From: Rhizodiscina lignyota
Taxonomy: Eukaryota; Ascomycota; Dothideomycetes; Aulographales; Rhizodiscinaceae
DNA length: 64,000 nt
Assembly (NCBI GenBank): GCA_010015805.1
Contig: ML978128.1
Span: forward strand, 124,001-188,000
Direction of reading: 5' to 3'
Shown in pieces: positions 1 to 64,000 of this stretch. The translations under genes were made by a program, and so were the position numbers. The first letter of the stretch is position 1, and every line of letters starts with the position of its first letter. The notes beneath the pieces were generated by a model. It saw only the letters and a list, made by a program, of their open reading frames with translations, had not been told where the DNA came from and searched no databases.

Positions 1-1127
1 TTCGCTCAAATAAAGTCCTTGATGTCTTGTGGTTTTGACAAGTATATCTCTGACGGTCCGAAAGTTGTTCTGAACGATCTTGAACTGTTATGGATTCATC
101 TTCAAAGTTTTGCCGGCAGAGTGTGGATGGTGGTGCAATTTTCTAGCAGGAGCAGTGTCGTTAGGGAGCTCTCTTTTGCTTCCTCGGGTCCATACAAGAA
201 TGTTTTGGAGTCCATGTAAGGTGTATTCTCAGCGTTGTGGTCTAGTTTCCTCTCTTCTGGGCCAAACCATCGTGGTTTTGAAGTCATGTCGATTAGCACG
301 TTTCGATGCTTTTAATTGCCGATCTTGTGGTGAAGGTCGAGTGTCGAAGACATTGTTTTAAGGTGTTGTTGACAGAATGGGGTTTGGCCTAGCAACAACT
401 TTAGTTGCCAAAAATGGTTAGTACATAGCCCCAGGCCAGTTCCGGTTACGATACGCATACAGTCCGACACGTGACAAAGCGCTGGTACTTAGGTTACCGC
501 CAGACCTGAACGACTACAACCAGGCTGGGCGCGTGTATCTCTGGCTGTCTCCAACTACACACCTCAGGTACTTCTGCCACTACGACTCACCGTCCTTTCC
601 ACAGGATGTTGATGCAGTCTCAGCCTTCCCATGGCTTACCCGAGGACTGGTTAACTCGAGTCTTGTTCAGATACACGGGCTGAAATATCCATCTCATCGA
701 AGCGACAATGGCCCGCTCGGAGACTATATCATTCTAAGAATGTATAGCTTCGATCGCTTTCATGCGAATTATGCAAAGTATTTGATCAGATGGTACGGCG
801 GAGTGGGCTCGGTCTGGACACTGCGTGTCCTTCTATGTATTCACTTCAATCACTTGGCTTTGTTTTTGTGTCTTCAAGCTTTTGCGCCAATCTCTACACC
901 GACGTGTTTAATTTCGTACCCATACATAACAAGATCAAACAGCATTCCTTCATTGTCCTCGTAGAGTCAAGCTATCCTCCAAGAAACACGTCGAAAGTGA
1001 GGTCTGATTAAGAAAGTTTGACGGTCAGCCGACGACATTAGTGTCTACCGCCACACGGGAGCGCTGTTTGTGCCGGTTACAATCTCGGAGAACTCATATT
1101 TCTGCTACTTGGCTCTGTGTCCGCACG
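1..1127. other. No recognisable gene
   Basis: Open frames here (the longest near 533-964 on the plus strand) have no domain I recognise and no splice pattern joining them. It may be eroded DNA belonging to the decayed gene that follows. Confidence 0.4.
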
Positions 1128-2347
1128 ATGGACCAGTTACCGTGGAATAAGGAGTTGTGGCGGCAGGAATACAAGAAAAAGAAGCTGCAGAGCCGCTCGC
1201 TTCACGGAGAAGGCCTTTTCTCTGCTGCTTCTGAGATTGGCTTCGATCAATATATGCTTTTGAGAGTCGTCTGGAAGGAAATTCGGCTCCAATACCTGCT
1301 GATGAATGAGCGCGCTCAGTGGGTCGAAGAAGAGACGTTCCAATCTGCAAAAAAATTCTTAAAGCGTGAAACATAGTTCCAAGCATATCTGGAGACTTTT
1401 GACAAAAACAGTACCGAGCTTCGTGGGGTCCGTTATGCTGGCCTTGGGACATTTGCTCTTGTTAGGCAATCTCAATGTGCGGTTTTGGAGGAGACCAGAG
1501 GATCGGACGATTACTCTCAGCCCAAGATACATTATACCCGGCAACAATCACAACGACAACCTGCGCCGCCTGTTACTCCTACTCCTGCACCACGACAACG
1601 GCATACAGACCTCCTTGATATCTCCGAAGACATGTCAAACCTCGAAGTATGGTCATCAGAGATGTCTGAAAAGGAGCTCCGCTCTATCACGAAGTCGGAG
1701 ATGTTATCTCCTTTATCCCCATTAGATGGTGAAGAAGCCAAGCATCATCGAGCGACAGATGACGAGCAGACAGTCACACTGCACTTCTGGAATATTTAAA
1801 CGCTATCAGTATTCACATTAAGGAAGTTAAAGGAAAGTGGTCATCTAGAAGGTATCGTTTCCTTTTGGGTAATGACAAGGGGAAGGTCTTCGAAGCACGA
1901 GTCGATGGATACCTTAGAGCACAGGATCCGGAGCAAGTTATCGCTATAGTAGAAGTCAAACCCCTTTTAAGCTCAACATCCAGGAAGGCAAAACTCGTTC
2001 AGATGCAGGAAGCAGCACAATTGGCAGCTTGGATCAGCCAAGATCCGCCCAATGATCTTGAGGATCACCGCACAAACAGAACTTTGATGAAGTATGCCAA
2101 TTACTAGCAATTGTAGTGACCATGCTAACTGTTTGCAAGACGTCTGCTCGTGTCCCAAAATCGACAGGAGATCTATCTCGCCTTTGCCACATTTGATGTG
2201 AACTATGTGGATTACGTCCAGGGGAAAAATGCTGGAGTAAATTTCCTTGAAGTGCAGCAATACGGGCCATTCAGGACCGATATACAAGACCACATGCGTT
2301 CGCTCTCATACTTTATGCTTGCATTCGCTCTACAGAATTGCAAATAG
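1128..2347 (+). pseudogene. Decayed PD-(D/E)XK nuclease-like gene
   Basis: Conserved blocks run in order along the plus strand. From the ATG at 1128 comes a segment beginning MDQLPWNKELW, then a Pro/Gln-rich linker, then the core. The core has VFEARVDGYL, the VIAIVEVKP strand with the Glu-x-Lys of the PD-(D/E)XK fold, and a QEAAQLAAWIS helix. It ends in a block with QNRQEIYLAFATF and a QQYGPF motif. This arrangement is common in a large family of uncharacterised fungal proteins. An intron at 2092-2139 still has GT, a GCTAAC branch site and an AAG acceptor, and joins the core to the C-terminal block in phase. Upstream, however, the frame is interrupted at least twice with no fitting intron, so I call it a recent pseudogene; sequence error is the alternative. 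It ends tail-to-tail, 28 bp from the next gene. Function of the family is not known to me. Confidence 0.6.
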
Positions 2348-2375
2348 GCGTTCTGCTAAACAGAAAACAAGGAAT

Positions 2376-3569
2376 CTATACACTTATTGAACCTGCTTGG
2401 ATATCGTACCCTCTTCTGACCTTCTCATAACCACAACACCCGACTAAAAGTAGCGTTTCAAAGCTTCTGTCGTCCCTTGGTAATCTTACCAGACCTGCTT
2501 TCCACACCTCGGTGAACTCTTTATAGCTGATCATTGGCGACCCCTCCAGCGACCTCCCTGGATCCGTTTCTGCATCCCAGAGATATGTCCTTGAGTCGAA
2601 TGGCAGCGCATCCAAAAAGACACTATGCAGAAAGACTCCACTCCGCACCGCCGCAAACGTATCGACCAGAATATGTGCGAGCAGGATCGTTCGCCGCACG
2701 CTCTCCGCATATGTCCACGCCTGCCACGCGGTCAAACTTGCCGGCAGATGCTGCGGCACACGGCTGTACAGCAGCTTTGTCCATGCCGAGAGTGTTCTCA
2801 GCAGTAGTCCTGCCTCGTCATCCGAAACTGCATCCGGCGCAAACAGCAGTGCCATCTCTGCCAAGAGAAGTGCCTGAACAGCGCTTAGGAGACCTTCAAA
2901 TCCACCTTCGGCCGGCCGGCTCTCAATCAGGCGCTGCGCAGCAGACTTCAGGTCCCACAGGCCCGCATAATTCCCAACGTAATGGTAGCTCACACAAGCG
3001 TCGAACACTTCCTTCGCGCGCGGACTGGACACCAATCTCATCTCGCTCAGCAGTGGGTGGATGAACGGCGTCTTGCCGGTGGAGCAGTACAGCTCGGGGT
3101 AATATCGTAGCGTGTTGACGAGGTAGGCTTGCGTCAACGCGGTGTGTGAGATGCGCACAGCCTTGATGGACGGCTCGAGGAGCAGTATGGACTTCCACTC
3201 GCGCGCCTTTTGCGCTTGTATGCGCTTCTCTTCGTTCGACTGTGGGACGGTGCCTTGAGAGGCCCAGCGTGTCATCATCGCCGCGTTGGAGATGCGCTGC
3301 TGGAGGTGGAGGCTATCCTGTTCTGAGAAGGTCGGAGTGGCGTACTCGTCGGAGGTGGGTTGTGATTCCACATTGTAAGTCTGTGGAGAGGCTGGCGGCC
3401 TAGCGGTGGTATCTATCTTTGGTGCTGCTAAGGGCTCGTTGGTATACTGGCAGGTCTTATTTCTCTGGCTACATCGTGTGCATTGTGGCATCTGGCGGTC
3501 ACAACGGCGCTTTGCTCTGATGCAAGCAAGACACGAACGTTCGAGTGGCACTGATCTTCTCTGCTGCAT
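2376..3569 (-). CDS. Zn2Cys6 transcription factor
   Basis: This is a single-exon gene of 397 residues. The N terminus carries a binuclear zinc cluster of the Gal4 type: cysteines at 13, 16, 23, 30, 33 and 40 (CX2CX6CX6CX2CX6C) with the basic run IRAKRRC between the second and third. A Pro/Ser/Thr-rich linker follows (about 45-95). The rest is a mostly helical C-terminal half resembling the short 'fungal-specific transcription factor' proteins that sit near metabolic genes. The protein should bind DNA in the nucleus; its targets are unknown. There is no biosynthetic cluster beside it: the right side is a gene-free stretch and then the RNA polymerase III subunit gene. The start is the ATG at 3569, only 12 codons before the first cluster cysteine, as is typical. 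Confidence 0.85.
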   Translation of the reverse strand: MQQRRSVPLERSCLACIRAKRRCDRQMPQCTRCSQRNKTCQYTNEPLAAPKIDTTARPPASPQTYNVESQPTSDEYATPTFSEQDSLHLQQRISNAAMMTRWASQGTVPQSNEEKRIQAQKAREWKSILLLEPSIKAVRISHTALTQAYLVNTLRYYPELYCSTGKTPFIHPLLSEMRLVSSPRAKEVFDACVSYHYVGNYAGLWDLKSAAQRLIESRPAEGGFEGLLSAVQALLLAEMALLFAPDAVSDDEAGLLLRTLSAWTKLLYSRVPQHLPASLTAWQAWTYAESVRRTILLAHILVDTFAAVRSGVFLHSVFLDALPFDSRTYLWDAETDPGRSLEGSPMISYKEFTEVWKAGLVRLPRDDRSFETLLLVGCCGYEKVRRGYDIQAGSISV

Positions 3570-4441
3570 GACTATCTTCTAAAGTACGAAACGAAGAACA
3601 ATTGCTTTTCAACGCAAAACGTCAGGCCTCCCACGCGTAGCGTTACAGGACTTGAACTCAAAAGGCTTGAAGTCGCGCGACAGTAAATATCAGACAGATT
3701 GAGGAGACGGATAGACAAATTAGGACAATGACGGGTGGAAATCTAGAGCATTTCTAGCATTTCTAAAATGGTGAAAATGCAACGCGCGGTGACGCGCCTT
3801 TCTTACCCATGGCGAGCATTTTCTGGATCTCTCCCTATGAGGGCTCACTGGATCCGTTAAAGCCGTAAGTTAGTAAGAAATGGCACAGATGGCTTGCACC
3901 TACCATTTGACATTGCATCGCAGGGCTAGAGAATGAAGCGGGCCTTATTTCCCTCCCTTCTCTCCCGCGGCTCCGCAGCTGCAGTAGCGGGCAGATCTAA
4001 GCCCGAGTTTACGGTGTATACGGCGTACCACGTTCGCAATAATCGTAGCGAACAGTCTATAAAAGAAGGTGATCTGCCTGCATGAACACCTCGTCCATGT
4101 CCGCGTGGCTCGCAGGGCTGGGCTTCGCAGGGCTGGCGGCCCATGCCTGTGCTCTGCGTGCTGTCTGATGCTGTGAGCCTGTGATGCGCTCTGATGCCCG
4201 GAACAGGAAGGGGAGACGGATGATTAAGGCCTCAGAGATGGCCCGAGCGTCGCTAGCGATAGCGAGGAGATGTTGAAACAGACGTCGGCCGAGCAGGACG
4301 GAGAAGACGAATGGAAGGGAAGGTGACTTTGGTACCTGAGCATTAATAGGGCGCGCGAGGGCTAAAGGTTGCGAATTGAGGCAGACCGGGCCGAACCTAT
4401 TCCCGGGCTTGCCTTGCTTGCCTCGAAGCGATCGGGTCAAG

Positions 4442-4511
4442 GCTAGGGAGCACCAGCACATCATGTATGTACTTGCTAGTGCTCCTGTCAGAGTCTGCGG
4501 TGCTCCCTAGC
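4442..4511. repeat. 13-bp perfect inverted repeat, 44-nt spacer
   Basis: GCTAGGGAGCACC at 4442-4454 is exactly reverse-complementary to 4499-4511. Imperfect pairing continues outside the arms, since both flanks contain CGATCG. It could fold as a hairpin in RNA or mark an old insertion. No element is recognised. Confidence 0.5.
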
Positions 4512-4911
4512 TTCGACCAAGCGATCGGCTCCACAGGCCCGGACGCCGCGCGATGCGGACAGCGCAGGGCTGACTCCTTGCCCGTGGGGAAGGCAAGCAT
4601 AATAGCATGAGGTGATGTCGGCGACGAGGCATGGTGATGCAGTCGTTCCTCACTTCTCGGTCTCGCAAGCCTCGATGTGGACAATTCTAAGACAGGGCAA
4701 TGCTTGGATCTGCTTGGACGGGCCTCGGCAGGCAGGCTGATTACAGTCAAGCAGCCGACACCTGACGAGATTCGCCGCTGTTGAGCAGTGAGCAGTGCGT
4801 GCGGCGGCCGCGGCAAGTCGGGAGACTTGCCATGGTAGATGGAGCGCTCAGAGAGGAAGATTGAGCGGGCGGACACGGGTGGACATGGGCGGACGACGGC
4901 AGGCATCATTT

Positions 4912-4934
4912 CGCACACTCGCTACAAGTGTGCG
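4912..4934. repeat. 8-bp stem, 7-nt loop hairpin
   Basis: CGCACACT at 4912-4919 pairs perfectly with AGTGTGCG at 4927-4934. No gene can be assigned to it. It may be chance. Confidence 0.3.
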
Positions 4935-5418
4935 TTTCGGGACATTGGTGGGAAATTCGGGGATATCATGGGCGTAGGGATAGAGCAGAGGGTGGAATCT
5001 TCCGCGGAAGCCTTCCAATTGGGAGCATTCGACGGATGATGCCCTGCAAGCCATGTCCGGACTGGAGTCATATCGTCAAGCCCGTCAGACTGGCGGATTG
5101 TGGGAATAAAATCCTGATTTCTCATCTGTCCCTCTAGAAGGGTCTGAATAAGGCTCAATAAGCACTGCCCTGCGCCTCTCACAAGCCTTCGCTGTGCATG
5201 TATGCCTTGGTCGGAAAAGAAGGAGAAGTAAGGCAGCCGGAAACCCAGGTCGATCGTGATAGAATCTGGAGATCAGAAGAACTCCTTTTGCGGCACCGCA
5301 ATCGAAGTTTCTGTCACCGCTAGATTATCTGCGCCAACGCTATGCAAGTACGCCTTGGACGGGAATAAAACAGTAAGGCACTCGGTGTCTGCACCGATTG
5401 AAGCAACGTTTGGGAGAA

Positions 5419-6533
5419 TCAGAACATGTCATCTCCGGCATCACCACCGAAGCCTTCGTCACCGCCAAAGTCGTCGTCTCCACCATCAAAATACTTCTCT
5501 GCATTGTAATCGTCATTGTCGTCATCGTCATCTTCATTGAAGTCGTCATCCTGATCGTTGCCCTGTTCTTCCTCATCTTCGTTCACCTCTCCATCTTCAT
5601 CCACTACAATTTTGGCTGGGCTGCGAGGGCCAAAGAGTTCGTCCTCAGCTTTATCGACAGGTTTATCGACGTTGGAGCTTTTCTTCTGCCTCATGTGCTT
5701 GAGTGGCTGTTTCTTCATCTTCTTAAACCTCTTCGCGCGCTGTTCGTCCGCGTACGTAGTGTCGCTCGGGTCTATCGTGGACCAGAGCTCTTTGGGGAAG
5801 AGTTCCTTCACTGCACTCGCAAGGAAGATTAGATTCAATCTCGTGTAGTAGACGAGGAATCCATACCGTAAGGGAGCGGATGCGCAGCCAAGTTTGGCTC
5901 GGTGCGCGCCTTCTTGAGATACTTGTCGCTGTACTTTGGCATGGCACTGAAGGTATCGGGAGGCTCAGCAGTCTTCTGCTCCTTCTTGACGAAAGCATCG
6001 TCGGCCAGATCGCAGTAGAATGGGCCATTGCGAGCGCGCTCGACATTGGCGCGATGGATGTCGACCACGACTTGCTCCCACTTGGTGATCGCCTTCGGCT
6101 TAGGCTTGCGTCTAAGCTGTGGCCATATTAACGAATACTCCGGCTTTGAAGTCAAGACAAAGTGCTCCATGACAGAGCCCCAAGACTCGAAGGACGGAGC
6201 ATTGCTGCGATCGCCACTCTCATGCACATCATAGTTTGCCGCGCGATTAACTAGCGCGTCGGGGACATGCGGGTGGGTAGCCCACGTGCGACAAGCGCCG
6301 ATAATTGGCTTGGAAATTTTCTCGGACTTGTGCGTAAATGGAAAGTGACGGACGGCGCACGAGACAAGATAAAAAAAAATAGAGCAAGCCCAAATCTAGC
6401 ATACCGGAGGCCATTTCACGTTGAGCTTCAGCTTCTCCTCGTTCATCGCCTTTTCCATCTCTGGAGTCAGTTTCCAAGGCAGCTGCATGCCCCCTATAAA
6501 GACGGCCTTGCCGCCTTCTTCATCTCGAGCCAT
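5419..6533 (-). CDS. RPC31: RNA polymerase III subunit RPC31 (C31/RPC7 family)
   Basis: Exons are 6405-6533, 5867-6326 and 5419-5810 (minus strand). Introns are 78 and 56 bp and all phases agree, giving 326 residues. The product is a Pol III-specific subunit of the C31-C34-C82 initiation subcomplex that makes tRNA and 5S RNA in the nucleus. Recognition rests on blocks shared with yeast Rpc31 in the same order: RNGPFYC, KYSDKYLKKAR, ELFPKELW, and an Asp/Glu-rich tail containing DDYNAEKYFDGGDDDF. The yeast protein ends the same way with DDYNAEKYFNNGDDDD. The N-terminal 100 or so residues are not recognised and lack the Gly/Arg-rich start seen in many fungi. The first intron has a weak branch site, so the first exon is less certain than the rest. 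It is longer than yeast Rpc31 (about 250). Confidence 0.8.
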
Positions 6534-7580
6534 GACTGATGAGTGCTTGCGTCTCGTGTGTTGCTATGTGAATTTCGATACTGACAGTGTTGAGATTTTG
6601 GCCATGCCAGAAAACATGGGTGAGTGCTTGCAGTGAGGAAGCGAGGTGAAAAAAAAAACCAAATAGAAGAAGAGACGATGACGTGAAAACGAAGAATAGC
6701 TTCCTTAAGAAAGAGAGTGTTAATTCGGTGGAGGGTAACCACACCAAGGGGTCGCTATAATGTCGAGCCTAACCTAAACTGTCGTCCGTTTAGGACATAT
6801 CCACACCTTGTTTCATGAAATAATAAAATCTGTGCATGATTTGGCCAATATCAAAAAGGCCTTCTCTTGTCTGAGATCTAACATAGCTCCTGATTCAGGC
6901 AAAGAAGTCGTCTTGGCCGCTCGTCTGCCTTCGATCATTCTAAGGTTCTACAAGCTGCCATAACGCAGTACCGGTATGTTTAGTTGAGATATTGTACTGT
7001 CATATCCAGGTTGCCTTTCGTGTTACCAATAGGCGCTCATGTTTACCATTTCAAGCTCATAGGAGACCTTATCCTACTTCTAATGAATGGCCAGGTTACA
7101 CGGCGTTTCTGTTGATAGATGCGATATAGTGTTTCGACATTATAATCGCTGCCTTGGGGGCGGCGGAGTTGTGAGAAGCTCGAGCTTCAAGGCACCCTTG
7201 TGCGTCACCTCCGTCCAGCTCGAACGAACACACATGCCCCGCCAACACAACACCACGACGCTATTGTCTTTGGATTCGTGCAGGCGACTGCCTTGAATGG
7301 CGGTGCTCGCCACCTGTGACCATGCTCTTTGCCTCTCACTAATCGAGTTACTTCCATCATCCATCCTACCTCCATTAGAAGAACCACACTATCGAAGCTT
7401 CTCTTGACTGATGGGGTTCTGTCGGAAGGCAAACTCAGGTTGATTTCTGGAATCAAAGTGGCAACTCTGACTTGGCCAATACATACCGTTATTCCATTCT
7501 CTCTGCGCTAGCTCAGAGAAGTCCAGGCACCTGACGGTTAGGCATTCTGCAAACACGAGCAAGAACCGCAATATCGCAAT
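6534..7580. other. Intergenic, divergent promoter region
   Basis: About 1 kb lies between the divergently transcribed RPC31 and HSM3-like genes. It contains no coding frame I can support and no tRNA. It presumably holds both promoters. Confidence 0.5.
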
Positions 7581-9711
7581 ATGGCGCAGAGAACATCATC
7601 TCAGCAACTCCAGGCTCATCTTGACCAGGTCAAAGATGGCTCGCACTCTCTGAATACCGACCTACTCGAAGAGTTCCGCGTATTTGGAGTTCCTCATCTG
7701 TCGCTTCAAGATTCTCAACAGCTTGCAGTTCAGCTGTATCAGCTCCTGCCTCTGTTACGAGAAGACCCAACTCCTGTTAACGACCTCCTCCAAACCCTAC
7801 TCGAGCCTTGGCCACTTGACATCGTCCTACAAATCGAGCCTCCAGTAGACTTCGCAGCCGGCCTCGACTTACGAGCCAAACCGTTCCACTCGCTCACACT
7901 ATCGTTGCTTGAGAAGGGTATATCAGATATAGCGTCAGCGAGGAGACTGGCAGCTACACAGCCAGAGGTATTCTCATCATTACTGAAGCTTTGGCTGGGC
8001 ACAGATGAATCGGGCGTTGCTCAGAAGGCTGGGCTGATTGTATTTGGGTTGCTGAAAGCGGATAAAGAACTTGATGGCAGTGGCATATTGCCTTCTGCGG
8101 ATGACGACCTGGCTGCAGACAATCCGATCTGGCGACGCATCTTCAGGGACCCAAATGTCTACGGCCTACTGTATTCCACGATGGACCTGAAGAAGCAATC
8201 AAACATGAGCAAGAATCAGAGGACACTTGCTCAGGCCAGGTTGATGGAATTCCTACCAAAGCTCGGCGCTCTAGACTGGAACGCTGCAGTTGAGAGCCAC
8301 CTTCCGGATGTCGAGTCCACACATGGTCTCAAAGCTGGCCAGGAAGGCTTACTGCATTTTGCTGCGATCCACATGGTTGATGTAAAGGGGGACGTCCTTA
8401 TGCACAGGAGCCTCATCAACTTCTTCGCAGATCTCATACAGAACTGTAGCGACTCGTATACCGGAAGGTAAGCGACTGCCCTTGCTTCTTTGTGCACTAT
8501 AGACTCCTTTCGGCTTTTAAATCATTATCACATATTTTCATATTTTCACTACCTTCAGAGCAGAATACAGCACCCCTTATATTCTAAACTGGATATTAGC
8601 TTTAATCTCCACCCCTTTTGTTATATCAGCTCAAGTTTCTTAATTCCAAACGTCACATGGATACTGACTATCGCCCAGTCATCCATCAGCCTCTTCCGCT
8701 TTGTCCTTTCTCGTAGACAATAAGCTTCACGACCGCACCATGAAAATCTATTTAAACCCTAACGATCGCTCTCACGACCCGCTCGACATAACGTTCCTCT
8801 ACTCCGCCGCCGCGGACTATGTTTCGGTATACACATCGATCTGCGCTGCGCATTTCCTTGCCTCCTCAGACGCGCGCAAAGCGCTTCTAACTCGTCTAGA
8901 CAAATGTCTCAATCTTCCCCCATCTCGATGGCAGAATTCTCCGCCGCCATCCGCAGACCTACACGTCCTAGCTTCTGTTACGCGAGAGTTTCTCTTGCCA
9001 TCCTCTAGCGCACTGTCACCATTGCTTTCTATTCCAACTCGCCCGGCCAATGCAGACGCTCTCAACACTCTCGCGACGGTCTTTCATGGTCCAGATACGC
9101 CTAAAGAGTCCATCACGTTTCCTCCTCAAGCGACGTCTACTATAGCGACTGCGAGAGAGAAGCCAGAGTCCGTGGCAGCACAGAAGCTTTATGTCGCATA
9201 TCTGTCGCACAACAGTCGTATGTGGCAGGACGTCATCTCCACTGCAGAAACGGTCGCGATCAAGGACGCTGCACTTGCTGCCATCAACCTCATCTGCGCA
9301 GTGGCTACTGCGCGGTGGTCATCGGAGCCAGACGGCGATACGGCAATGAGCGGCACTACTGACGTCGGCGCAACGTCTCACACTGGAATTGAAGCGCTCC
9401 TCTCGCCACCCACACTAACTTCCGTGCTCCCGTACCTCCTACGCCCACCGCAGCAGTTTTCGAACCTGGTGGGCGGTCGAGGTGATGCCGAGGGCGCGGC
9501 GTACAAGGTAGCGGCTGCCAAGTTTGACGCTCTGAAGGTGGTGCAGAAGAGGCTGGAGGCGTGGATTGAAGAGGATGCGGAGAGTGAGAGTGTGCAGATG
9601 AGGAGGGGCGAACTGAATCGGATCGTGGAGGCAATCAAGGAGAGGACGAGGGAGGGAATTTGGGGAACTAGAGGGGATATCGGGGGCCGAATCGCCACGC
9701 TGGAACTTTAA
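7581..9711 (+). CDS. HSM3/PSMD5-like 26S proteasome chaperone
   Basis: There are two exons, 7581-8467 and 8679-9711, with a 211-bp intron (GTAAGC donor, GCCCAG acceptor) that keeps the frame. The product is 639 residues. It is a helical-repeat protein resembling the fungal family annotated as HSM3 N-terminal-domain proteins (relatives of human PSMD5/S5b). Family cues are LLREDPTPVNDLL, EPPVDFAAGLDL and the repeated amphipathic helices. Hsm3/PSMD5 binds the Rpt1 ATPase during assembly of the proteasome base; the yeast gene was first found through a mismatch-repair phenotype. The C-terminal third is Ala-rich, with Ser/Thr-rich loops. The assignment is by memory of family sequence patterns, not by a search. 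Confidence 0.65.
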
Positions 9712-9915
9712 GAGTCGATGAAGAGGTTGATGGGCTCAAAGCTCGAGGAAGTTACGAAAAGGCATATTTCTAAGTGTCTCAAAATTGTGGAGCAATAATG
9801 ATATCACAAAAGATAAATTTTTCAAGTGAACAACCACCTTTCTCTACCATCCTGTAGTCGGATTCGTGAACTGTTGTTCAAGGCTATCATTTCGGCCACT
9901 GATAGCTGAGAAAAT

Positions 9916-11562
9916 CTAGGTAGCCTCTCTTCCGGTGAGGTTCTCAATCATCTCGGCAACATCGAGGACCGTCTCATCGTTTCCAAACTGGCCAACGACT
10001 TGCATGCCACATTTTGTTTCAATGGATTGTTCATCCACAGACGCCACCGGCACACTAATGGCTGGTAACCCAGCTAAACTTGCTGGAACCGTGAAAACAT
10101 CGTTCGTGTATGTCTCCAATGCTGTCTGGCCACGCACAGTATCCAATGTCGGTGGAAGCGTCGGAGCAGTGGGATGAAGGAGAACGTCCACTTTCCCATC
10201 ATCTGCAACAACATGATCCGCCGTCTCATGTCCGATTGGCTCTTCAGATAGCAGTGGGTTCGAGGCTCGAAACACGCGGTCGAAGTCGCGCTGCACAAGA
10301 CGTCGTGCTCGCTGCGCCTGGATGAAGTAATTGTCTATCGCTGCCGCACTAAGCGAGTATGTACCAAGTAGTATTCGTCTCTTCACTTCGTTGCCGAATC
10401 CCTCGCCTCGAGTCCGCGCAAATAGTGGCGATCGGTCCGGCGCGTCTGACGCGGCGTCCGCAGCTCTCGAACCGTAGCGCACACCGTCGTATTTGGCGAG
10501 GTTAGACGAAGCCTCGGCAGGTGCAAGGACATAGTATGCAGGGAGGGCGAGGCGAGTGGTAGGTAGAGAGACAGATTGAAAAGACACCGTTGCTTTGTAA
10601 TGTTCGCGTAAAGCTGAGATGATCGAGAGCCAAGACTTGCGAACAGCAGGAGATAGTTCGAGGACGTTGTACTCAGATGGGATGCCGATACGTAGGTGGC
10701 GGTCTTTACGGTGGCTTTTGGCAGAGCCTTTGCGAATAGACACAGGAATGGATGTTGGATCCTGACGATCATGCTCACTTAGGACATCTATAGGATGTTA
10801 GTAGTATCCTCTGTAGACTTATTGCAGTATGAACCCACCAAATATATCTCGTGCGACACGTACATCGCGCGATAAGATGCCCACGGTATCGAGCGAATTC
10901 GCATATGCGATCACGCCCCATCTCGAGATCAAACCATACGATGGCTTGAACCCAACGATGCCTGTATAAGCTGCAGGAAGACGGACAGAGCCTCCTGTAT
11001 CCGTTCCCAATGCCCTAATTTTTTTTTATCAATATCTCATCTTAACCAATATATCCACATGTCAACGTACGCCCAGCATTCCCGTCCCGCAACAGCTATA
11101 GCACTTCCACCGGAGCTGCCACCCGCAGAGAGAGCTTTGCCGTCAACATTCTGTGAGACCGGACCAAAGTAGGAGTATGTTGAGTGTGAGCCCATGCCAA
11201 ATTCGTCGAGGTTCGTCTTGCCCGCAATCACAGCGCCGGCGCTCTGGAGCTTCAAGACGACGGTCGCATCGTAGGGGCTCGTGAATGATCGGAGGATACC
11301 CGAAGCTGCTGTCGTAGGCAGGTCCTTCGTGCAAATATTATCTTTGATGGCTATGAGATGGCCATTAAGCGGTCCTGAGTGGTATAAGAGCTCTGATTCA
11401 ATTCTATAGCGATGGGAAAGTCTTCCTACCTGCATTCGCTTGAACCGCATGTTGAACCGCTTGCAAGACATTATCGGGGTTTGCTGCCGCAATGAAAGCA
11501 TTGAACTGCTTTCTAGCCGCCTGGTTCGCAATACATCGTTGCGCTTCCCGAAGCAGCGACAT
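9916..11562 (-). CDS. HER2: Mitochondrial glutamyl-tRNA(Gln) amidotransferase subunit A
   Basis: There are four exons (11430-11562, 11071-11374, 10839-11014 and 9916-10787) and three introns of 55, 56 and 51 bp. They sum to 494 residues. It is an amidase-signature enzyme. It releases ammonia from glutamine so that Glu-tRNA(Gln) is converted to Gln-tRNA(Gln) inside mitochondria, as part of GatFAB. Visible features are the catalytic Lys in [10 protein letters not shown], the Gly/Ser-rich block [14 protein letters not shown], and the nucleophile region [34 protein letters not shown] and a GatA-type C-terminal half also match. The second intron falls inside the signature region (before ALGTDTGG) and restores the motif exactly. 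The 494-residue length fits fungal Her2. The N terminus starts [14 protein letters not shown] without a classical presequence, as in yeast. Confidence 0.93.
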
Positions 11563-12209
11563 ATGAGCCTCGTCGAAGAGAAGATGCAGTCAAATTCAAT
11601 TGCTTCCAGACAGAAGGGCAAGTGTAAACGGCTACGCTATTCCGTAAATGGAATAGTGGTATAATTAGATTTCGTATTTTGCACTACGTACCAGTCCTCA
11701 GCTCTAGCAGTCCATAGGCTGGACGATTTCCCGTCCATTTCCCACACTCATACCAATTCATATCGATGACCATCGACTGGACAGCGGGATCGAGGGAATC
11801 CAACATTCACAGCCAAGGGATCTATCACCTCTGGTAGAGCAGACGCGAGCTAAGTTTCAGTACTTAAGAGTTGTACATTCTGAATATGCTAGGTATCTGG
11901 TGGATTCGGGATGGTCTGGTTTTCACCGACACATCAGCCAAGAGATGCCAGCTCCTGCTTCAAATCGGTGGACGCGGAGGCGTCTGACCTGCCAGGCTGC
12001 ACAGACTTTGTCGGAAATTATGTATATATCAGGAGGTGATTCTAGCTCACTAGCGCGTGAGCACGTGCACTTGAGTATTATGGCATTCCTCTCCTTGAAT
12101 TTTGTCTCTTCAATCCATCCACGATATTCGCCACTTCGTACTCGCTGTGTGCTCTGACACTATATATCATCATTCACCATCCTGGGAGTTACATTAAACT
12201 ATATCAGCC
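11563..12209. other. Intergenic, nothing recognised
   Basis: This 650-bp stretch lies upstream of both flanking genes, which diverge from it, and has only short unconvincing frames. Confidence 0.45.
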
Positions 12210-12804
12210 ATGCCGACACGCAAGGTAAGTCTCCTGCGGCCGAAACGTCGCGTCGTCTAATTTGCTCAGCGTCAATCGTCCTCAGCTGAGGTGGACGACA
12301 AACCCGTAAAGAAGGCTCGCTCTGCCACGTCCAAACCAAAGGCGAAGGCGAAGAAGGACCTTGGAACATGTTCTCTAACCAAGAAAGAGATCGGAGATAG
12401 AGTGAAGGAGGCATTGACTCTTCAGAAGTACCATATCCCGCGAATGCGATTGGACGTATGTACATCCCCTCTCGTTCCTTTCTAACAACCCCGCTTGTAC
12501 AAGCATACCATTGCGGGAGACAATGGTTGATCGCCTATCCAAACAGATGAAGATGGACGTCGCGTTCTTTCGATCTTTCTTCGTCAACAACGACGCGCTC
12601 AGCAAGCCGCTCCAAATTGCACCGAGCGACTTCGATGACACTTCCTCAGTCGTTGTCGTTGAGATGGGCCACAATCAAGCCGGCGAGCTACTTGGCGTGA
12701 GCAAAGTCAAAGGAGGTAATAGGATGGAGACCACCTACCTCGCTGCGATGTGCGTAGTCTTTCGACCGTCAGAGGGGCGCTGTACGATGTGGCTCACCGT
12801 GTAG
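12210..12804 (+). CDS. Small basic protein of unknown function
   Basis: The likely exons are 12210-12224 (only five codons, MPTRK), 12270-12455 and 12520-12804, giving about 161 residues. The first intron is strong: GTAAGT donor, a CTAAT branch site and a CTCAG acceptor. The second has a GTATGT donor and a TTCTAAC branch site. For the frame to stay open it must use a GGGAG acceptor, which is poor, so that junction is doubtful. The N-terminal half is Lys-rich (KKARSATSKPKAKAKK), suggesting a nuclear location. The remainder is mixed charge with no motif I recognise. I do not assign a function. Confidence 0.5.
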
Positions 12805-12961
12805 AGTTCTGCTACTGGAGTTGGTAGCATTTCCACTAGACATCATTTAATCATAATCGAGCTTCTTGTCACTAAACTTTGATAGTTTCTTTGCTCTTTA
12901 CTCGCCGTGCTCAACGGCTTTGTTGACTCATGGTTCTAGTAGTTCGGCCTCAAGCTTTGAT

Positions 12962-13262
12962 TTAAGGCTGCAACTTCGCCAACGTGCCGTCAGGATCTTC
13001 AAAGTAGAGACTGTATCTTCCCTGGGGCCACTTCATTCTTGCCGTGATGGGGAGGCCCCTCTCTATCATGTGCTGATCGCGTTGCTCGACGTCTGAAATA
13101 CTGTCAACGGCCAAACAGTAGTGCTCGAAGTGAATGTGAAGTTGCTTCTGCGAGTCTCTTCGATTCGTCCTCCGGGAATTCAACGATGTGTTCAGACGGT
13201 CCGTATCTGGGGATTCGATAATCTGGCTTTGCGGGGTCGGCTACAACATCTTGTGTCGTCAT
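12962..13262 (-). pseudogene. Decayed VOC/glyoxalase-fold protein
   Basis: The last 55 or so codons read like the C-terminal half of a vicinal-oxygen-chelate (glyoxalase/bleomycin-resistance) protein. They show a β-strand with a metal-ligand-like His (FEHYCLAVDSI), a helix with VEQRDQHMIERG, then GRYSLYFEDPDGTL, the usual DPDGN/T turn. Upstream, an ATG at 13262 opens another frame (MTTQDVVADPAKPDY...) that looks like the middle of the same protein but is not joined to it by any intron. Further N-terminal-like pieces may extend to about 13400. I read this as a broken copy lying between two intact genes; a misassembled small gene is the alternative. Confidence 0.45.
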
Positions 13263-13446
13263 TTTAGCACGAAAAGCAGGAAGACAGTGTTGCCGAGATG
13301 GAGGCTTGCTCCTCGTCCAGACCCAGACGTGTTGGTCTTAATGCCAAAGTTGTCGAGATCACTTCTTTGCTGATGGGATACCGAATTCGAGTATCAAGAC
13401 GATCATGCACAGAGTCTCTGTTACTGCTCCTGTCGTCCTCACTTCG

Positions 13447-15803
13447 CTACAACTTCGAGATATCTCCGTGCCCGGCTGCCCATCTTTCATAGCCTTCGAC
13501 CATCTCTCGCGTAATGGTCTTACGATAATTCTGCACCAAGTCTTCAAACTCATCCATCTTCACCCTCTCATTCAGAATACCGTCATTGTCTCCACTCTCA
13601 AAGTTCGCGTGTGCTCTCAGTGCAGCGAACCAGGCAGCATCGTTACACATGGACGCGATTTCGGCACCCGAATGGCCTTCCGTCAACTCTGCCAACTTGA
13701 GCGGATCAACGTCCTCGAAGATTTTGGAACTCATGTTTATAGCGAAGATCTGTTTTCTGGCCTCCAGAGGCGGCGGCGACACGTATAATACGGCATCGAA
13801 TCTTCCCGGTCGCAGTAATGCAGGATCCAGAATATCAGGGCGGTTGGTTGCTGCAAGCACCAATACATTATCAAGGTTCTCGATACCATCCATCTCGTTC
13901 AGTAAGGTCGTTAATACATTCAGTCCAGGTGTGCCGCCGCCGGACTTGCCGCCTCCCTCTGTGCCTCGTGAGGACGCAATAGCATCAATTTCGTCAAAGA
14001 AGATAACAGATGGGCTGGCAGCCCTCGCCTTGCGGAAGACCTCCCTAACGCTGCGTTCCGTTTCGCCAACGTACATGCTCGTCAACTCCGCTCCTTTCAC
14101 TGCGACGAAGTTCAAGCCTGAAGATGCCGCTACAGCTTTGGCGGTGAGTGTTTTGCTGCAACCTGGAGGCCCGTAGAGCAAGATACCTCGAGGAGGCCGG
14201 ATGTTAAAGGCGGACATGATCTCCGGATGTTTAAATGGCAGATCAACAAACTTCGAGAGCGCTGCTTTGACGGTTTCGGAACCCCCTATGTCGGACCAGG
14301 ACACATTTGGCGTTGATAGAGTGATTTCACGCATAGCTGTTGGGCGGACTCGTTGTAGAGCAGTGGCGAAGTCTGAAAGGAGTATCTCTGGATTCTCCGG
14401 ATGATCGTTGTCGGTAAATCCGTGCTCTATCCCTTTCCTAGACACAAAGTCCCCATTCGGTTTGTCTGTCGCAGTTGCTTCGCGAAGGATTCGAAGTTCC
14501 GCAGCGTGCGCGGCAGCTTCACACAGCTGATCCAAATCACGGCCGACGAACCCGTGAGTTTTATCACCAACAGCATCTATTACTGTGTCCGAGATTGATG
14601 TTAGTGAGCCCCTGAGTGCTCTTAATATTTGCCTTCGCCCAATTGCATCCGGAACAGGTAGCTCCAATTCGACATTGAAATAAGGCCGTAATTTTGTGTC
14701 AATATCATTTGGATTGCCTGTCGCTGCAACGACAAGAACTTGTGCCTCCCCAAGGTCGCCCATCTGCTTCGCAATAATCGGTGGTAGAGCGTAGTGCTTG
14801 CCCTCTCGATCGCCATTCCCCGCGAGGAGGTGCAAATCATCCATTACGATTAAGCTGGGTTGCTGTGATATTGCATCTGTAAAAGCTTTCTGCGCCATTG
14901 CTCGATTGGTAACTGAGTCGCTGTCGATGGTTGTCACATTGCGGAAGCCGGCCGTTTTGAGTTTGTTGAGCACCAGAGTCTTTCCTGTACCTTGCGGCCC
15001 ATGCATGAGGATTCTTGCCGGCTTTCGACGAGGCCAGAGCTTTGATGATAGTCCATTCTTGTCAAGGAGCCGTTTCATAGCGGCGATGTGACCGTTTAGC
15101 TCTTCCAACTGGCGATCCAATGCTCCAATCCCTTCGCCATCAATTTGGATTGGGGTCATGGCATGCCCTTTCGAATTTTCTACTCCGTCAGGGACGGTGC
15201 TGTGAGAAAGATGCAAGATGCTATCGGTATCGAATGTCCAAGGTCGCACAGGCAGACCCGCAGGCAGATCTGGCTCTATTTTTTCAATGGTGAATCGTCT
15301 CTTTCTTCTACTGGACTTTGGGAGAACATCAATTACACCACCAGTCCAAATTGCTTCTAAGTGATCTGAAGTAGTCAGAGTCTGTGAGAAAGCTAGGGCT
15401 GCTTCGGATACTCACAGAGCGTCGAGTGGATGCTATATTTCAAGGCAGCTTCTTCTTCCCCCTCTTGAACACCTTGACCAGGCGTAACCTCTTTGGCCCA
15501 AATACTCTGGATTCGCGGAAGGTTCCCTTCATCCTTTGAGACAGAGAAACGGTCTTCCAGTTTGAAGCCGTACACTTCTTTGAATGAGTGGCTTGCCTTC
15601 ACGATCGCACGAGAACTTTTCGCATCCCCGAGCCAGGCAATCCCCACACCTGCCACCGAGCCGGCACTGAGAACACAACGATCGCCATTTTGCAATCTAA
15701 GTGTCTTCAAATCGTCAGGGTGAAAATAGACGCGGAATTCACCGTCAAGAGTGGACGACTTTTTCTCAAGTAATCGAAGTTTGAACGATTGGGCTTCTGC
15801 CAT
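13447..15803 (-). CDS. AFG2: AFG2/DRG1-type AAA ATPase for ribosome biogenesis
   Basis: Two exons, 15416-15803 and 13447-15365, flank a 50-bp intron (GTGAGT to TTCAG) and give 768 residues. It is a type II AAA+ protein with two ATPase rings. A Cdc48-like N domain (about 1-160) precedes D1, with Walker A GPQGTGKT near 252-259 and Walker B LIVMDD. D2 begins at WSDIGG and has GPPGCSKT, the pore loop MYVGETER, Walker B FFDEID, and the second region of homology ending LRPGRFD. Cys in place of the usual glycine in the D2 Walker A (GCSKT) is typical of Afg2/SPATA5. Afg2 strips Rlp24 and other shuttling factors from pre-60S particles in the cytoplasm. D1 has Asp-Asp where Asp-Glu is usual, so D1 hydrolysis may be altered. 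The length matches yeast Afg2 (780). A short telomere-like motif lies in its promoter. Confidence 0.88.
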
Positions 15804-16290
15804 TGCTGCAGTGAAAGAGCTTGCGTCGAACAAGCCAAGGCAAAAGAAGCCAGTCGCATTTCATGCTTGTTGTCCGACTGTGCGATTTTCAAAGAAGGGC
15901 AGACCTCGCCTTGAACTTTTTCCTTGGGCGAGCTAGCCACCAACCCTAACCCTAAAGATACATTATGGCGTTATCAAGACCGAAAGGCTCCGAGCCCCAT
16001 GGGGACTTTTATAATACAACAATTTCTTGCCTGCTGCGGATTTGCACAGGCGAGATGCGTGAATGCTTTATAACCTACTTGATTGTTGCTCTGGCAGACT
16101 TTCCTTCTGCGAGACCTGGAGGCTGAAACATTCCTCTGGACTCTTGTGCCTCAAGCTTCGACTACCACACGATTAAATCTCCGACTAACTCGCAAGAGGT
16201 TGTCTTCATCTACGAAGGAGTGTCTCAAACAACCCATTGCCCTCAAAAACAGATCCCATCTCCAGGCCGCTTCGCGTTCCGTTACCAAAC
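15804..16290. other. Divergent promoter region
   Basis: This is the 487-bp shared upstream region of the AFG2-type and kinase-like genes. It contains the telobox listed separately. No gene is seen. Confidence 0.5.
15942..15955. promoter_or_regulatory. Telobox-like tandem CCCTAA motif
   Basis: AACCCTAACCCTAAA lies about 140 bp upstream of the AFG2 start codon. Telobox motifs are known in plant and some fungal promoters of ribosome and translation genes, and AFG2 is a ribosome-assembly factor. The regulatory role here is inference. Confidence 0.35.
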
Positions 16291-17523
16291 ATGGCAGACG
16301 AAACGAAAGATCAGGTGGCAGAGTTTCTTGACAAGCTGGATGTTACTTCTGCTTCCCTTCGAACGCTGGTAGACAATATACGTTCAAAATCCGGACCCAT
16401 ACACGTCGTTGTCTCGATCCTCGCAGGTACCGGCAAAGCGGAGGAATTCTACAAGAAGCACATACCGAAATTTCTCGCCAAATTCGATCTCAAACAGGGC
16501 GATGACTATACAACGCATTTCACAAAATCGGCTACTACCGTCACAGAGCTCGCTCAGGAAGTATTTGCGATACAAGCTCGGAGCAAGCAGGTCTTCATTA
16601 TCCTCCTCTCTGGCGATGGCGGAATCGTCGACTTGCTTAATGGCCTCGCCGCTTCTGCTCACAAAGACGGATATGTCCCTCCCATCGTAGCGGTACTTCC
16701 GTTTGGTACTGCCAATGCTCTAGCACATTCTTCAAGAGTCGCATCAGACGAAACATTCGGCCTCTCCACTCTCTGCCACGGGTCACCGAAGCAGGTACCC
16801 ATTTTCAGTGTCCAGTTTTCCCCAGGGGCACGTCTAGTCACTGACGAAGGACGGCGTTACGATGAGCTCCCACAAGTACTATCTCCCAAGCCCCCACATC
16901 CAGTGACACAAAAGGCTGCTGAGACCAGTTCTATCCCCATACCGCTGCTCTACGGCGGCGTCGTGTGCAGTTGGGGCTTCCATGCTGCCATTGTTGCGGA
17001 TAGCGACACCGCCGAGTTCCGCAAGCACGGCATCGAGCGCTTTAAGATGGCTGCCAACGAAGCGCTCTGGCCATCCAATGGCAAAGGCCCCCATGAGTAT
17101 GTCGGCGATGTGTACCTCTCCCGCAATGGGAAATGGATTAAGATCCCACGAGAGAAACATAGCTATATCCTGGCCACTACGGTATCGAATCTGGAACAGA
17201 AGTTCGTGATAAGTCCGGCATCGAAGCCCATGGATGGGAGCTTGAGGCTTGTGCACTTCGGACCTATGGGTGCGGATGATGTTATGAAAGTCATGATGCA
17301 GGCTTATGATGGAGGAAAGCATGTCGACGAAGAGACGGTGGGATATGAAACCATTGATGGGCTGTGGATCGACTTCAAGGAGGATAGTGATGAAGATGAT
17401 GACGGGCAGCGATGGCGCCGTGTATGCGTGGACGGCAAGATCATCGCGGTAGAAAAGGACGGGTGGATATGTGTGACGAAGGATCCGACGACGGTGCTGG
17501 AGCTTATCGTTCCACCCCGATGA
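16291..17523 (+). CDS. DAG kinase/sphingoid-base-kinase-like protein
   Basis: One exon encodes 410 residues from the ATG at 16291; the frame is open a little upstream but has no other ATG. The DAGK catalytic-domain fold is visible: the strand HVVVSILAGTGKAEEFYKK (GTGKA where kinases have NPxSG), then the nucleotide-loop region IILLSGDGGIVDLLNGL, then VAVLPFGTANALAHS. These correspond to the GGDGTxxE and LPxGTxND motifs of sphingosine and diacylglycerol kinases. Both are altered: SGDGG for GGDGT, and no Glu or Asp at the usual places. Activity is therefore uncertain, although related fungal proteins share such changes. The C-terminal half has YGGVVCSWGFHAAIVADSD, matching the sphingosine-kinase 'GF.ADV/SE' block, and an acidic Asp/Glu stretch near 370. 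The expected role is lipid phosphorylation in the cytosol or at membranes. Confidence 0.7.
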   Translation: MADETKDQVAEFLDKLDVTSASLRTLVDNIRSKSGPIHVVVSILAGTGKAEEFYKKHIPKFLAKFDLKQGDDYTTHFTKSATTVTELAQEVFAIQARSKQVFIILLSGDGGIVDLLNGLAASAHKDGYVPPIVAVLPFGTANALAHSSRVASDETFGLSTLCHGSPKQVPIFSVQFSPGARLVTDEGRRYDELPQVLSPKPPHPVTQKAAETSSIPIPLLYGGVVCSWGFHAAIVADSDTAEFRKHGIERFKMAANEALWPSNGKGPHEYVGDVYLSRNGKWIKIPREKHSYILATTVSNLEQKFVISPASKPMDGSLRLVHFGPMGADDVMKVMMQAYDGGKHVDEETVGYETIDGLWIDFKEDSDEDDDGQRWRRVCVDGKIIAVEKDGWICVTKDPTTVLELIVPPR

Positions 17524-18074
17524 ATAAGGGGTGTGGTACAGTTGGGGAAAACATCCAAGGTCAAGACTCACGAGGAACGTTCTGGGAAGAAATGCGGATG
17601 AGATATAATAACGCATAAAGCGTTCTTCTAAGCGTTAGAATGCAATATCCCTCAATTAATCAACTGATCCTTTACTAATGCAAACTGAGGAAGCTTTTCG
17701 AAAGGCACATTTTATGGTCAGGGAAGCCGATCCTGACTGAAATGTTCCCTCAGTGTCAGTCGTGAGCGTCGGTGCTATGCTTCCACGTAGAACGTGGTGT
17801 AGGTTAAGTAAACGACCAAAGAAAGAATCCCAAAAAGCAAAACACTCAAGACTCATGCCTGATACAACATGACAAGGTTCTATTTCAATGCATCGCAAGA
17901 CCCGTCAGCTGGCCTTGGTCAATGTTGCCTGATGACAGCGCCAAATGGAAGTCACGAAAAGAACGATGCACCGGCACATTCGGATGCATTCAGGGACTGA
18001 CCCTTAATCACAAGGCTGACATCGCTGTCCTCGATTGGCCTTGTCAATTCATCCTGATAACGCTGGCGGGTCTC
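17524..18074. other. Tail-to-tail intergenic region
   Basis: These 550 bp lie between the 3' ends of two convergent genes. Nothing is recognised. Confidence 0.5.
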
Positions 18075-21000
18075 TTACTGTGAGCAATACGAGAAGAGCG
18101 ACTCGTCCTTGTCCGATGAAAGGCTCCTTTCCATGGCGCGACCGATTTGCACGTCGACCTCGACTAGATGGTGCTCCTTGCTCTCACGAGCTTCGCTTTG
18201 GTCCTGAGCCAAATCCTGGTAGTCGTTTGGCAATTGTGATACGACAGTCTCATCGTCGAGCTCAGTTATACCGTTGGTTGAGCCTGGAGCGGCTTCGCTC
18301 GTGCTTCGTATTGTTATGGACGATGGATGGCGGTGCCGGGATGCGGTGGCTTCACCAGGGACGGGAAGCGCAGAAACATGTGTTGGGCCACCGAGTAGGG
18401 AAGCAGCACGGTCGGTGAGGTCCAGATCTTCGTCGTCGGAATCTTCAGGCTCGTATCCACTATCTTCAGCCGGAATTTCTTGATCATTGGAACTGGCGAA
18501 ATCGTGGCTCGAAATCGATGTGTTGGGTAGATGTCTTACGAACAAAGGAGCTTCTCCAGTAGAAGTATCAACAGGAGAATCAAGTCCAAGAAAAGATATG
18601 TCGCTGTCACTGCAACTCTCAGGAAGGCTAGGAAGAAGCGGCTCAAATGCCTCCATCCCTCCATCGTCGTCGGTGAGGCCGTATAAATCGTTGTTTGGGT
18701 CCTCTGAGCTGGTAGGTGGTGGCCAATCTCCACTCACGTAAACGTACCTTGGGCTGAGGCCGCCATCGATATCGCCACGCTTGTATTTGTCAATATCCTC
18801 AATGAACCGGGGAGTCTCTGGTCGAGGTGGCGTATTCTGGTTCGTGTCTGGGTTTGTGACGCGGAGAGGCATAGGAGATGGGCTGGGACTATCGATCTCG
18901 CTCGTTGGGGAGTTAGACCTGGAGCTGTACGCGATCGATATTGCACGTGATATCTGGGTCGTTCCTTGCAGTACGGGAGACTCTGTACCCCTAACTGTGA
19001 TCTTTGTACCGTCGACGAGCTCTTCTGAAGAGATGATGCGGTCGTAAGCGAGACACTGTGATCCAGCAGACAAGCTAATGTCGTCCTTCGATTCATCACC
19101 AGACTCCGATTCGTCGTCAGATGGAGGCGGCAGGTATGATTCATCGTTATCATCATCACTTCCCTTGTCCACATCATTCCCACTAGCGTTGCTAATGCCA
19201 TCATGGAGCGGATCTCCAGTGTGTGAAGCGCAACGCTGGGGAAAATCTGTGCCTGGTAGACTCCCACATGAAGCGCGGTTTGAACTGGTACTTCCGACTG
19301 TGTTAGACTCCGGACTAGCTGAAACGAAGAGGCGGCGAAGCACTGAGGGATCCGTAATAATCCGCGTACTCGGGGCCGAGCCACCGGGTGGAGTGGAAAG
19401 TTGACAACACAACGGCGTACTGAGATGTCCCAAGGGAGGAGGAATCCCATGGTAAGAAGCGTAATACTCAGGATCATACAGTGAAGTGTTGATGCGGGCG
19501 CGCCGCACAAGCTCAGAGTACGTTGGGGTACTGAGATTCGATTTTTTCTCCTGACCGTGCTGAGTTTCGATTGCTTGCTTCAGAACCATTACAGATGCCT
19601 GGCAGAGCGCTAATTGACGTTCCAGGCGTCTCAACTCGGCAATTTTTGTGTCATAGGAAAGCTGTGCAACAGTGGTGTGAGGCGTTGGACACTTAGGAAA
19701 TCTATACTAATTTTAGCAAGCCTATTGCTCTGGAAAATGCAGTAACCTACTCGATCGGTGCGACCCGTGAAGCGGTTGGATCAAGTTGTCCAAACACGTC
19801 ATTAGGGTGACCCACAATTGGCACGACTGGCATCGCGAGGGTGCATCCAAGTCGTGGCGTGTCCAGGCCTTCTTCTTGAGCTCTAATCTGTCGCACTCGC
19901 TCAGGTGGACTCAAAAGTGGATCCAAGGTGCAGTAAGGCGGCGGGTTAGCAATGGCGGAGTTGCTCGCTGTCGAGAAGGCTTCGATGGGATCCTGTTTGA
20001 CAGGTTCAGCTGCTTTGGACGGCTCATCTGGCTCTGAAGATCGATGGCTCTCAGGTGAATCTCCTGGAGTGGCTTGCATGTTGGACGGCCTTAGAGTCAG
20101 AGTCGTGCTGACACGCCTTTCCATGCTAGCAATATCTTCGAAGCGGCCCCGTTCAAGAACGCTAACTGATATGCTTGCCCCTGGCATAACTGCAGAGTCT
20201 GTAATGTTAGGGTCCGCAGCGTCAAATGGTGCTCGGTATTCGTTTATCCGCGACTCTGACTGGGGGTCTAATGGATCGACGAATGGATCATTGAGCGAAG
20301 ACAAGGCCTCAGGCATGTGGGAAGAGCGAAACGGCGAAATGGTGCCCGTGTCGCGGACGTCCTCGATAACAGGGACGCTGGTGGGTGTCCCAAGCTGCTG
20401 ATACTCCTCACAATCAGATTCGAAAAGCTCAGATTTAGGCACATCACCATCCGGTTGCTCATATGCAACTGTTGGGGGGATGCTCCCAGCGATAGGCGCT
20501 GGTGAACGAGGCTGTGTGCCGACGACGAAAGTCTCAACATCATCTTCGATGGTCAACTCTTCATGGATCAGGGCACTGAGAGGCCGACCGGAGATGTTGA
20601 TGTTGACGGTAGGCGCTGGAATCGGAATGGGAGACGAGTGATGCACCTCAATGTCGGCAAAATCTTCTGGGGCTGGCGTATTATAGCTCGATACATTCGA
20701 TCGAGGTTTATTCATCTTGCGCGACCGAGACGAGAACGTAGAGAGAATGCTCGTTCTTTTGTATTCGCGATGAGACGGGGATGGCGAGAGTTGTTCCGAA
20801 GTTGACAAAATCGACGAGTTCTCGAGGTTAAGCACGCTTGCAGACGCTGGAGTATGGTAGGAGCTAGACCGATCCGGAATCGTTATTGGACTTTGGTGGG
20901 GTCCGCGGTCGAGCAGAAATGAACCATGGCGCTTCAAATGATTTTTTAGGGACAAGGACAAAACGCTGACAGACGCCGACTTTGCGAATCCCTCTGGAGT

Positions 21001-21295
21001 CCTAGGTGTCCCTGACATCCTCAGAGGAGTGTTTTGGTCGCTTCAGTTAGGATAGAAATCAGCAAACGGCCCCATTGATATCGACTAGACCTTACGTTTC
21101 ATCTTCAGCATTCATTGCAACTTCGAGAATATTCGAAATGCTGGATCTGGCCTTGTGAAGGTTCCTGCTGACACCAGCCACCATCTTCTTGGTAATGGTC
21201 TGTTGCCACGACTCAGAGGATTGTTTGATCTGTGTCGATTCGCCCATGCTGATGCCCGAGTCTTTTCGAGTGGGTGCTCTTTCGGCGGGGTCCAT
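18075..21295 (-). CDS. Large disordered Ser/Pro-rich protein
   Basis: Three exons (21096-21295, 19751-21040 and 18075-19701) are joined by 55-bp and 49-bp introns that keep phase, giving 1038 residues. The start MDPAERAPTRKDSGISMGES has a phosphodegron-like DSGIS motif. A short amphipathic region follows (about 25-60). Most of the chain is Ser/Pro/Thr/Asp-rich and predicted disordered by composition. Around the third exon boundary there is a helix with heptad character (AQLSYDTKIAELRRLERQL...). Acidic Ser/Asp runs follow (KGSDDDNDESYLPPPSDDESES). No catalytic domain or membrane segment is visible. Composition suggests a phosphorylated scaffold or polarity/signalling adaptor, but I do not recognise it. 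Confidence 0.7.
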
Positions 21296-22024
21296 GGTGC
21301 CTGGACCGAGTATTTTCAGGGGAGAGCAAATGACAGTTCGATGCAAGCCGTTACAACGGCACCGAATAATAAGATGGGAGAATGAGATGCAAGTAGAACT
21401 TGAAAACAACAGCAAATAAATTGGGGAAGGTAGGGCGTGCCTGCACGAACCGTTATAGCCGTCCCGAGCAACGCGAAGCCTGCGACTTATAGCAGGAGCC
21501 ATGAGCTCGACCGCGACCGACTTACTTCTGCAATATCTCCTGCTGGTAATTTGAAGGTATCGAAACGCATTGGTCACCTTTAGCACACAATACCCACTCT
21601 TAACGGAAGGTTCAACGGCGAACTCGTAGTCGTTGAACGAGGTGGGGAAATCATCGTCAAAGAGAGATGACACAGGTAACGCGAAAAGCAAAGACGGATC
21701 ATTTGGTTATGGTGCAAGAGGGATGGGACATGCTTTTCTTTTCAAGATGCCGTTTTCTCGCAATCCGCAACGAGACGGTCTCCTCAGTCGTCTCTCAGGT
21801 TGTCCAGCAAAGCGCCAAGCCCTGTGGCCCGTGCCCGGACGCGCTTGCATTTCTACACGCGATCGCGGCTCTGAAATCTATCAACGAACGCCCCTTCCGC
21901 ACAAATTTCCTCCTCACACATTCATTCTCGCTTACTGCGAGCTTCCACTGTCTGGAAACTTCGGTCTTCGGGCCTCGAGCATCAAGCACGTTGAGAGTAT
22001 CGACTGCCAGTTGGTGTTCTCAAC
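21296..22024. other. Divergent intergenic region
   Basis: This is 730 bp between two genes transcribed away from each other. Frames here are not supportable. Confidence 0.45.
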
Positions 22025-23202
22025 ATGGCGCAAAACACAAAGGCCGCGGAGGTCTTCAACAAAATGATTCAAGAGTGTAAGATCCTGCAGAACCTTCACC
22101 CCGGCTTGAGGCCACACTGACATTGCAATTCCGTAGCTCGAGAGCGCAAGAAGAATGAAGAACGCGCCAATGCCATGTTGGGAAGCGGACGCCGCTCCAG
22201 TGCACCTGGAGTAGCAAATGTGGGCAAAGCGCGAGGAAACCTTGCTAGTCGGATGGGAGTAGCCAAGGTTAGAAGCTGTTTACAGACTCGCCCATGCGAA
22301 GTTTGACGTTACCGTTCAGAAATCTGTCTCTCCATTCGCACGACCGTCTTCGACGAAACCAGCCGACCGCTCTCCTGCCAATGGTTCTGCAGCGAGATTC
22401 AAGTCTCGGCCCTTAGCACGAACAGCGTCAGATTCACGACTGGATCGAAGGAATCGAGCCCTGGAGGACGCAGTTACGCACAATTCTTCACCAAGTGGCT
22501 TGCGTAACCAAATTGACAATCGTGACACCCAAACAAATGGCTCTGGCTTCAGCATCCGCGGTCGAGCTGCACCTGAGACAATCACCGTCGTGGCTCAGAA
22601 TCTCGCACCAGGTACAACAGCAGCAGACATGGAGGCAGTCATTCAGCCACTTGCGGGTGAGGTGCAGTGCAAAATTGTGACTGCGCGACCGACTGTCATT
22701 TGCGAGATCGTATTCCAGGATAGAGCCGCGGCAGATAAGATTGTGCAAATGTTCAACAACAAGATGGTGTGTCTCGAAATATGGACACGTGCAGAAGAAT
22801 GGCAGCTAACTGTCTCAGGCTGATGGCCGGAAGCTCTATGTCTACATCAAGGACTCAGCGAACGCTCCCTCAAATGCCCCTTCAAACGCTCCCTTGCCAA
22901 GTAGAGCGCCGCCAACTGGACCCCGAGCAGATCGCGAGCGCAATGACAGGCAGCTGGAAGATGAGATGATGGATGTTGATGATGACCGTCGCCGGTATGA
23001 TGAAGAGCGCAGGTATGACGAGGAGCGCAGGCACACTCGTCGAGCCGATCCTGAGTACCAGGATGGACGATATGGCTTTGAGGAGCCGCAGAACTACCGC
23101 GATCCGAGACCTGCTGGCCCCAGAGGTAACCAGAGGGATGGTCAGAGGCTGTACTCTGACGGCATGGTCGGAAGGCGAGGTGAAGGAAGGTACGGACGCT
23201 GA
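22025..23202 (+). CDS. RRM RNA-binding protein
   Basis: Four exons (22025-22076, 22137-22267, 22320-22766 and 22819-23202) with introns of 60, 52 and 52 bp give 337 residues. A basic, disordered N-terminal half (about 1-180) precedes one RNA-recognition motif. The RRM shows ITVVAQNLAPGTTAADMEAV, then CEIVFQDRAAADKIVQMFNNKMADGRKLYVYI. The layout, one central RRM with 'ADGRKL' before the last strand and a charged Arg/Asp/Glu tail, recalls the Yra1/ALYREF group of mRNA-export adaptors. The N-terminal UAP56-binding helix is not obvious, so I do not name it. The tail has Arg-Tyr-Asp-Glu-Glu-Arg type repeats (about 240-290). Nuclear mRNA packaging is the likely role. Confidence 0.75.
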
Positions 23203-23714
23203 GAGCACTATAAGCTCTCGTCCTCAGTCTGGTTCGGAGCGTTTTGGCCCGTCGCCTGCTCGCAGTACCGTTGGGTCGTCGATATGGCAAATTGGCTTAT
23301 GCTAAGTCTAACAAATGGAAGCTTCACGTCTGGGGCGGGATGGAGTGAAAAGTAATACGCATCATCTCTGGCTGTGGTTTGATGTTGAATAGTATGCGGA
23401 GCGATGATGCGTCACGAAAAGGCGAAACTAGAGCAGCTGTAGGATAAAATCGAGAAGAAAATCTCTGAAAAATTTCATGGCTGTGACTACGCTATCCATT
23501 AACTTAAAGTACCTCAATGCTGGACTCTGACTTCGCATGCACGTGCATTCGCGACTTCGCGCGCGTGAACTCACCCTGGCCCAGTTGCACTGTGTGGAGT
23601 TGAGCCGCTCTCCACTCTGCACAAACCCAGCTTCATCACCACCAAAATACAGCAATTGCGCTGGCCCATCCTTCCTCAAACATTATTATAGCCTTTGGAT
23701 CTCGCAAACCAAAT
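23203..23714. other. Intergenic, nothing recognised
   Basis: This is the 3' region of the RRM gene plus the promoter of the MED27 gene. Confidence 0.45.
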
Positions 23715-24657
23715 ATGTCAGAGCAAAATACCTCTGCGGTTGGAGCAGAGTCCGCTCAACCCTGGGACGAAACCCGCATACGCGCTTCATTAGCACGCAT
23801 CGAGCAATTGCAAAACCAAGTACGCTTCCAATGCTCTTAAATGCACTCTCAGAACCCGAATGCTGATATTATTCTCGCTAGCTCGATGCGCTGCGCTTCG
23901 TTATCCCCACAATTACCGCCTCTGCTGTGAATCAAGGCACCTCGAGGACGACGTATTTCAAGCAATTTAGCGTTACGGCTATTGGTGGGAGCGAGCAGCT
24001 GGAAAAGTTCAAGCGCGATTGGAGGGATAAGAGCACGCAGGAGATCTTCGACAAGGCCAAGACAAGGAGAGAAGAGGACTCCAATCTGAGCATGGCGGTT
24101 GGGGTGCCGAAGTATGGGTGGATTGAGCAGGATGAAGGAGGGTCGGCGTTGAGCAGTACAGAGGTGGAGGATATGAAGAAGACTGTCGAGATGTGGAAGG
24201 AAAAGCATCCAGAGGTTAAGGTGAACCTGGAGGACGAGGATAGCAAGGCAATTGTGAGTATCTACGGCTGCAATTGACTGGTGAGCCCTGTTAATGTGAT
24301 ATATAGGTTCAGTACACCGCTGGACCATACAGACTCCACTTTACCGTCGCTCGTGTTGTTGAAGACAATCGGAAACAGGTCTATCAAGTCTCATGCTCAG
24401 GAGCGAAGCCAGTATTTGCGGCAATGGAACGATGCATCGCGTCCCGACCTCGAACAGATCGTCTATATGACACTCTGGACATGCTGTCTGCCTACTCGAA
24501 TCTGCCAACTGCTCAGTGTGCCACTTGCAAGCGTCTGCTAGATCGTCAGGCTACCATTCCTGCTGCGCGGAGACGGAAGCAGTCGGCGTCTCCTCCGGCT
24601 GAGAATGGGACAGATGTAGAGTGGGACGCCCTTCATGAGAGCTGCTTATCACGATGA
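23715..24657 (+). CDS. MED27: Mediator complex subunit 27
   Basis: Three exons (23715-23819, 23882-24253 and 24307-24657) with 62- and 53-bp introns give 275 residues. The product is a subunit of the Mediator tail, which links activators to RNA polymerase II. The C-terminal domain carries the family signature: LYDTLDMLSAYSNLPTAQC, then ATCKRLLD, a linker with RRRKQSASPPAE, and a final EWDALHESCL. The Cys residues (CATC, and the final C) correspond to the zinc-ribbon-like Med27 C-terminal motif. The N terminus is a helical coiled-coil region (IRASLARIEQLQNQLDALRFVIP). The middle holds a variable, charged segment with SKYGW-like spacing. The length suits filamentous fungi. Confidence 0.85.
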
Positions 24658-24941
24658 GCATGATCTGGCCTTTACGAGCTTTCACGACTCACGAACGGGC
24701 AAAGGATAGAGGTTTGGTTTACAACTACAAGGACTTGGGACTGTTTTGTAGGATACATGTTGGAATATGAATATCGATACCCACCAAAAATCAACCCCAA
24801 CACCGTCTGTTAAGCCCGACAGGATAATTACAAGCCAATCATTCCGTGCGTCTACAGGCAAGCCTAACAAGCCAGCAATAGGGTTCACAATTTTAGTTCT
24901 AAACGAAAGAACTCCCCTTGACATGGCAACCTCAGCCGGCC

Positions 24942-25439
24942 TCACCACATGGCATTATTGTAGCCGGCCAGGACTGGCTGCGGAGTAAACCACCAGCCAT
25001 CCGGAGTCCTGAACCTCCGAGGGATCTGATCCTTCGTTTTCGCCCCCGTCTCCCACTTCACGTCACTCCACATACCCTCATGCCCGTCTTTCCACTTCCT
25101 CGTCCTAAAGTCGTACTTCTGCGCTGCTCCCCTTCTTGCATGCCAGAACGGCTTGCCAATTCCTCTGTCACGTGGACCGTCTCCAATCACGGCGTTGAAA
25201 GCCCATGGGTCGTTCTCTGGGCGGTCGAGGAAGTCCCAGCGCGACCACTGCGAACGTGTCGGTGCATCCCATCCGAGACCTCGACCACGGTGCGTCGCGA
25301 CGAAGATGTCTGGGCCGCTGTTGGTTAGAATGTCGGCGAGGCGGCCAAGGCGGGTGCCGCGTTTGCCGTCTTTTGGCCAGATGAGGGCGTGTCGTTTTGG
25401 CGTTTTGCGCCGGACGGTCCATGGTGCTTGATATGCCAT
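24942..25439 (-). CDS. Trp-rich 165-residue protein, unknown function
   Basis: A single exon runs from the ATG at 25439. The protein is very rich in tryptophan and basic residues (more than a dozen Trp in 165). Motifs include RRKTPKRHALIWPKDGKRGT, SRWDFLDRPENDPWAFN, RDRGIGKPFWHARRGA and TPDGWWFTPQPVLAGYNNAMW. There is no signal peptide or membrane span. The codon use and sustained amphipathic pattern look real rather than spurious. I do not recognise the family. The composition would suit a small structural or nucleic-acid-associated protein, which is a guess. It converges with MED27. Confidence 0.6.
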   Translation of the reverse strand: MAYQAPWTVRRKTPKRHALIWPKDGKRGTRLGRLADILTNSGPDIFVATHRGRGLGWDAPTRSQWSRWDFLDRPENDPWAFNAVIGDGPRDRGIGKPFWHARRGAAQKYDFRTRKWKDGHEGMWSDVKWETGAKTKDQIPRRFRTPDGWWFTPQPVLAGYNNAMW

Positions 25440-26362
25440 TGTTGGTTGGGGACTTGGTTTTTTTGGGGGGTTCTGTTTTTTTAGCAAAATATATGTGCTT
25501 TTGGATTGGAAAAAAAGGTAGATGAATTCGGGGTTCAGAAATTAGAAAGAGACAAGAGCAGATATCCACCCAAGACAAACAGGTTCTGATGTCCAAACCT
25601 TCTCAACGGATCTTCTCTGCTGTGATCAATCTACCTTATGACTCTTACTATATACCTCAACTGCATGGCAGTTGCCTTGCTGTCGTTGTACGGTCCTGTA
25701 TGTGTGATGAAAGTTTGATCAAACAAACCGCAGCAACTGGAGGAATATCAAACCCAAACCCAACGAGCGGCAGCAAGATTCACTCCAGACTCACGCAGGT
25801 ATTTGCGGATCGGGAAAACAGCGAAATGGCGCAAGAAAAGCTGCTCAGGTAGCAATAGAGGGAACTCTTTTGGGCATCTGTGGGAAGTGAATATTATCGT
25901 CTGAGAGTTCTGCTGAGAGGTTTGACGCTGTGGGTCAGGAACAAGCGGGGAGAGTGTTTGCAACAATGTTCGTTGAGCAATTTGGAAGATACTGCAGAAC
26001 TGATTGCCTGTGTAATAAACGCGTTTCTTGGGCGATAATGGAAGGAACGCCGTTGGGATACCAGAGCAAATTCAAAGTGGAAATCAATTCTTGTCAAATA
26101 TTGCCACTGAAAGGACATACTTAGATGCTGTTAGAAGTTGAAATTCGTGAGCATCTCGGAGCATGTGACGGAAATTTTGGCAATGCCATGATAATGAAAG
26201 CCTGAAACTTTTGAATGGTTGCACGAGGATATCGCAAGAGAGGTGAGATCGGCGATTGCTACCTGTTCTCCATTCAAAGTTCCGTCGACTCTATTTTGAT
26301 ATATACATAAGGGACTATTCAAACAGCCGTTCGTCCGCTCCTCGAATCAAAAATATCTTGGT
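25440..26362. other. Intergenic, nothing recognised
   Basis: There are 920 bp with A/T-rich tracts (a poly-T run near 25458-25520) and no supported gene. Confidence 0.45.
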
Positions 26363-26844
26363 TTACAGCTTGCTGATGAAGAGTCTTGCGGCCCGTGTAC
26401 GCACCGTCTTGGGCAGGACATATTTCGAGAAAAGGTAGATGAGAGTCGGAAGGCAGATGAAGGCAACTGTAACCTCGTTCATGAAGTAGAACGGGACGAG
26501 TTGGGGCATGGCAGCCTTCAGGATGACCTGTAGTTCTCCCAATTAGCTTTCCAGCATACTCGGAGCTGGCTCCATAGGTGCACGGGAGGTCATACCGATG
26601 TATTGAGCTCGCTCTCTTGGCTCTGACCGGTGGTCTGCTGTCTTCCCTCCTTGCGGATCTGTCCGAGTTTCTGGACTTGCGCGTTGATGGATGGAGTGAA
26701 CGGGGCGACATTGCGCTTGGTGGTGAAAGTGGCAATCGCAGCCGGCCTGACAGCAGGCGAGGAGCGCACAATCGATTGTGCGAGAAGGGGCTGGCGCTGT
26801 TGCAGCGACCGAGCAAGCGGTCGGAGGAGTCGGGCGGAAGACAT
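26363..26844 (-). CDS. ATP8: Nuclear-encoded ATP synthase subunit 8 with presequence
   Basis: Exons 26596-26844 and 26363-26527 flank a 67-bp intron (GTATGA to TACAG, phase 0) and give 137 residues. The C-terminal 48 residues, from Met90, begin MPQLVPFYFMNEVTVAF and end in RTRAARLFISKL. Yeast Atp8 is 48 residues, begins MPQLVPFYFMNQLTYGF and ends RLYVSRLFISKL, so the whole subunit is present. It has one membrane span (about 99-118) and a basic C-terminal tail. It acts in the Fo stator stalk of mitochondrial complex V. The leader (1 to about 50) has MSSARLLRPLARSLQQRQPL and no acidic residue, as in a mitochondrial presequence. Residues 51-89 form a polar spacer. The intron lies six codons before the ATP8 part begins. 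In most filamentous fungi this gene is in mtDNA. It diverges from NIC96 with about 375 bp between starts. Confidence 0.92.
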
Positions 26845-27220
26845 GCTGGGTGCTGTTGTGAGAGCGATTGTGTCAGCGGGGAGCTTTGCCGGTTATGCTG
26901 TGATCGTAGGAAGGAGAATACATACAGCTGGGAGCTTCACAAGCGTGTCGGAGATGGCAAACGGACCAATTGAGATGGATTCTTGTGGTGGTGAAGCTGT
27001 TCGGGCTGCAGCACTGAGGTTCTGCGGAAGTGCCAAGGCTACGCGCGCGGCTATATCCTAACCCTGTCACTATTTTTAAGCGCGACAAACACGAAATCGC
27101 GTCGAGCTCTTGTTTGCGCGCAACAGCTTCCCTTCCAGCCTGCCTTTACCACCACAACCACACACCCAAAGGCAGCGCTGGCCAACCTGAGGTTGCTGCT
27201 TGATTCCACCGCAGCCCAGC
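26845..27220. other. Divergent promoter ATP8/NIC96
   Basis: This is a 376-bp shared upstream region. No other gene is seen. Confidence 0.5.
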
Positions 27221-30200
27221 ATGTCGTCATTGTTCGGGAACTTGGGCGGAAACGGCCAGAAGCCGAACTTGTTTTCAGGTCTTGGGGGGCAGTCAACGTC
27301 CGGTGCAACGACGAGTGGGCAAACAGGTCCCTCTCTCTTCGGCACCTCTACTGGAGCGAGCAATGCGACAAGCTCGGGTCCGAGCACTTTCTCGGGTTTC
27401 AACACCGGTGCGACTTCTACGAGCTTTGGTCCAAGCCTCCTCCCGCCCTCTCAGCCCGCTTCCACTGGCGGAGGACTCTTTGGAGGCTTGAACACGAAGG
27501 CTACTACTTCAACTGGCGGACCGAGTCTCTTTACAACGTCTCAGCCTACGACGACTAGTGCCCCGAGTGGTGGCTTGTTCATTGGTGGCTTAGGTGGCCT
27601 GGGCACCACCACTGCTGCGACTTCATCAAGCACGCAACCCACCCAAACCGGATCGCTGCTTGGTGGATCAGTGTTTGGGGCTCCACAAAAGCCTCAACAG
27701 GGTCAGCAGCAGGGACACCCTCAGCAGTCAGGCCATTCTTCGCAGCAGCAACCATCGCAACTCGTTCAGGAGGCCATTAATGACCCAAACGCGTCCAAAC
27801 CTGTCCAGTCAGCCTACTTCGATCATTTGCTGGAGCGTGGAAAGAAGAGGAACAATGAGAAGAATGGGACATCGCAGCTCGGTGAGCTGCCAAGCCTGCA
27901 ATTGGGCCTAGGAGATATTGCCCGGAAAGTTCGTAACTTGGGGACTGGTGGGCCTTCTGCTGCGCAAGCGCGTGGCACTGGCGACACAAAAGCGTACATT
28001 ATCCTAACCTTATGCTGTGTTTGAGACGGAAGTGGGCTGACAAGATCATGTAGTCATTACCTCCTTGCTGCTTCGGGTGTCAACACGGCGACGACGTTAC
28101 GTGACCTCAACAGTTTCACGGCGCAAGCTGGTGCAAGTGTTGCCCCGGCTTCTCGTCCCGAAGCCGTGGACACCGACCTGGATAACTATGTCGCGAGCTT
28201 GAGAAATCAGTCCACCCTCGATCTGATCGCCGAAGGACTAGAGCAGTCGAAGAGGGATTTCGATGCATTCTTGGAAGAGAGCGTGCAACTTGAGTGGGAC
28301 CAGCAAAGGAGAAGAATCTACGAACATTTTGGCCTAGCTAGAAAAGACGACAATCTTGGCGGAAGTGTCGACGGCGGAGCTACCGGCGATGATCGAGGTG
28401 CGTTTGGGAGATCGTCGAGGAGAGGCCGTGGCTTGGGCAAGTCATCACTTGCTACAAGCATGGCATTGGGCGCATCTGGTATGACCCGATCAGTCATTGG
28501 TGCTCCCCAAGCAGGCAATGGACGAGCTAGCATGTTTGGCGAGTCGCCAGAGAAGACGACCCCGACTAGTACTCAGGGGGGTGTAGCAGATCGCTTCCAA
28601 AGGGATCGCCAAGAGAAATTGGCCGAGGAAGTCAAGAACCTCAATGCTGCCCGTATAAGAAAGACAACATTTCCCGTCTTGCACCGATTTGCGGAAATTG
28701 AGAAAGAGGCTGGCGTTGACAATGTACAACCACTTGTCGACTCGTACAAGGCGGTTATTGCCATCACTGGAGAGAAGTCGAACGTCGCTCGCTTATCTGA
28801 GCCTGGAGTTCTTCATGAGAGGAGCTACAGGCTGGAATATCGCGAAGAGGGCGAGCGACCCAATTCTGACGAAGCCATCCGCCTACGCAAACGCATAATC
28901 AACGGCTCTCGCACCTTCCTCGAAAACCAATTCTTGGACCAACTCACCACTCTTGTCACTAAGAACCCTCGCGAAGCCCAGCTGGGTGGTGTACCCTCTG
29001 TTGTTGACAAGATCCGTGGCTTTGTGCGCATCCTTGAAGCTCGTAAGGAACTAGGCTGCGAAGTTACGAAACTTCAGCACCTAGGCAATGACTATGTGTT
29101 CGTCATACTATACTTCCTTCTCCGCTGCGGGCTCCTCGAGGATGCGAAGAAGTACATTGAGGAGCATAGGGTCGCTTTGGGTCGCATCGACAGGAACTTC
29201 AAGTCTTTCGTTGAGTGCTATTCGAAGGATCCGGACCGTCGTTTGCCACCTGAGTTGCAGCAACGGATCACGACAGAGTATCTCAGCCAGACAAAGGTTG
29301 TTGCCGACGACAATAGAGACCCATATAGGGTCGCATGCTACAAGATTCTGGGCCGCTGCGAGCTCTCCCGCCGCTCGCTTGATAACATTGGAGGTGGTTG
29401 GGAAGACTGGCTGTGGTTGCAATTCAGTCTTGCAAGGGAGCAGCCCCGTGCAGAGGCCAGTGCTGGTGAGACGTTCGGTCTCGAGCAACTCAGAGAGGTG
29501 GTTAGAGATATTGGCACAAGACATTTCCAAGTCGGCCAGAGCAGTGATATCGGTGGCTACGGGACTTACTTCTTCCTTCAAGTCTTGGTGGGCTTATGGG
29601 AGGGTGCGGTCAATTGGCTTTATCAGCACGATCTCATTGCTGCTGTGCACTTTGCCATCTCAATGGCGTACTATGGTCTTCTGAGGATTGCAGATTTCTC
29701 GGCGCCGCAGGAGCTGTGTAAGACTTTCTTTCTATCGTGCCATATAATAATGAACTGACAGCTCTACCAGTAACATATTCGACCCGCCAACTGCCGCAAC
29801 TCCATTTTGGCCTGATGATCGGCTACTATACCGCCTCCTTCCGTACAGCACGACCCCTGCATGCAGTCGACTACCTCACTCTAATTGCTCTCAATGCCGA
29901 CTTGGAAGGTGAAGCAGGCAAGCAGCAAGCCCAGCTGTGCTACGAAGCCCTCCGCGAACTCGTCCTCGAGACGCGCGAGTTTGCCGCGCTGCTTGGCGAC
30001 GTCTCAAGTGACGGGAAACCCGTCAAGGGCGCGATTGAGACCCACAAAGAGTTGCTGAAGTTGGATGATGAAGACGAGTTCTTGAGGACGATCACGTTAT
30101 ATGCCGCCGGCATGGCGCAAGAGGCCGGCCGAGTTACGGACGCAGTGCTACTGTTCCATCTTGCGGAACAGTATGACTCTGTTATTCAAGTCTGCAACAG

Positions 30201-30927
30201 GGCATTGTCCGAATCGATTGCAATCGAGCTAGGTCAGGAGCCAATGCGTTTGGAGCCTCTGAAGCCCGCATCACAGGCCAACGCGCAGAATGGCGTCAAG
30301 CAGCAGCAAGGCACGTCTGTCTCCTTGTCGCTCACGAGTATCGAAAATCCCGAGCAATTGTCCCGAGCGATGGCAAGAATCTACAACTCCAACGCTCTGG
30401 ACCTCCAGCGTATCAAACCGCAGAACCGCGAGACGTGCGAGAAGCTGGTAGCTATTGCCGAAGCGAAACGTCACGTTGAGTCGGGCCAGTGGTCGGACGC
30501 CTTGGAGTCCATCATGAGAGTGAACCTTCTCCCCCTGACGCTCGAGCCCAACTCATTCGTCATGCTCACAACAAACTCTGGGCAATCGACCGCCCTGACC
30601 CCTGTAACTTCCCCGCCGTCGAGCAACACGCCGTCCAACCTGCCTCTCATCCGCGACCGTGCGGCTGTCATGCAGGGCCTGCCACAGCCTCTCGCGCAGA
30701 CGGTGCCGGCGCTGCTACTCATGACGCTCACGGCGTTGAGCAGGTGGCGCGCAGAGTTGCAGTCAAGCCCGTTTACTGGGGGTAATGTGACTAAGCGGAC
30801 AAACATGAAGGCGTTGGGAGACGCGGCGAGGGATCTGATGGTCTTCGCGGGCTTGGTGAGGTACAAGCTCCCCGGAAGGGTGTTTGAGAGGCTGGGCGAG
30901 GTTGTGAGTGAGGATGGTGGGATGTAG
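27221..30927 (+). CDS. NIC96: Nucleoporin NIC96 (Nup93 family)
   Basis: Three exons (27221-27993, 28054-29717 and 29771-30927) with 60- and 53-bp introns give 1197 residues. Nic96/Nup93 is a scaffold of the inner ring of the nuclear pore that anchors the Nsp1 channel complex. The first 260 or so residues are Gly/Ser/Thr-rich with scattered SLFG, GLFGG and VFG motifs, an FG-like extension. A helical region follows (HYLLAASGVNTATTLRDLN, LEESVQLEWDQQRRRIYEHFG). The long α-solenoid contains GRCELSRRSLDNIGGGWEDWLWLQF, FFLQVLVGLWEGAVNWLY and FGLMIGYYTASFRTARPLHA, which are typical of the family. Yeast Nic96 is 839 residues; filamentous-fungal forms are longer. Confidence 0.9.
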
Positions 30928-31596
30928 GAACTGCTAATGGCGTTTGATATTGTCGCGAGGAGCACTTTGCAAAACAGTGGAGCAAAAAAGTTGTGTTTTG
31001 GCAATAGATGGTCTCTGCGTGTAGCTTGAATGAGACGGGCAAAATACCAATAACAGGCTCGTTCAAGAACTTTCTCAGATTGTTTCTCCTAAAGAGTTGT
31101 CATGCATCTAAGCCAGCCATACTCTCGAAACAGAATTATGTCTGTCGCCATCAGCGCTCGTCATGAGAGCAGCCTTTAAACCTTTTCGTCAATCCAGTGA
31201 CGCAGTACGTTCTATAAGAGAGTAAATGGTGAACCTTCGCAGGCACGAAGCTGACTTCCTTCGCGATTAGAACTAGCCCATGCAGGGATTTCCCCATGGT
31301 GTCTCTGCTAGAAAGTTTTCTAAACCTAAAGAAAACCAGTCTTCTACGTTGCTTCTGAGTGTGTAAACTAAGGGACTGGTCGTTGTAATTTTGGGAAGAG
31401 GGGGCATGCACCAACTTCGTTTATGGTATATACATTCGTACCGTTACACGTGGCAACTCAGCCTTATGGATGCAGCCCAGCTTTCACGCAACTACGACCC
31501 CACCTCAAGTTTAACCTCGTGGCCGCCTAAGCCTGATTTCTCTGAATCAACAATAATCCTCAGATACTAATTTCTTTGGGTTCGGGACTTGGCTAC
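30928..31596. other. Intergenic, nothing recognised
   Basis: This region marks the start of a gene-poor accessory stretch. Confidence 0.4.
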
Positions 31597-33302
31597 ATGG
31601 AGGACTTTGTGTACGAGCAGATTGACCTCAACACTCTTGGATTCCGACTCCTGCGCCTTCTCAAAGGTAACGGGTACGACGACCCTATCCAATGTGAGCT
31701 CCTCGCTGCCTTCCTAGACGAGGAGTATGTCCCCGATTATGAGGCGCTGTCATATACTTGGGGAGGAGAGGGGAAGCCATGCCATGTAGAAGTGGATGGA
31801 AAGACGATGGCGGTCACAGAGAATCTGGAGCTGGCCTTGCGACACTTGCGGTTGGAAACTCGAGATCGACTGCTGCGGGCCGATGCGATACGTATCAACC
31901 AGCGCGACAACAAAGAAAAAGGGCATCAAGTTGGCAATATGCAGCACATCTACAAAGCTGCGGTTAGAGTGATCGTTTGGTTAGGTCCTGCGACTTCTGA
32001 GACGGATTTCATTATGGATCAATTAAGGCAGCTCGGGATTGAAAGCAGAAACCAGCCGCGTATGATGTTGGACTTTGCGAAGGAACGAATACAAAAGCTC
32101 TGGCTCAGGGCGCAGCCAGCCACTCGTAGTGTTGGAGTCGTATCTGAACAGCGAAAGGGACTGGAGTTGCTTCTAGCGCGGCCTTGGTTTAGAAGAGTCT
32201 GGATTCTTCAAGAAGTCGCCAACTCCAGGTCTACCGAAGTCGTTTGCGGCAACATGACAGTCTCCGGGGAGATATTTGCGTTCGCTCCCTCTCTGGTTGG
32301 TGTCGACACCAGCATAAACTGCCAGGCCGTGCTGGATATCATGTCCCCAGCTTCACGCATCTGCTCTTGGTGGGCCCAAAAACGCATCTCCTCACTCTTC
32401 TGCAGAAGTTCGGCCAGAGCGAAGCGACTGACGAACGGGATCACATCTTTGCCTTGCTTAGTTTGTCAACGGACAGAAATATCTCGGAACACATAATAGC
32501 AGACTATGAGAGGTCTGTGGATGATGTTATCCACGACACAACCGTCTTTTTACTGGGAGTGGCCAAGAGTGTCCCCAGGCAGAGTCTGCCACGATGGGAC
32601 ATGTCATCTCTCTTAAACTTCCAAGGAGATCTTACAGTAGCCGGGTTTCGGCATAGGGCATTTTGGCGGGCAATATCTGACAACCGCGACGTCCCTGTGA
32701 AGGTGCTCATCGAGTCCATCAATATGGATTTTAATGAGAAAAACAACGAGGGCGAGACAGTACTACTATCGGCAGTAACTAGAGGCCACAAATCGGTTGT
32801 CGAGGCCCTCCTTGCGTTGCCCAAGGTCGAGATTCATTCACAAGACAATCAAGGTAGTTCACCACTGATGATTGCGATGCATAGTCGGGACACAGGGATT
32901 GTGAACCTTCTTCTCGAGCAAGACGACATAGACGTCAACTCGAGGGACGATGATGGCCGAACACCATTACACTTAGCGATAGTTATGTATCGTCATAAGG
33001 GAGCTATCAAGCTTCTTCTCGAACGAGACGACATAGACGTCAACTCGAGGGACAATGATGGCCAAACACCATTACACTTAGCGATACGTACACATTATGA
33101 TGATGAAGACGTTGTCAAGCTTCTTCTTGAACGAGACGGTATAGACGTCAACTCGAGGGACAATGACGGCCGAACACCATTGGAGTTGGCTGCATACGAG
33201 CACAAGGTGTGGATAGAGAACCTGCTGCGCAGCCGGATGAGAATTCCTACATCAGTTCCACATTGGCTTGTAGGATTTAAGGGATGGGGAATAGGATCGT
33301 GA
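31597..33302 (+). pseudogene. HET-domain/ankyrin protein, reading frame interrupted
   Basis: The first part, from the ATG at 31597, is a heterokaryon-incompatibility (HET) domain: YEALSYTWGG, a DAIRINQRDNKEKGHQVGNM block (normally DAICINQ), VIVWLGP, and RPWFRRVWILQEV. A second, overlapping frame continues the same protein with FGQSEATDERDHIFALLSL. It then carries an ankyrin array of about six units to the stop at 33302. Three or four of these units are nearly identical in DNA (each with DIDVNSRDNDG.TPLHLAI). HET proteins trigger cell death when unlike strains fuse, and repeat-bearing versions act like fungal immune receptors. The frame is interrupted about once with no fitting intron, so the gene is either recently broken or affected by a sequence error. 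It stands alone in a gene-poor region. Confidence 0.75.
32860..33190 (+). repeat. Near-identical ankyrin-unit repeats
   Basis: Units of about 100-110 bp (33-36 codons) inside the HET-ankyrin gene share long exact stretches, for example around 32925-32985, 33022-33085 and 33128-33180 (GACGTCAACTCGAGGGAC is common to all). Such sameness suggests recent duplication or gene conversion between units. Confidence 0.7.
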
Positions 33303-36300
33303 CCAGGCACACAAAAGTCGCTACATCGGGCTGAAAGTAAAGTTCGTGGAGGAAGGGTCAGACAGAACATATACTACATGAAGTAGGCTTGTCTGTGAAT
33401 TTCCTTGTTACGTGTTTCTTAAACAAGTCAGCGTATTTGAATACATTTTGGGTTAAATGTTGGAGGAACAGCTTTACCTGGTCGCATACGATCAAGCATG
33501 TCAGCTGTAAATCAAAACTCCCAATCTATTCGAGCGTCTGTTTGAGACCCCTGCTCAGCAAGGTGATAATGTTGACAGTCGTGTATAAATTCCTCAACCC
33601 AATTCCAGTACTTGCCGCTCCCCCTAAGCCTCGTTCGGCATCCACTTGTGATGCACAAGGCTGCAAAAAAACAAAAAAAAAAAAAGGAGGGAGGAGACAA
33701 GCCCGCTAGTAGAGATAATGTTCCGTCATCGCTCAAAGAGACATTCTTTGACCTTGACAAAAAAAACTATAAGAAGACTCTTCCGAGCAGGGTATGAAAT
33801 CTGGTCAAGAAGGCCGTGGTAGCATTTGACGTGTTTTAATGAGAAAAATATTTATTTTTGGAGATCTTAGAGGGTTTAGAATCAAGAGAAGGTTCTGGCA
33901 GGAGCAGATATGTAGAAAGGTATGTGAAAGTCGGCCTCTGTTGTGTAGAAAACATTACTACTTACTCAGTCCGGAAACCTTGTTGCAGTTAAGTGAAATC
34001 TGTTTGAAACGGTTTGCGTCGATCGAATTAAGACACTATGAGAGCAAACGCCATCGGAGCTGGTCACTGCTCCTGAGGATTTGAATACCCGCAAACCTTG
34101 GCCCCAAAGACGGAAATGAGAAGAGAACTCTTAATTGTAGAATATACCTACGCGGTCGACTTCGTCATCAATGTTTACGCCGCGTTCAAATTGGCTCCGC
34201 AAGCCGCTTCGCGTCTAAGAAATAGTAGCGCGAATGGACAATGTTTGTGGAGTCGTGAACGAGTGATGGTCGCGTCGTAGCGCGTTATGGCGTCCAAACG
34301 GCGGCGGGAAGGCTTCCGCGCCGTCGATGACCTCCCATGCAAGGCCGATCTTCGACGTCCATTCTTCTGGTGAAGTGTTCTCGAAGTGTGACAGTTGAAC
34401 TCGGAGGAGGAGAGAAGCAGAGACGATAGCTACTGTTGGGGAAAAGTACGGAGTACTGTAGCACTTTTTCACTTTACGCGCCAACCATCTCCTAGCAGGG
34501 GTTCAGAACTTTTTTTCCTGCGCTGTGCTTCATTTTGAGGGGGGAGGCTGAAACGTGACTGCGGGCCGGCAGCAGCTGGGCCTTAACAACTTGAAAGCCA
34601 CAACCCCACAAGGACAGTTATCAGCTTATTGTTGCGGCCGGAGTGCGAAGGATTGCTGAAGGCTCGCTGACGATGCAGTAGCTGCTCAAATCCTGCGTCT
34701 GTTTGACATATCTGACGGCAAAGTCGCGCAAACTGGCTTCCGATCCCTACGACGATGGACATAAAATAATCTGATATACAGCGTCGAGGCCTTGTCAACG
34801 GCGCAGGCTTGCAAAGGCCGGCCGAAGCTTTAGGCTCGCACGAGGCGCTCAGGCGAGGCGGACCCGGTACCCGGACAATTGCGCTGGGATGCCTAGCGAT
34901 CACCCTTGCATGCGGCGCTGCGATGAGTTGTCAATTTGATCTCCGCTGTACAATTTATTAGGGTTGGCAAGCCCTGACCCTGAGAGAGTCGGCCGCTGCG
35001 GACGTTATCCGCCGATTTTTACTTTTCGTGATGAATCGGATACGGGGGCAAGTAGGCCGTAAATTGAGTTGGATTAACTTCTGACGGTCCGACGGACAAC
35101 GCATATGTACTCGGAGATACGGAGTGCCAGTTCTTTATTGGTGGTACGGCAGGACGGAGTATGTATTCTTACAGCAGAGCCGTGAAGCTCCTTTCGCCTA
35201 TCACTGGTTTAGCTTGGTTTGCCCATCCGGATGTCTCAGTGGAGAGATGGTTTGGGAGGGATGGATTTCACAAACGGCTAAAGAGCGACGTGTGTCGCCG
35301 CACAGCAGTGACGGAGTAGAAAGGCGTGGACGAATAGAGGAAAGAAGGGTCAATACTCTGTCTGGACTGGCTTCCGAAGTAATGCAGGTACCCGCGCCTG
35401 AGGTGCAGAGAGAGAGAGCTTGAGAACGTCGTCGTGTGCGGGCGGAGTTACTAGTTACTCTCGTGTCCGCTCCCGTTGTCCGCAGCGCGACGACATACGA
35501 GTGCATCCTCCGTAATTCCTCATCATTTCGCTCTGCACAGCTTTCGTCATTCACCGTTCAGTGATCGCGATCACGGCGGAGCCTTTTCGGCAGTGAGAAA
35601 TTTACCCCTGGCACATGCCACCCAGCGATCCCGTCACATGCCTGCATTGGCTAGCTGCTTAGGGGTAGGGGCTAATTTCCTCCATCCCTACCACCCATCG
35701 CAACCAATTTCCTCCGCCTCATCGATAGTCTCTACTCTCTCTCTGTCTTTGGATCTACACCGTCACTCGTTCAACTGCACTCTCTGAGAGACTCGCCGTT
35801 CTTTAACCTGCGCACCGCGTGCTGCATTTCACCGACAAGAACAACACAACACTACCCACGCGCGACGGAGTACCAGAGCATCTACGCGACTCGTGCTCCC
35901 CCAGTCCCCCTTTAAGAAACCCCGGAACCAAACACAAAAGTCCAAGCGCGGCCAAAAATCTACCACTCCTCGAACGACGCCTTCAACGATTTCTTTGCGG
36001 CCAGAGCCAGCAACATATTTCGAAACTCCTGCGAAACGACGCACCAGAACCGATATTCACTCGCATCACGGCGCGTCACCTGGCAAGACCTGATCTGTTG
36101 CACACTCCACAGGTGCTGCGAGTCAACTGCACCAGCCCAAGCTTCGAATGGTATTTTGGTAGTTCACTCGACCTGTCTACGCCAGAAGAGCACAAAGAAT
36201 TCAATTTCGACGCGACGACAATTGCTAGCAAGGCGCGTCTGCCTAGGACGGACCGCATCCACACGACGCGTCGCAACACACCACTTCTCCGCAAGAGCGT

Positions 36301-36492
36301 GCTCACACAGACATACTTCCTTCATCGTGTGTCTGCGACGCCTGGTCGTAAAATTTGGTGTTGGCGGTTGACCTCCGCCTACAGGACATCGTCGGTTGAT
36401 AGTCGTGGTGGAAATCCCCTTAAGCACACCCCTTCCCCTAAAATATATCTTATCAACTCATCGTACGTATGATTTTCGTCACTAATCTAGCC
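33303..36492. other. 3.2-kb gene-free region and long 5' leader
   Basis: There is no recognisable gene between the HET-ankyrin gene and the next CDS. It contains an A-rich tract with a GGAGGGAGG run (33660-33705) and TACGGAGTA-type motifs at 34447 and 35118. From about 35800 it has overlapping open frames with a high Pro/Thr/Arg content that may be the leader (with upstream open frames) of the following gene. No transposon ends are seen. Confidence 0.45.
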
Positions 36493-39400
36493 ATGGACGC
36501 GACAAGTCCTACTCAGCCGCCAGTAAAGCGGCAGAGAAAGTCAGAAGGATCATCTTCGACTAACTTCTTCAAGGCAACGATGAATCGATTTCTCACGAAG
36601 AAGCGGGCCAAGAAGGCTCCTGAAGTCCCAAAGCCCGAACTCGACCTCACGGCTGTCTTACCTCCCTCTGACAATTTCAGAACGAGCTTGCTCATGCCTT
36701 CTCTTTCGACGAGATTCTCCATGCTTCGAGAACAAGACGATCCAAGCTCAAAGCTTGGCAAGGCCAGTGATGACAGCGTCCTCACGCCGAACCGAAGATC
36801 GCGACTGTACGACTTTGGATACAGTCCATCCGGCCTGACAGATATTGCCGAGGTCGCTTCCATCAATGGTTCTGTCAAGCCGTTCGTATCAGGACGGAGG
36901 CAAGATTCTTTTGCATCAGCGGATGGTTATGGTTCGGACAATGAGTCAATGAGGTCCGGCAGCATGATGACCAGATCGAGACCAGGTGAAGGCAATGTCC
37001 TTTTTGGTGGACGTCAGAAGATATACAAGATCGCAGTTGGCGGCCAAAGCGAAAAGAGCCTTGGAAGCTCATCCACTGGTAGTGGAATGGGAGGAAGAGC
37101 AGTCTACGAAGATGATGTGAACCTCTCTGCCTTTCAGAAGTATAAGCAGGCGGAGCGCGAGAAACAGCTCATCGAAGCTGCTGCTCACTTTGATTTTGGC
37201 ATTCAGGCAGAGCCGGAGCCGGAACCAGAACCAGAGGTGGAATTGGCGCAAGAACAGGAACAGGAGCAGGAGAGTCTCGCGAAGGGACCTTCTACATCCC
37301 CCTCCTTCTCAAATTACAACAACAGGCGCGAGACAACTTCATCCACCACATCAGGACAGAACACACGAACCTCGACAGCCGCGACATCAGTAAACTCACA
37401 AGGAGCCAACGCAGTAGCTGCCTCCCCCGCTCTTACCAGTCCCACCGTAGGACCAACTACCAACCTGGACCGATCTGGGACCAAGAGCAAACGACTATAC
37501 GACCATGGCCTAGATAAAGACATTCAAGACCAGCACTCAACAACACTGAATCGCTTGAATTCAATCCAAAAGGGCCGCGGTATCGGCATGCCATACATAT
37601 CCCAGCCTAAGAGTGCTCCAAATCTGCTAGACCGGTATCAACGAGGCAATCCATTGAGCCGTACTGTCAGTCCTATCTCACCTGCATTATCAACAATTCC
37701 ATCCGACGTTCGAGACTACGCGTCACCTGAAGACTCGCCCCGGACTCTACCAGATTCAAGGCCAATTAGTCCCTTGGGTAGTGATTTTGAGGATAATACA
37801 ATCCTCTCCGCCTCCATTGATCCCCGGGACCGTGGCAAGGCAACTGCCCTTGGAGTGTTCAACAAGCCAACCAAATTTGATCAGTCCGAGTACTTGCAGA
37901 GGCAAAAACAAATGGAGCCGGGAAGGTCGACGCCGACTCTGACCAGGGAACCGTCGAAACCCACAAAGCCCACAGGCTTCGCGTTTTCTAAACCGGATAG
38001 TGTGAACCCTGAGTTGGCTCGCTCAAGATCTCCAACAAACTCGAGTCAGAAGTCTGAGCATACTGCTTTCTCACTCTTCCAGAATGCTGCAAATCAGATG
38101 AAGATGAAATCAGATGCACGTCCAGATCCCCGACCTCTTTCGCCAGATGCTGGAAAGACCTTTCTCACATCACCTGGAGCAAGTGAGATAGAGTTTGAGC
38201 CGTCAATATTTGCGCCATCACTGACGCCATATGGCCAAGGCACCCGTGTCGTCAAGAAGGCCGACATTCCCAAGGCTAGACTTATGGCTGAACCTCCCCG
38301 CAATGACCATCCTGCATTCCGACCAAACAGTCCTTTCGAGCGTATCGATCGGCCCGAGGAACCACAGCAGACTCCAAATGCGCCCATGCCACAGCGCAGC
38401 AATTACGATGACATCCTCCCATCTGATGACTTACATACGATGACGGCGCATGAACCAAAGGATGTCTCTCCGCCTCCTGCTACTGGCGCAGGTTTGAGCG
38501 GCCTTGTCAGACAACATCTTCGTCACGGCAGTGACAAGTCCTCGATATACGACTTCCCTTCTCAGCCGCCCCCATTGCGCATGAACAATAGCAATCTGCC
38601 TACTTACAGCTATGGTCAAGGTGCGCCGCTGGGTGTGCCGTTGCCTAGCCAGACGCCCGAACATACCAGCCTAACAGCATCCAATCCGTGGGATCTTGAT
38701 GACTTTGACGGCGCTCATTACCAGGAGCCAGACAGCCGAAGTTCCGTCAGCCCAATGGATTCGGATCAATTGAATGACGAAGGCTCAACGCCTAAGGCGG
38801 AATTTGATGGGCTCGATACTACGCCTGAGGCAGTCGATGTTCCGTGGCAACGTGAACTGAAGGCGCAGCATGCAAGAGGCGCAAGCACCGAGACGACGGC
38901 TGAGCGAGAGGCTTTGGCAAACGAGCTAGAGGCACGCAGACGGGCAATCCAAGAGAAGCTGAAGAACAAGGCTGAGAGTGAAATGAGGTCATCGAGCCCG
39001 ACTCCACCCAAAGCTGGTGGTCTGAAAGCAATGAACATCCTCAAATCGAAATCTAGCCGTGATTCGATGGTAGATCGGACTGAGCCGCCGCAGTCAAAGG
39101 CGAAGAAAATGCTAGGTCTTGGAGGCTCCTCAACCAACCTGGTCGGTCTCACTGGTCCTGGTAGGCGCTCAGAAGAAGAGAAGGCTCGCCACGCGGCAAA
39201 GTATGGTGTGCCCATTCCACCAGACCCTGAAGACGGCACCTCGGTGTACGACACCCGATCTCGCGAACCCTCGAGAGAGAGGAGCAAAGATATCCCAAGG
39301 AGCGCTAAAGGCAGGTCTCCGCCCGCTTCATCGCGCAGCTCCGGTATGCGTAATAGGTCGGACTCGGAAGCTTCTGGCGGACGCTCTCGAAGCCGAAGTG

Positions 39401-40353
39401 GCAGATATAAGGACGATCTCGAGAAGGCCATGGTTGAGGGAACATCGAGTCGCACGACTTCAATGTACCCCGACGCCTACTCTACGCCAGACCTGCTCGA
39501 GCAGCATCCTCTTCCACCCCCACTCCCTCAGCTTCAATCACCTCAGCCTTCTCCTCGTCTCCGCAGCAACAGCAAGTCAAACTCCCCAGCAATTGGAACT
39601 GGGCAGTGGGACCAGAGCCAACTCCATCCTGCTATGCGGACCAATGTTTCCGCAGCGCCGTCTCCCAAACTTCCTCAGGGGATGGGAATCCACGCTTTGA
39701 ACACTGCTTCGTCGCCGAACCTCTCTCGTCCATCTCCTAGCCCTCTTCAGCCATCAAACACCTTCCCAGGATTGGCCGGTCCTTCCCCCAACTTCCAACA
39801 GAGTTCGTTCGCGGCAAACATGACGCCGCCAATCTCTGGATCTTCCACGCCAGTCTATCCGACATTCCCTGTGCAACAGACACAGACAACAGGTTCTCTT
39901 CGCACAACTACGCGCAAGCGCTCGATTCAGAAGTCGGAGATCTCGGAACCCACACTTATCTCGACCACCTCTGTCGTCGACACCGTCAATCTCCCGCCAG
40001 GTGCCAGCCTCAAGAATGGCCTCGATGAAGCCGCCCCGCCCGTTCCGCCAATTAATCCCCGTCGCCGCATGTTCGGTTTTGGCCGGTCTGGGGAGAACTC
40101 TCCAAACACGCAGACTCCACTATCGAACAGCCCACCACGAGAGGCAGGAGCAGGTAGCGTGTTTGAGGAAGACGACTTTGAGCGGAGCCGTAGTCGCTAC
40201 CGACTGAGAAAGACTCCAAGCAATGGCAATAGCTTGGCCGAGAAGGCTAGGCGCGATAGGGAGATCGAAATGTTGGGCGGCGCTGGTGGCCCGCAAGTCC
40301 TACATCAGCCGGTCGGCAGCCCGCCTATCGTGATGGAAGGTGGCATGTTCTAA
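36493..40353 (+). CDS. Large disordered protein, conserved-type fungal unknown
   Basis: A single uninterrupted frame encodes 1286 residues from the ATG at 36493, whose CCATGG context is good. An in-frame ATG at 36469 would add eight residues, but CACTAATCTAG just before 36493 looks like a branch site plus acceptor, so a leader intron may remove it. The sequence is Ser/Pro-rich and charged. Features are a basic N terminus (PPVKRQRKSEG, FLTKKRAKK), an Ala/Glu helix (FQKYKQAEREKQLIEAAAHFDFG near 220), a Glu/Pro run (AEPEPEPEPEVELAQEQEQEQE), and another helix (EREALANELEARRRAIQEKL near 820). The C terminus is basic (SRYRLRKTPSNGNSLAEKARR). There is no enzyme domain or membrane span. It could be a phosphorylated scaffold at the cortex or nucleus. 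I cannot name it. Confidence 0.75.
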   Translation: MDATSPTQPPVKRQRKSEGSSSTNFFKATMNRFLTKKRAKKAPEVPKPELDLTAVLPPSDNFRTSLLMPSLSTRFSMLREQDDPSSKLGKASDDSVLTPNRRSRLYDFGYSPSGLTDIAEVASINGSVKPFVSGRRQDSFASADGYGSDNESMRSGSMMTRSRPGEGNVLFGGRQKIYKIAVGGQSEKSLGSSSTGSGMGGRAVYEDDVNLSAFQKYKQAEREKQLIEAAAHFDFGIQAEPEPEPEPEVELAQEQEQEQESLAKGPSTSPSFSNYNNRRETTSSTTSGQNTRTSTAATSVNSQGANAVAASPALTSPTVGPTTNLDRSGTKSKRLYDHGLDKDIQDQHSTTLNRLNSIQKGRGIGMPYISQPKSAPNLLDRYQRGNPLSRTVSPISPALSTIPSDVRDYASPEDSPRTLPDSRPISPLGSDFEDNTILSASIDPRDRGKATALGVFNKPTKFDQSEYLQRQKQMEPGRSTPTLTREPSKPTKPTGFAFSKPDSVNPELARSRSPTNSSQKSEHTAFSLFQNAANQMKMKSDARPDPRPLSPDAGKTFLTSPGASEIEFEPSIFAPSLTPYGQGTRVVKKADIPKARLMAEPPRNDHPAFRPNSPFERIDRPEEPQQTPNAPMPQRSNYDDILPSDDLHTMTAHEPKDVSPPPATGAGLSGLVRQHLRHGSDKSSIYDFPSQPPPLRMNNSNLPTYSYGQGAPLGVPLPSQTPEHTSLTASNPWDLDDFDGAHYQEPDSRSSVSPMDSDQLNDEGSTPKAEFDGLDTTPEAVDVPWQRELKAQHARGASTETTAEREALANELEARRRAIQEKLKNKAESEMRSSSPTPPKAGGLKAMNILKSKSSRDSMVDRTEPPQSKAKKMLGLGGSSTNLVGLTGPGRRSEEEKARHAAKYGVPIPPDPEDGTSVYDTRSREPSRERSKDIPRSAKGRSPPASSRSSGMRNRSDSEASGGRSRSRSGRYKDDLEKAMVEGTSSRTTSMYPDAYSTPDLLEQHPLPPPLPQLQSPQPSPRLRSNSKSNSPAIGTGQWDQSQLHPAMRTNVSAAPSPKLPQGMGIHALNTASSPNLSRPSPSPLQPSNTFPGLAGPSPNFQQSSFAANMTPPISGSSTPVYPTFPVQQTQTTGSLRTTTRKRSIQKSEISEPTLISTTSVVDTVNLPPGASLKNGLDEAAPPVPPINPRRRMFGFGRSGENSPNTQTPLSNSPPREAGAGSVFEEDDFERSRSRYRLRKTPSNGNSLAEKARRDREIEMLGGAGGPQVLHQPVGSPPIVMEGGMF

Positions 40354-42302
40354 CCAGACACTGCTCCATCAACATACATGCAGTCACTTTCGATCTTTTT
40401 TTGACCTGGTTATTCTGGCCTGACCGTTCGATACCAACAACGCCCGTAATCTTGCTGCATTCCGTTCTACTTCTTTCAAGCTTCGAGCTGTACATACCGT
40501 TTCGTCCCTTTCACTTGGTGTTCTGGGGATAACGGACGGTATGGGTGGCTACACTGGATGGACAAAAATGTCGAGCGATCGATTGTTGTCTTTCTTCTCA
40601 CTTCTTCTTCGATAAACGCCTTCCCACGGCGCAGTTATAGTTTTTGCTTAAGGAGCTCACTTTTGAGCTTTCGCCTTTTTAAATATGCGGATGGAACACA
40701 TGAAGGTGGCGGCTGGGTCGCCAGAGATGGAATGGATCTGGAAATGGCAAAGGGCTATGTCTTTTTGCAACGGCCGTGGGATCTTTTCTTCAGTTCTGTC
40801 TTACTAACGTCTGGCTCGGAGGTGGAATAGCTGGCTTCTGGCTTGTAAGATCAAATCGAATAGTAAACGAAATGATAACTGTGTACTCTACATTGCTGGC
40901 CTATGAGGAGCGCGGAGAAGCTCTTAGCATGTGCGTGCAGTGAGCCGCAGAAACTGTTTCACAACCTTCGGAACGTGTTTCGCAGAATGGAGATGTAGTC
41001 CACAGAACACTTTTCCTTTCACGGCGCAGTGATCGGCCGTCATATTCTTCTACAATCACCGTAAGACCTCATCCTTGACTTTGTCCAGCGCCTATCGAGA
41101 ATCACCATTATCCTTATTTAGCTCCCAACAAAAGCGTTTCTGCCTTATCAAGTGTTCCTCCTCTGCCCTACCCATATGAAACTTCCAAACTGCAGAATCG
41201 GTGCTTCATCTCATGCAGCCAGCAGCAGGCGATGACGAACATTGATTCCGGCAGATCTCCTCGCACAGACTTTCAGGCCCCTTGTGCCTCCACGTTTCGT
41301 TGGCAAGTTGCCCACGAGCCACCTGTTCATCGCGCTCACAGTGAACCCCACAGGTGGAAACGCACAGAAGACGGGTGTCGCCGTTGCACAGCTAAAATCA
41401 AGTCCAGTTAGCATCGCTGGAACCATCTCGCAATTTATTGGGTGCAATTTCACTTATTCGAGAACGGCCAAGGGGAAAAAAATTCAATAAAGTCGAGCAA
41501 CAACGCTCCCCTGTCCCCTATCTGTGCCTGAGCCCAACCGTCCATCCAATTAAACCCTCTACACCCAATATATCAACTCCTCACCTTCCCCCTTGCGGCA
41601 CTAGCCCAGCCGCCTTTCCCAATTCCTGCTCGAGCCCTCGTCTGGGGAACGAACGTTCGGCGCTGACACAGGGGCCAGCTTCGACGTCTCCCGCCCATCG
41701 TCACGTCGCACGAAGCAATCCACCACGCTTGTGTGGAGCGGTGAGGTTGCTCGTCACATTTCCACCTGTCAGCCGCTGGAGCGCGCTGGATGGGACGCCA
41801 ATTGGCACGTTTGGATGAAGCGAGCCATGGCATCGGCGTGCGTGGGCTGGACCGTGGGCGATGAGTTTGGTGGACTGATGGGACCTTTGTGGTGACGCGA
41901 CGAAGACGGGAGCTGATGTTTGTCGTGTCGTGGAGGGCTGGATGGCAGGAGTGAGATGGGTATTTTAATTGCTTGCTCGTCTCTACGTCTTTTGCGCGCG
42001 GTTTGCGTTACATCTCTTTTATTGAGCTTATGTCTTGGTTGATGAGACCTGGTGAATCAAGTCAAGAATTGTTGAAGCTTCGTTCTACTATCCAATTGGT
42101 GTCTTCATTATTCTAGTCAAGCACTTTCCTGTGTCATCCATCTCAGCTCCACGATAGGCCATCTCGCAACACAAGCGTATCACTGAAGCTATTGTCCCGA
42201 CTCTGTTCGAACGATATTCCCTCCGGTTTACAAAGTGTTACATGTACAATATCACCACTGTCCATCCTCAGCTTGGCATTTGAGCCTCCACAATTAAGGA
42301 CA
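40354..42302. other. Gene-free region, 1.9 kb
   Basis: No supported gene on either strand. The frames present are short and unlike any family I know. Confidence 0.45.
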
Positions 42303-42970
42303 ATGAAGTTCACATTGATCGTCGTCTCGTTGGCCGTTGTCGGCTCTGGCGTCAAGGCATTGGATATCGAAGGACTGCCAGACTGTTCTGTACGTCTGAT
42401 ATCACTCCACTGTGGCTCTTATTCCCCTGCCTCTCCTTTCTCTTGACTGCTGTATTCATATTGAGGACGTCCAAGCGCTAAGACACCACCTTCCTCCAGC
42501 TCACCTGTCTATCAGCTGCCATCCAGGGCAGTGGCTGCACCCTCCAAGATACCCTATGCCAGTGCACGACTGGCAACAAGAACATCACGGAGAAATCAGT
42601 GCCTTGCATTGAAAGTAAATGCGATCCTGCTGATCAAAAAAGTATGTCCTCTTGCATGAACCATTTCTCCAGATCATAACGATCAACCTACCAATTTCAC
42701 TACGAGAGGCCCTTCCTCCTAATCCATGCTTGTGCAACAATACAACCTGGAATCTTTCTGACTGCATCAACAGGCGCCGCCATAGCCGCAACTTCAATCT
42801 GTCGGGCAGCGATCGCGTCTGCTTCCTCTGCAGCTCATACGGCTACCGGCTCATCTACCACCACAGATGCAAGTGCTGCTGCGCACTCCACCGGTGGTGC
42901 CGTCCCCACGCGAGTGCATGGCTACGCTGGTGCACTTGGCGTTGTCGCAGTTGGCATGCTAGCGCTGTAG
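42303..42970 (+). CDS. CFEM-domain protein with GPI-anchor signal
   Basis: Three exons (42303-42389, 42500-42641 and 42774-42970) with 110- and 132-bp introns give 141 residues. A signal peptide (MKFTLIVVSLAVVGSGVKA) is followed by a compact CFEM domain with all eight cysteines: one in exon 1 (LPDCS), six in exon 2 (LTCLSAAIQGSGC, LCQC, PCIESKC) and the last in exon 3 (TSICRA). The spacing fits the family apart from four rather than three residues between the sixth and seventh. A Ser/Thr/Ala-rich stalk and a hydrophobic end (GYAGALGVVAVGMLAL) signal GPI attachment. CFEM proteins sit at the surface or are secreted; known roles are haem/iron capture, adhesion and plant-surface sensing. The completed eight-Cys pattern supports the splice model. 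Confidence 0.85.
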
Positions 42971-43251
42971 AGACGAACGCAGACCGGCTGAGGGGAAGCA
43001 AGACGATGGAAATGAAAGTCAAAACAGTTGACCTCCCTGGCGTATTTGAAGATAAGTGTCTGACTATTGGAGTATTCGAAAATGGCGTTGGTGCAGGCTT
43101 CACAAGGCACCTTTTGGTACTGGGGGCGCATTGTCTTCTCGACGACCATATCATCTCCTACGGGCTGTGGGCGCTCATGGCGTCCCATAGGCTGCTTAAC
43201 TCTTGTAATCGAGTTCTCAATCTGTTTCCAATCGAGAAACTGTTTGATTTA

Positions 43252-44370
43252 TCATCCGCTGCGCAACAGTGGAATCCACTTGTCCACCCAATCTGCGAAT
43301 GCGCGATCCTGGCCTGGTTCAGGACTGTCATCCCAACCATTCTTAACTAGCACAACAGCGTTGATAGCGGAATCGCAGCACTTTTGCAATTGGACCACAG
43401 CGCCTTTCTCGTCCAATTCATAGAATTTTCCTGCGAGCTCATCGACATCTTCCGGAATTCGTTTCAGCAGGTCCATAACCTCATCGAGCTTCTTCACTCC
43501 CGCCTGGGCCTTTACAGTTTCGTCTGTTTGTCCATTGGGTCTCCCCACATCCTCAAATGGAAATGTCTTGAGCCTTCTCTTTCCCAAAGCCTTATACCCC
43601 ATCTCCACCAGCTTTAACTTCTTCACTGCCCCCTCCACTTGCGCCCTGAGTTCCGGCTTGTTCGTTGGACATTTGCTCGGCCCAAACTGCACGTCACTAT
43701 CCTGGTCACTGACCTCTTCATCATCATATCCCTCATCCTCCTCTTCCGCCCACTCTTTGAGCTCATCAATAGCATCTCGTAGCAAACTGCGATACTCTTC
43801 CGCCTTCTTGATAACTATATCCGCGGGCGAGGTAGCAGATATAGTGACGAGTGCGTCACAAGTAGACCACACCTGCCCCGTTGAAGCCAGCGTGCTGTCA
43901 CTCTGCTTCTGTGTGCGCGCAGCATCCTCGCCCTTGGCGACGCGCTCGATGTCCTTGACCAGTTCGCCCACCGCGCCGAGAACGGCGTTGACCTTGCTCT
44001 TGACGTGCTTCTCCACACAACTTCCCCAGCAAACCCCACTGGGCGTATTGAGCAGTTCGATGGCACCCATCATGGCGGGGAGACATGTTCCGGTAATCTC
44101 GCTTAGGACCTTTACGACGGCAGAAGGTGTGAACGGCTTGTTGAGAAGGAGGAGACCGAGTTTGGTTGTGTGAGCCTTGAGGAGTTTGGCGGCATCTGCA
44201 AGGACGGAGAGCGGGTTCGGAGGAGATGTAGAAGAAGATTCGGGACTTTGTGATTGCGAGGCTGTGGAAGCAGACGAGTTTAAGAGGAGAGATTGGAAGC
44301 GAGCGAGAAGGTGGTGCGTCGACTCCAGGAGCGCTGGAAGTGCGGACGATGTTGGCGCTGGAGGAGGCAT
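43252..44370 (-). CDS. GCIP-domain (cyclin-D1-binding-protein-like) protein
   Basis: A single exon of 372 residues starts at the ATG at 44370. It resembles the Grap2/cyclin-D-interacting protein (GCIP, CCNDBP1) family. There is a helical N-terminal half (LLESTHHLLARFQSLLL, LADAAKLLKAHTTKLGLLL, FTPSAVVKVLSEITGTCLPAMMGAIELL), then a conserved block with VGELVKDIERV and STGQVWSTCDAL. An acidic loop (EEEDEGYDDEEVSDQDSD) and a second helical domain ending in FADWVDKWIPLL follow. Human GCIP binds cyclin D and Grap2; the role of the fungal proteins is not well known. Four- or five-helix α-catenin-like bundles are expected. It diverges from a Zn2Cys6 factor 353 bp away. Confidence 0.78.
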   Translation of the reverse strand: MPPPAPTSSALPALLESTHHLLARFQSLLLNSSASTASQSQSPESSSTSPPNPLSVLADAAKLLKAHTTKLGLLLLNKPFTPSAVVKVLSEITGTCLPAMMGAIELLNTPSGVCWGSCVEKHVKSKVNAVLGAVGELVKDIERVAKGEDAARTQKQSDSTLASTGQVWSTCDALVTISATSPADIVIKKAEEYRSLLRDAIDELKEWAEEEDEGYDDEEVSDQDSDVQFGPSKCPTNKPELRAQVEGAVKKLKLVEMGYKALGKRRLKTFPFEDVGRPNGQTDETVKAQAGVKKLDEVMDLLKRIPEDVDELAGKFYELDEKGAVVQLQKCCDSAINAVVLVKNGWDDSPEPGQDRAFADWVDKWIPLLRSG

Positions 44371-44723
44371 GTCGCAGAGCACTGTGATAGATATTCCGGG
44401 TATGTGCCTTATGTGAAGTTCAACCGCTGACCAAGAACGACCGGGCAGTCGAATATGAGCTCGGGCTTGATGGCCGAATATGACGCTGATTTGGATGGAA
44501 AAAAGTTTCAGGACAGGCAGTTTTTCGCGAGAAATGCGGCCGGTTGGAGTTGCCCCAATCCCCTTCCGACTTCAGCTCCTCCACCACTAAAGCTGGCTAC
44601 CCACTACCATCGCTCTTGTGGCCACTCTCCACAATTCAAACACACAATGTGTTTCCATCAAGCTTATCAGCATATCGATCTTTTGCTATATGTTTCTTTA
44701 TTCCGTCGGAAGTTCCTCCCAAC
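44371..44723. other. Divergent promoter region
   Basis: This is the 353-bp region between the GCIP-domain and Zn2Cys6 genes. No other feature is seen. Confidence 0.45.
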
Positions 44724-46045
44724 ATGACCGAGTGCAGGCGCAAGTCGCGATTTGGCTGTCGAAATTGCAAACTGAGGAAATTGAAGGTAAGTTAAACTAT
44801 TCTCCGCCTACTACCGATTGTTATAGAGCTAAGTATAGAACCCTTAACTTTATAGTGTGACGAGACAAGACCACATTGCACAAGATGCCGTACTTACGGA
44901 GTCCTATGCAATTTCGATTTTAATGTACCCGATCTCCAGCCGCTCTCTGAGGAACGAGCAAAGCAAGAAATAGTAAGGCGGTCTGGGTTGACATCGCCTC
45001 GGTCGAGTATCAGCAATGCCATATGGGCGGATAATGGGTGGACATTTTTCATGCTAGATCTGCAAGATCAAGAGCTTTTTAACCGGTTTCGACACCGCAC
45101 CGTATACTCCCTTGGTGGCTCTGAAATGGTAGACTGCTATGAAAATCATATGCTACGGCTCGCTTTCACCGTGAGTATAATGAGCCCGGATATGCGGACT
45201 GCTTCAAAATTACACTCAAGACAACTTTTAACTAACTGATGCTCTAGTGTCCATTCCTGATGCATGGTTCACTGGCGGTGGCAGCTGTCCATGATCGCTA
45301 TCTTGGCCTAACGCCAACCAATCGTCGCTCATTTCGGGAGTCCTATCACTGGTCTCAATGCACAATTTTGTTCAACAAGTGGTTGAGCCATCCTATCGAG
45401 GAAAAATACAAGGATCCCCTCTGGGCTACGGCTGGTAGCCTTGGTATCTTGACCTTCTCGTCCATCAATGTTCGTTCTCCAGAGGAAGCATGGCCTCTCG
45501 GGCCAGCCGACTCCTCCGACCTGGAGTGGCTACGACTAGGGGTTGGCAAGATGAAACTGTGGCATCTGGTGAATCCTTTGCGGCCAGGAAGTGTATTCCG
45601 TATCATGTCGGAGAGCTTCGCATATATGCATACACCTTTACCTACTAAAGGCACCGATGGAGTATCGGCAGAATTAGTACAACTGTGCGGGCTCGACGAG
45701 TCATCGACGCGAGAGAATAACCCATACTTCTCTGTTGTACATGCTATTTCTTGGCTTTTGGAGGCACCGAAAGGCGAAGTTTCGCAAGGAAGAATCATGA
45801 TGGTCTCAAACCACATGCATGATGAGTTTGGAACGTATTTGGAGAAGAAGGACCCGGTAGCCCTTCTGTTGTTATGCTTGTGGTACACCAGAGCCCGTGA
45901 AGCTAAATGGTGGATTGAGTTTCGCGCCAGACATGAACTTCCCGCGATTTGCACATATTTGCATCGATATCACAAGGACAACAGCGCCATTCAGGCACTT
46001 ATACCTTGGGTTAGCCTTCATGAACAGCAAAAGTCGATAGCATGA
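44724..46045 (+). CDS. Zn2Cys6 transcription factor (UPC2-like architecture)
   Basis: Exons are 44724-44786, 44856-45170 and 45248-46045, with introns of 69 and 77 bp, giving 391 residues. The zinc cluster is split by the first intron: CRNCKLRKLK before it and CDETRPHCTRCRTYGVLC after it restore CX2CX6CX6CX2CX6C. The regulatory half has ENHMLRLAFTCPFLMHGSLAVAAVHDRYLG at the second junction. That is the 'HPFLMHxxLAxAAxH' block of a common class of filamentous-fungal factors related in layout to sterol regulator Upc2. In those proteins the C-terminal domain senses a small hydrophobic ligand; whether this one does is unknown. Expected nuclear. It converges with the large wall-protein gene, leaving about 60 bp between stops. 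Confidence 0.88.
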
Positions 46046-46108
46046 TTGGAAGATACGTTTCTCATATTATTGTGTTATATGTACAAAATGTTATTAAATA
46101 ATTACGGA

Positions 46109-49100
46109 TTATATGGCGATCAGGATTCCCAGCAACCCGAGCACCGCACCCGGCCATCTAACCGCCTTCACGTCTGCGGCGGCCTGTGAACTGGTTGGCG
46201 CCGCCAGGCTTTCCGATGCACTCGGGCTAGTCCTAGCCGCGGTATGGCTTGAGGTGCTCGTAGCTTCGAAGTTGCCATTCGCTATACCGCTCATGATCAA
46301 ACTGGCGATCACGTCTCCATCAGCTGCGTCCGTGGCATGGGGCAGTGAAAAAGTCTGCCCATCGACAACGATGATGCCATGGCCGTTGGAAATAGTCTGG
46401 CCATTTATGATCGTAGACGCGCCAGGTGTGATCGTCCGGCTGCCGATAATGAGGTCGCCCGCCGCGTCTGTGCTGATTTGGCCTGCTTCTAAATCGGAAT
46501 TGAGAACTGAAGCAAGAGCAGGGACAGGGACTATCCGTCCATCTACCAAGACTTTCCCTCCTTGCCCAACAGTTACGGTATGGCCTGCAATCACTGTTCT
46601 CTCTCCAGGCGTGAGAGTTTCGCTGCCGCCGATGACTATATCTCCAGCTGAGTCCGTACTGATTGCGCCCACGAGGGAATCTGCGCTTAGAACAGATGCC
46701 AACGTGGGAATGGGTACTGCTGTTCCGTCAAGAGAGACTTGTCCGTGGCTTCCCAGAGCAACAGTGTGGCCTTCAAAAACGGTCGACTGTCCTGGAGTCA
46801 AAGTCGCGCTATCGCCTAATACCAAATTTCCATTGCCGTTCGTTGTAACTAGGCCTATGCCAGCGCCAGCACCGAGTACTGACGCAAGAGACGAGCCAAA
46901 GAACTGAGCGACATTTGACCCTGTGGTTTGAATGGTCTTTCCTGCCGAAGGAACAGCGAAGGTATTGCTCCCGATGACAACAGAACTTCCATCACTTCCA
47001 ACCGAGATGCCAACGCCGTTGATCGTCGTCTTTTGGCCTTCGCTAACTGTCGTTCCGCCGATAACGACACCGTTCGAAGTTGCTACTACCGGATTTGTCC
47101 CGACAAGTGGCACAGCAGCCGTGATCGGAGCTGGGGTGGTCGCTGGAGGAACTTGTACCGTGTTCCCGTTAATAACCACTGCGGGACTCCCTCCATTCCT
47201 TGCCGCGGATATTGTTGTGGAGCCAACAGTTATCTGCTGCCCAGGAGATACGGTTTGCGAGCCTACCAGGACACCACCGCTAGCTGGCCCGCTAGTAATG
47301 GCGACCACGGGCTGGGCGCCGAGCGTGATCGCGCCAGAACCGTTGCCCTGGCCTTGATTCCCGGATCCAGAGTTTGAGTTCGACCCAGAGTTTGCGTTCG
47401 ACCCAGAGTTTGCGTTCGACCCAGAGTTTGCGTTCGACCCAGAGTTTGCGTTCGACCCAGAGTTTGCGTTCGATCCGGAGTTTCCACTCGACCCTGAGTT
47501 CGCGTTCGACCCAGAGTTTCCGCTCGAACCAGAGTTTGAGCCGCCTTGTGTGCCAGTGTTTGATCCTCCCTGCGAGTTAGAACCGCTTGAGGGAAGCGCG
47601 ACTGTAGATGTGCCCCCATTCCCTGCAACGACCAGAGAAGAGGAACCTGCGGAGATTGTTGTAGCCGCAGTGCCACTCCCAACAACGATTGGGCTTCCAC
47701 CTGCGGAAGCGGTTTGCGATCCAACAGCCACACCTCCTCCGCTGACTTGGGAAACCGTAATTCCACCTACTGATGTGATGGTAGATGGGTTTCCGTTTCC
47801 GCTGGCGCCACCACCATTTGAGTTCGAGCCAGAGTCCCCTGAGCTGCCCGAGTTGCCCGATGAGCCACTTCCGCTGCCTGAATCTCCATTCCCTCCGGAG
47901 TTCCCAGAAGACCCGGACTCGCCATTACCGGAATCGCCAGATGATCCAGATGATCCAGAATTGCCATTCCCACTCCCTGAGTTTCCACTGTCTCCAGAGC
48001 TACCAGAAGATCCGGAATCGCCATTGCCCGAGTTGCCAGACGAGCCAGATGATCCAGATCCACTATTGCCGTTTCCGCTACCCGTGACTCCACTAGCTCC
48101 AGAGACGCTGGACGAGCCAGATCCCCCACTGCCGCCTCCATTATTCGATCCCGAGCCAGGACTGCTCCCTGAACCACCATTGTTTGACCCAGATCCACCA
48201 CTATCACCGGAGCTTCCCGCGCCCGAACCTCCGTTACCATTGGCAGCAGAACTCGAAACGGGGGGAGGGGTAGTGGTGGAGTGCCCGGGGTTTCCGCCGT
48301 CTGCCCCAGCAGGTTGTGTGGATGGTGTCGAGGAGTGTCCAGGTTTCCCGGTATCCTGCCCAGAAGGTGAAGTAGGCTTTGTCGACGGTGCTTGTCCAGC
48401 GCCACTGCTGCTTTCCGGCTCCGCAGGAGGTATGGTACTACTTTGAGACTGCGTAGGGGCCAAGAGCGCGCCGACACTACCAAGCGCCGTAGGTGGGTCT
48501 AGGAGAGAAGAATTTAATTAGCACAGCTCTGGGCGTGACGTTTGTACCATAGGATAACATACCGACCGCGCCCTGCAGACCAGTTACGCAAGTGCTGAAA
48601 TCAAACGCGTTCGTAATCTCAGTTGGATACGCAAAACGCGGGATGCATGGGTCGGCGCCAGTCAGTGGGGTAGTGCGATTCGGATTGTTGCAGCCGTTGA
48701 AGTGCCGAAAGTCGAAAGATTCTGAAATCGTCGTAATGCCACCTGGACCTCCTGCTTCAAGCACCAGGGTCGATACGTCAGTGGGTTGAACGGGGAGGAT
48801 CACGGTGCGGTCTGGCCCTGATGAGCACAGGTCAAACTTTGCAATGTTCGTATATTGGAAGTAGACTGTGGGTGAGCGACTGCAGCAGAATCACTGAGTT
48901 AGTTGAAATGATCGATATCATAACATTTGCTGGTTGTCGAAGAATTGAGGGACGCCGAGAGCTTACTATGTCGTGCCATTCAAAGCCACGGCTGTCACAT
49001 TTGGCTGAGGATTCGGAGTCTGCATAAAGGTTAGCGAGATCATCCAGCAGGACGGGAAAGAGGTTCGAACCGGCCAATAAAGAACCCTCACGTTATCTGC

Positions 49101-49921
49101 ATCAATCTTTTGCATCGAGTAAATTAGCACAGCTCTGGAATGCATGTTTGCACCACAAGATCTCTTACCGTGCATGTCGAACAGCACGGCGGCTGCGCGG
49201 TTAGATCGAACTCAATCGGGATGGTCTCTGTTGCAGTAGTTGTAGTCACACGTCCATTGTCCCCGGTAACAGTGTCAGTTTCTATGTCGGTGTCCGACGA
49301 GGGATTCTGGGCGTATGATGATGAGGATGCGAGTGAACGTTCAATGCATTCAGTGAGGAGACTCGTCGAATTTATGAAGCCTTGATAATCTGCGCATCCA
49401 TCCCAGAAGATGTTATTAATATCATTATTCGTAAGAATCGAGTTGCAATCGAACTGGGTGGCATTGTTCGGACTCGATGATGTAGCGTTACTTTTGATGA
49501 CTGCTCCTGACGATGGAGGCGACGAAGCTCCGGTGGAAAGAATGACCCCGGTAGAAAGCCGAGCTGCTGGTGTTATGGATGCAGGGCTTGAAGATGATGA
49601 TGCGGATGCATCTGGCACTGGGATACCGCTGGATAGAAGAGCGACTGGAGAGTGTACGTTTAATGTTGTAGATGAACTGGAGGATGTACTGGAGTGCGAT
49701 GTTGATGGGCTTGAGCTATTCGCAACATGTCGAGGGTAAGCTATTGCTCTTCTCCTCGGATCAAAATCTATAATTCTCCATAAGTACAATCGTTCAGTCG
49801 TTTTATCGACTGAGTCAAATCGTTGACCACACTTACTATAATCCTTTCCGTGAGCGAACGACGCAAAATGAAGCGACAGGATGATGGTTACTACTCTCCA
49901 TACTGAGCAGGAATGAACCAT
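46109..49921 (-). CDS. Secreted GPI-type Gly/Ser/Asn-rich wall protein
   Basis: There are six exons (49837-49921, 49169-49767, 49071-49106, 48967-49019, 48563-48879 and 46109-48498). The total is a whole number of codons, giving 1159 residues. A signal peptide (SVWRVVTIILSLHFASFAHG) leads an N-terminal Ser/Thr-rich part with conserved Cys and N-glycosylation sites. A CCSTCT block is followed by DADNVRVLYWP, TPNPQPNVTAVALNGTTY and SPTVYFQYTNIAKFDLC, a module common in fungal surface proteins. Next comes a very long Gly/Ser/Asn stretch (about 400-700). The last 350 or so residues hold repeated units of about 55-65 residues of the type 'LTPG..TVI.GHTV..G..G.V.VDG..VPVP'. The hydrophobic end (RWPGAVLGLLGILIAI) is a GPI signal. 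The 36-bp exon is supported by phase and by the YWP motif. The third intron's donor GTTCGA is unusual. Likely at the wall surface. Confidence 0.8.
47365..47535. repeat. 18-bp minisatellite within the wall-protein gene
   Basis: The unit GACCCAGAGTTTGCGTTC repeats about five times exactly between about 47383 and 47473, with diverged copies on both sides. On the coding strand it encodes Gly-Ser-Asn-Ala-Asn-Ser. Being a multiple of three, copy number can vary without breaking the frame. Confidence 0.85.
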
Positions 49922-51524
49922 TTCGGCTTCTTCGCTCCCCCCTTTGCCGCCGATTGACACTAGAAAGCGCCCAAAACGAGTAGGTCGAATATATATCGAA
50001 CGATAGTGGTTTAAGAGCGAAAGTTTGGTTTATGTAACGAGTGGCCAGGTCACCTTTGACTTGTACAGATCAACATGGTCGTAGAAGTCGTCGGCAAATC
50101 TCTATTTTGCGTCGTGCCATACCGAAATCAATGGTGCCTCAAGATGGGTCCAAGGAACAAGTATATTAGCGAATGCGACGCTGAGCTTGATTTGGAAAGA
50201 AGAGAAGATTGCGTTTAGTCGTCACCGCATAAAGCTAACTTGCTTGGCGGCCAAAAGATCGCCTCCGAAGACAAGGTATTTTACAAAAGCGACTCTGGTA
50301 GTGCTGACATGATATGAAAGCAGTGGAGATGGGGGAAGAAAACGGACGGGTACTCATGCAGTTCCTTGGAAAGAGGTGGTGCACGGGCGCTGGCCGGCCC
50401 TCCTTTTTGATTCCTTTCATTCATTATCTTGTCGCAGACTTACTCTGTTTGGGAAAAGGTTCGGCTGAAGCCGATTCTTCAACAGACACTTAAACCCTAC
50501 AGGATAATTTAAGGACAAATAGCTGTTTTAGGTTAGATGCTTCGGCCGTGTTCGCACTTTCGCGTACAACAGTCCCAACCGAGATTTGCGACACTCGAGA
50601 TCCACTCTCTAGAAATGGGTTTCGTGATAGCCGTACGTGCGAGCTAAAGGTGCATTCGCCTCGTTTCATAGTCGGGCCGAATGAATAAGCTGATAACTCT
50701 TGAAGTCCCTGCTTGGAGAGAGTTTGGGAGTTGGACTGGTGCCGCGTCATATATGTAGCATCGCTCTGAATGGCTTGGTATCGGGTACAACAATCGGGGG
50801 ACTTGCCTTTAAAGGTTGTGGAGAAATGGTGCTCCACCATCAGATGAGTGGACTCTTCCATTTCCTCCTCGGTCCCCCCACAATCGCGGTCTGCTGTAAC
50901 TGGGCTGACGTCCTGGTTGTCGTTCAAGATTATGTGAACATGAACGTCCCACACCTCAGCGCTGGTCGTGATTGTTAAGTAGCATGGGATTCATTCGATT
51001 TATTGGAATCTAAGATGCAATGCCATGAGAGAGTGGAAGAGAAGAGAGATAACGAGTCAGAGGGTGTATGATACGATATCAGTAGACGCTGGTGCTGTTG
51101 AATTAAAGCTGAGAGTGGTTATTAATCATTCGCATTGGCTCTTGCGCTCATAACTATATGCTTGAAAGAGTAAAGGCAGTAACCAGAATCTTAACGGTCG
51201 GTACGATTAATTTCTTCGATTTCAATTATTTACAGTATTAGTAAACCGGCAATACAGCATTAGGGTTCCCAAACGACATCCGTACGGAGTAGAAGCCAAG
51301 AAATGCGGCTCCCGATCGACACGCCGCCGCGACCTAGATCCCGAAGCCTTACGAGGAGCCATCGACGAGAAAAAAATCCCCCATCTTTTACCAGCGCCAG
51401 TGCAGCGACTACCGCAACCCTGCGGATATCATTTCAAGGTCTTCGGCAGCAGTAGACGTCACACTCACCTTCTTGTTATCCTTCCGCCAAGTTTCGGTTT
51501 CTAAGCTCGACGCTTGCCGTCAGA
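49922..51524. other. Gene-poor region, 1.6 kb
   Basis: An unrecognised minus-strand open frame (about 50490-50867 from its first ATG) is the only long one, and I doubt it is real. A TACGGAGTA motif is at 51283. It includes the PPT1 promoter at the right. Confidence 0.4.
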
Positions 51525-53175
51525 ATGACCTCTTCGGAGGATGCTGTCACCCTCAAGGAGAAGGGCAATGCTGCTTTCAAGGCGCACGATTGGCCCTCTG
51601 CAATAGATTTCTACACACAAGCAATCAAGGCGAATGACAGAGAACCATCGTTCTATACAAATAGAGCTCAGGTCAGCTTCACACTGCCCCAGTATCTGCG
51701 CACGCGACTCACCATCCGAAGGCGAATATAAAGCTCGAATCTTATGGCCTAGCTATAGCGGACGCAACGAAAGCATTGGAGATTGACGAGTCGAATGTCA
51801 AGGTGCGCACTGTTGTTTATCACCTCATCCGGGTGGACACTGAGACATAGGAATTAGGCGTACTATCGGAGAGCAGTAGCAAACACTGCGATATTACGAC
51901 ATAACGACGCCCTTCGCGATTGGAAGATTGTCCTCAAGAAGAACCCCTCTGACAAGAATGCGCGAATACAATACGAGCAGTGCAATAAGAGCGTCAAGCG
52001 CGATGCCTTCCTCAAAGCCATCGAAGTGGCAGATGTGCCGTCCGCCGCGGAAGGCCTGGACATTGACCACATAGAAGTAGAAGCAGACTATGACGGGGTG
52101 AAGTTAGAGAAGGAAATGACGCAAGGGTTCATTGACGACATGATACAGAGGTTCAAGGACGGAAAGAAGTTACACAGGAAATATGTGTTTCAAATAATAC
52201 TGGCCGTCATGGGCATCGTGAAGGAGGAACCGACTATGGTGGAAATGGAGGTAGGAGCGGGAGAAAAGTTGACCGTTTGTGGTGATACCCATGGTGAGTG
52301 TCCCATCCCGTCGCTAAGTTGGTCTGCTTGTTGCCCCAATTTGGAGAAAGCCTCTATCTGAATCGGTGGATCATGGATCATCGCACACAAGGACTAATAT
52401 GATTACAGGACAATTCTTCGACCTTCTTGAAATATTCCGTCTCAATGGCTATCCGACCACATCGCATCTCTACCTCTTCAACGGCGACTTTGTCGACCGA
52501 GGTTCCTGGTCTACCGAAATTGCCCTCCTCCTTTACGCATATAAGTGGCTGTACCCGTCCAAGCTGTTCCTTAACAGAGGCAATCACGAAACGGATGACA
52601 TGAATCGCATGTATGGATTTGAGGGCGAGTGTCGAGCCAAGTACAACGACCGGGTCTTCAAGCTGTTCTCCGAGTCATTCTCTGCGCTGCCACTCGCCAC
52701 ATTAATCGGCAAGAAGTACTTTGTCCTGCATGGCGGTCTTTTCTCGGACGATGATATCACACTTGAGGATATCAGGAAATTGAATCGCCACAAGCAACGA
52801 CAACCAGGTCAGTCGGGTCTGATGATGGAAATGCTCTGGACAGACCCGCAGACGGAGAATGGAAGAGGGCCGAGCAAGCGAGGCGTTGGACTGCAATTCG
52901 GCCCAGACGTAACAAAGCGGTTCTGCGAAAAGAACGGTCTCGAGGCGATCATAAGAAGTCACGAAGTCCGCATGGAGGGCTATGAAGTTGAACACGATGG
53001 CCGATGCATAACTGTCTTCTCAGCGCCCAAGTACTGCGACAGCACGGAGAACAAAGGCGCGTATATCAATATCGGACCGGAATACAAGCTGGATTTCACC
53101 AAGTTTGATGCGGTACCGCATCCCCCAATACGGCCCATGGCGTATGCAGCAAACGGTCTCATGTCTATGATGTAA
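51525..53175 (+). CDS. PPT1: Serine/threonine phosphatase PPT1 (PP5)
   Basis: Four exons (51525-51671, 51722-51802, 51858-52293 and 52409-53175) with introns of 50, 55 and 115 bp give 476 residues. Three TPR repeats occupy about residues 1-115 (KEKGNAAFKAHDWPSAIDFYTQAI, SYGLAIADATKALEID, AYYRRAVANTAILRHNDAL) and bind Hsp90. A linker and a PPP-family catalytic domain follow, with the metal and catalytic motifs GDTHGQ (split by the third intron), NGDFVDRGSWS, LNRGNHET, and HGGL near the middle. SAPKYCDS and a C-terminal αJ-like tail complete it. GDFVDRG is standard. The protein dephosphorylates Hsp90 co-factors such as Cdc37 and acts in nucleus and cytosol. The length is near yeast Ppt1 (513) and human PP5 (499). 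I regard the assignment as firm. Confidence 0.95.
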
Positions 53176-53536
53176 TGGAGATATACCCAAGTCTCTGATA
53201 ATGGGAGGGGCTGTACAGTATTCTGCCGGCGTTGATCTGACCTTAACAGTGGGCTCTTTGTAGCATAGCTTGCATGCGATCCAGCGCTTCTTGAATGGTT
53301 TGCGAGGCACACTTCCTGGGCTTAGCAAAGATATACATATACATATTTGAGTTTTACCTGGCACCTATTTTGCGTCAAAGAAACACGGAACGGAATCATC
53401 CGGTTATTTTACACCCCTGGCTAACCCGATTAGGGAGGCAATCTAACCTCTAACCTCAAACCTCAAGGCTGGACGTCAAGATCCTCCATCCAACTGAGCT
53501 CACTTAGCAGCCAAACCGACTCGCTCAGCCTGAACA
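53176..53536. other. Intergenic, nothing recognised
   Basis: This 361-bp spacer holds the PPT1 3' region and the promoter of the next gene. Confidence 0.45.
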
Positions 53537-54973
53537 ATGAAGCATTCAGCAGGCAAAAACATCAACAGTCTACCCGACGAATGTCTTCTCAATGTTGGAA
53601 GTTTCCTCGACTTGTGGAGAACGGCGAGAACATTTCCAACAGGACCTCAGGACGATAGAATGGTTGGCCTGCAACGGAACGATATTCATCGGTGCTGGAG
53701 AAAGGATGTGATAAAAAATCAAGTCAACGATGTTCAAGCCATCCTGAAATTACGCCTCATCTCCCGGGCTTTTGCTAAAATTGGCGGTGAAGTCCTTAGA
53801 CGTCAACTGCGAAGGATTTACATCTGTCCAACGGCGAGGTCAATCCAAGCCTTCCGGCAAATCATTCGACATCAAAACTTTGCTTCAGGTATTACGGAGA
53901 TTGTCGTCTTAGGAAGTTGCTATCTCCCACTCAATCTTAAATATCCGGAAAAGACGCTGGACGCTGATTATCGTAACTGGCGCAGGATGCTTCGTGGTGA
54001 GGAAGCAGACTTCGAGGCAAATGCTAGCGGCGAGGGATGCAGCATTTTCCAGGATATATCCGGTCTTGTCGGAGATATGAGAGCTTGTCTTGAACTTGGA
54101 ATTAATTTGCTTCGACATCTAGAGAAAATCACTTTTATGTACTACATCGATCGCCCCGGGTATGGCATCGAGCGAAGATGGTGGACATCTGATTACTTGT
54201 CCGACGAGGACACTCGGCTTATCCACTACACCGACTTCTCTCCCGGCCTCGGCTTCGACGACGTACATGAGATCGTCCGTAACCATCATCGAGAGAATCC
54301 GGATCGGCCAGTCCTATTACAAGTCGGAGCTCCTGGTGACTCGATGCCTTCGTGGATCGTCGACCAAGTTCGAGTGTGGGAGGTTCCAAAACTCTCTATT
54401 TGTTACCTGGAAGGGCAGCCTCCAGCGAATGAGAGCGGTGGTAGCCCAGGAAATCTTGCATCCTGTTCTATTCTCACACATCTAGAGATCTCTATGAACG
54501 AAGTCGTGCACCTGTACGACTTTGATAAAGTTTTTAAATCAGCTGAGTGGCCTCATCTGCAGACCTTTGGTCTATCGTACGCTGTTGTCGACCTGCAAAA
54601 CTTTCTCCGATTCCTGACCCGCCATCGAACGTCATTGCGAACGCTTATTATGAGAAATGTCACGTACTCAAGCCTCCTTTTCTGGCCTTCCGCTATTCCT
54701 GCCGCTGAACAACACGCTTATTGGTCGCCATTCCTAACCGGTATCAAGGAGAATCTCTCACTCGAAAATGGAGAGCTTTACAGCATCTTCGATGAATTTG
54801 GGTCGGCATGTGACGCAGACAACTCACATGACTTCAATATCAAAGAGATGGAATTTTGGGAAGATGAGGGATTCGATACTGAACAAATCGAAAGGGAAGG
54901 TTCAAGGATTTTCCTGAGGAACGGCCGATTTTTATGCTCACGGTGTGCCCAAACACCAACAGCGCTGCGATAG
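53537..54973 (+). CDS. F-box-like protein
   Basis: A single exon encodes 478 residues. The N terminus has an F-box-like helix set (INSLPDECLLNVGSFLD) separated by an insert from LKLRLISRAFAKIGGEVLRRQL. The rest reads like the large family of filamentous-fungal F-box-like proteins: a RQIIRHQNFASGITEIVVLGS block, then LASCSILTHLEISMNE and LRFLTRHRTSLRTLIMRNV near the C terminus, ending with a short acidic part and CSRCAQ. F-box proteins bring targets to SCF ubiquitin ligases; these fungal ones are mostly unstudied and expand lineage by lineage. Decayed pieces that look related lie downstream (54980-55870 and 61800-62576). Confidence 0.7.
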   Translation: MKHSAGKNINSLPDECLLNVGSFLDLWRTARTFPTGPQDDRMVGLQRNDIHRCWRKDVIKNQVNDVQAILKLRLISRAFAKIGGEVLRRQLRRIYICPTARSIQAFRQIIRHQNFASGITEIVVLGSCYLPLNLKYPEKTLDADYRNWRRMLRGEEADFEANASGEGCSIFQDISGLVGDMRACLELGINLLRHLEKITFMYYIDRPGYGIERRWWTSDYLSDEDTRLIHYTDFSPGLGFDDVHEIVRNHHRENPDRPVLLQVGAPGDSMPSWIVDQVRVWEVPKLSICYLEGQPPANESGGSPGNLASCSILTHLEISMNEVVHLYDFDKVFKSAEWPHLQTFGLSYAVVDLQNFLRFLTRHRTSLRTLIMRNVTYSSLLFWPSAIPAAEQHAYWSPFLTGIKENLSLENGELYSIFDEFGSACDADNSHDFNIKEMEFWEDEGFDTEQIEREGSRIFLRNGRFLCSRCAQTPTALR

Positions 54974-55870
54974 ACATTTAACCTTTCCACATATTGCGAC
55001 GCGTTCAGAAAGCCCCTCAACGAGATCAGCATGCGCTCGACTTTCTCTTCCGCGATTCATGAGGTCGTTGTCTGCACATACTAGAAAACATCGGAGGTTA
55101 TTGCGACTTGCCCTCTAGGTACATCTTCGCGAACGGTTTGTCGAAGAACCTGAAATTACGAAGGAGCTACCGAGCTAGTTTCCCGGGAGCGTATGAGACC
55201 TGTAATGACGTCTACTTTCTGTGGCAATGAGAAGTGAATCTTCTAAAGCGGGCCTGGGAAGCTATTCCCTAACATCTTCGAACGTCAACTCACCAATATG
55301 CGGAAGCTTTTTAAAAGAACTGAAGGCGATTGTAATAGGGTGACTATGTCGACTATTCGCTTGCGGGAAACTAGCTCCTTCGTTCTTCCAGTTCTTTGTG
55401 GACCAAGGACGACGAAGGCCAATTCCAGGGATTTCTCTGCGAGCTCAGCCATCGAGTAACTGGGAGCTTGGATCAAGCAATAGTGAACCTCTCTCATCTC
55501 GAAGCAGTCCACTGGGTACTGCCTTAACACGATGTCGGGTTCGGCCAGCGTTCGCAGGTCCTGCTAAGAGAAGAGATTACGTGAGGATCTCCAAATGCTC
55601 AAGAATCTCTGTTGCGAGAATGGAGATTCTGTGTTCAGAATGTTTGTCAAATCTTCACCAAGTCCAGGAAATCTCGTAGAGGAGGTGACAATCGTCGGCG
55701 GACACCTCCGGTTCATGACTTTGACGCCGAGTGTCGTATAATGGATTGCCAGTATCTTCACTCTCGAATCAAACAGTGTCCTTGACGGGTACGGACCTCA
55801 AATACGAACATTTCAGACTGTTTCACGTCGTCACGACACAGGCTCACAATTGGTACAGACGACACTGTTG
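54974..55870 (+). pseudogene. Decayed F-box-like fragments
   Basis: The stretch has no open gene, but two short pieces resemble the neighbour. Around 55045-55110 is FMRSLSAHTRKHRRLLRLAL, like the 'FLR.L.RHR.SLR.L' block. Around 55650-55740 is NLVEEVTIVGGHLRF, like 'GITEIVVLGS'. They are out of order and frame, so they may come from more than one copy. The match is weak and rests on reading by eye. Confidence 0.35.
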
Positions 55871-55928
55871 AGTGTGCAACCATACAACACGGATATACCG
55901 ACATATAAGAGCCGGAATTTCGTTGGAA

Positions 55929-56592
55929 ATGGATTCATCCTCCGCATCTTCAAGAGCACCGTCATCAGTTGACAATACGACAACCTCACCGAGTTCGTCT
56001 GACGAGAAAGTGACCAATAGCTCATCATCCTCGGCCAGCACTCTCGACCCCGACGCTTCGTATGACAGAGCTCTATTCCATTTAGGTACCAGTTAGTCAT
56101 GATATTCATGTGTCGTTGGCATTCTCTCCTAACATTCTATGGCAGATCAAACCTCCGTTGTACCGGCGTGTCAAAATGTGTGTCTGGCGTGGCCAGTTCC
56201 ATACGACTTGTCAGCACTTCGACTGGATTCTCGTCAATCGGTGCAGCTCCTTGCCCAGGCCTGATTACGGCGAAACAGACTGGCAGCATGGCAACACAGG
56301 TCTGATCTTCGCAGGTGGAATGGGTGCCGCGTCCAGCTACGTGATTCGGTTCACAGTCAGGAGCCATTGCATCCAACACCCTCCAGGAATGCCTAGAGCT
56401 GTTTTCCTTGACCATGTGGCCGACTGGCTGAAGCGAAGACTCGATGAGGCCGATCCGCATCATCGGTATGTCTGCGGGCGGTTCAGCATCGACACTATCA
56501 TAAGCGAGACCCAAGACCTCTGCTTAAGCTGCATGACGCATCAGTCAAACCGATTCAACGTGCACGACCGTAGTGTTTGGCAAATGGCATAG
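55929..56592 (+). CDS. Small protein of unknown function, splice uncertain
   Basis: A Ser-rich N-terminal segment (MDSSSASSRAPSSVDN... to DRALFHLG, 55929-56085) is followed by a likely intron (GTACCA donor, CTAAC branch site, GGCAG acceptor, 56086-56145). A well-formed C-terminal frame to 56592 follows, with YRRVKMCVWRGQFHTTCQHFDW, then GMGAASSYVIRFTVR and CQHPP-type Cys/His spacing, ending in HDRSVWQMA. The two segments do not join in phase by this intron, so either another exon structure is used or the gene is damaged. The second part is more convincing than the first. No family name is known to me. Confidence 0.45.
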
Positions 56593-57459
56593 TGGATCCT
56601 ATCACTTTAGAAGGGCATTTCTCTGCGCTGCTTCCTGAGTGGAAGTGGCCATCTATCACTTACATACAATCTTTACACGAATTCTGGAGGGGATGCATGC
56701 ATAGCGGAGGCGTTTAAAGATTGGGGAAGGTTTTTGATATTGAATGCATTTGGATTGGATATACCTGCTTGACAAGACACAGGAAGAGAGTCTGACAGAC
56801 GACTCCTTGTAGGCGGTGACTTGGTGGTTGAATAGAAGATGGCTGATTAGGGGGAAGCACACTCTGACTGAGGGTGATTGGGCAGGAATCAGAACAGTTG
56901 GCTAGATGAAAACACAAAGCAAGCACGGCAAGGCCGCGCGATTCTAGCAAACACATTCTACAGCATACGTTATCAAGGCTCTACACATGATCTCGATTGC
57001 CTTGAAGAGTGATATAATCTTAACTTAGAGTGTTGCAGGTCTACGGAGAGAGGCACCTGCAAGACGGAAGGAAACGTGATTCTGGATATGGCAATCTTAC
57101 AAGAGAACAGCAAGCTGCGGGGCCTCAACGATACGTTGAGACTTCTCGGAGACCCATCTATTATCCTCGCCATATACGACGCTACACGGCCTGATGGGTG
57201 TCCTGGTAAGGGCGGCCTATCCAGTCAAGAGCGAGGCTCCGAAGAGAAACGCGAGACTACAACCTGCAGCTCTGCGAATACTGCAACTCGATCGGCCATA
57301 TTCAGGTTGACTGCAAAATCGCAAGGTTAGCTACAGGCGCCCAGCAATAACACGCATGAGGACTGCCACCCATAAAACTCTCAAGCTTTCGTCGTCGGCG
57401 GGGTCACCCTGTTCCTCTTTGCCACCTTCATCCGTTCAGCCGTGTGGCACATCGAGACC

Positions 57460-57680
57460 ATTGCAAGGATTCGGCGATGCTTGCCATGCAGCCATCAAAT
57501 TTCCAGTCCGCCCAATAAGGAGTTAGTGTATGGTCTTGACATTTCTTCCGCTGGGATAGGGGCGAATCCACGCAGGCCTAATGACGGAGTATACTCCGTA
57601 CCCACACATCATTTTATTCCTGTCAACAGGCAGCTACGCTACCTCCTAGCTTTTGGCATGCCATTGAACAATCTCGTGTC
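57460..57680 (+). pseudogene. Decayed partial copy of the histidine kinase gene
   Basis: This DNA lines up with 59416-59600 inside the downstream kinase gene. Both have a GGATTCGG.GAT start, then GCCATCA.ATTTCCAGT.. and CCCAA, then ATGGTCTTG.CATTTCTTC, and GAATCCACGCAGGCCT.A. After that come weaker matches over the AACAGGCA.CT and GCCACCTC-like part. The copy differs by many substitutions and small gaps and lacks an open kinase frame. It corresponds to the GAF-like region (CHEAIIFPVCPTNGEMV to NRHLATSLAS). I infer an old tandem duplication, mostly eroded. Confidence 0.65.
57584..57599. repeat. 16-bp palindrome ACGGAGTATACTCCGT
   Basis: This is a perfect palindrome lying within the kinase relic. 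The half-site TACTCCGTA/TACGGAGTA recurs at 34447 and 51283, with a near copy at 35118. Confidence 0.6.
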
Positions 57681-57859
57681 AGGGGTGTCTCGTGTTCCCG
57701 AAGTTTATCCAGGGATAGGGCGACGCGTCAAATATCACCTGATATGTATCGCTTCTGGGCTCTGGGTTGTTGCTCTCACACCATCACGCGACAAATATCT
57801 CCCAATTAACGTGCCACCTACCATGAGCCAAGGAAAGTAACAAAATAATCTGGATCCAG

Positions 57860-60800
57860 ATGGATATCGACCCAGTCGAGGAATTTGATAGGTTGAGTAT
57901 CAGGGAAGTCCTGGATCACGACTCAAGACCCACATTCGTTCTTGATCTTGATCCTGATGAAGATATTCCCAATGCCTCCAATTCAACAATACTTCCAATT
58001 TTTTGCAACACCGCTCTGCGACTGCATGAACGGCTCCTCGATGATATGACTGGCAAGGCAAGCGAAGAGTCGGTGAGATCTTCCGAACAGCCTTCGCATG
58101 AAGACTTCAAGAGCTGGGCGACAGGTTTTACCCCACACGACGATTCAAAAGACGTCTTCCCACAATCATTCATCTATCGTGGACTGCAATGGACAGGTTC
58201 TACGATGCGCCAACGATGGAGGCTGATTAGTGGGAACCTCTTGCTGGCCCCTCACATGTCTCTACATGATTTATCCTCAGGACCACCTGTCGAAGTGACA
58301 ACTAGTGTTTTGCGGGCAGCACGTGCTTCTGACAAGCATGATAAGACCCTCGGAATTTCGCCGAAGCGGTCAGAGGCACAGATGGAGGGCAGCACACTGG
58401 CAACGTCGACAACTCTCGCGTCATCGAAACAACAACAATCTTTGAAAGTAGTCAACGTTCCCAAGGCATCAGAGGGAAGCTCAGAAACTACTGGTTCCTC
58501 ACAAAGCAAAACGCCATTGACCCTGGCGACACCGGAGAGAGCTGTTTCGGACTGGACGGCCCCCGAGCCGAAAGGAATATTGTCACCTCATCTTGCCTTT
58601 GCTCGAACAGTTGACTGGGCCTCAACTCCTTTGGGGCCGATGGAAACTTGGTCACCCGAATTCCGCCAAGTCACGAACCTCTGCATGAGTAATCCTCATC
58701 CAGCAGCCATTTTCTGGGGCAGCGATTTGACAATGTTGTACAACGAGGCCTATGCAGCCGAAGTGGCTGGTAACAAACACCCAACTTTGATGGGAACAGG
58801 GTGCTCAGGTCCATTTTCAGAGCTTTGGGAGGCCGTTAGCCGCTTATTTGCCGAATGTGCCCGCACAGGTATCAGCATCCGCAAGGAGAATGATTATCTG
58901 CCAATTGAACGGCGTGGTTTCCTCGAGGAAACCTTCTTCTCCTGGTCGTGGACTCCTGTATACGGTGGTACGAATAAAATACAAGGTTTGTACAATGCGC
59001 CCTTCGAGACTACGCAACAGGAAATGTATCGGCGGAGAATGCTCACTATCAATACGCTTGGTGAAACAGTAGCACACGCAAAGACCGTCAAACAGTTCTG
59101 GCAATATGTACTCGATGGCCTGGAAGACAACCATTACGATATTCCCTTTGCCATACTGTACTCGGTCGGGGAAGGTGAAGAAGGGGACTCCTCGATGTCT
59201 TCTGAGAGCACTATATCCCAAAAGTCTTGCTCTCTTGAGGGGGCTATTGGTGTTCCCGAAGGCCATGCTGCGATTCCACAACAGCTGGATCTGAAGAGGA
59301 GCCGAGAAGGTTTCATACCGTCATTCCGCGAGGCAATGCGAACCAGAGAGCCTACCTTGTTACGATCTAAAGATGGAACGTTTCCAGAGGCACTCCTTGA
59401 AGGATTGAATTGGCGAGGATTCGGTGATCCTTGTCATGAAGCCATCATATTTCCAGTATGCCCAACAAACGGGGAAATGGTCTTGGCATTTCTTCTATTA
59501 GGTGTGAATCCACGCAGGCCTTACGACGAAGGATACAAATCTTTTTCAGCTATGCTTAACAGGCACTTAGCCACCTCGTTGGCCTCTGTCATGCTATTCG
59601 AAGAAGAAGTTCGCCGAAATCGGGATGCCGCCGAGGCAGCTGCTTTAGAGCAAGAGCATCTGGAGCAACAGCTTGCGCTGCAAACAAGCCGGTTACGGCG
59701 CATGACAGAGCTCTCCCCTCTTGGCATGTGTCTCATTAGTCCAGATGGAGTCCTGCGCGAGGCAAATGACCGGCTCTTCGAGATGACCGGCCTTCCGAGG
59801 GACAGCATGGACGAACTATCTTGGATGGAATGCTTGACTTTAAGCAGTATGCAGACCATGCACGAAGGTTGGTATCGCTTGGTGACCGAGCATCTTCCGT
59901 GGTCCGGAGAGCTTCAACTCAAGAATCAATTGAGTAGCCCGGGAATGTTTAACGGAGAATCCATAGACTACTGGGTCCTATTTGCGGCTCAACCCGAATT
60001 CGCGGCCGATAGCTCATTACGGTCTATTATGGGATCAATGACCGACATTTCACATCTGAAGTGGGCGCAAGGTCTCCAGGATCAGAGGCTTCGAGAAGCT
60101 GAAGAGACGCGAAGGCAACAGAATGAGTTTATCGACATCACTTCTCACGAGATGAGAAATCCGTTAAGCGCCATTTTGCAGTGTGCAGATGACATCTCAT
60201 CCACCTTGACCATATTCCAGTCGAAAGCTACTTCACCGCCCCAAGAGGTTGTAGAAAGTTGCTTGGATGCCGCAGAAACAATTGCATTATGCGTACAGCA
60301 CCAGAAGTCGATTGTTGACGACATTCTCACTGTCTCAAAGCTAGCCTCTAACCTGCTGGTACTCACACCAGTTGTAGCTCAGCCAGCTGCAGTGGCCGAA
60401 TGCGCCTTGAAGATGTTCGACCCAGAGTTGCAGGCTAAGGATATCACAGTCGTGTTTCATAAACAGCCTTCGCTCGAAGAGCTCGCGGTCTCTTGGATGA
60501 CTCTCGACCCTAGTCGAGTCCTTCAAATTCTCATCAATTTAATGACAAACGCAATCAAGTTCACCGCTGGCGCAGACAAGCGAATCATCAATGTTGCAAT
60601 AGGAGCATCTGTCGACCCGCCACTAAATCCCGTCTCACCAGAATTCCAATACATTCCAGCCAATGCGACAACCGCCCCTATGATTAGCGGCGGCGATTGG
60701 GGAATCGGGCAACTTCTGTACCTACGATTCGAAGTTCAGGACACTGGTTGTGGTCTTACGCAGGAAGAGAAAAAGATCCTCTTTGACCGATTCTCGCAAG

Positions 60801-61543
60801 CAACCCCCCGAACACACGCGCAATATGGGGGCAGCGGCCTCGGCCTCTTCATTTCCAGGCAATTGGCGGAGCTGCACGGAGGTCAGATCGGCGTCACATC
60901 CGAGGCTGGAGTGGGTAGCACTTTCGGCTTTTTCATCGCAGCAAGGCGATCTGCACCTCCTCAATACCGTATACCGGAGGTATTGCTTCCTTTTGGCCCT
61001 AACATCTCAGAAGAGATTTCTCACACCCAGCGTATTCCGCTTCAGCGACGGAAATTGGAGTCAGTTATCCCACCCGCCAGTCTTGTTGCGGCCCAAACTG
61101 GTTCGACCTTCAACCCTAAAAATCTCTACATTCTTGTTGTGGAAGATAACTTGATCAATCAAAAAGTCCTTGTGAAACTACTCAAGCAGGTTGGGAGTAC
61201 TGTTGATGTCGCCAACGATGGTGTCGAAGCGCTTGCACTACTCGAAGAAACACACTACCGCAAGGAAGGAGGGCGTAGGCTCTCTGTCATTCTGATGGAC
61301 TTGGAGATGCCTAACATGGACGGCTTGACATGTGTCCGCGAGATTAGAAAGATGGAAGCGGGTGGCAAGATCAACACGCGTATACCTATTATTGCGGTGA
61401 CTGCGAACGTGAGAGATGAACAGGTGGCAGCTGCCATGGAAAGCGGGATGGATGATGTCTTGTCGAAGCCTTTCCGTATTGCGGACCTATACAAGAAGAT
61501 TGAGGTGGTGCTGGAGGGACATTATACGGTCTCCGCTGTATGA
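57860..61543 (+). CDS. Hybrid sensor histidine kinase
   Basis: A single exon encodes 1227 residues. A long N-terminal part has a PAS-like segment (TPLGPMETWSPEFRQVTNLCM, PAAIFWGSDLTMLYNEAYA, about 250-310) and a GAF-like region (about 370-575). A second PAS follows (LSPLGMCLISPDGVLREANDRLF, about 620-720). The HisKA helix EFIDITSHEMRNPLSAIL has the phospho-acceptor His near 763. The ATPase domain shows the N box NLMTNAIKF, G1 DTGCGL and G2 GGSGLGLFIS. The C-terminal receiver (about 1085-1220) has VVEDN, Asp near 1147 in LMDLEMPNMDG, then AVTAN and LSKPF. All key residues are present. It should pass phosphate via Ypd1 to Ssk1/Skn7. No membrane span is seen, so it is cytosolic. The ligand is unknown. 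Confidence 0.93.
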   Translation: MDIDPVEEFDRLSIREVLDHDSRPTFVLDLDPDEDIPNASNSTILPIFCNTALRLHERLLDDMTGKASEESVRSSEQPSHEDFKSWATGFTPHDDSKDVFPQSFIYRGLQWTGSTMRQRWRLISGNLLLAPHMSLHDLSSGPPVEVTTSVLRAARASDKHDKTLGISPKRSEAQMEGSTLATSTTLASSKQQQSLKVVNVPKASEGSSETTGSSQSKTPLTLATPERAVSDWTAPEPKGILSPHLAFARTVDWASTPLGPMETWSPEFRQVTNLCMSNPHPAAIFWGSDLTMLYNEAYAAEVAGNKHPTLMGTGCSGPFSELWEAVSRLFAECARTGISIRKENDYLPIERRGFLEETFFSWSWTPVYGGTNKIQGLYNAPFETTQQEMYRRRMLTINTLGETVAHAKTVKQFWQYVLDGLEDNHYDIPFAILYSVGEGEEGDSSMSSESTISQKSCSLEGAIGVPEGHAAIPQQLDLKRSREGFIPSFREAMRTREPTLLRSKDGTFPEALLEGLNWRGFGDPCHEAIIFPVCPTNGEMVLAFLLLGVNPRRPYDEGYKSFSAMLNRHLATSLASVMLFEEEVRRNRDAAEAAALEQEHLEQQLALQTSRLRRMTELSPLGMCLISPDGVLREANDRLFEMTGLPRDSMDELSWMECLTLSSMQTMHEGWYRLVTEHLPWSGELQLKNQLSSPGMFNGESIDYWVLFAAQPEFAADSSLRSIMGSMTDISHLKWAQGLQDQRLREAEETRRQQNEFIDITSHEMRNPLSAILQCADDISSTLTIFQSKATSPPQEVVESCLDAAETIALCVQHQKSIVDDILTVSKLASNLLVLTPVVAQPAAVAECALKMFDPELQAKDITVVFHKQPSLEELAVSWMTLDPSRVLQILINLMTNAIKFTAGADKRIINVAIGASVDPPLNPVSPEFQYIPANATTAPMISGGDWGIGQLLYLRFEVQDTGCGLTQEEKKILFDRFSQATPRTHAQYGGSGLGLFISRQLAELHGGQIGVTSEAGVGSTFGFFIAARRSAPPQYRIPEVLLPFGPNISEEISHTQRIPLQRRKLESVIPPASLVAAQTGSTFNPKNLYILVVEDNLINQKVLVKLLKQVGSTVDVANDGVEALALLEETHYRKEGGRRLSVILMDLEMPNMDGLTCVREIRKMEAGGKINTRIPIIAVTANVRDEQVAAAMESGMDDVLSKPFRIADLYKKIEVVLEGHYTVSAV

Positions 61544-61799
61544 CGAAATGATTAATGATCGCGTGGACCTCTCACAACGTCTTTCACGACTGGAAGCCTG
61601 AAGGGCTTCGAGTAAACGGCGTTTCAATCGGCTGGCTGCTTTCAATTGCGATAGATATATTTTCAGACATGAGATACCCCTCTATTGACAGTGTTCAAAT
61701 GTCTTTTTGACCCATGTCCTTGACTCATATGCAGCGCGCCTTCATGTGCATTCAGAAGACCGTTCTGTAAACAACGCAGCTTGATCCTCAGATGACCTT
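61544..61799. other. 3' flank of the histidine kinase
   Basis: No coding frame is supported here. Confidence 0.4.
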
Positions 61800-62576
61800 C
61801 CCATTCAAGTGCTAAACATTTCAGTCTGCTCTCGACGTACTAAACAATTTCCGTTTGAACGACCATTTCAAACAATGATGGATGATATTCTGGCGCTCAC
61901 ATTGAGGAAACTACCAAACCTTAAGATGGTCTCCTTCCAGGACCAAGTTATACAGCTAGGTAAACGCCGAAACCAATTACACTGTTTTAATCATAGAAAG
62001 AGAAGTGGCGCTTTCGAGTCTTGAGTGAATATTATGCCGTCCCAGGAGTCAAGCCTCTCACTTTTACCATCGGTCGTAAAACTAGGCTGCTCTCGACTTG
62101 CATACAAGGTCAAGAGAGTCAGGAAACTGCGCCTTGGGGAGACGATGTCGGCATGTCGAACATTCCGAAGATTTCGATATCCTGTGATAGGAGTTTTGTC
62201 TTTTCGCGTGGTGATTTCCTCGGCACAATTGCATCCACGCCAGTCGTCACTCATCCCGAGATCCGTGCCGATGGACACTGGGTTGAACTCGAAAGCATTC
62301 GTGAGATTCCGAGATTCCTGGGCGACTGCAACCTGCCGAATCTTCAAGACTTCAAGTTGGTCTCGACCAGACTGAACTATCGCTAGTTAGTCAGGTTCCT
62401 CCGGAGACATCGCTCTTCTCTGCGCAGCGAAGCGTCACTCTCGAGGATCTCGTGCATGTTGCCGATTCAGGACAAGAGGGAGCCAGCGCATGGACGGAGA
62501 TGATGGTTTTCCTGAGAGATGAAAGATCGATAATGAACATCAATCGAATTGGATCGATTTACGATATGGAGGAATA
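61800..62576 (+). pseudogene. Decayed F-box-like gene fragment
   Basis: The plus strand holds pieces of one protein in two or more frames: MMDDILALTLRKLPNLKMVSFQDQ (61875-61950), a middle block ending NLPNLQDFKLVSTRL, then a RRHRSSLR piece, and last TLEDLVHVADSGQEGASAWTEMM to GSIYDMEE at 62576. The order matches the C-terminal half of fungal F-box-like proteins: leucine-rich strands, then FLRRHRxSLRxLxL, then a loop with W..ML..LR. No start-proximal F-box is visible, and the frame is broken several times. Confidence 0.5.
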
Positions 62577-62907
62577 ATCATGGCATTTTACGACAGTAGA
62601 TAACAATGGACACAAAGATATTCTCAATTGACGTACTGTTAGGTCCATATCGGCAGTGTCACGATCAGCTTGAGAAGTATAGCGAGGGCCATCCCATAAG
62701 CCCGCGCACTCGTATTCGAAGAGCTTCGGGCGACTGGTCACTAAGCACACTGTAAATATCTGGTGTTCTGGGATTTAAGAGATTCGGCTGAGCTTACAGT
62801 TGCAGCTAAATTTTCGATACAATACAGTTCGTATGCAGAACCCCGCTTGGACGCTGACAAAATCGAGGTCATTTGATCCCACTGTTCTAGCTGTCCTTTT
62901 GCCCTAT
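62577..62907. other. Intergenic, nothing recognised
   Basis: These 330 bp lie between the F-box relic and the 3' end of YIP1. Confidence 0.45.
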
Positions 62908-63926
62908 CTAACCTCCTGATGCTTTCGTCGCCAACGTGCCACTCCCTCTTGAGCTGAAGATTGCCATTATCCCAAAGCCAAGATAAAAGAGTCCCAGTGG
63001 GTACGCCACCAACCACCTCATCTCGCTCATCCTACCCACTGCACAGAACATCGCGCTACTGCTATAAGTGCACCATAGGATTGCTGCGCTGACAAAGACA
63101 TACCCGAATAATCTGTCCATCGGCACTACGATGCCCACGAGGCTCGTTAACACAAGCGGCAGTAGGCAGTAGCCCAATACGGAGGCAGAGCGCAGGAATG
63201 TCAGTGAGCTGTTGAAATGCGAGCTCGTATGATGGACTTGTGAGGGAGGAGATGCTACGTTTTGTGCCGAAGGTTCAGAGGGCGGCGCCATGAGCGAGAA
63301 GATAGTGTGGAGGGTGACGGAGCCGAACGCGGCAAGGCCGTAGATGAAGCCAAAGTTTACCTTGCCGGACTATTTAATGCAATATTAGCTGGATTGCCTC
63401 ACGTGCGGAAGAGGATGGTGTTGTCCTTACCAATGCAAGGAATATGCCAAAGAGCAGCGCAAACAATATAGGACCCGCGAGGTCCGAATCATCCATGAGA
63501 TGCTGGTCTATTCGCGCCGTAGGGTTGAGCACTGAAAGAGTCTGACAGCAGCCGTATCGTGAGCGCCTGCTTCCGCTACTTCAAAGCGGGCAAACCTACC
63601 TTTGTCTTGATGTGATCGAAATTGACGCCAAGCTCTTCCAATAATGGAGGCTCCCCATCATATCCTTCGGTTCCAAAGGCCGCCAGCCAACCTGTTCTCA
63701 ATCCGCCTTGCTCTCCCATGCGCCCACTGACGCCAGGTTGGCCTCCAAAGCCGCCCCCAAAGCCTGCATTTGAGAATGCATTTGATTGTGCGCTGCCCGT
63801 GTATGCTTGGAAGGGCGTCGACTGGCCGGAGACGGGGGGTTGCGAGTATCCGGAGGAGTAGAAGTTGAGATTTTGAGGGTTCGATTGCGGGTAAGCGGGT
63901 TGGTTGGGTTGGTAGTAGTTGGCCAT
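62908..63926 (-). CDS. YIP1: Golgi membrane protein YIP1
   Basis: Exons 63600-63926, 63431-63541 and 62908-63369 with introns of 58 and 61 bp give 299 residues. Yip1 binds Rab GTPases (Ypt1, Ypt31) with Yif1 and Yos1 and is needed for ER-Golgi vesicle formation. A Gln/Pro/Tyr/Gly-rich cytosolic N terminus leads to the family core: [29 protein letters not shown] (across the first junction), then DQHLMDDSDLAGPILFALLFG. Further hydrophobic spans include NFGFIYGLAAFGS, SVLGYCLLPLVLTSLVGIV, GYVFVSAAILWCTYSS and LVAYPLGLFYLGFGI, about five in all. The ELGxN and GYxxLP motifs are diagnostic. The start codon at 63926 lies 74 bp from the window edge, so the promoter is outside. Confidence 0.93.
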
Positions 63927-64000
63927 GTTGGCCAGTTTGCGGAGAAGGCGACGCGCGATGCGGTGGAGAAGAGAAAGGCGGCGTCGTGAAGACCTTTGAA

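Follow-up and report, generated by a model that had tools for sequence, protein, structure and literature searches.

A single-copy nuclear ATP8 gene with an intron and a basic N-terminal extension in Rhizodiscina lignyota

The minus strand of the window, by which we mean the whole 64,000-nucleotide stretch of DNA that was analysed, carries a gene for Atp8, a small part of the ATP synthase whose gene most fungi keep in the mtDNA. The Rhizodiscina lignyota ATP8 reading frame joins positions 26844-26596 to 26527-26363 and encodes 137 residues. A gene for a nuclear pore protein lies beside it on the opposite strand. The features, in window coordinates, are as follows.

26596..26844, minus strand: exon 1 of ATP8, 249 bases, residues 1-83, an open frame from the ATG at 26844 that encodes the basic N-terminal extension
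26528..26595, minus strand: predicted ATP8 intron, 68 bases, phase 0, with a GTATGA donor and a CTACAG acceptor (GT-AG)
26542..26547, minus strand: branch-point-like GCTAAT, starting 20 bases before the end of the intron
26363..26527, minus strand: exon 2 of ATP8, 165 bases including the stop (54 codons plus TAA), with six leader codons (VILKAA) followed by the Atp8 core
26366..26509, minus strand: 48-residue Atp8 core (ATP synthase subunit 8), matched by PF05933 and by yeast Atp8
26845..27220, no strand assigned: intergenic region separating ATP8 from the divergent NIC96/NUP93 gene, defined by position only
27221..29758, plus strand: NIC96/NUP93 gene for a nuclear pore protein, with a predicted start and with the Nic96/Nup93 domain in the frame 28166-29755 (PF04097, 309 bits)

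An earlier note on this DNA had described a spliced gene of 137 residues whose final 48 are Atp8, with an intron six codons ahead of the Atp8 part. The joined frame agrees on both counts, exon 2 opening with VILKAA before a core in which 28 of the 48 residues are identical to yeast Atp8. The leader and the intron are predicted from gene anatomy. The GCTAAT motif is presumably compatible with a fungal branch point, and retention of the intron brings the frame to a stop at the second intron codon. An ATG is kept at the start of the core, as would be expected if exon 1 were a separate short gene and Atp8 were made leaderless from its own ATG at 26509. Exon 1 however shares its frame with exon 2, to which a canonical intron links it, and if taken alone it would end at that second intron codon. 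To our knowledge a leaderless 48-residue Atp8 has no known import signal, which also counts against this arrangement, and we assign it a negligible probability. In the preferred gene model the transcript would instead be spliced into a single frame of 137 residues.

The identity of the core is clear. Residues 90-137 matched the fungal Atp8 family PF05933 in a Pfam scan over profile positions 1-48 of 48 (74.4 bits, E 7.8e-21; the curated cut-off is 26.1 bits), and the core aligned end to end with yeast Atp8 in the PDB (E 1.8e-11). Chance is therefore excluded for the core. The alignment also shows that the core shares with yeast its 48-residue length, its MPQLVPFYF start and its LFISKL end. A PF05933 profile search of the 33.4-Mb assembly returned a single match, at C8:150366-150509, which is this core. 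Pattern searches for relatives of the Atp8 exon gave 59 matches in viral_contigs and 314 in genome_contigs, none of which was confirmed; this is expected, as these are viral and prokaryote collections. Two whole-protein Pfam matches, to DUF4512 (17.7 bits against a cut-off of 27) and to a CUB family (12.7 bits against a cut-off of 30), were judged to be chance.

In Saccharomyces cerevisiae Atp8 is encoded in the mtDNA by a gene with neither leader nor intron. The two proteins are alike in length and along their whole alignment (PDB 6b2z and others), and differ in the membrane segment. On the Kyte-Doolittle scale the R. lignyota protein shows a single hydrophobic stretch, spanning about residues 102-120, in keeping with one membrane segment. 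With yeast as the sole comparator, its best 19-residue mean is 1.72 in the core as against 2.41 in yeast Atp8, and the core GRAVY is 0.76 as against 1.24. The alignment also places a proline within the R. lignyota membrane segment where yeast has isoleucine. The yeast segment is thus the more hydrophobic of the two and has no mid-segment proline.

The third codon positions of ATP8 are 70% GC (exon 1 67%, exon 2 73%); mtDNA GC contents of 25 to 29% are given for Shiraia-like species and Coniothyrium (in part from PMC11881002). This GC3 value, a predicted intron and a nucleoporin gene as neighbour together place ATP8 in nuclear DNA. The earlier note had also read the frame as standard nuclear code, but the ATP8 protein has no tryptophan and so offers no Trp codon that would tell the codes apart. 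The NIC96/NUP93 gene, predicted to start with the ATG at 27221, stands head to head with ATP8, and the stretch between them probably houses the promoters of both. Downstream of ATP8, at 24945-25442 on the minus strand, lies a 166-residue open frame that starts MAYQAPWTVRRKTPKR and had no Pfam match at E 0.1.

The 89 residues ahead of the core had been described as an arginine-rich leader free of acidic residues. This holds for residues 1-65, with 11 lysines and arginines and no aspartate or glutamate, but not for the leader as a whole: residues 66-89, which cross into exon 2, contain two basic residues and three glutamates (Glu66, Glu77 and Glu79). Such a composition is probably that of a presequence followed by a spacer. 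The helical amphipathic moment of the leader, 0.53, was equalled or exceeded in 464 of 2000 shuffles of residues 1-45, and amphipathicity therefore adds nothing beyond composition. The earlier note had proposed a search for a donor of the leader among other nuclear genes. None was found: the 89 residues gave two matches in the R. lignyota genome at E up to 10, namely the leader itself and one weak match (E 0.18, 32% identity) that is not significant and was rejected as a donor. A Pfam scan of the leader on its own gave no match at E 1.

Searches of the 29 contigs of the assembly with cox1 and atp6 profiles returned no match and hence no sign of mtDNA. The 5.8S rDNA was likewise not found in these contigs, a weak result in that one search scored 39 of 1246 candidates and the other had no known positive. 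Since neither was detected, the assembly may leave out contigs of the organelle and of the rDNA, and the mtDNA may still carry an atp8. The assembly does contain a second small ATP synthase gene that is commonly nuclear in filamentous fungi.

L005 1486-2019 (G000:C9 near 223472-223657), minus strand: nuclear atp9 (ATP synthase subunit 9), read by eye, with a presequence-like start and an intron inside it

By eye, the leader of this atp9 is dissimilar to that of ATP8. The two genes are alike, as is nuclear Atp9 of Podospora (PMC3420929), in that a small Fo subunit is encoded in the nucleus with a targeting sequence, in ATP8 a probable one. They differ in the protein itself and in the leader, that of ATP8 having no significant relative in the genome.

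The missing mtDNA leaves room for a mitochondrial copy, and with it for two other accounts of the locus. In the first, the nuclear sequence is a nonfunctional insertion of mtDNA (a numt) and Atp8 is still made by the mitochondrial gene. The frame is however intact and conserved end to end with yeast, its GC3 is 70%, its intron has the expected signals and its leader is basic and in frame. In addition, atp8 is reported as undetected in Pleosporales mtDNA (PMC11167856), a precedent that concerns that order. All of this argues against a numt, which we regard as extremely unlikely. In the second account the fungus has and uses two copies of atp8, one mitochondrial and one nuclear. A few fungal and plant cases that retain nuclear and mitochondrial duplicates are described in PMC10809612, and a mitochondrial atp8 would be compatible with an assembly that shows no mtDNA. 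Against this, the literature available to us yielded no such case for atp8, and the mtDNAs reported for Pleosporales are without the gene. We consider such a dual state very unlikely.

The preferred reading, functional transfer to the nucleus, has a close published counterpart. Franco and colleagues reported in 2017 that the mtDNA of Stemphylium lycopersici has neither atp8 nor atp9, and that the nuclear atp8 (TW65_04673) and atp9 of this species have longer N-termini with targeting peptides predicted by TargetP (PMC5626475). By that published description the likeness to R. lignyota is that atp8 is nuclear and longer at its N-terminus than its mitochondrial homologue, the extension being a predicted targeting peptide in S. 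lycopersici and a probable presequence here, and that atp9 is nuclear too. The difference is that the S. lycopersici mtDNA was shown to lack atp8, whereas the assembly used here gave no sign of mtDNA. The loss was suggested to be later than the divergence of Dothideomycetidae from Pleosporomycetidae (PMC5626475).

Further reports point the same way. In Shiraia-like fungi atp8 and atp9 are stated to have moved to the nucleus, a statement that comes without a nuclear sequence (PMC11881002), and both genes are described as undetected in the reported Pleosporales mtDNAs (PMC11167856). Absence of atp8 in single species or sets of species is given in PMC4366305, PMC6221350, PMC5722872, PMC7225605 and PMC5913888, with the gene missing from 9 of 20 mitogenomes in PMC7225605. 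A review, with Moolhuijzen 2018 as its source, adds Pyrenophora tritici-repentis to the fungi in which atp8 and atp9 are nuclear (PMC7272585); the available text of that study says only that the P. tritici-repentis mtDNA lacks the two genes (PMC5913888). The available text of PMC12112736 yielded nothing on nuclear copies. The statement in the earlier note that some Pleosporales mtDNAs are reported to lack atp8 is borne out (PMC5626475, PMC11167856, PMC4366305, PMC6221350, PMC5722872, PMC5913888). Among the Dothideomycetes of PMC4366305, atp8 is named for M. graminicola only and atp9 alone for N. parvum, which is not among the five Pleosporales of that study. The absence of atp8 may therefore reach beyond Pleosporales, or the N. 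parvum annotation may be incomplete.

What functional transfer would be expected to leave behind is a nuclear ATP8 in one intact copy, with an intron and with an N-terminus lengthened by a basic stretch. The locus has this form, and the same arrangement is published for S. lycopersici; the proposal of the earlier note that ATP8 had moved to the nucleus is supported in this sense. The lower hydrophobicity of the core, measured against yeast, and the nuclear atp9 also speak for it. The locus is very probably a functional nuclear copy that would be expressed from its own promoter, the gene having left the mtDNA in an ancestor and acquired this promoter, a spliceosomal intron and the 89-residue N-terminal extension. 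The ancestor in question would most likely be that of Pleosporales, and the mitochondrial copy would since have been lost. Nuclear ATP8 in R. lignyota is a genuine and informative, though not a novel, case, the phenomenon having been in print since 2017 (PMC5626475). As relocation of atp8 to the nucleus is already published for Pleosporales, the interest of the finding is modest.

Transfer of ATP8 had also been called rare because of the hydrophobicity of its product. This calls for a milder wording. A review places atp8 with the genes for which fewer than six moves to the nucleus are counted (PMC10809612), but the same source describes natural and experimental precedents, with successful experimental expression of ATP8 from the yeast nucleus, and describes human Atp8 as hydrophilic. 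Yeast ATP8 is reported to function from the nucleus after recoding and addition of a targeting sequence (PMC3420929). This allotopic expression resembles the R. lignyota gene in that Atp8 is provided from the nucleus with an added targeting sequence, a probable one in R. lignyota, and differs in being an engineered construct rather than a natural relocation.

For the protein itself we envisage a precursor that would enter through TIM23 and then be processed at a putative cleavage site. Once fully imported, Atp8 would be inserted from the matrix side by an Oxa1-type route, as the conservative sorting of nuclear Atp9 is described (PMC11452304). Given an N-terminal presequence, full import followed by Oxa1 insertion from the matrix would be the simplest way to the topology of Atp8. 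The less hydrophobic, proline-bearing core appears to agree with this route, on the strength of one comparison, that with yeast. The locus puts on view the layout of a relocated gene, with a leader, an intron near the junction and a softened membrane segment. It is useful for the question of why some genes stay in mitochondria, and for work that expresses ATP8 from the nucleus.

A more far-reaching version would have the host be a Dothideomycete outside Pleosporales in which atp8 became nuclear earlier than published, or for a second time. Here the less hydrophobic, proline-broken segment, together with an acidic spacer (residues 66-89) that would help the N-terminus out of the matrix via Oxa1, would have made the move possible. 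Taken as a whole, this version seems to us unlikely.

Two comparisons with markers of particular Pleosporaceae were negative. One Alternaria marker primer was absent from the genome with up to 2 mismatches allowed. The 17beta-HSD of Cochliobolus lunatus, used as a query, gave 119 matches, with a best E-value of 6e-69 at 50% identity and a highest identity of 66% among the matches listed. By eye, the query letters match a 147-residue stretch of 3is3_A, the C. lunatus enzyme. The locus with 66% identity scores 235 bits against the trihydroxynaphthalene reductase 1ybv/1doh and 204 bits against 3is3, and was therefore rejected as a close orthologue of the 17beta-HSD. The absent primer and the lack of a close 17beta-HSD orthologue speak weakly against particular Pleosporaceae. 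The reductase locus itself, at G000:C9:574985-575452 (L011), is a melanin-type trihydroxynaphthalene reductase gene, the match to PDB 1ybv/1doh at 235 bits covering a 150-residue stretch.
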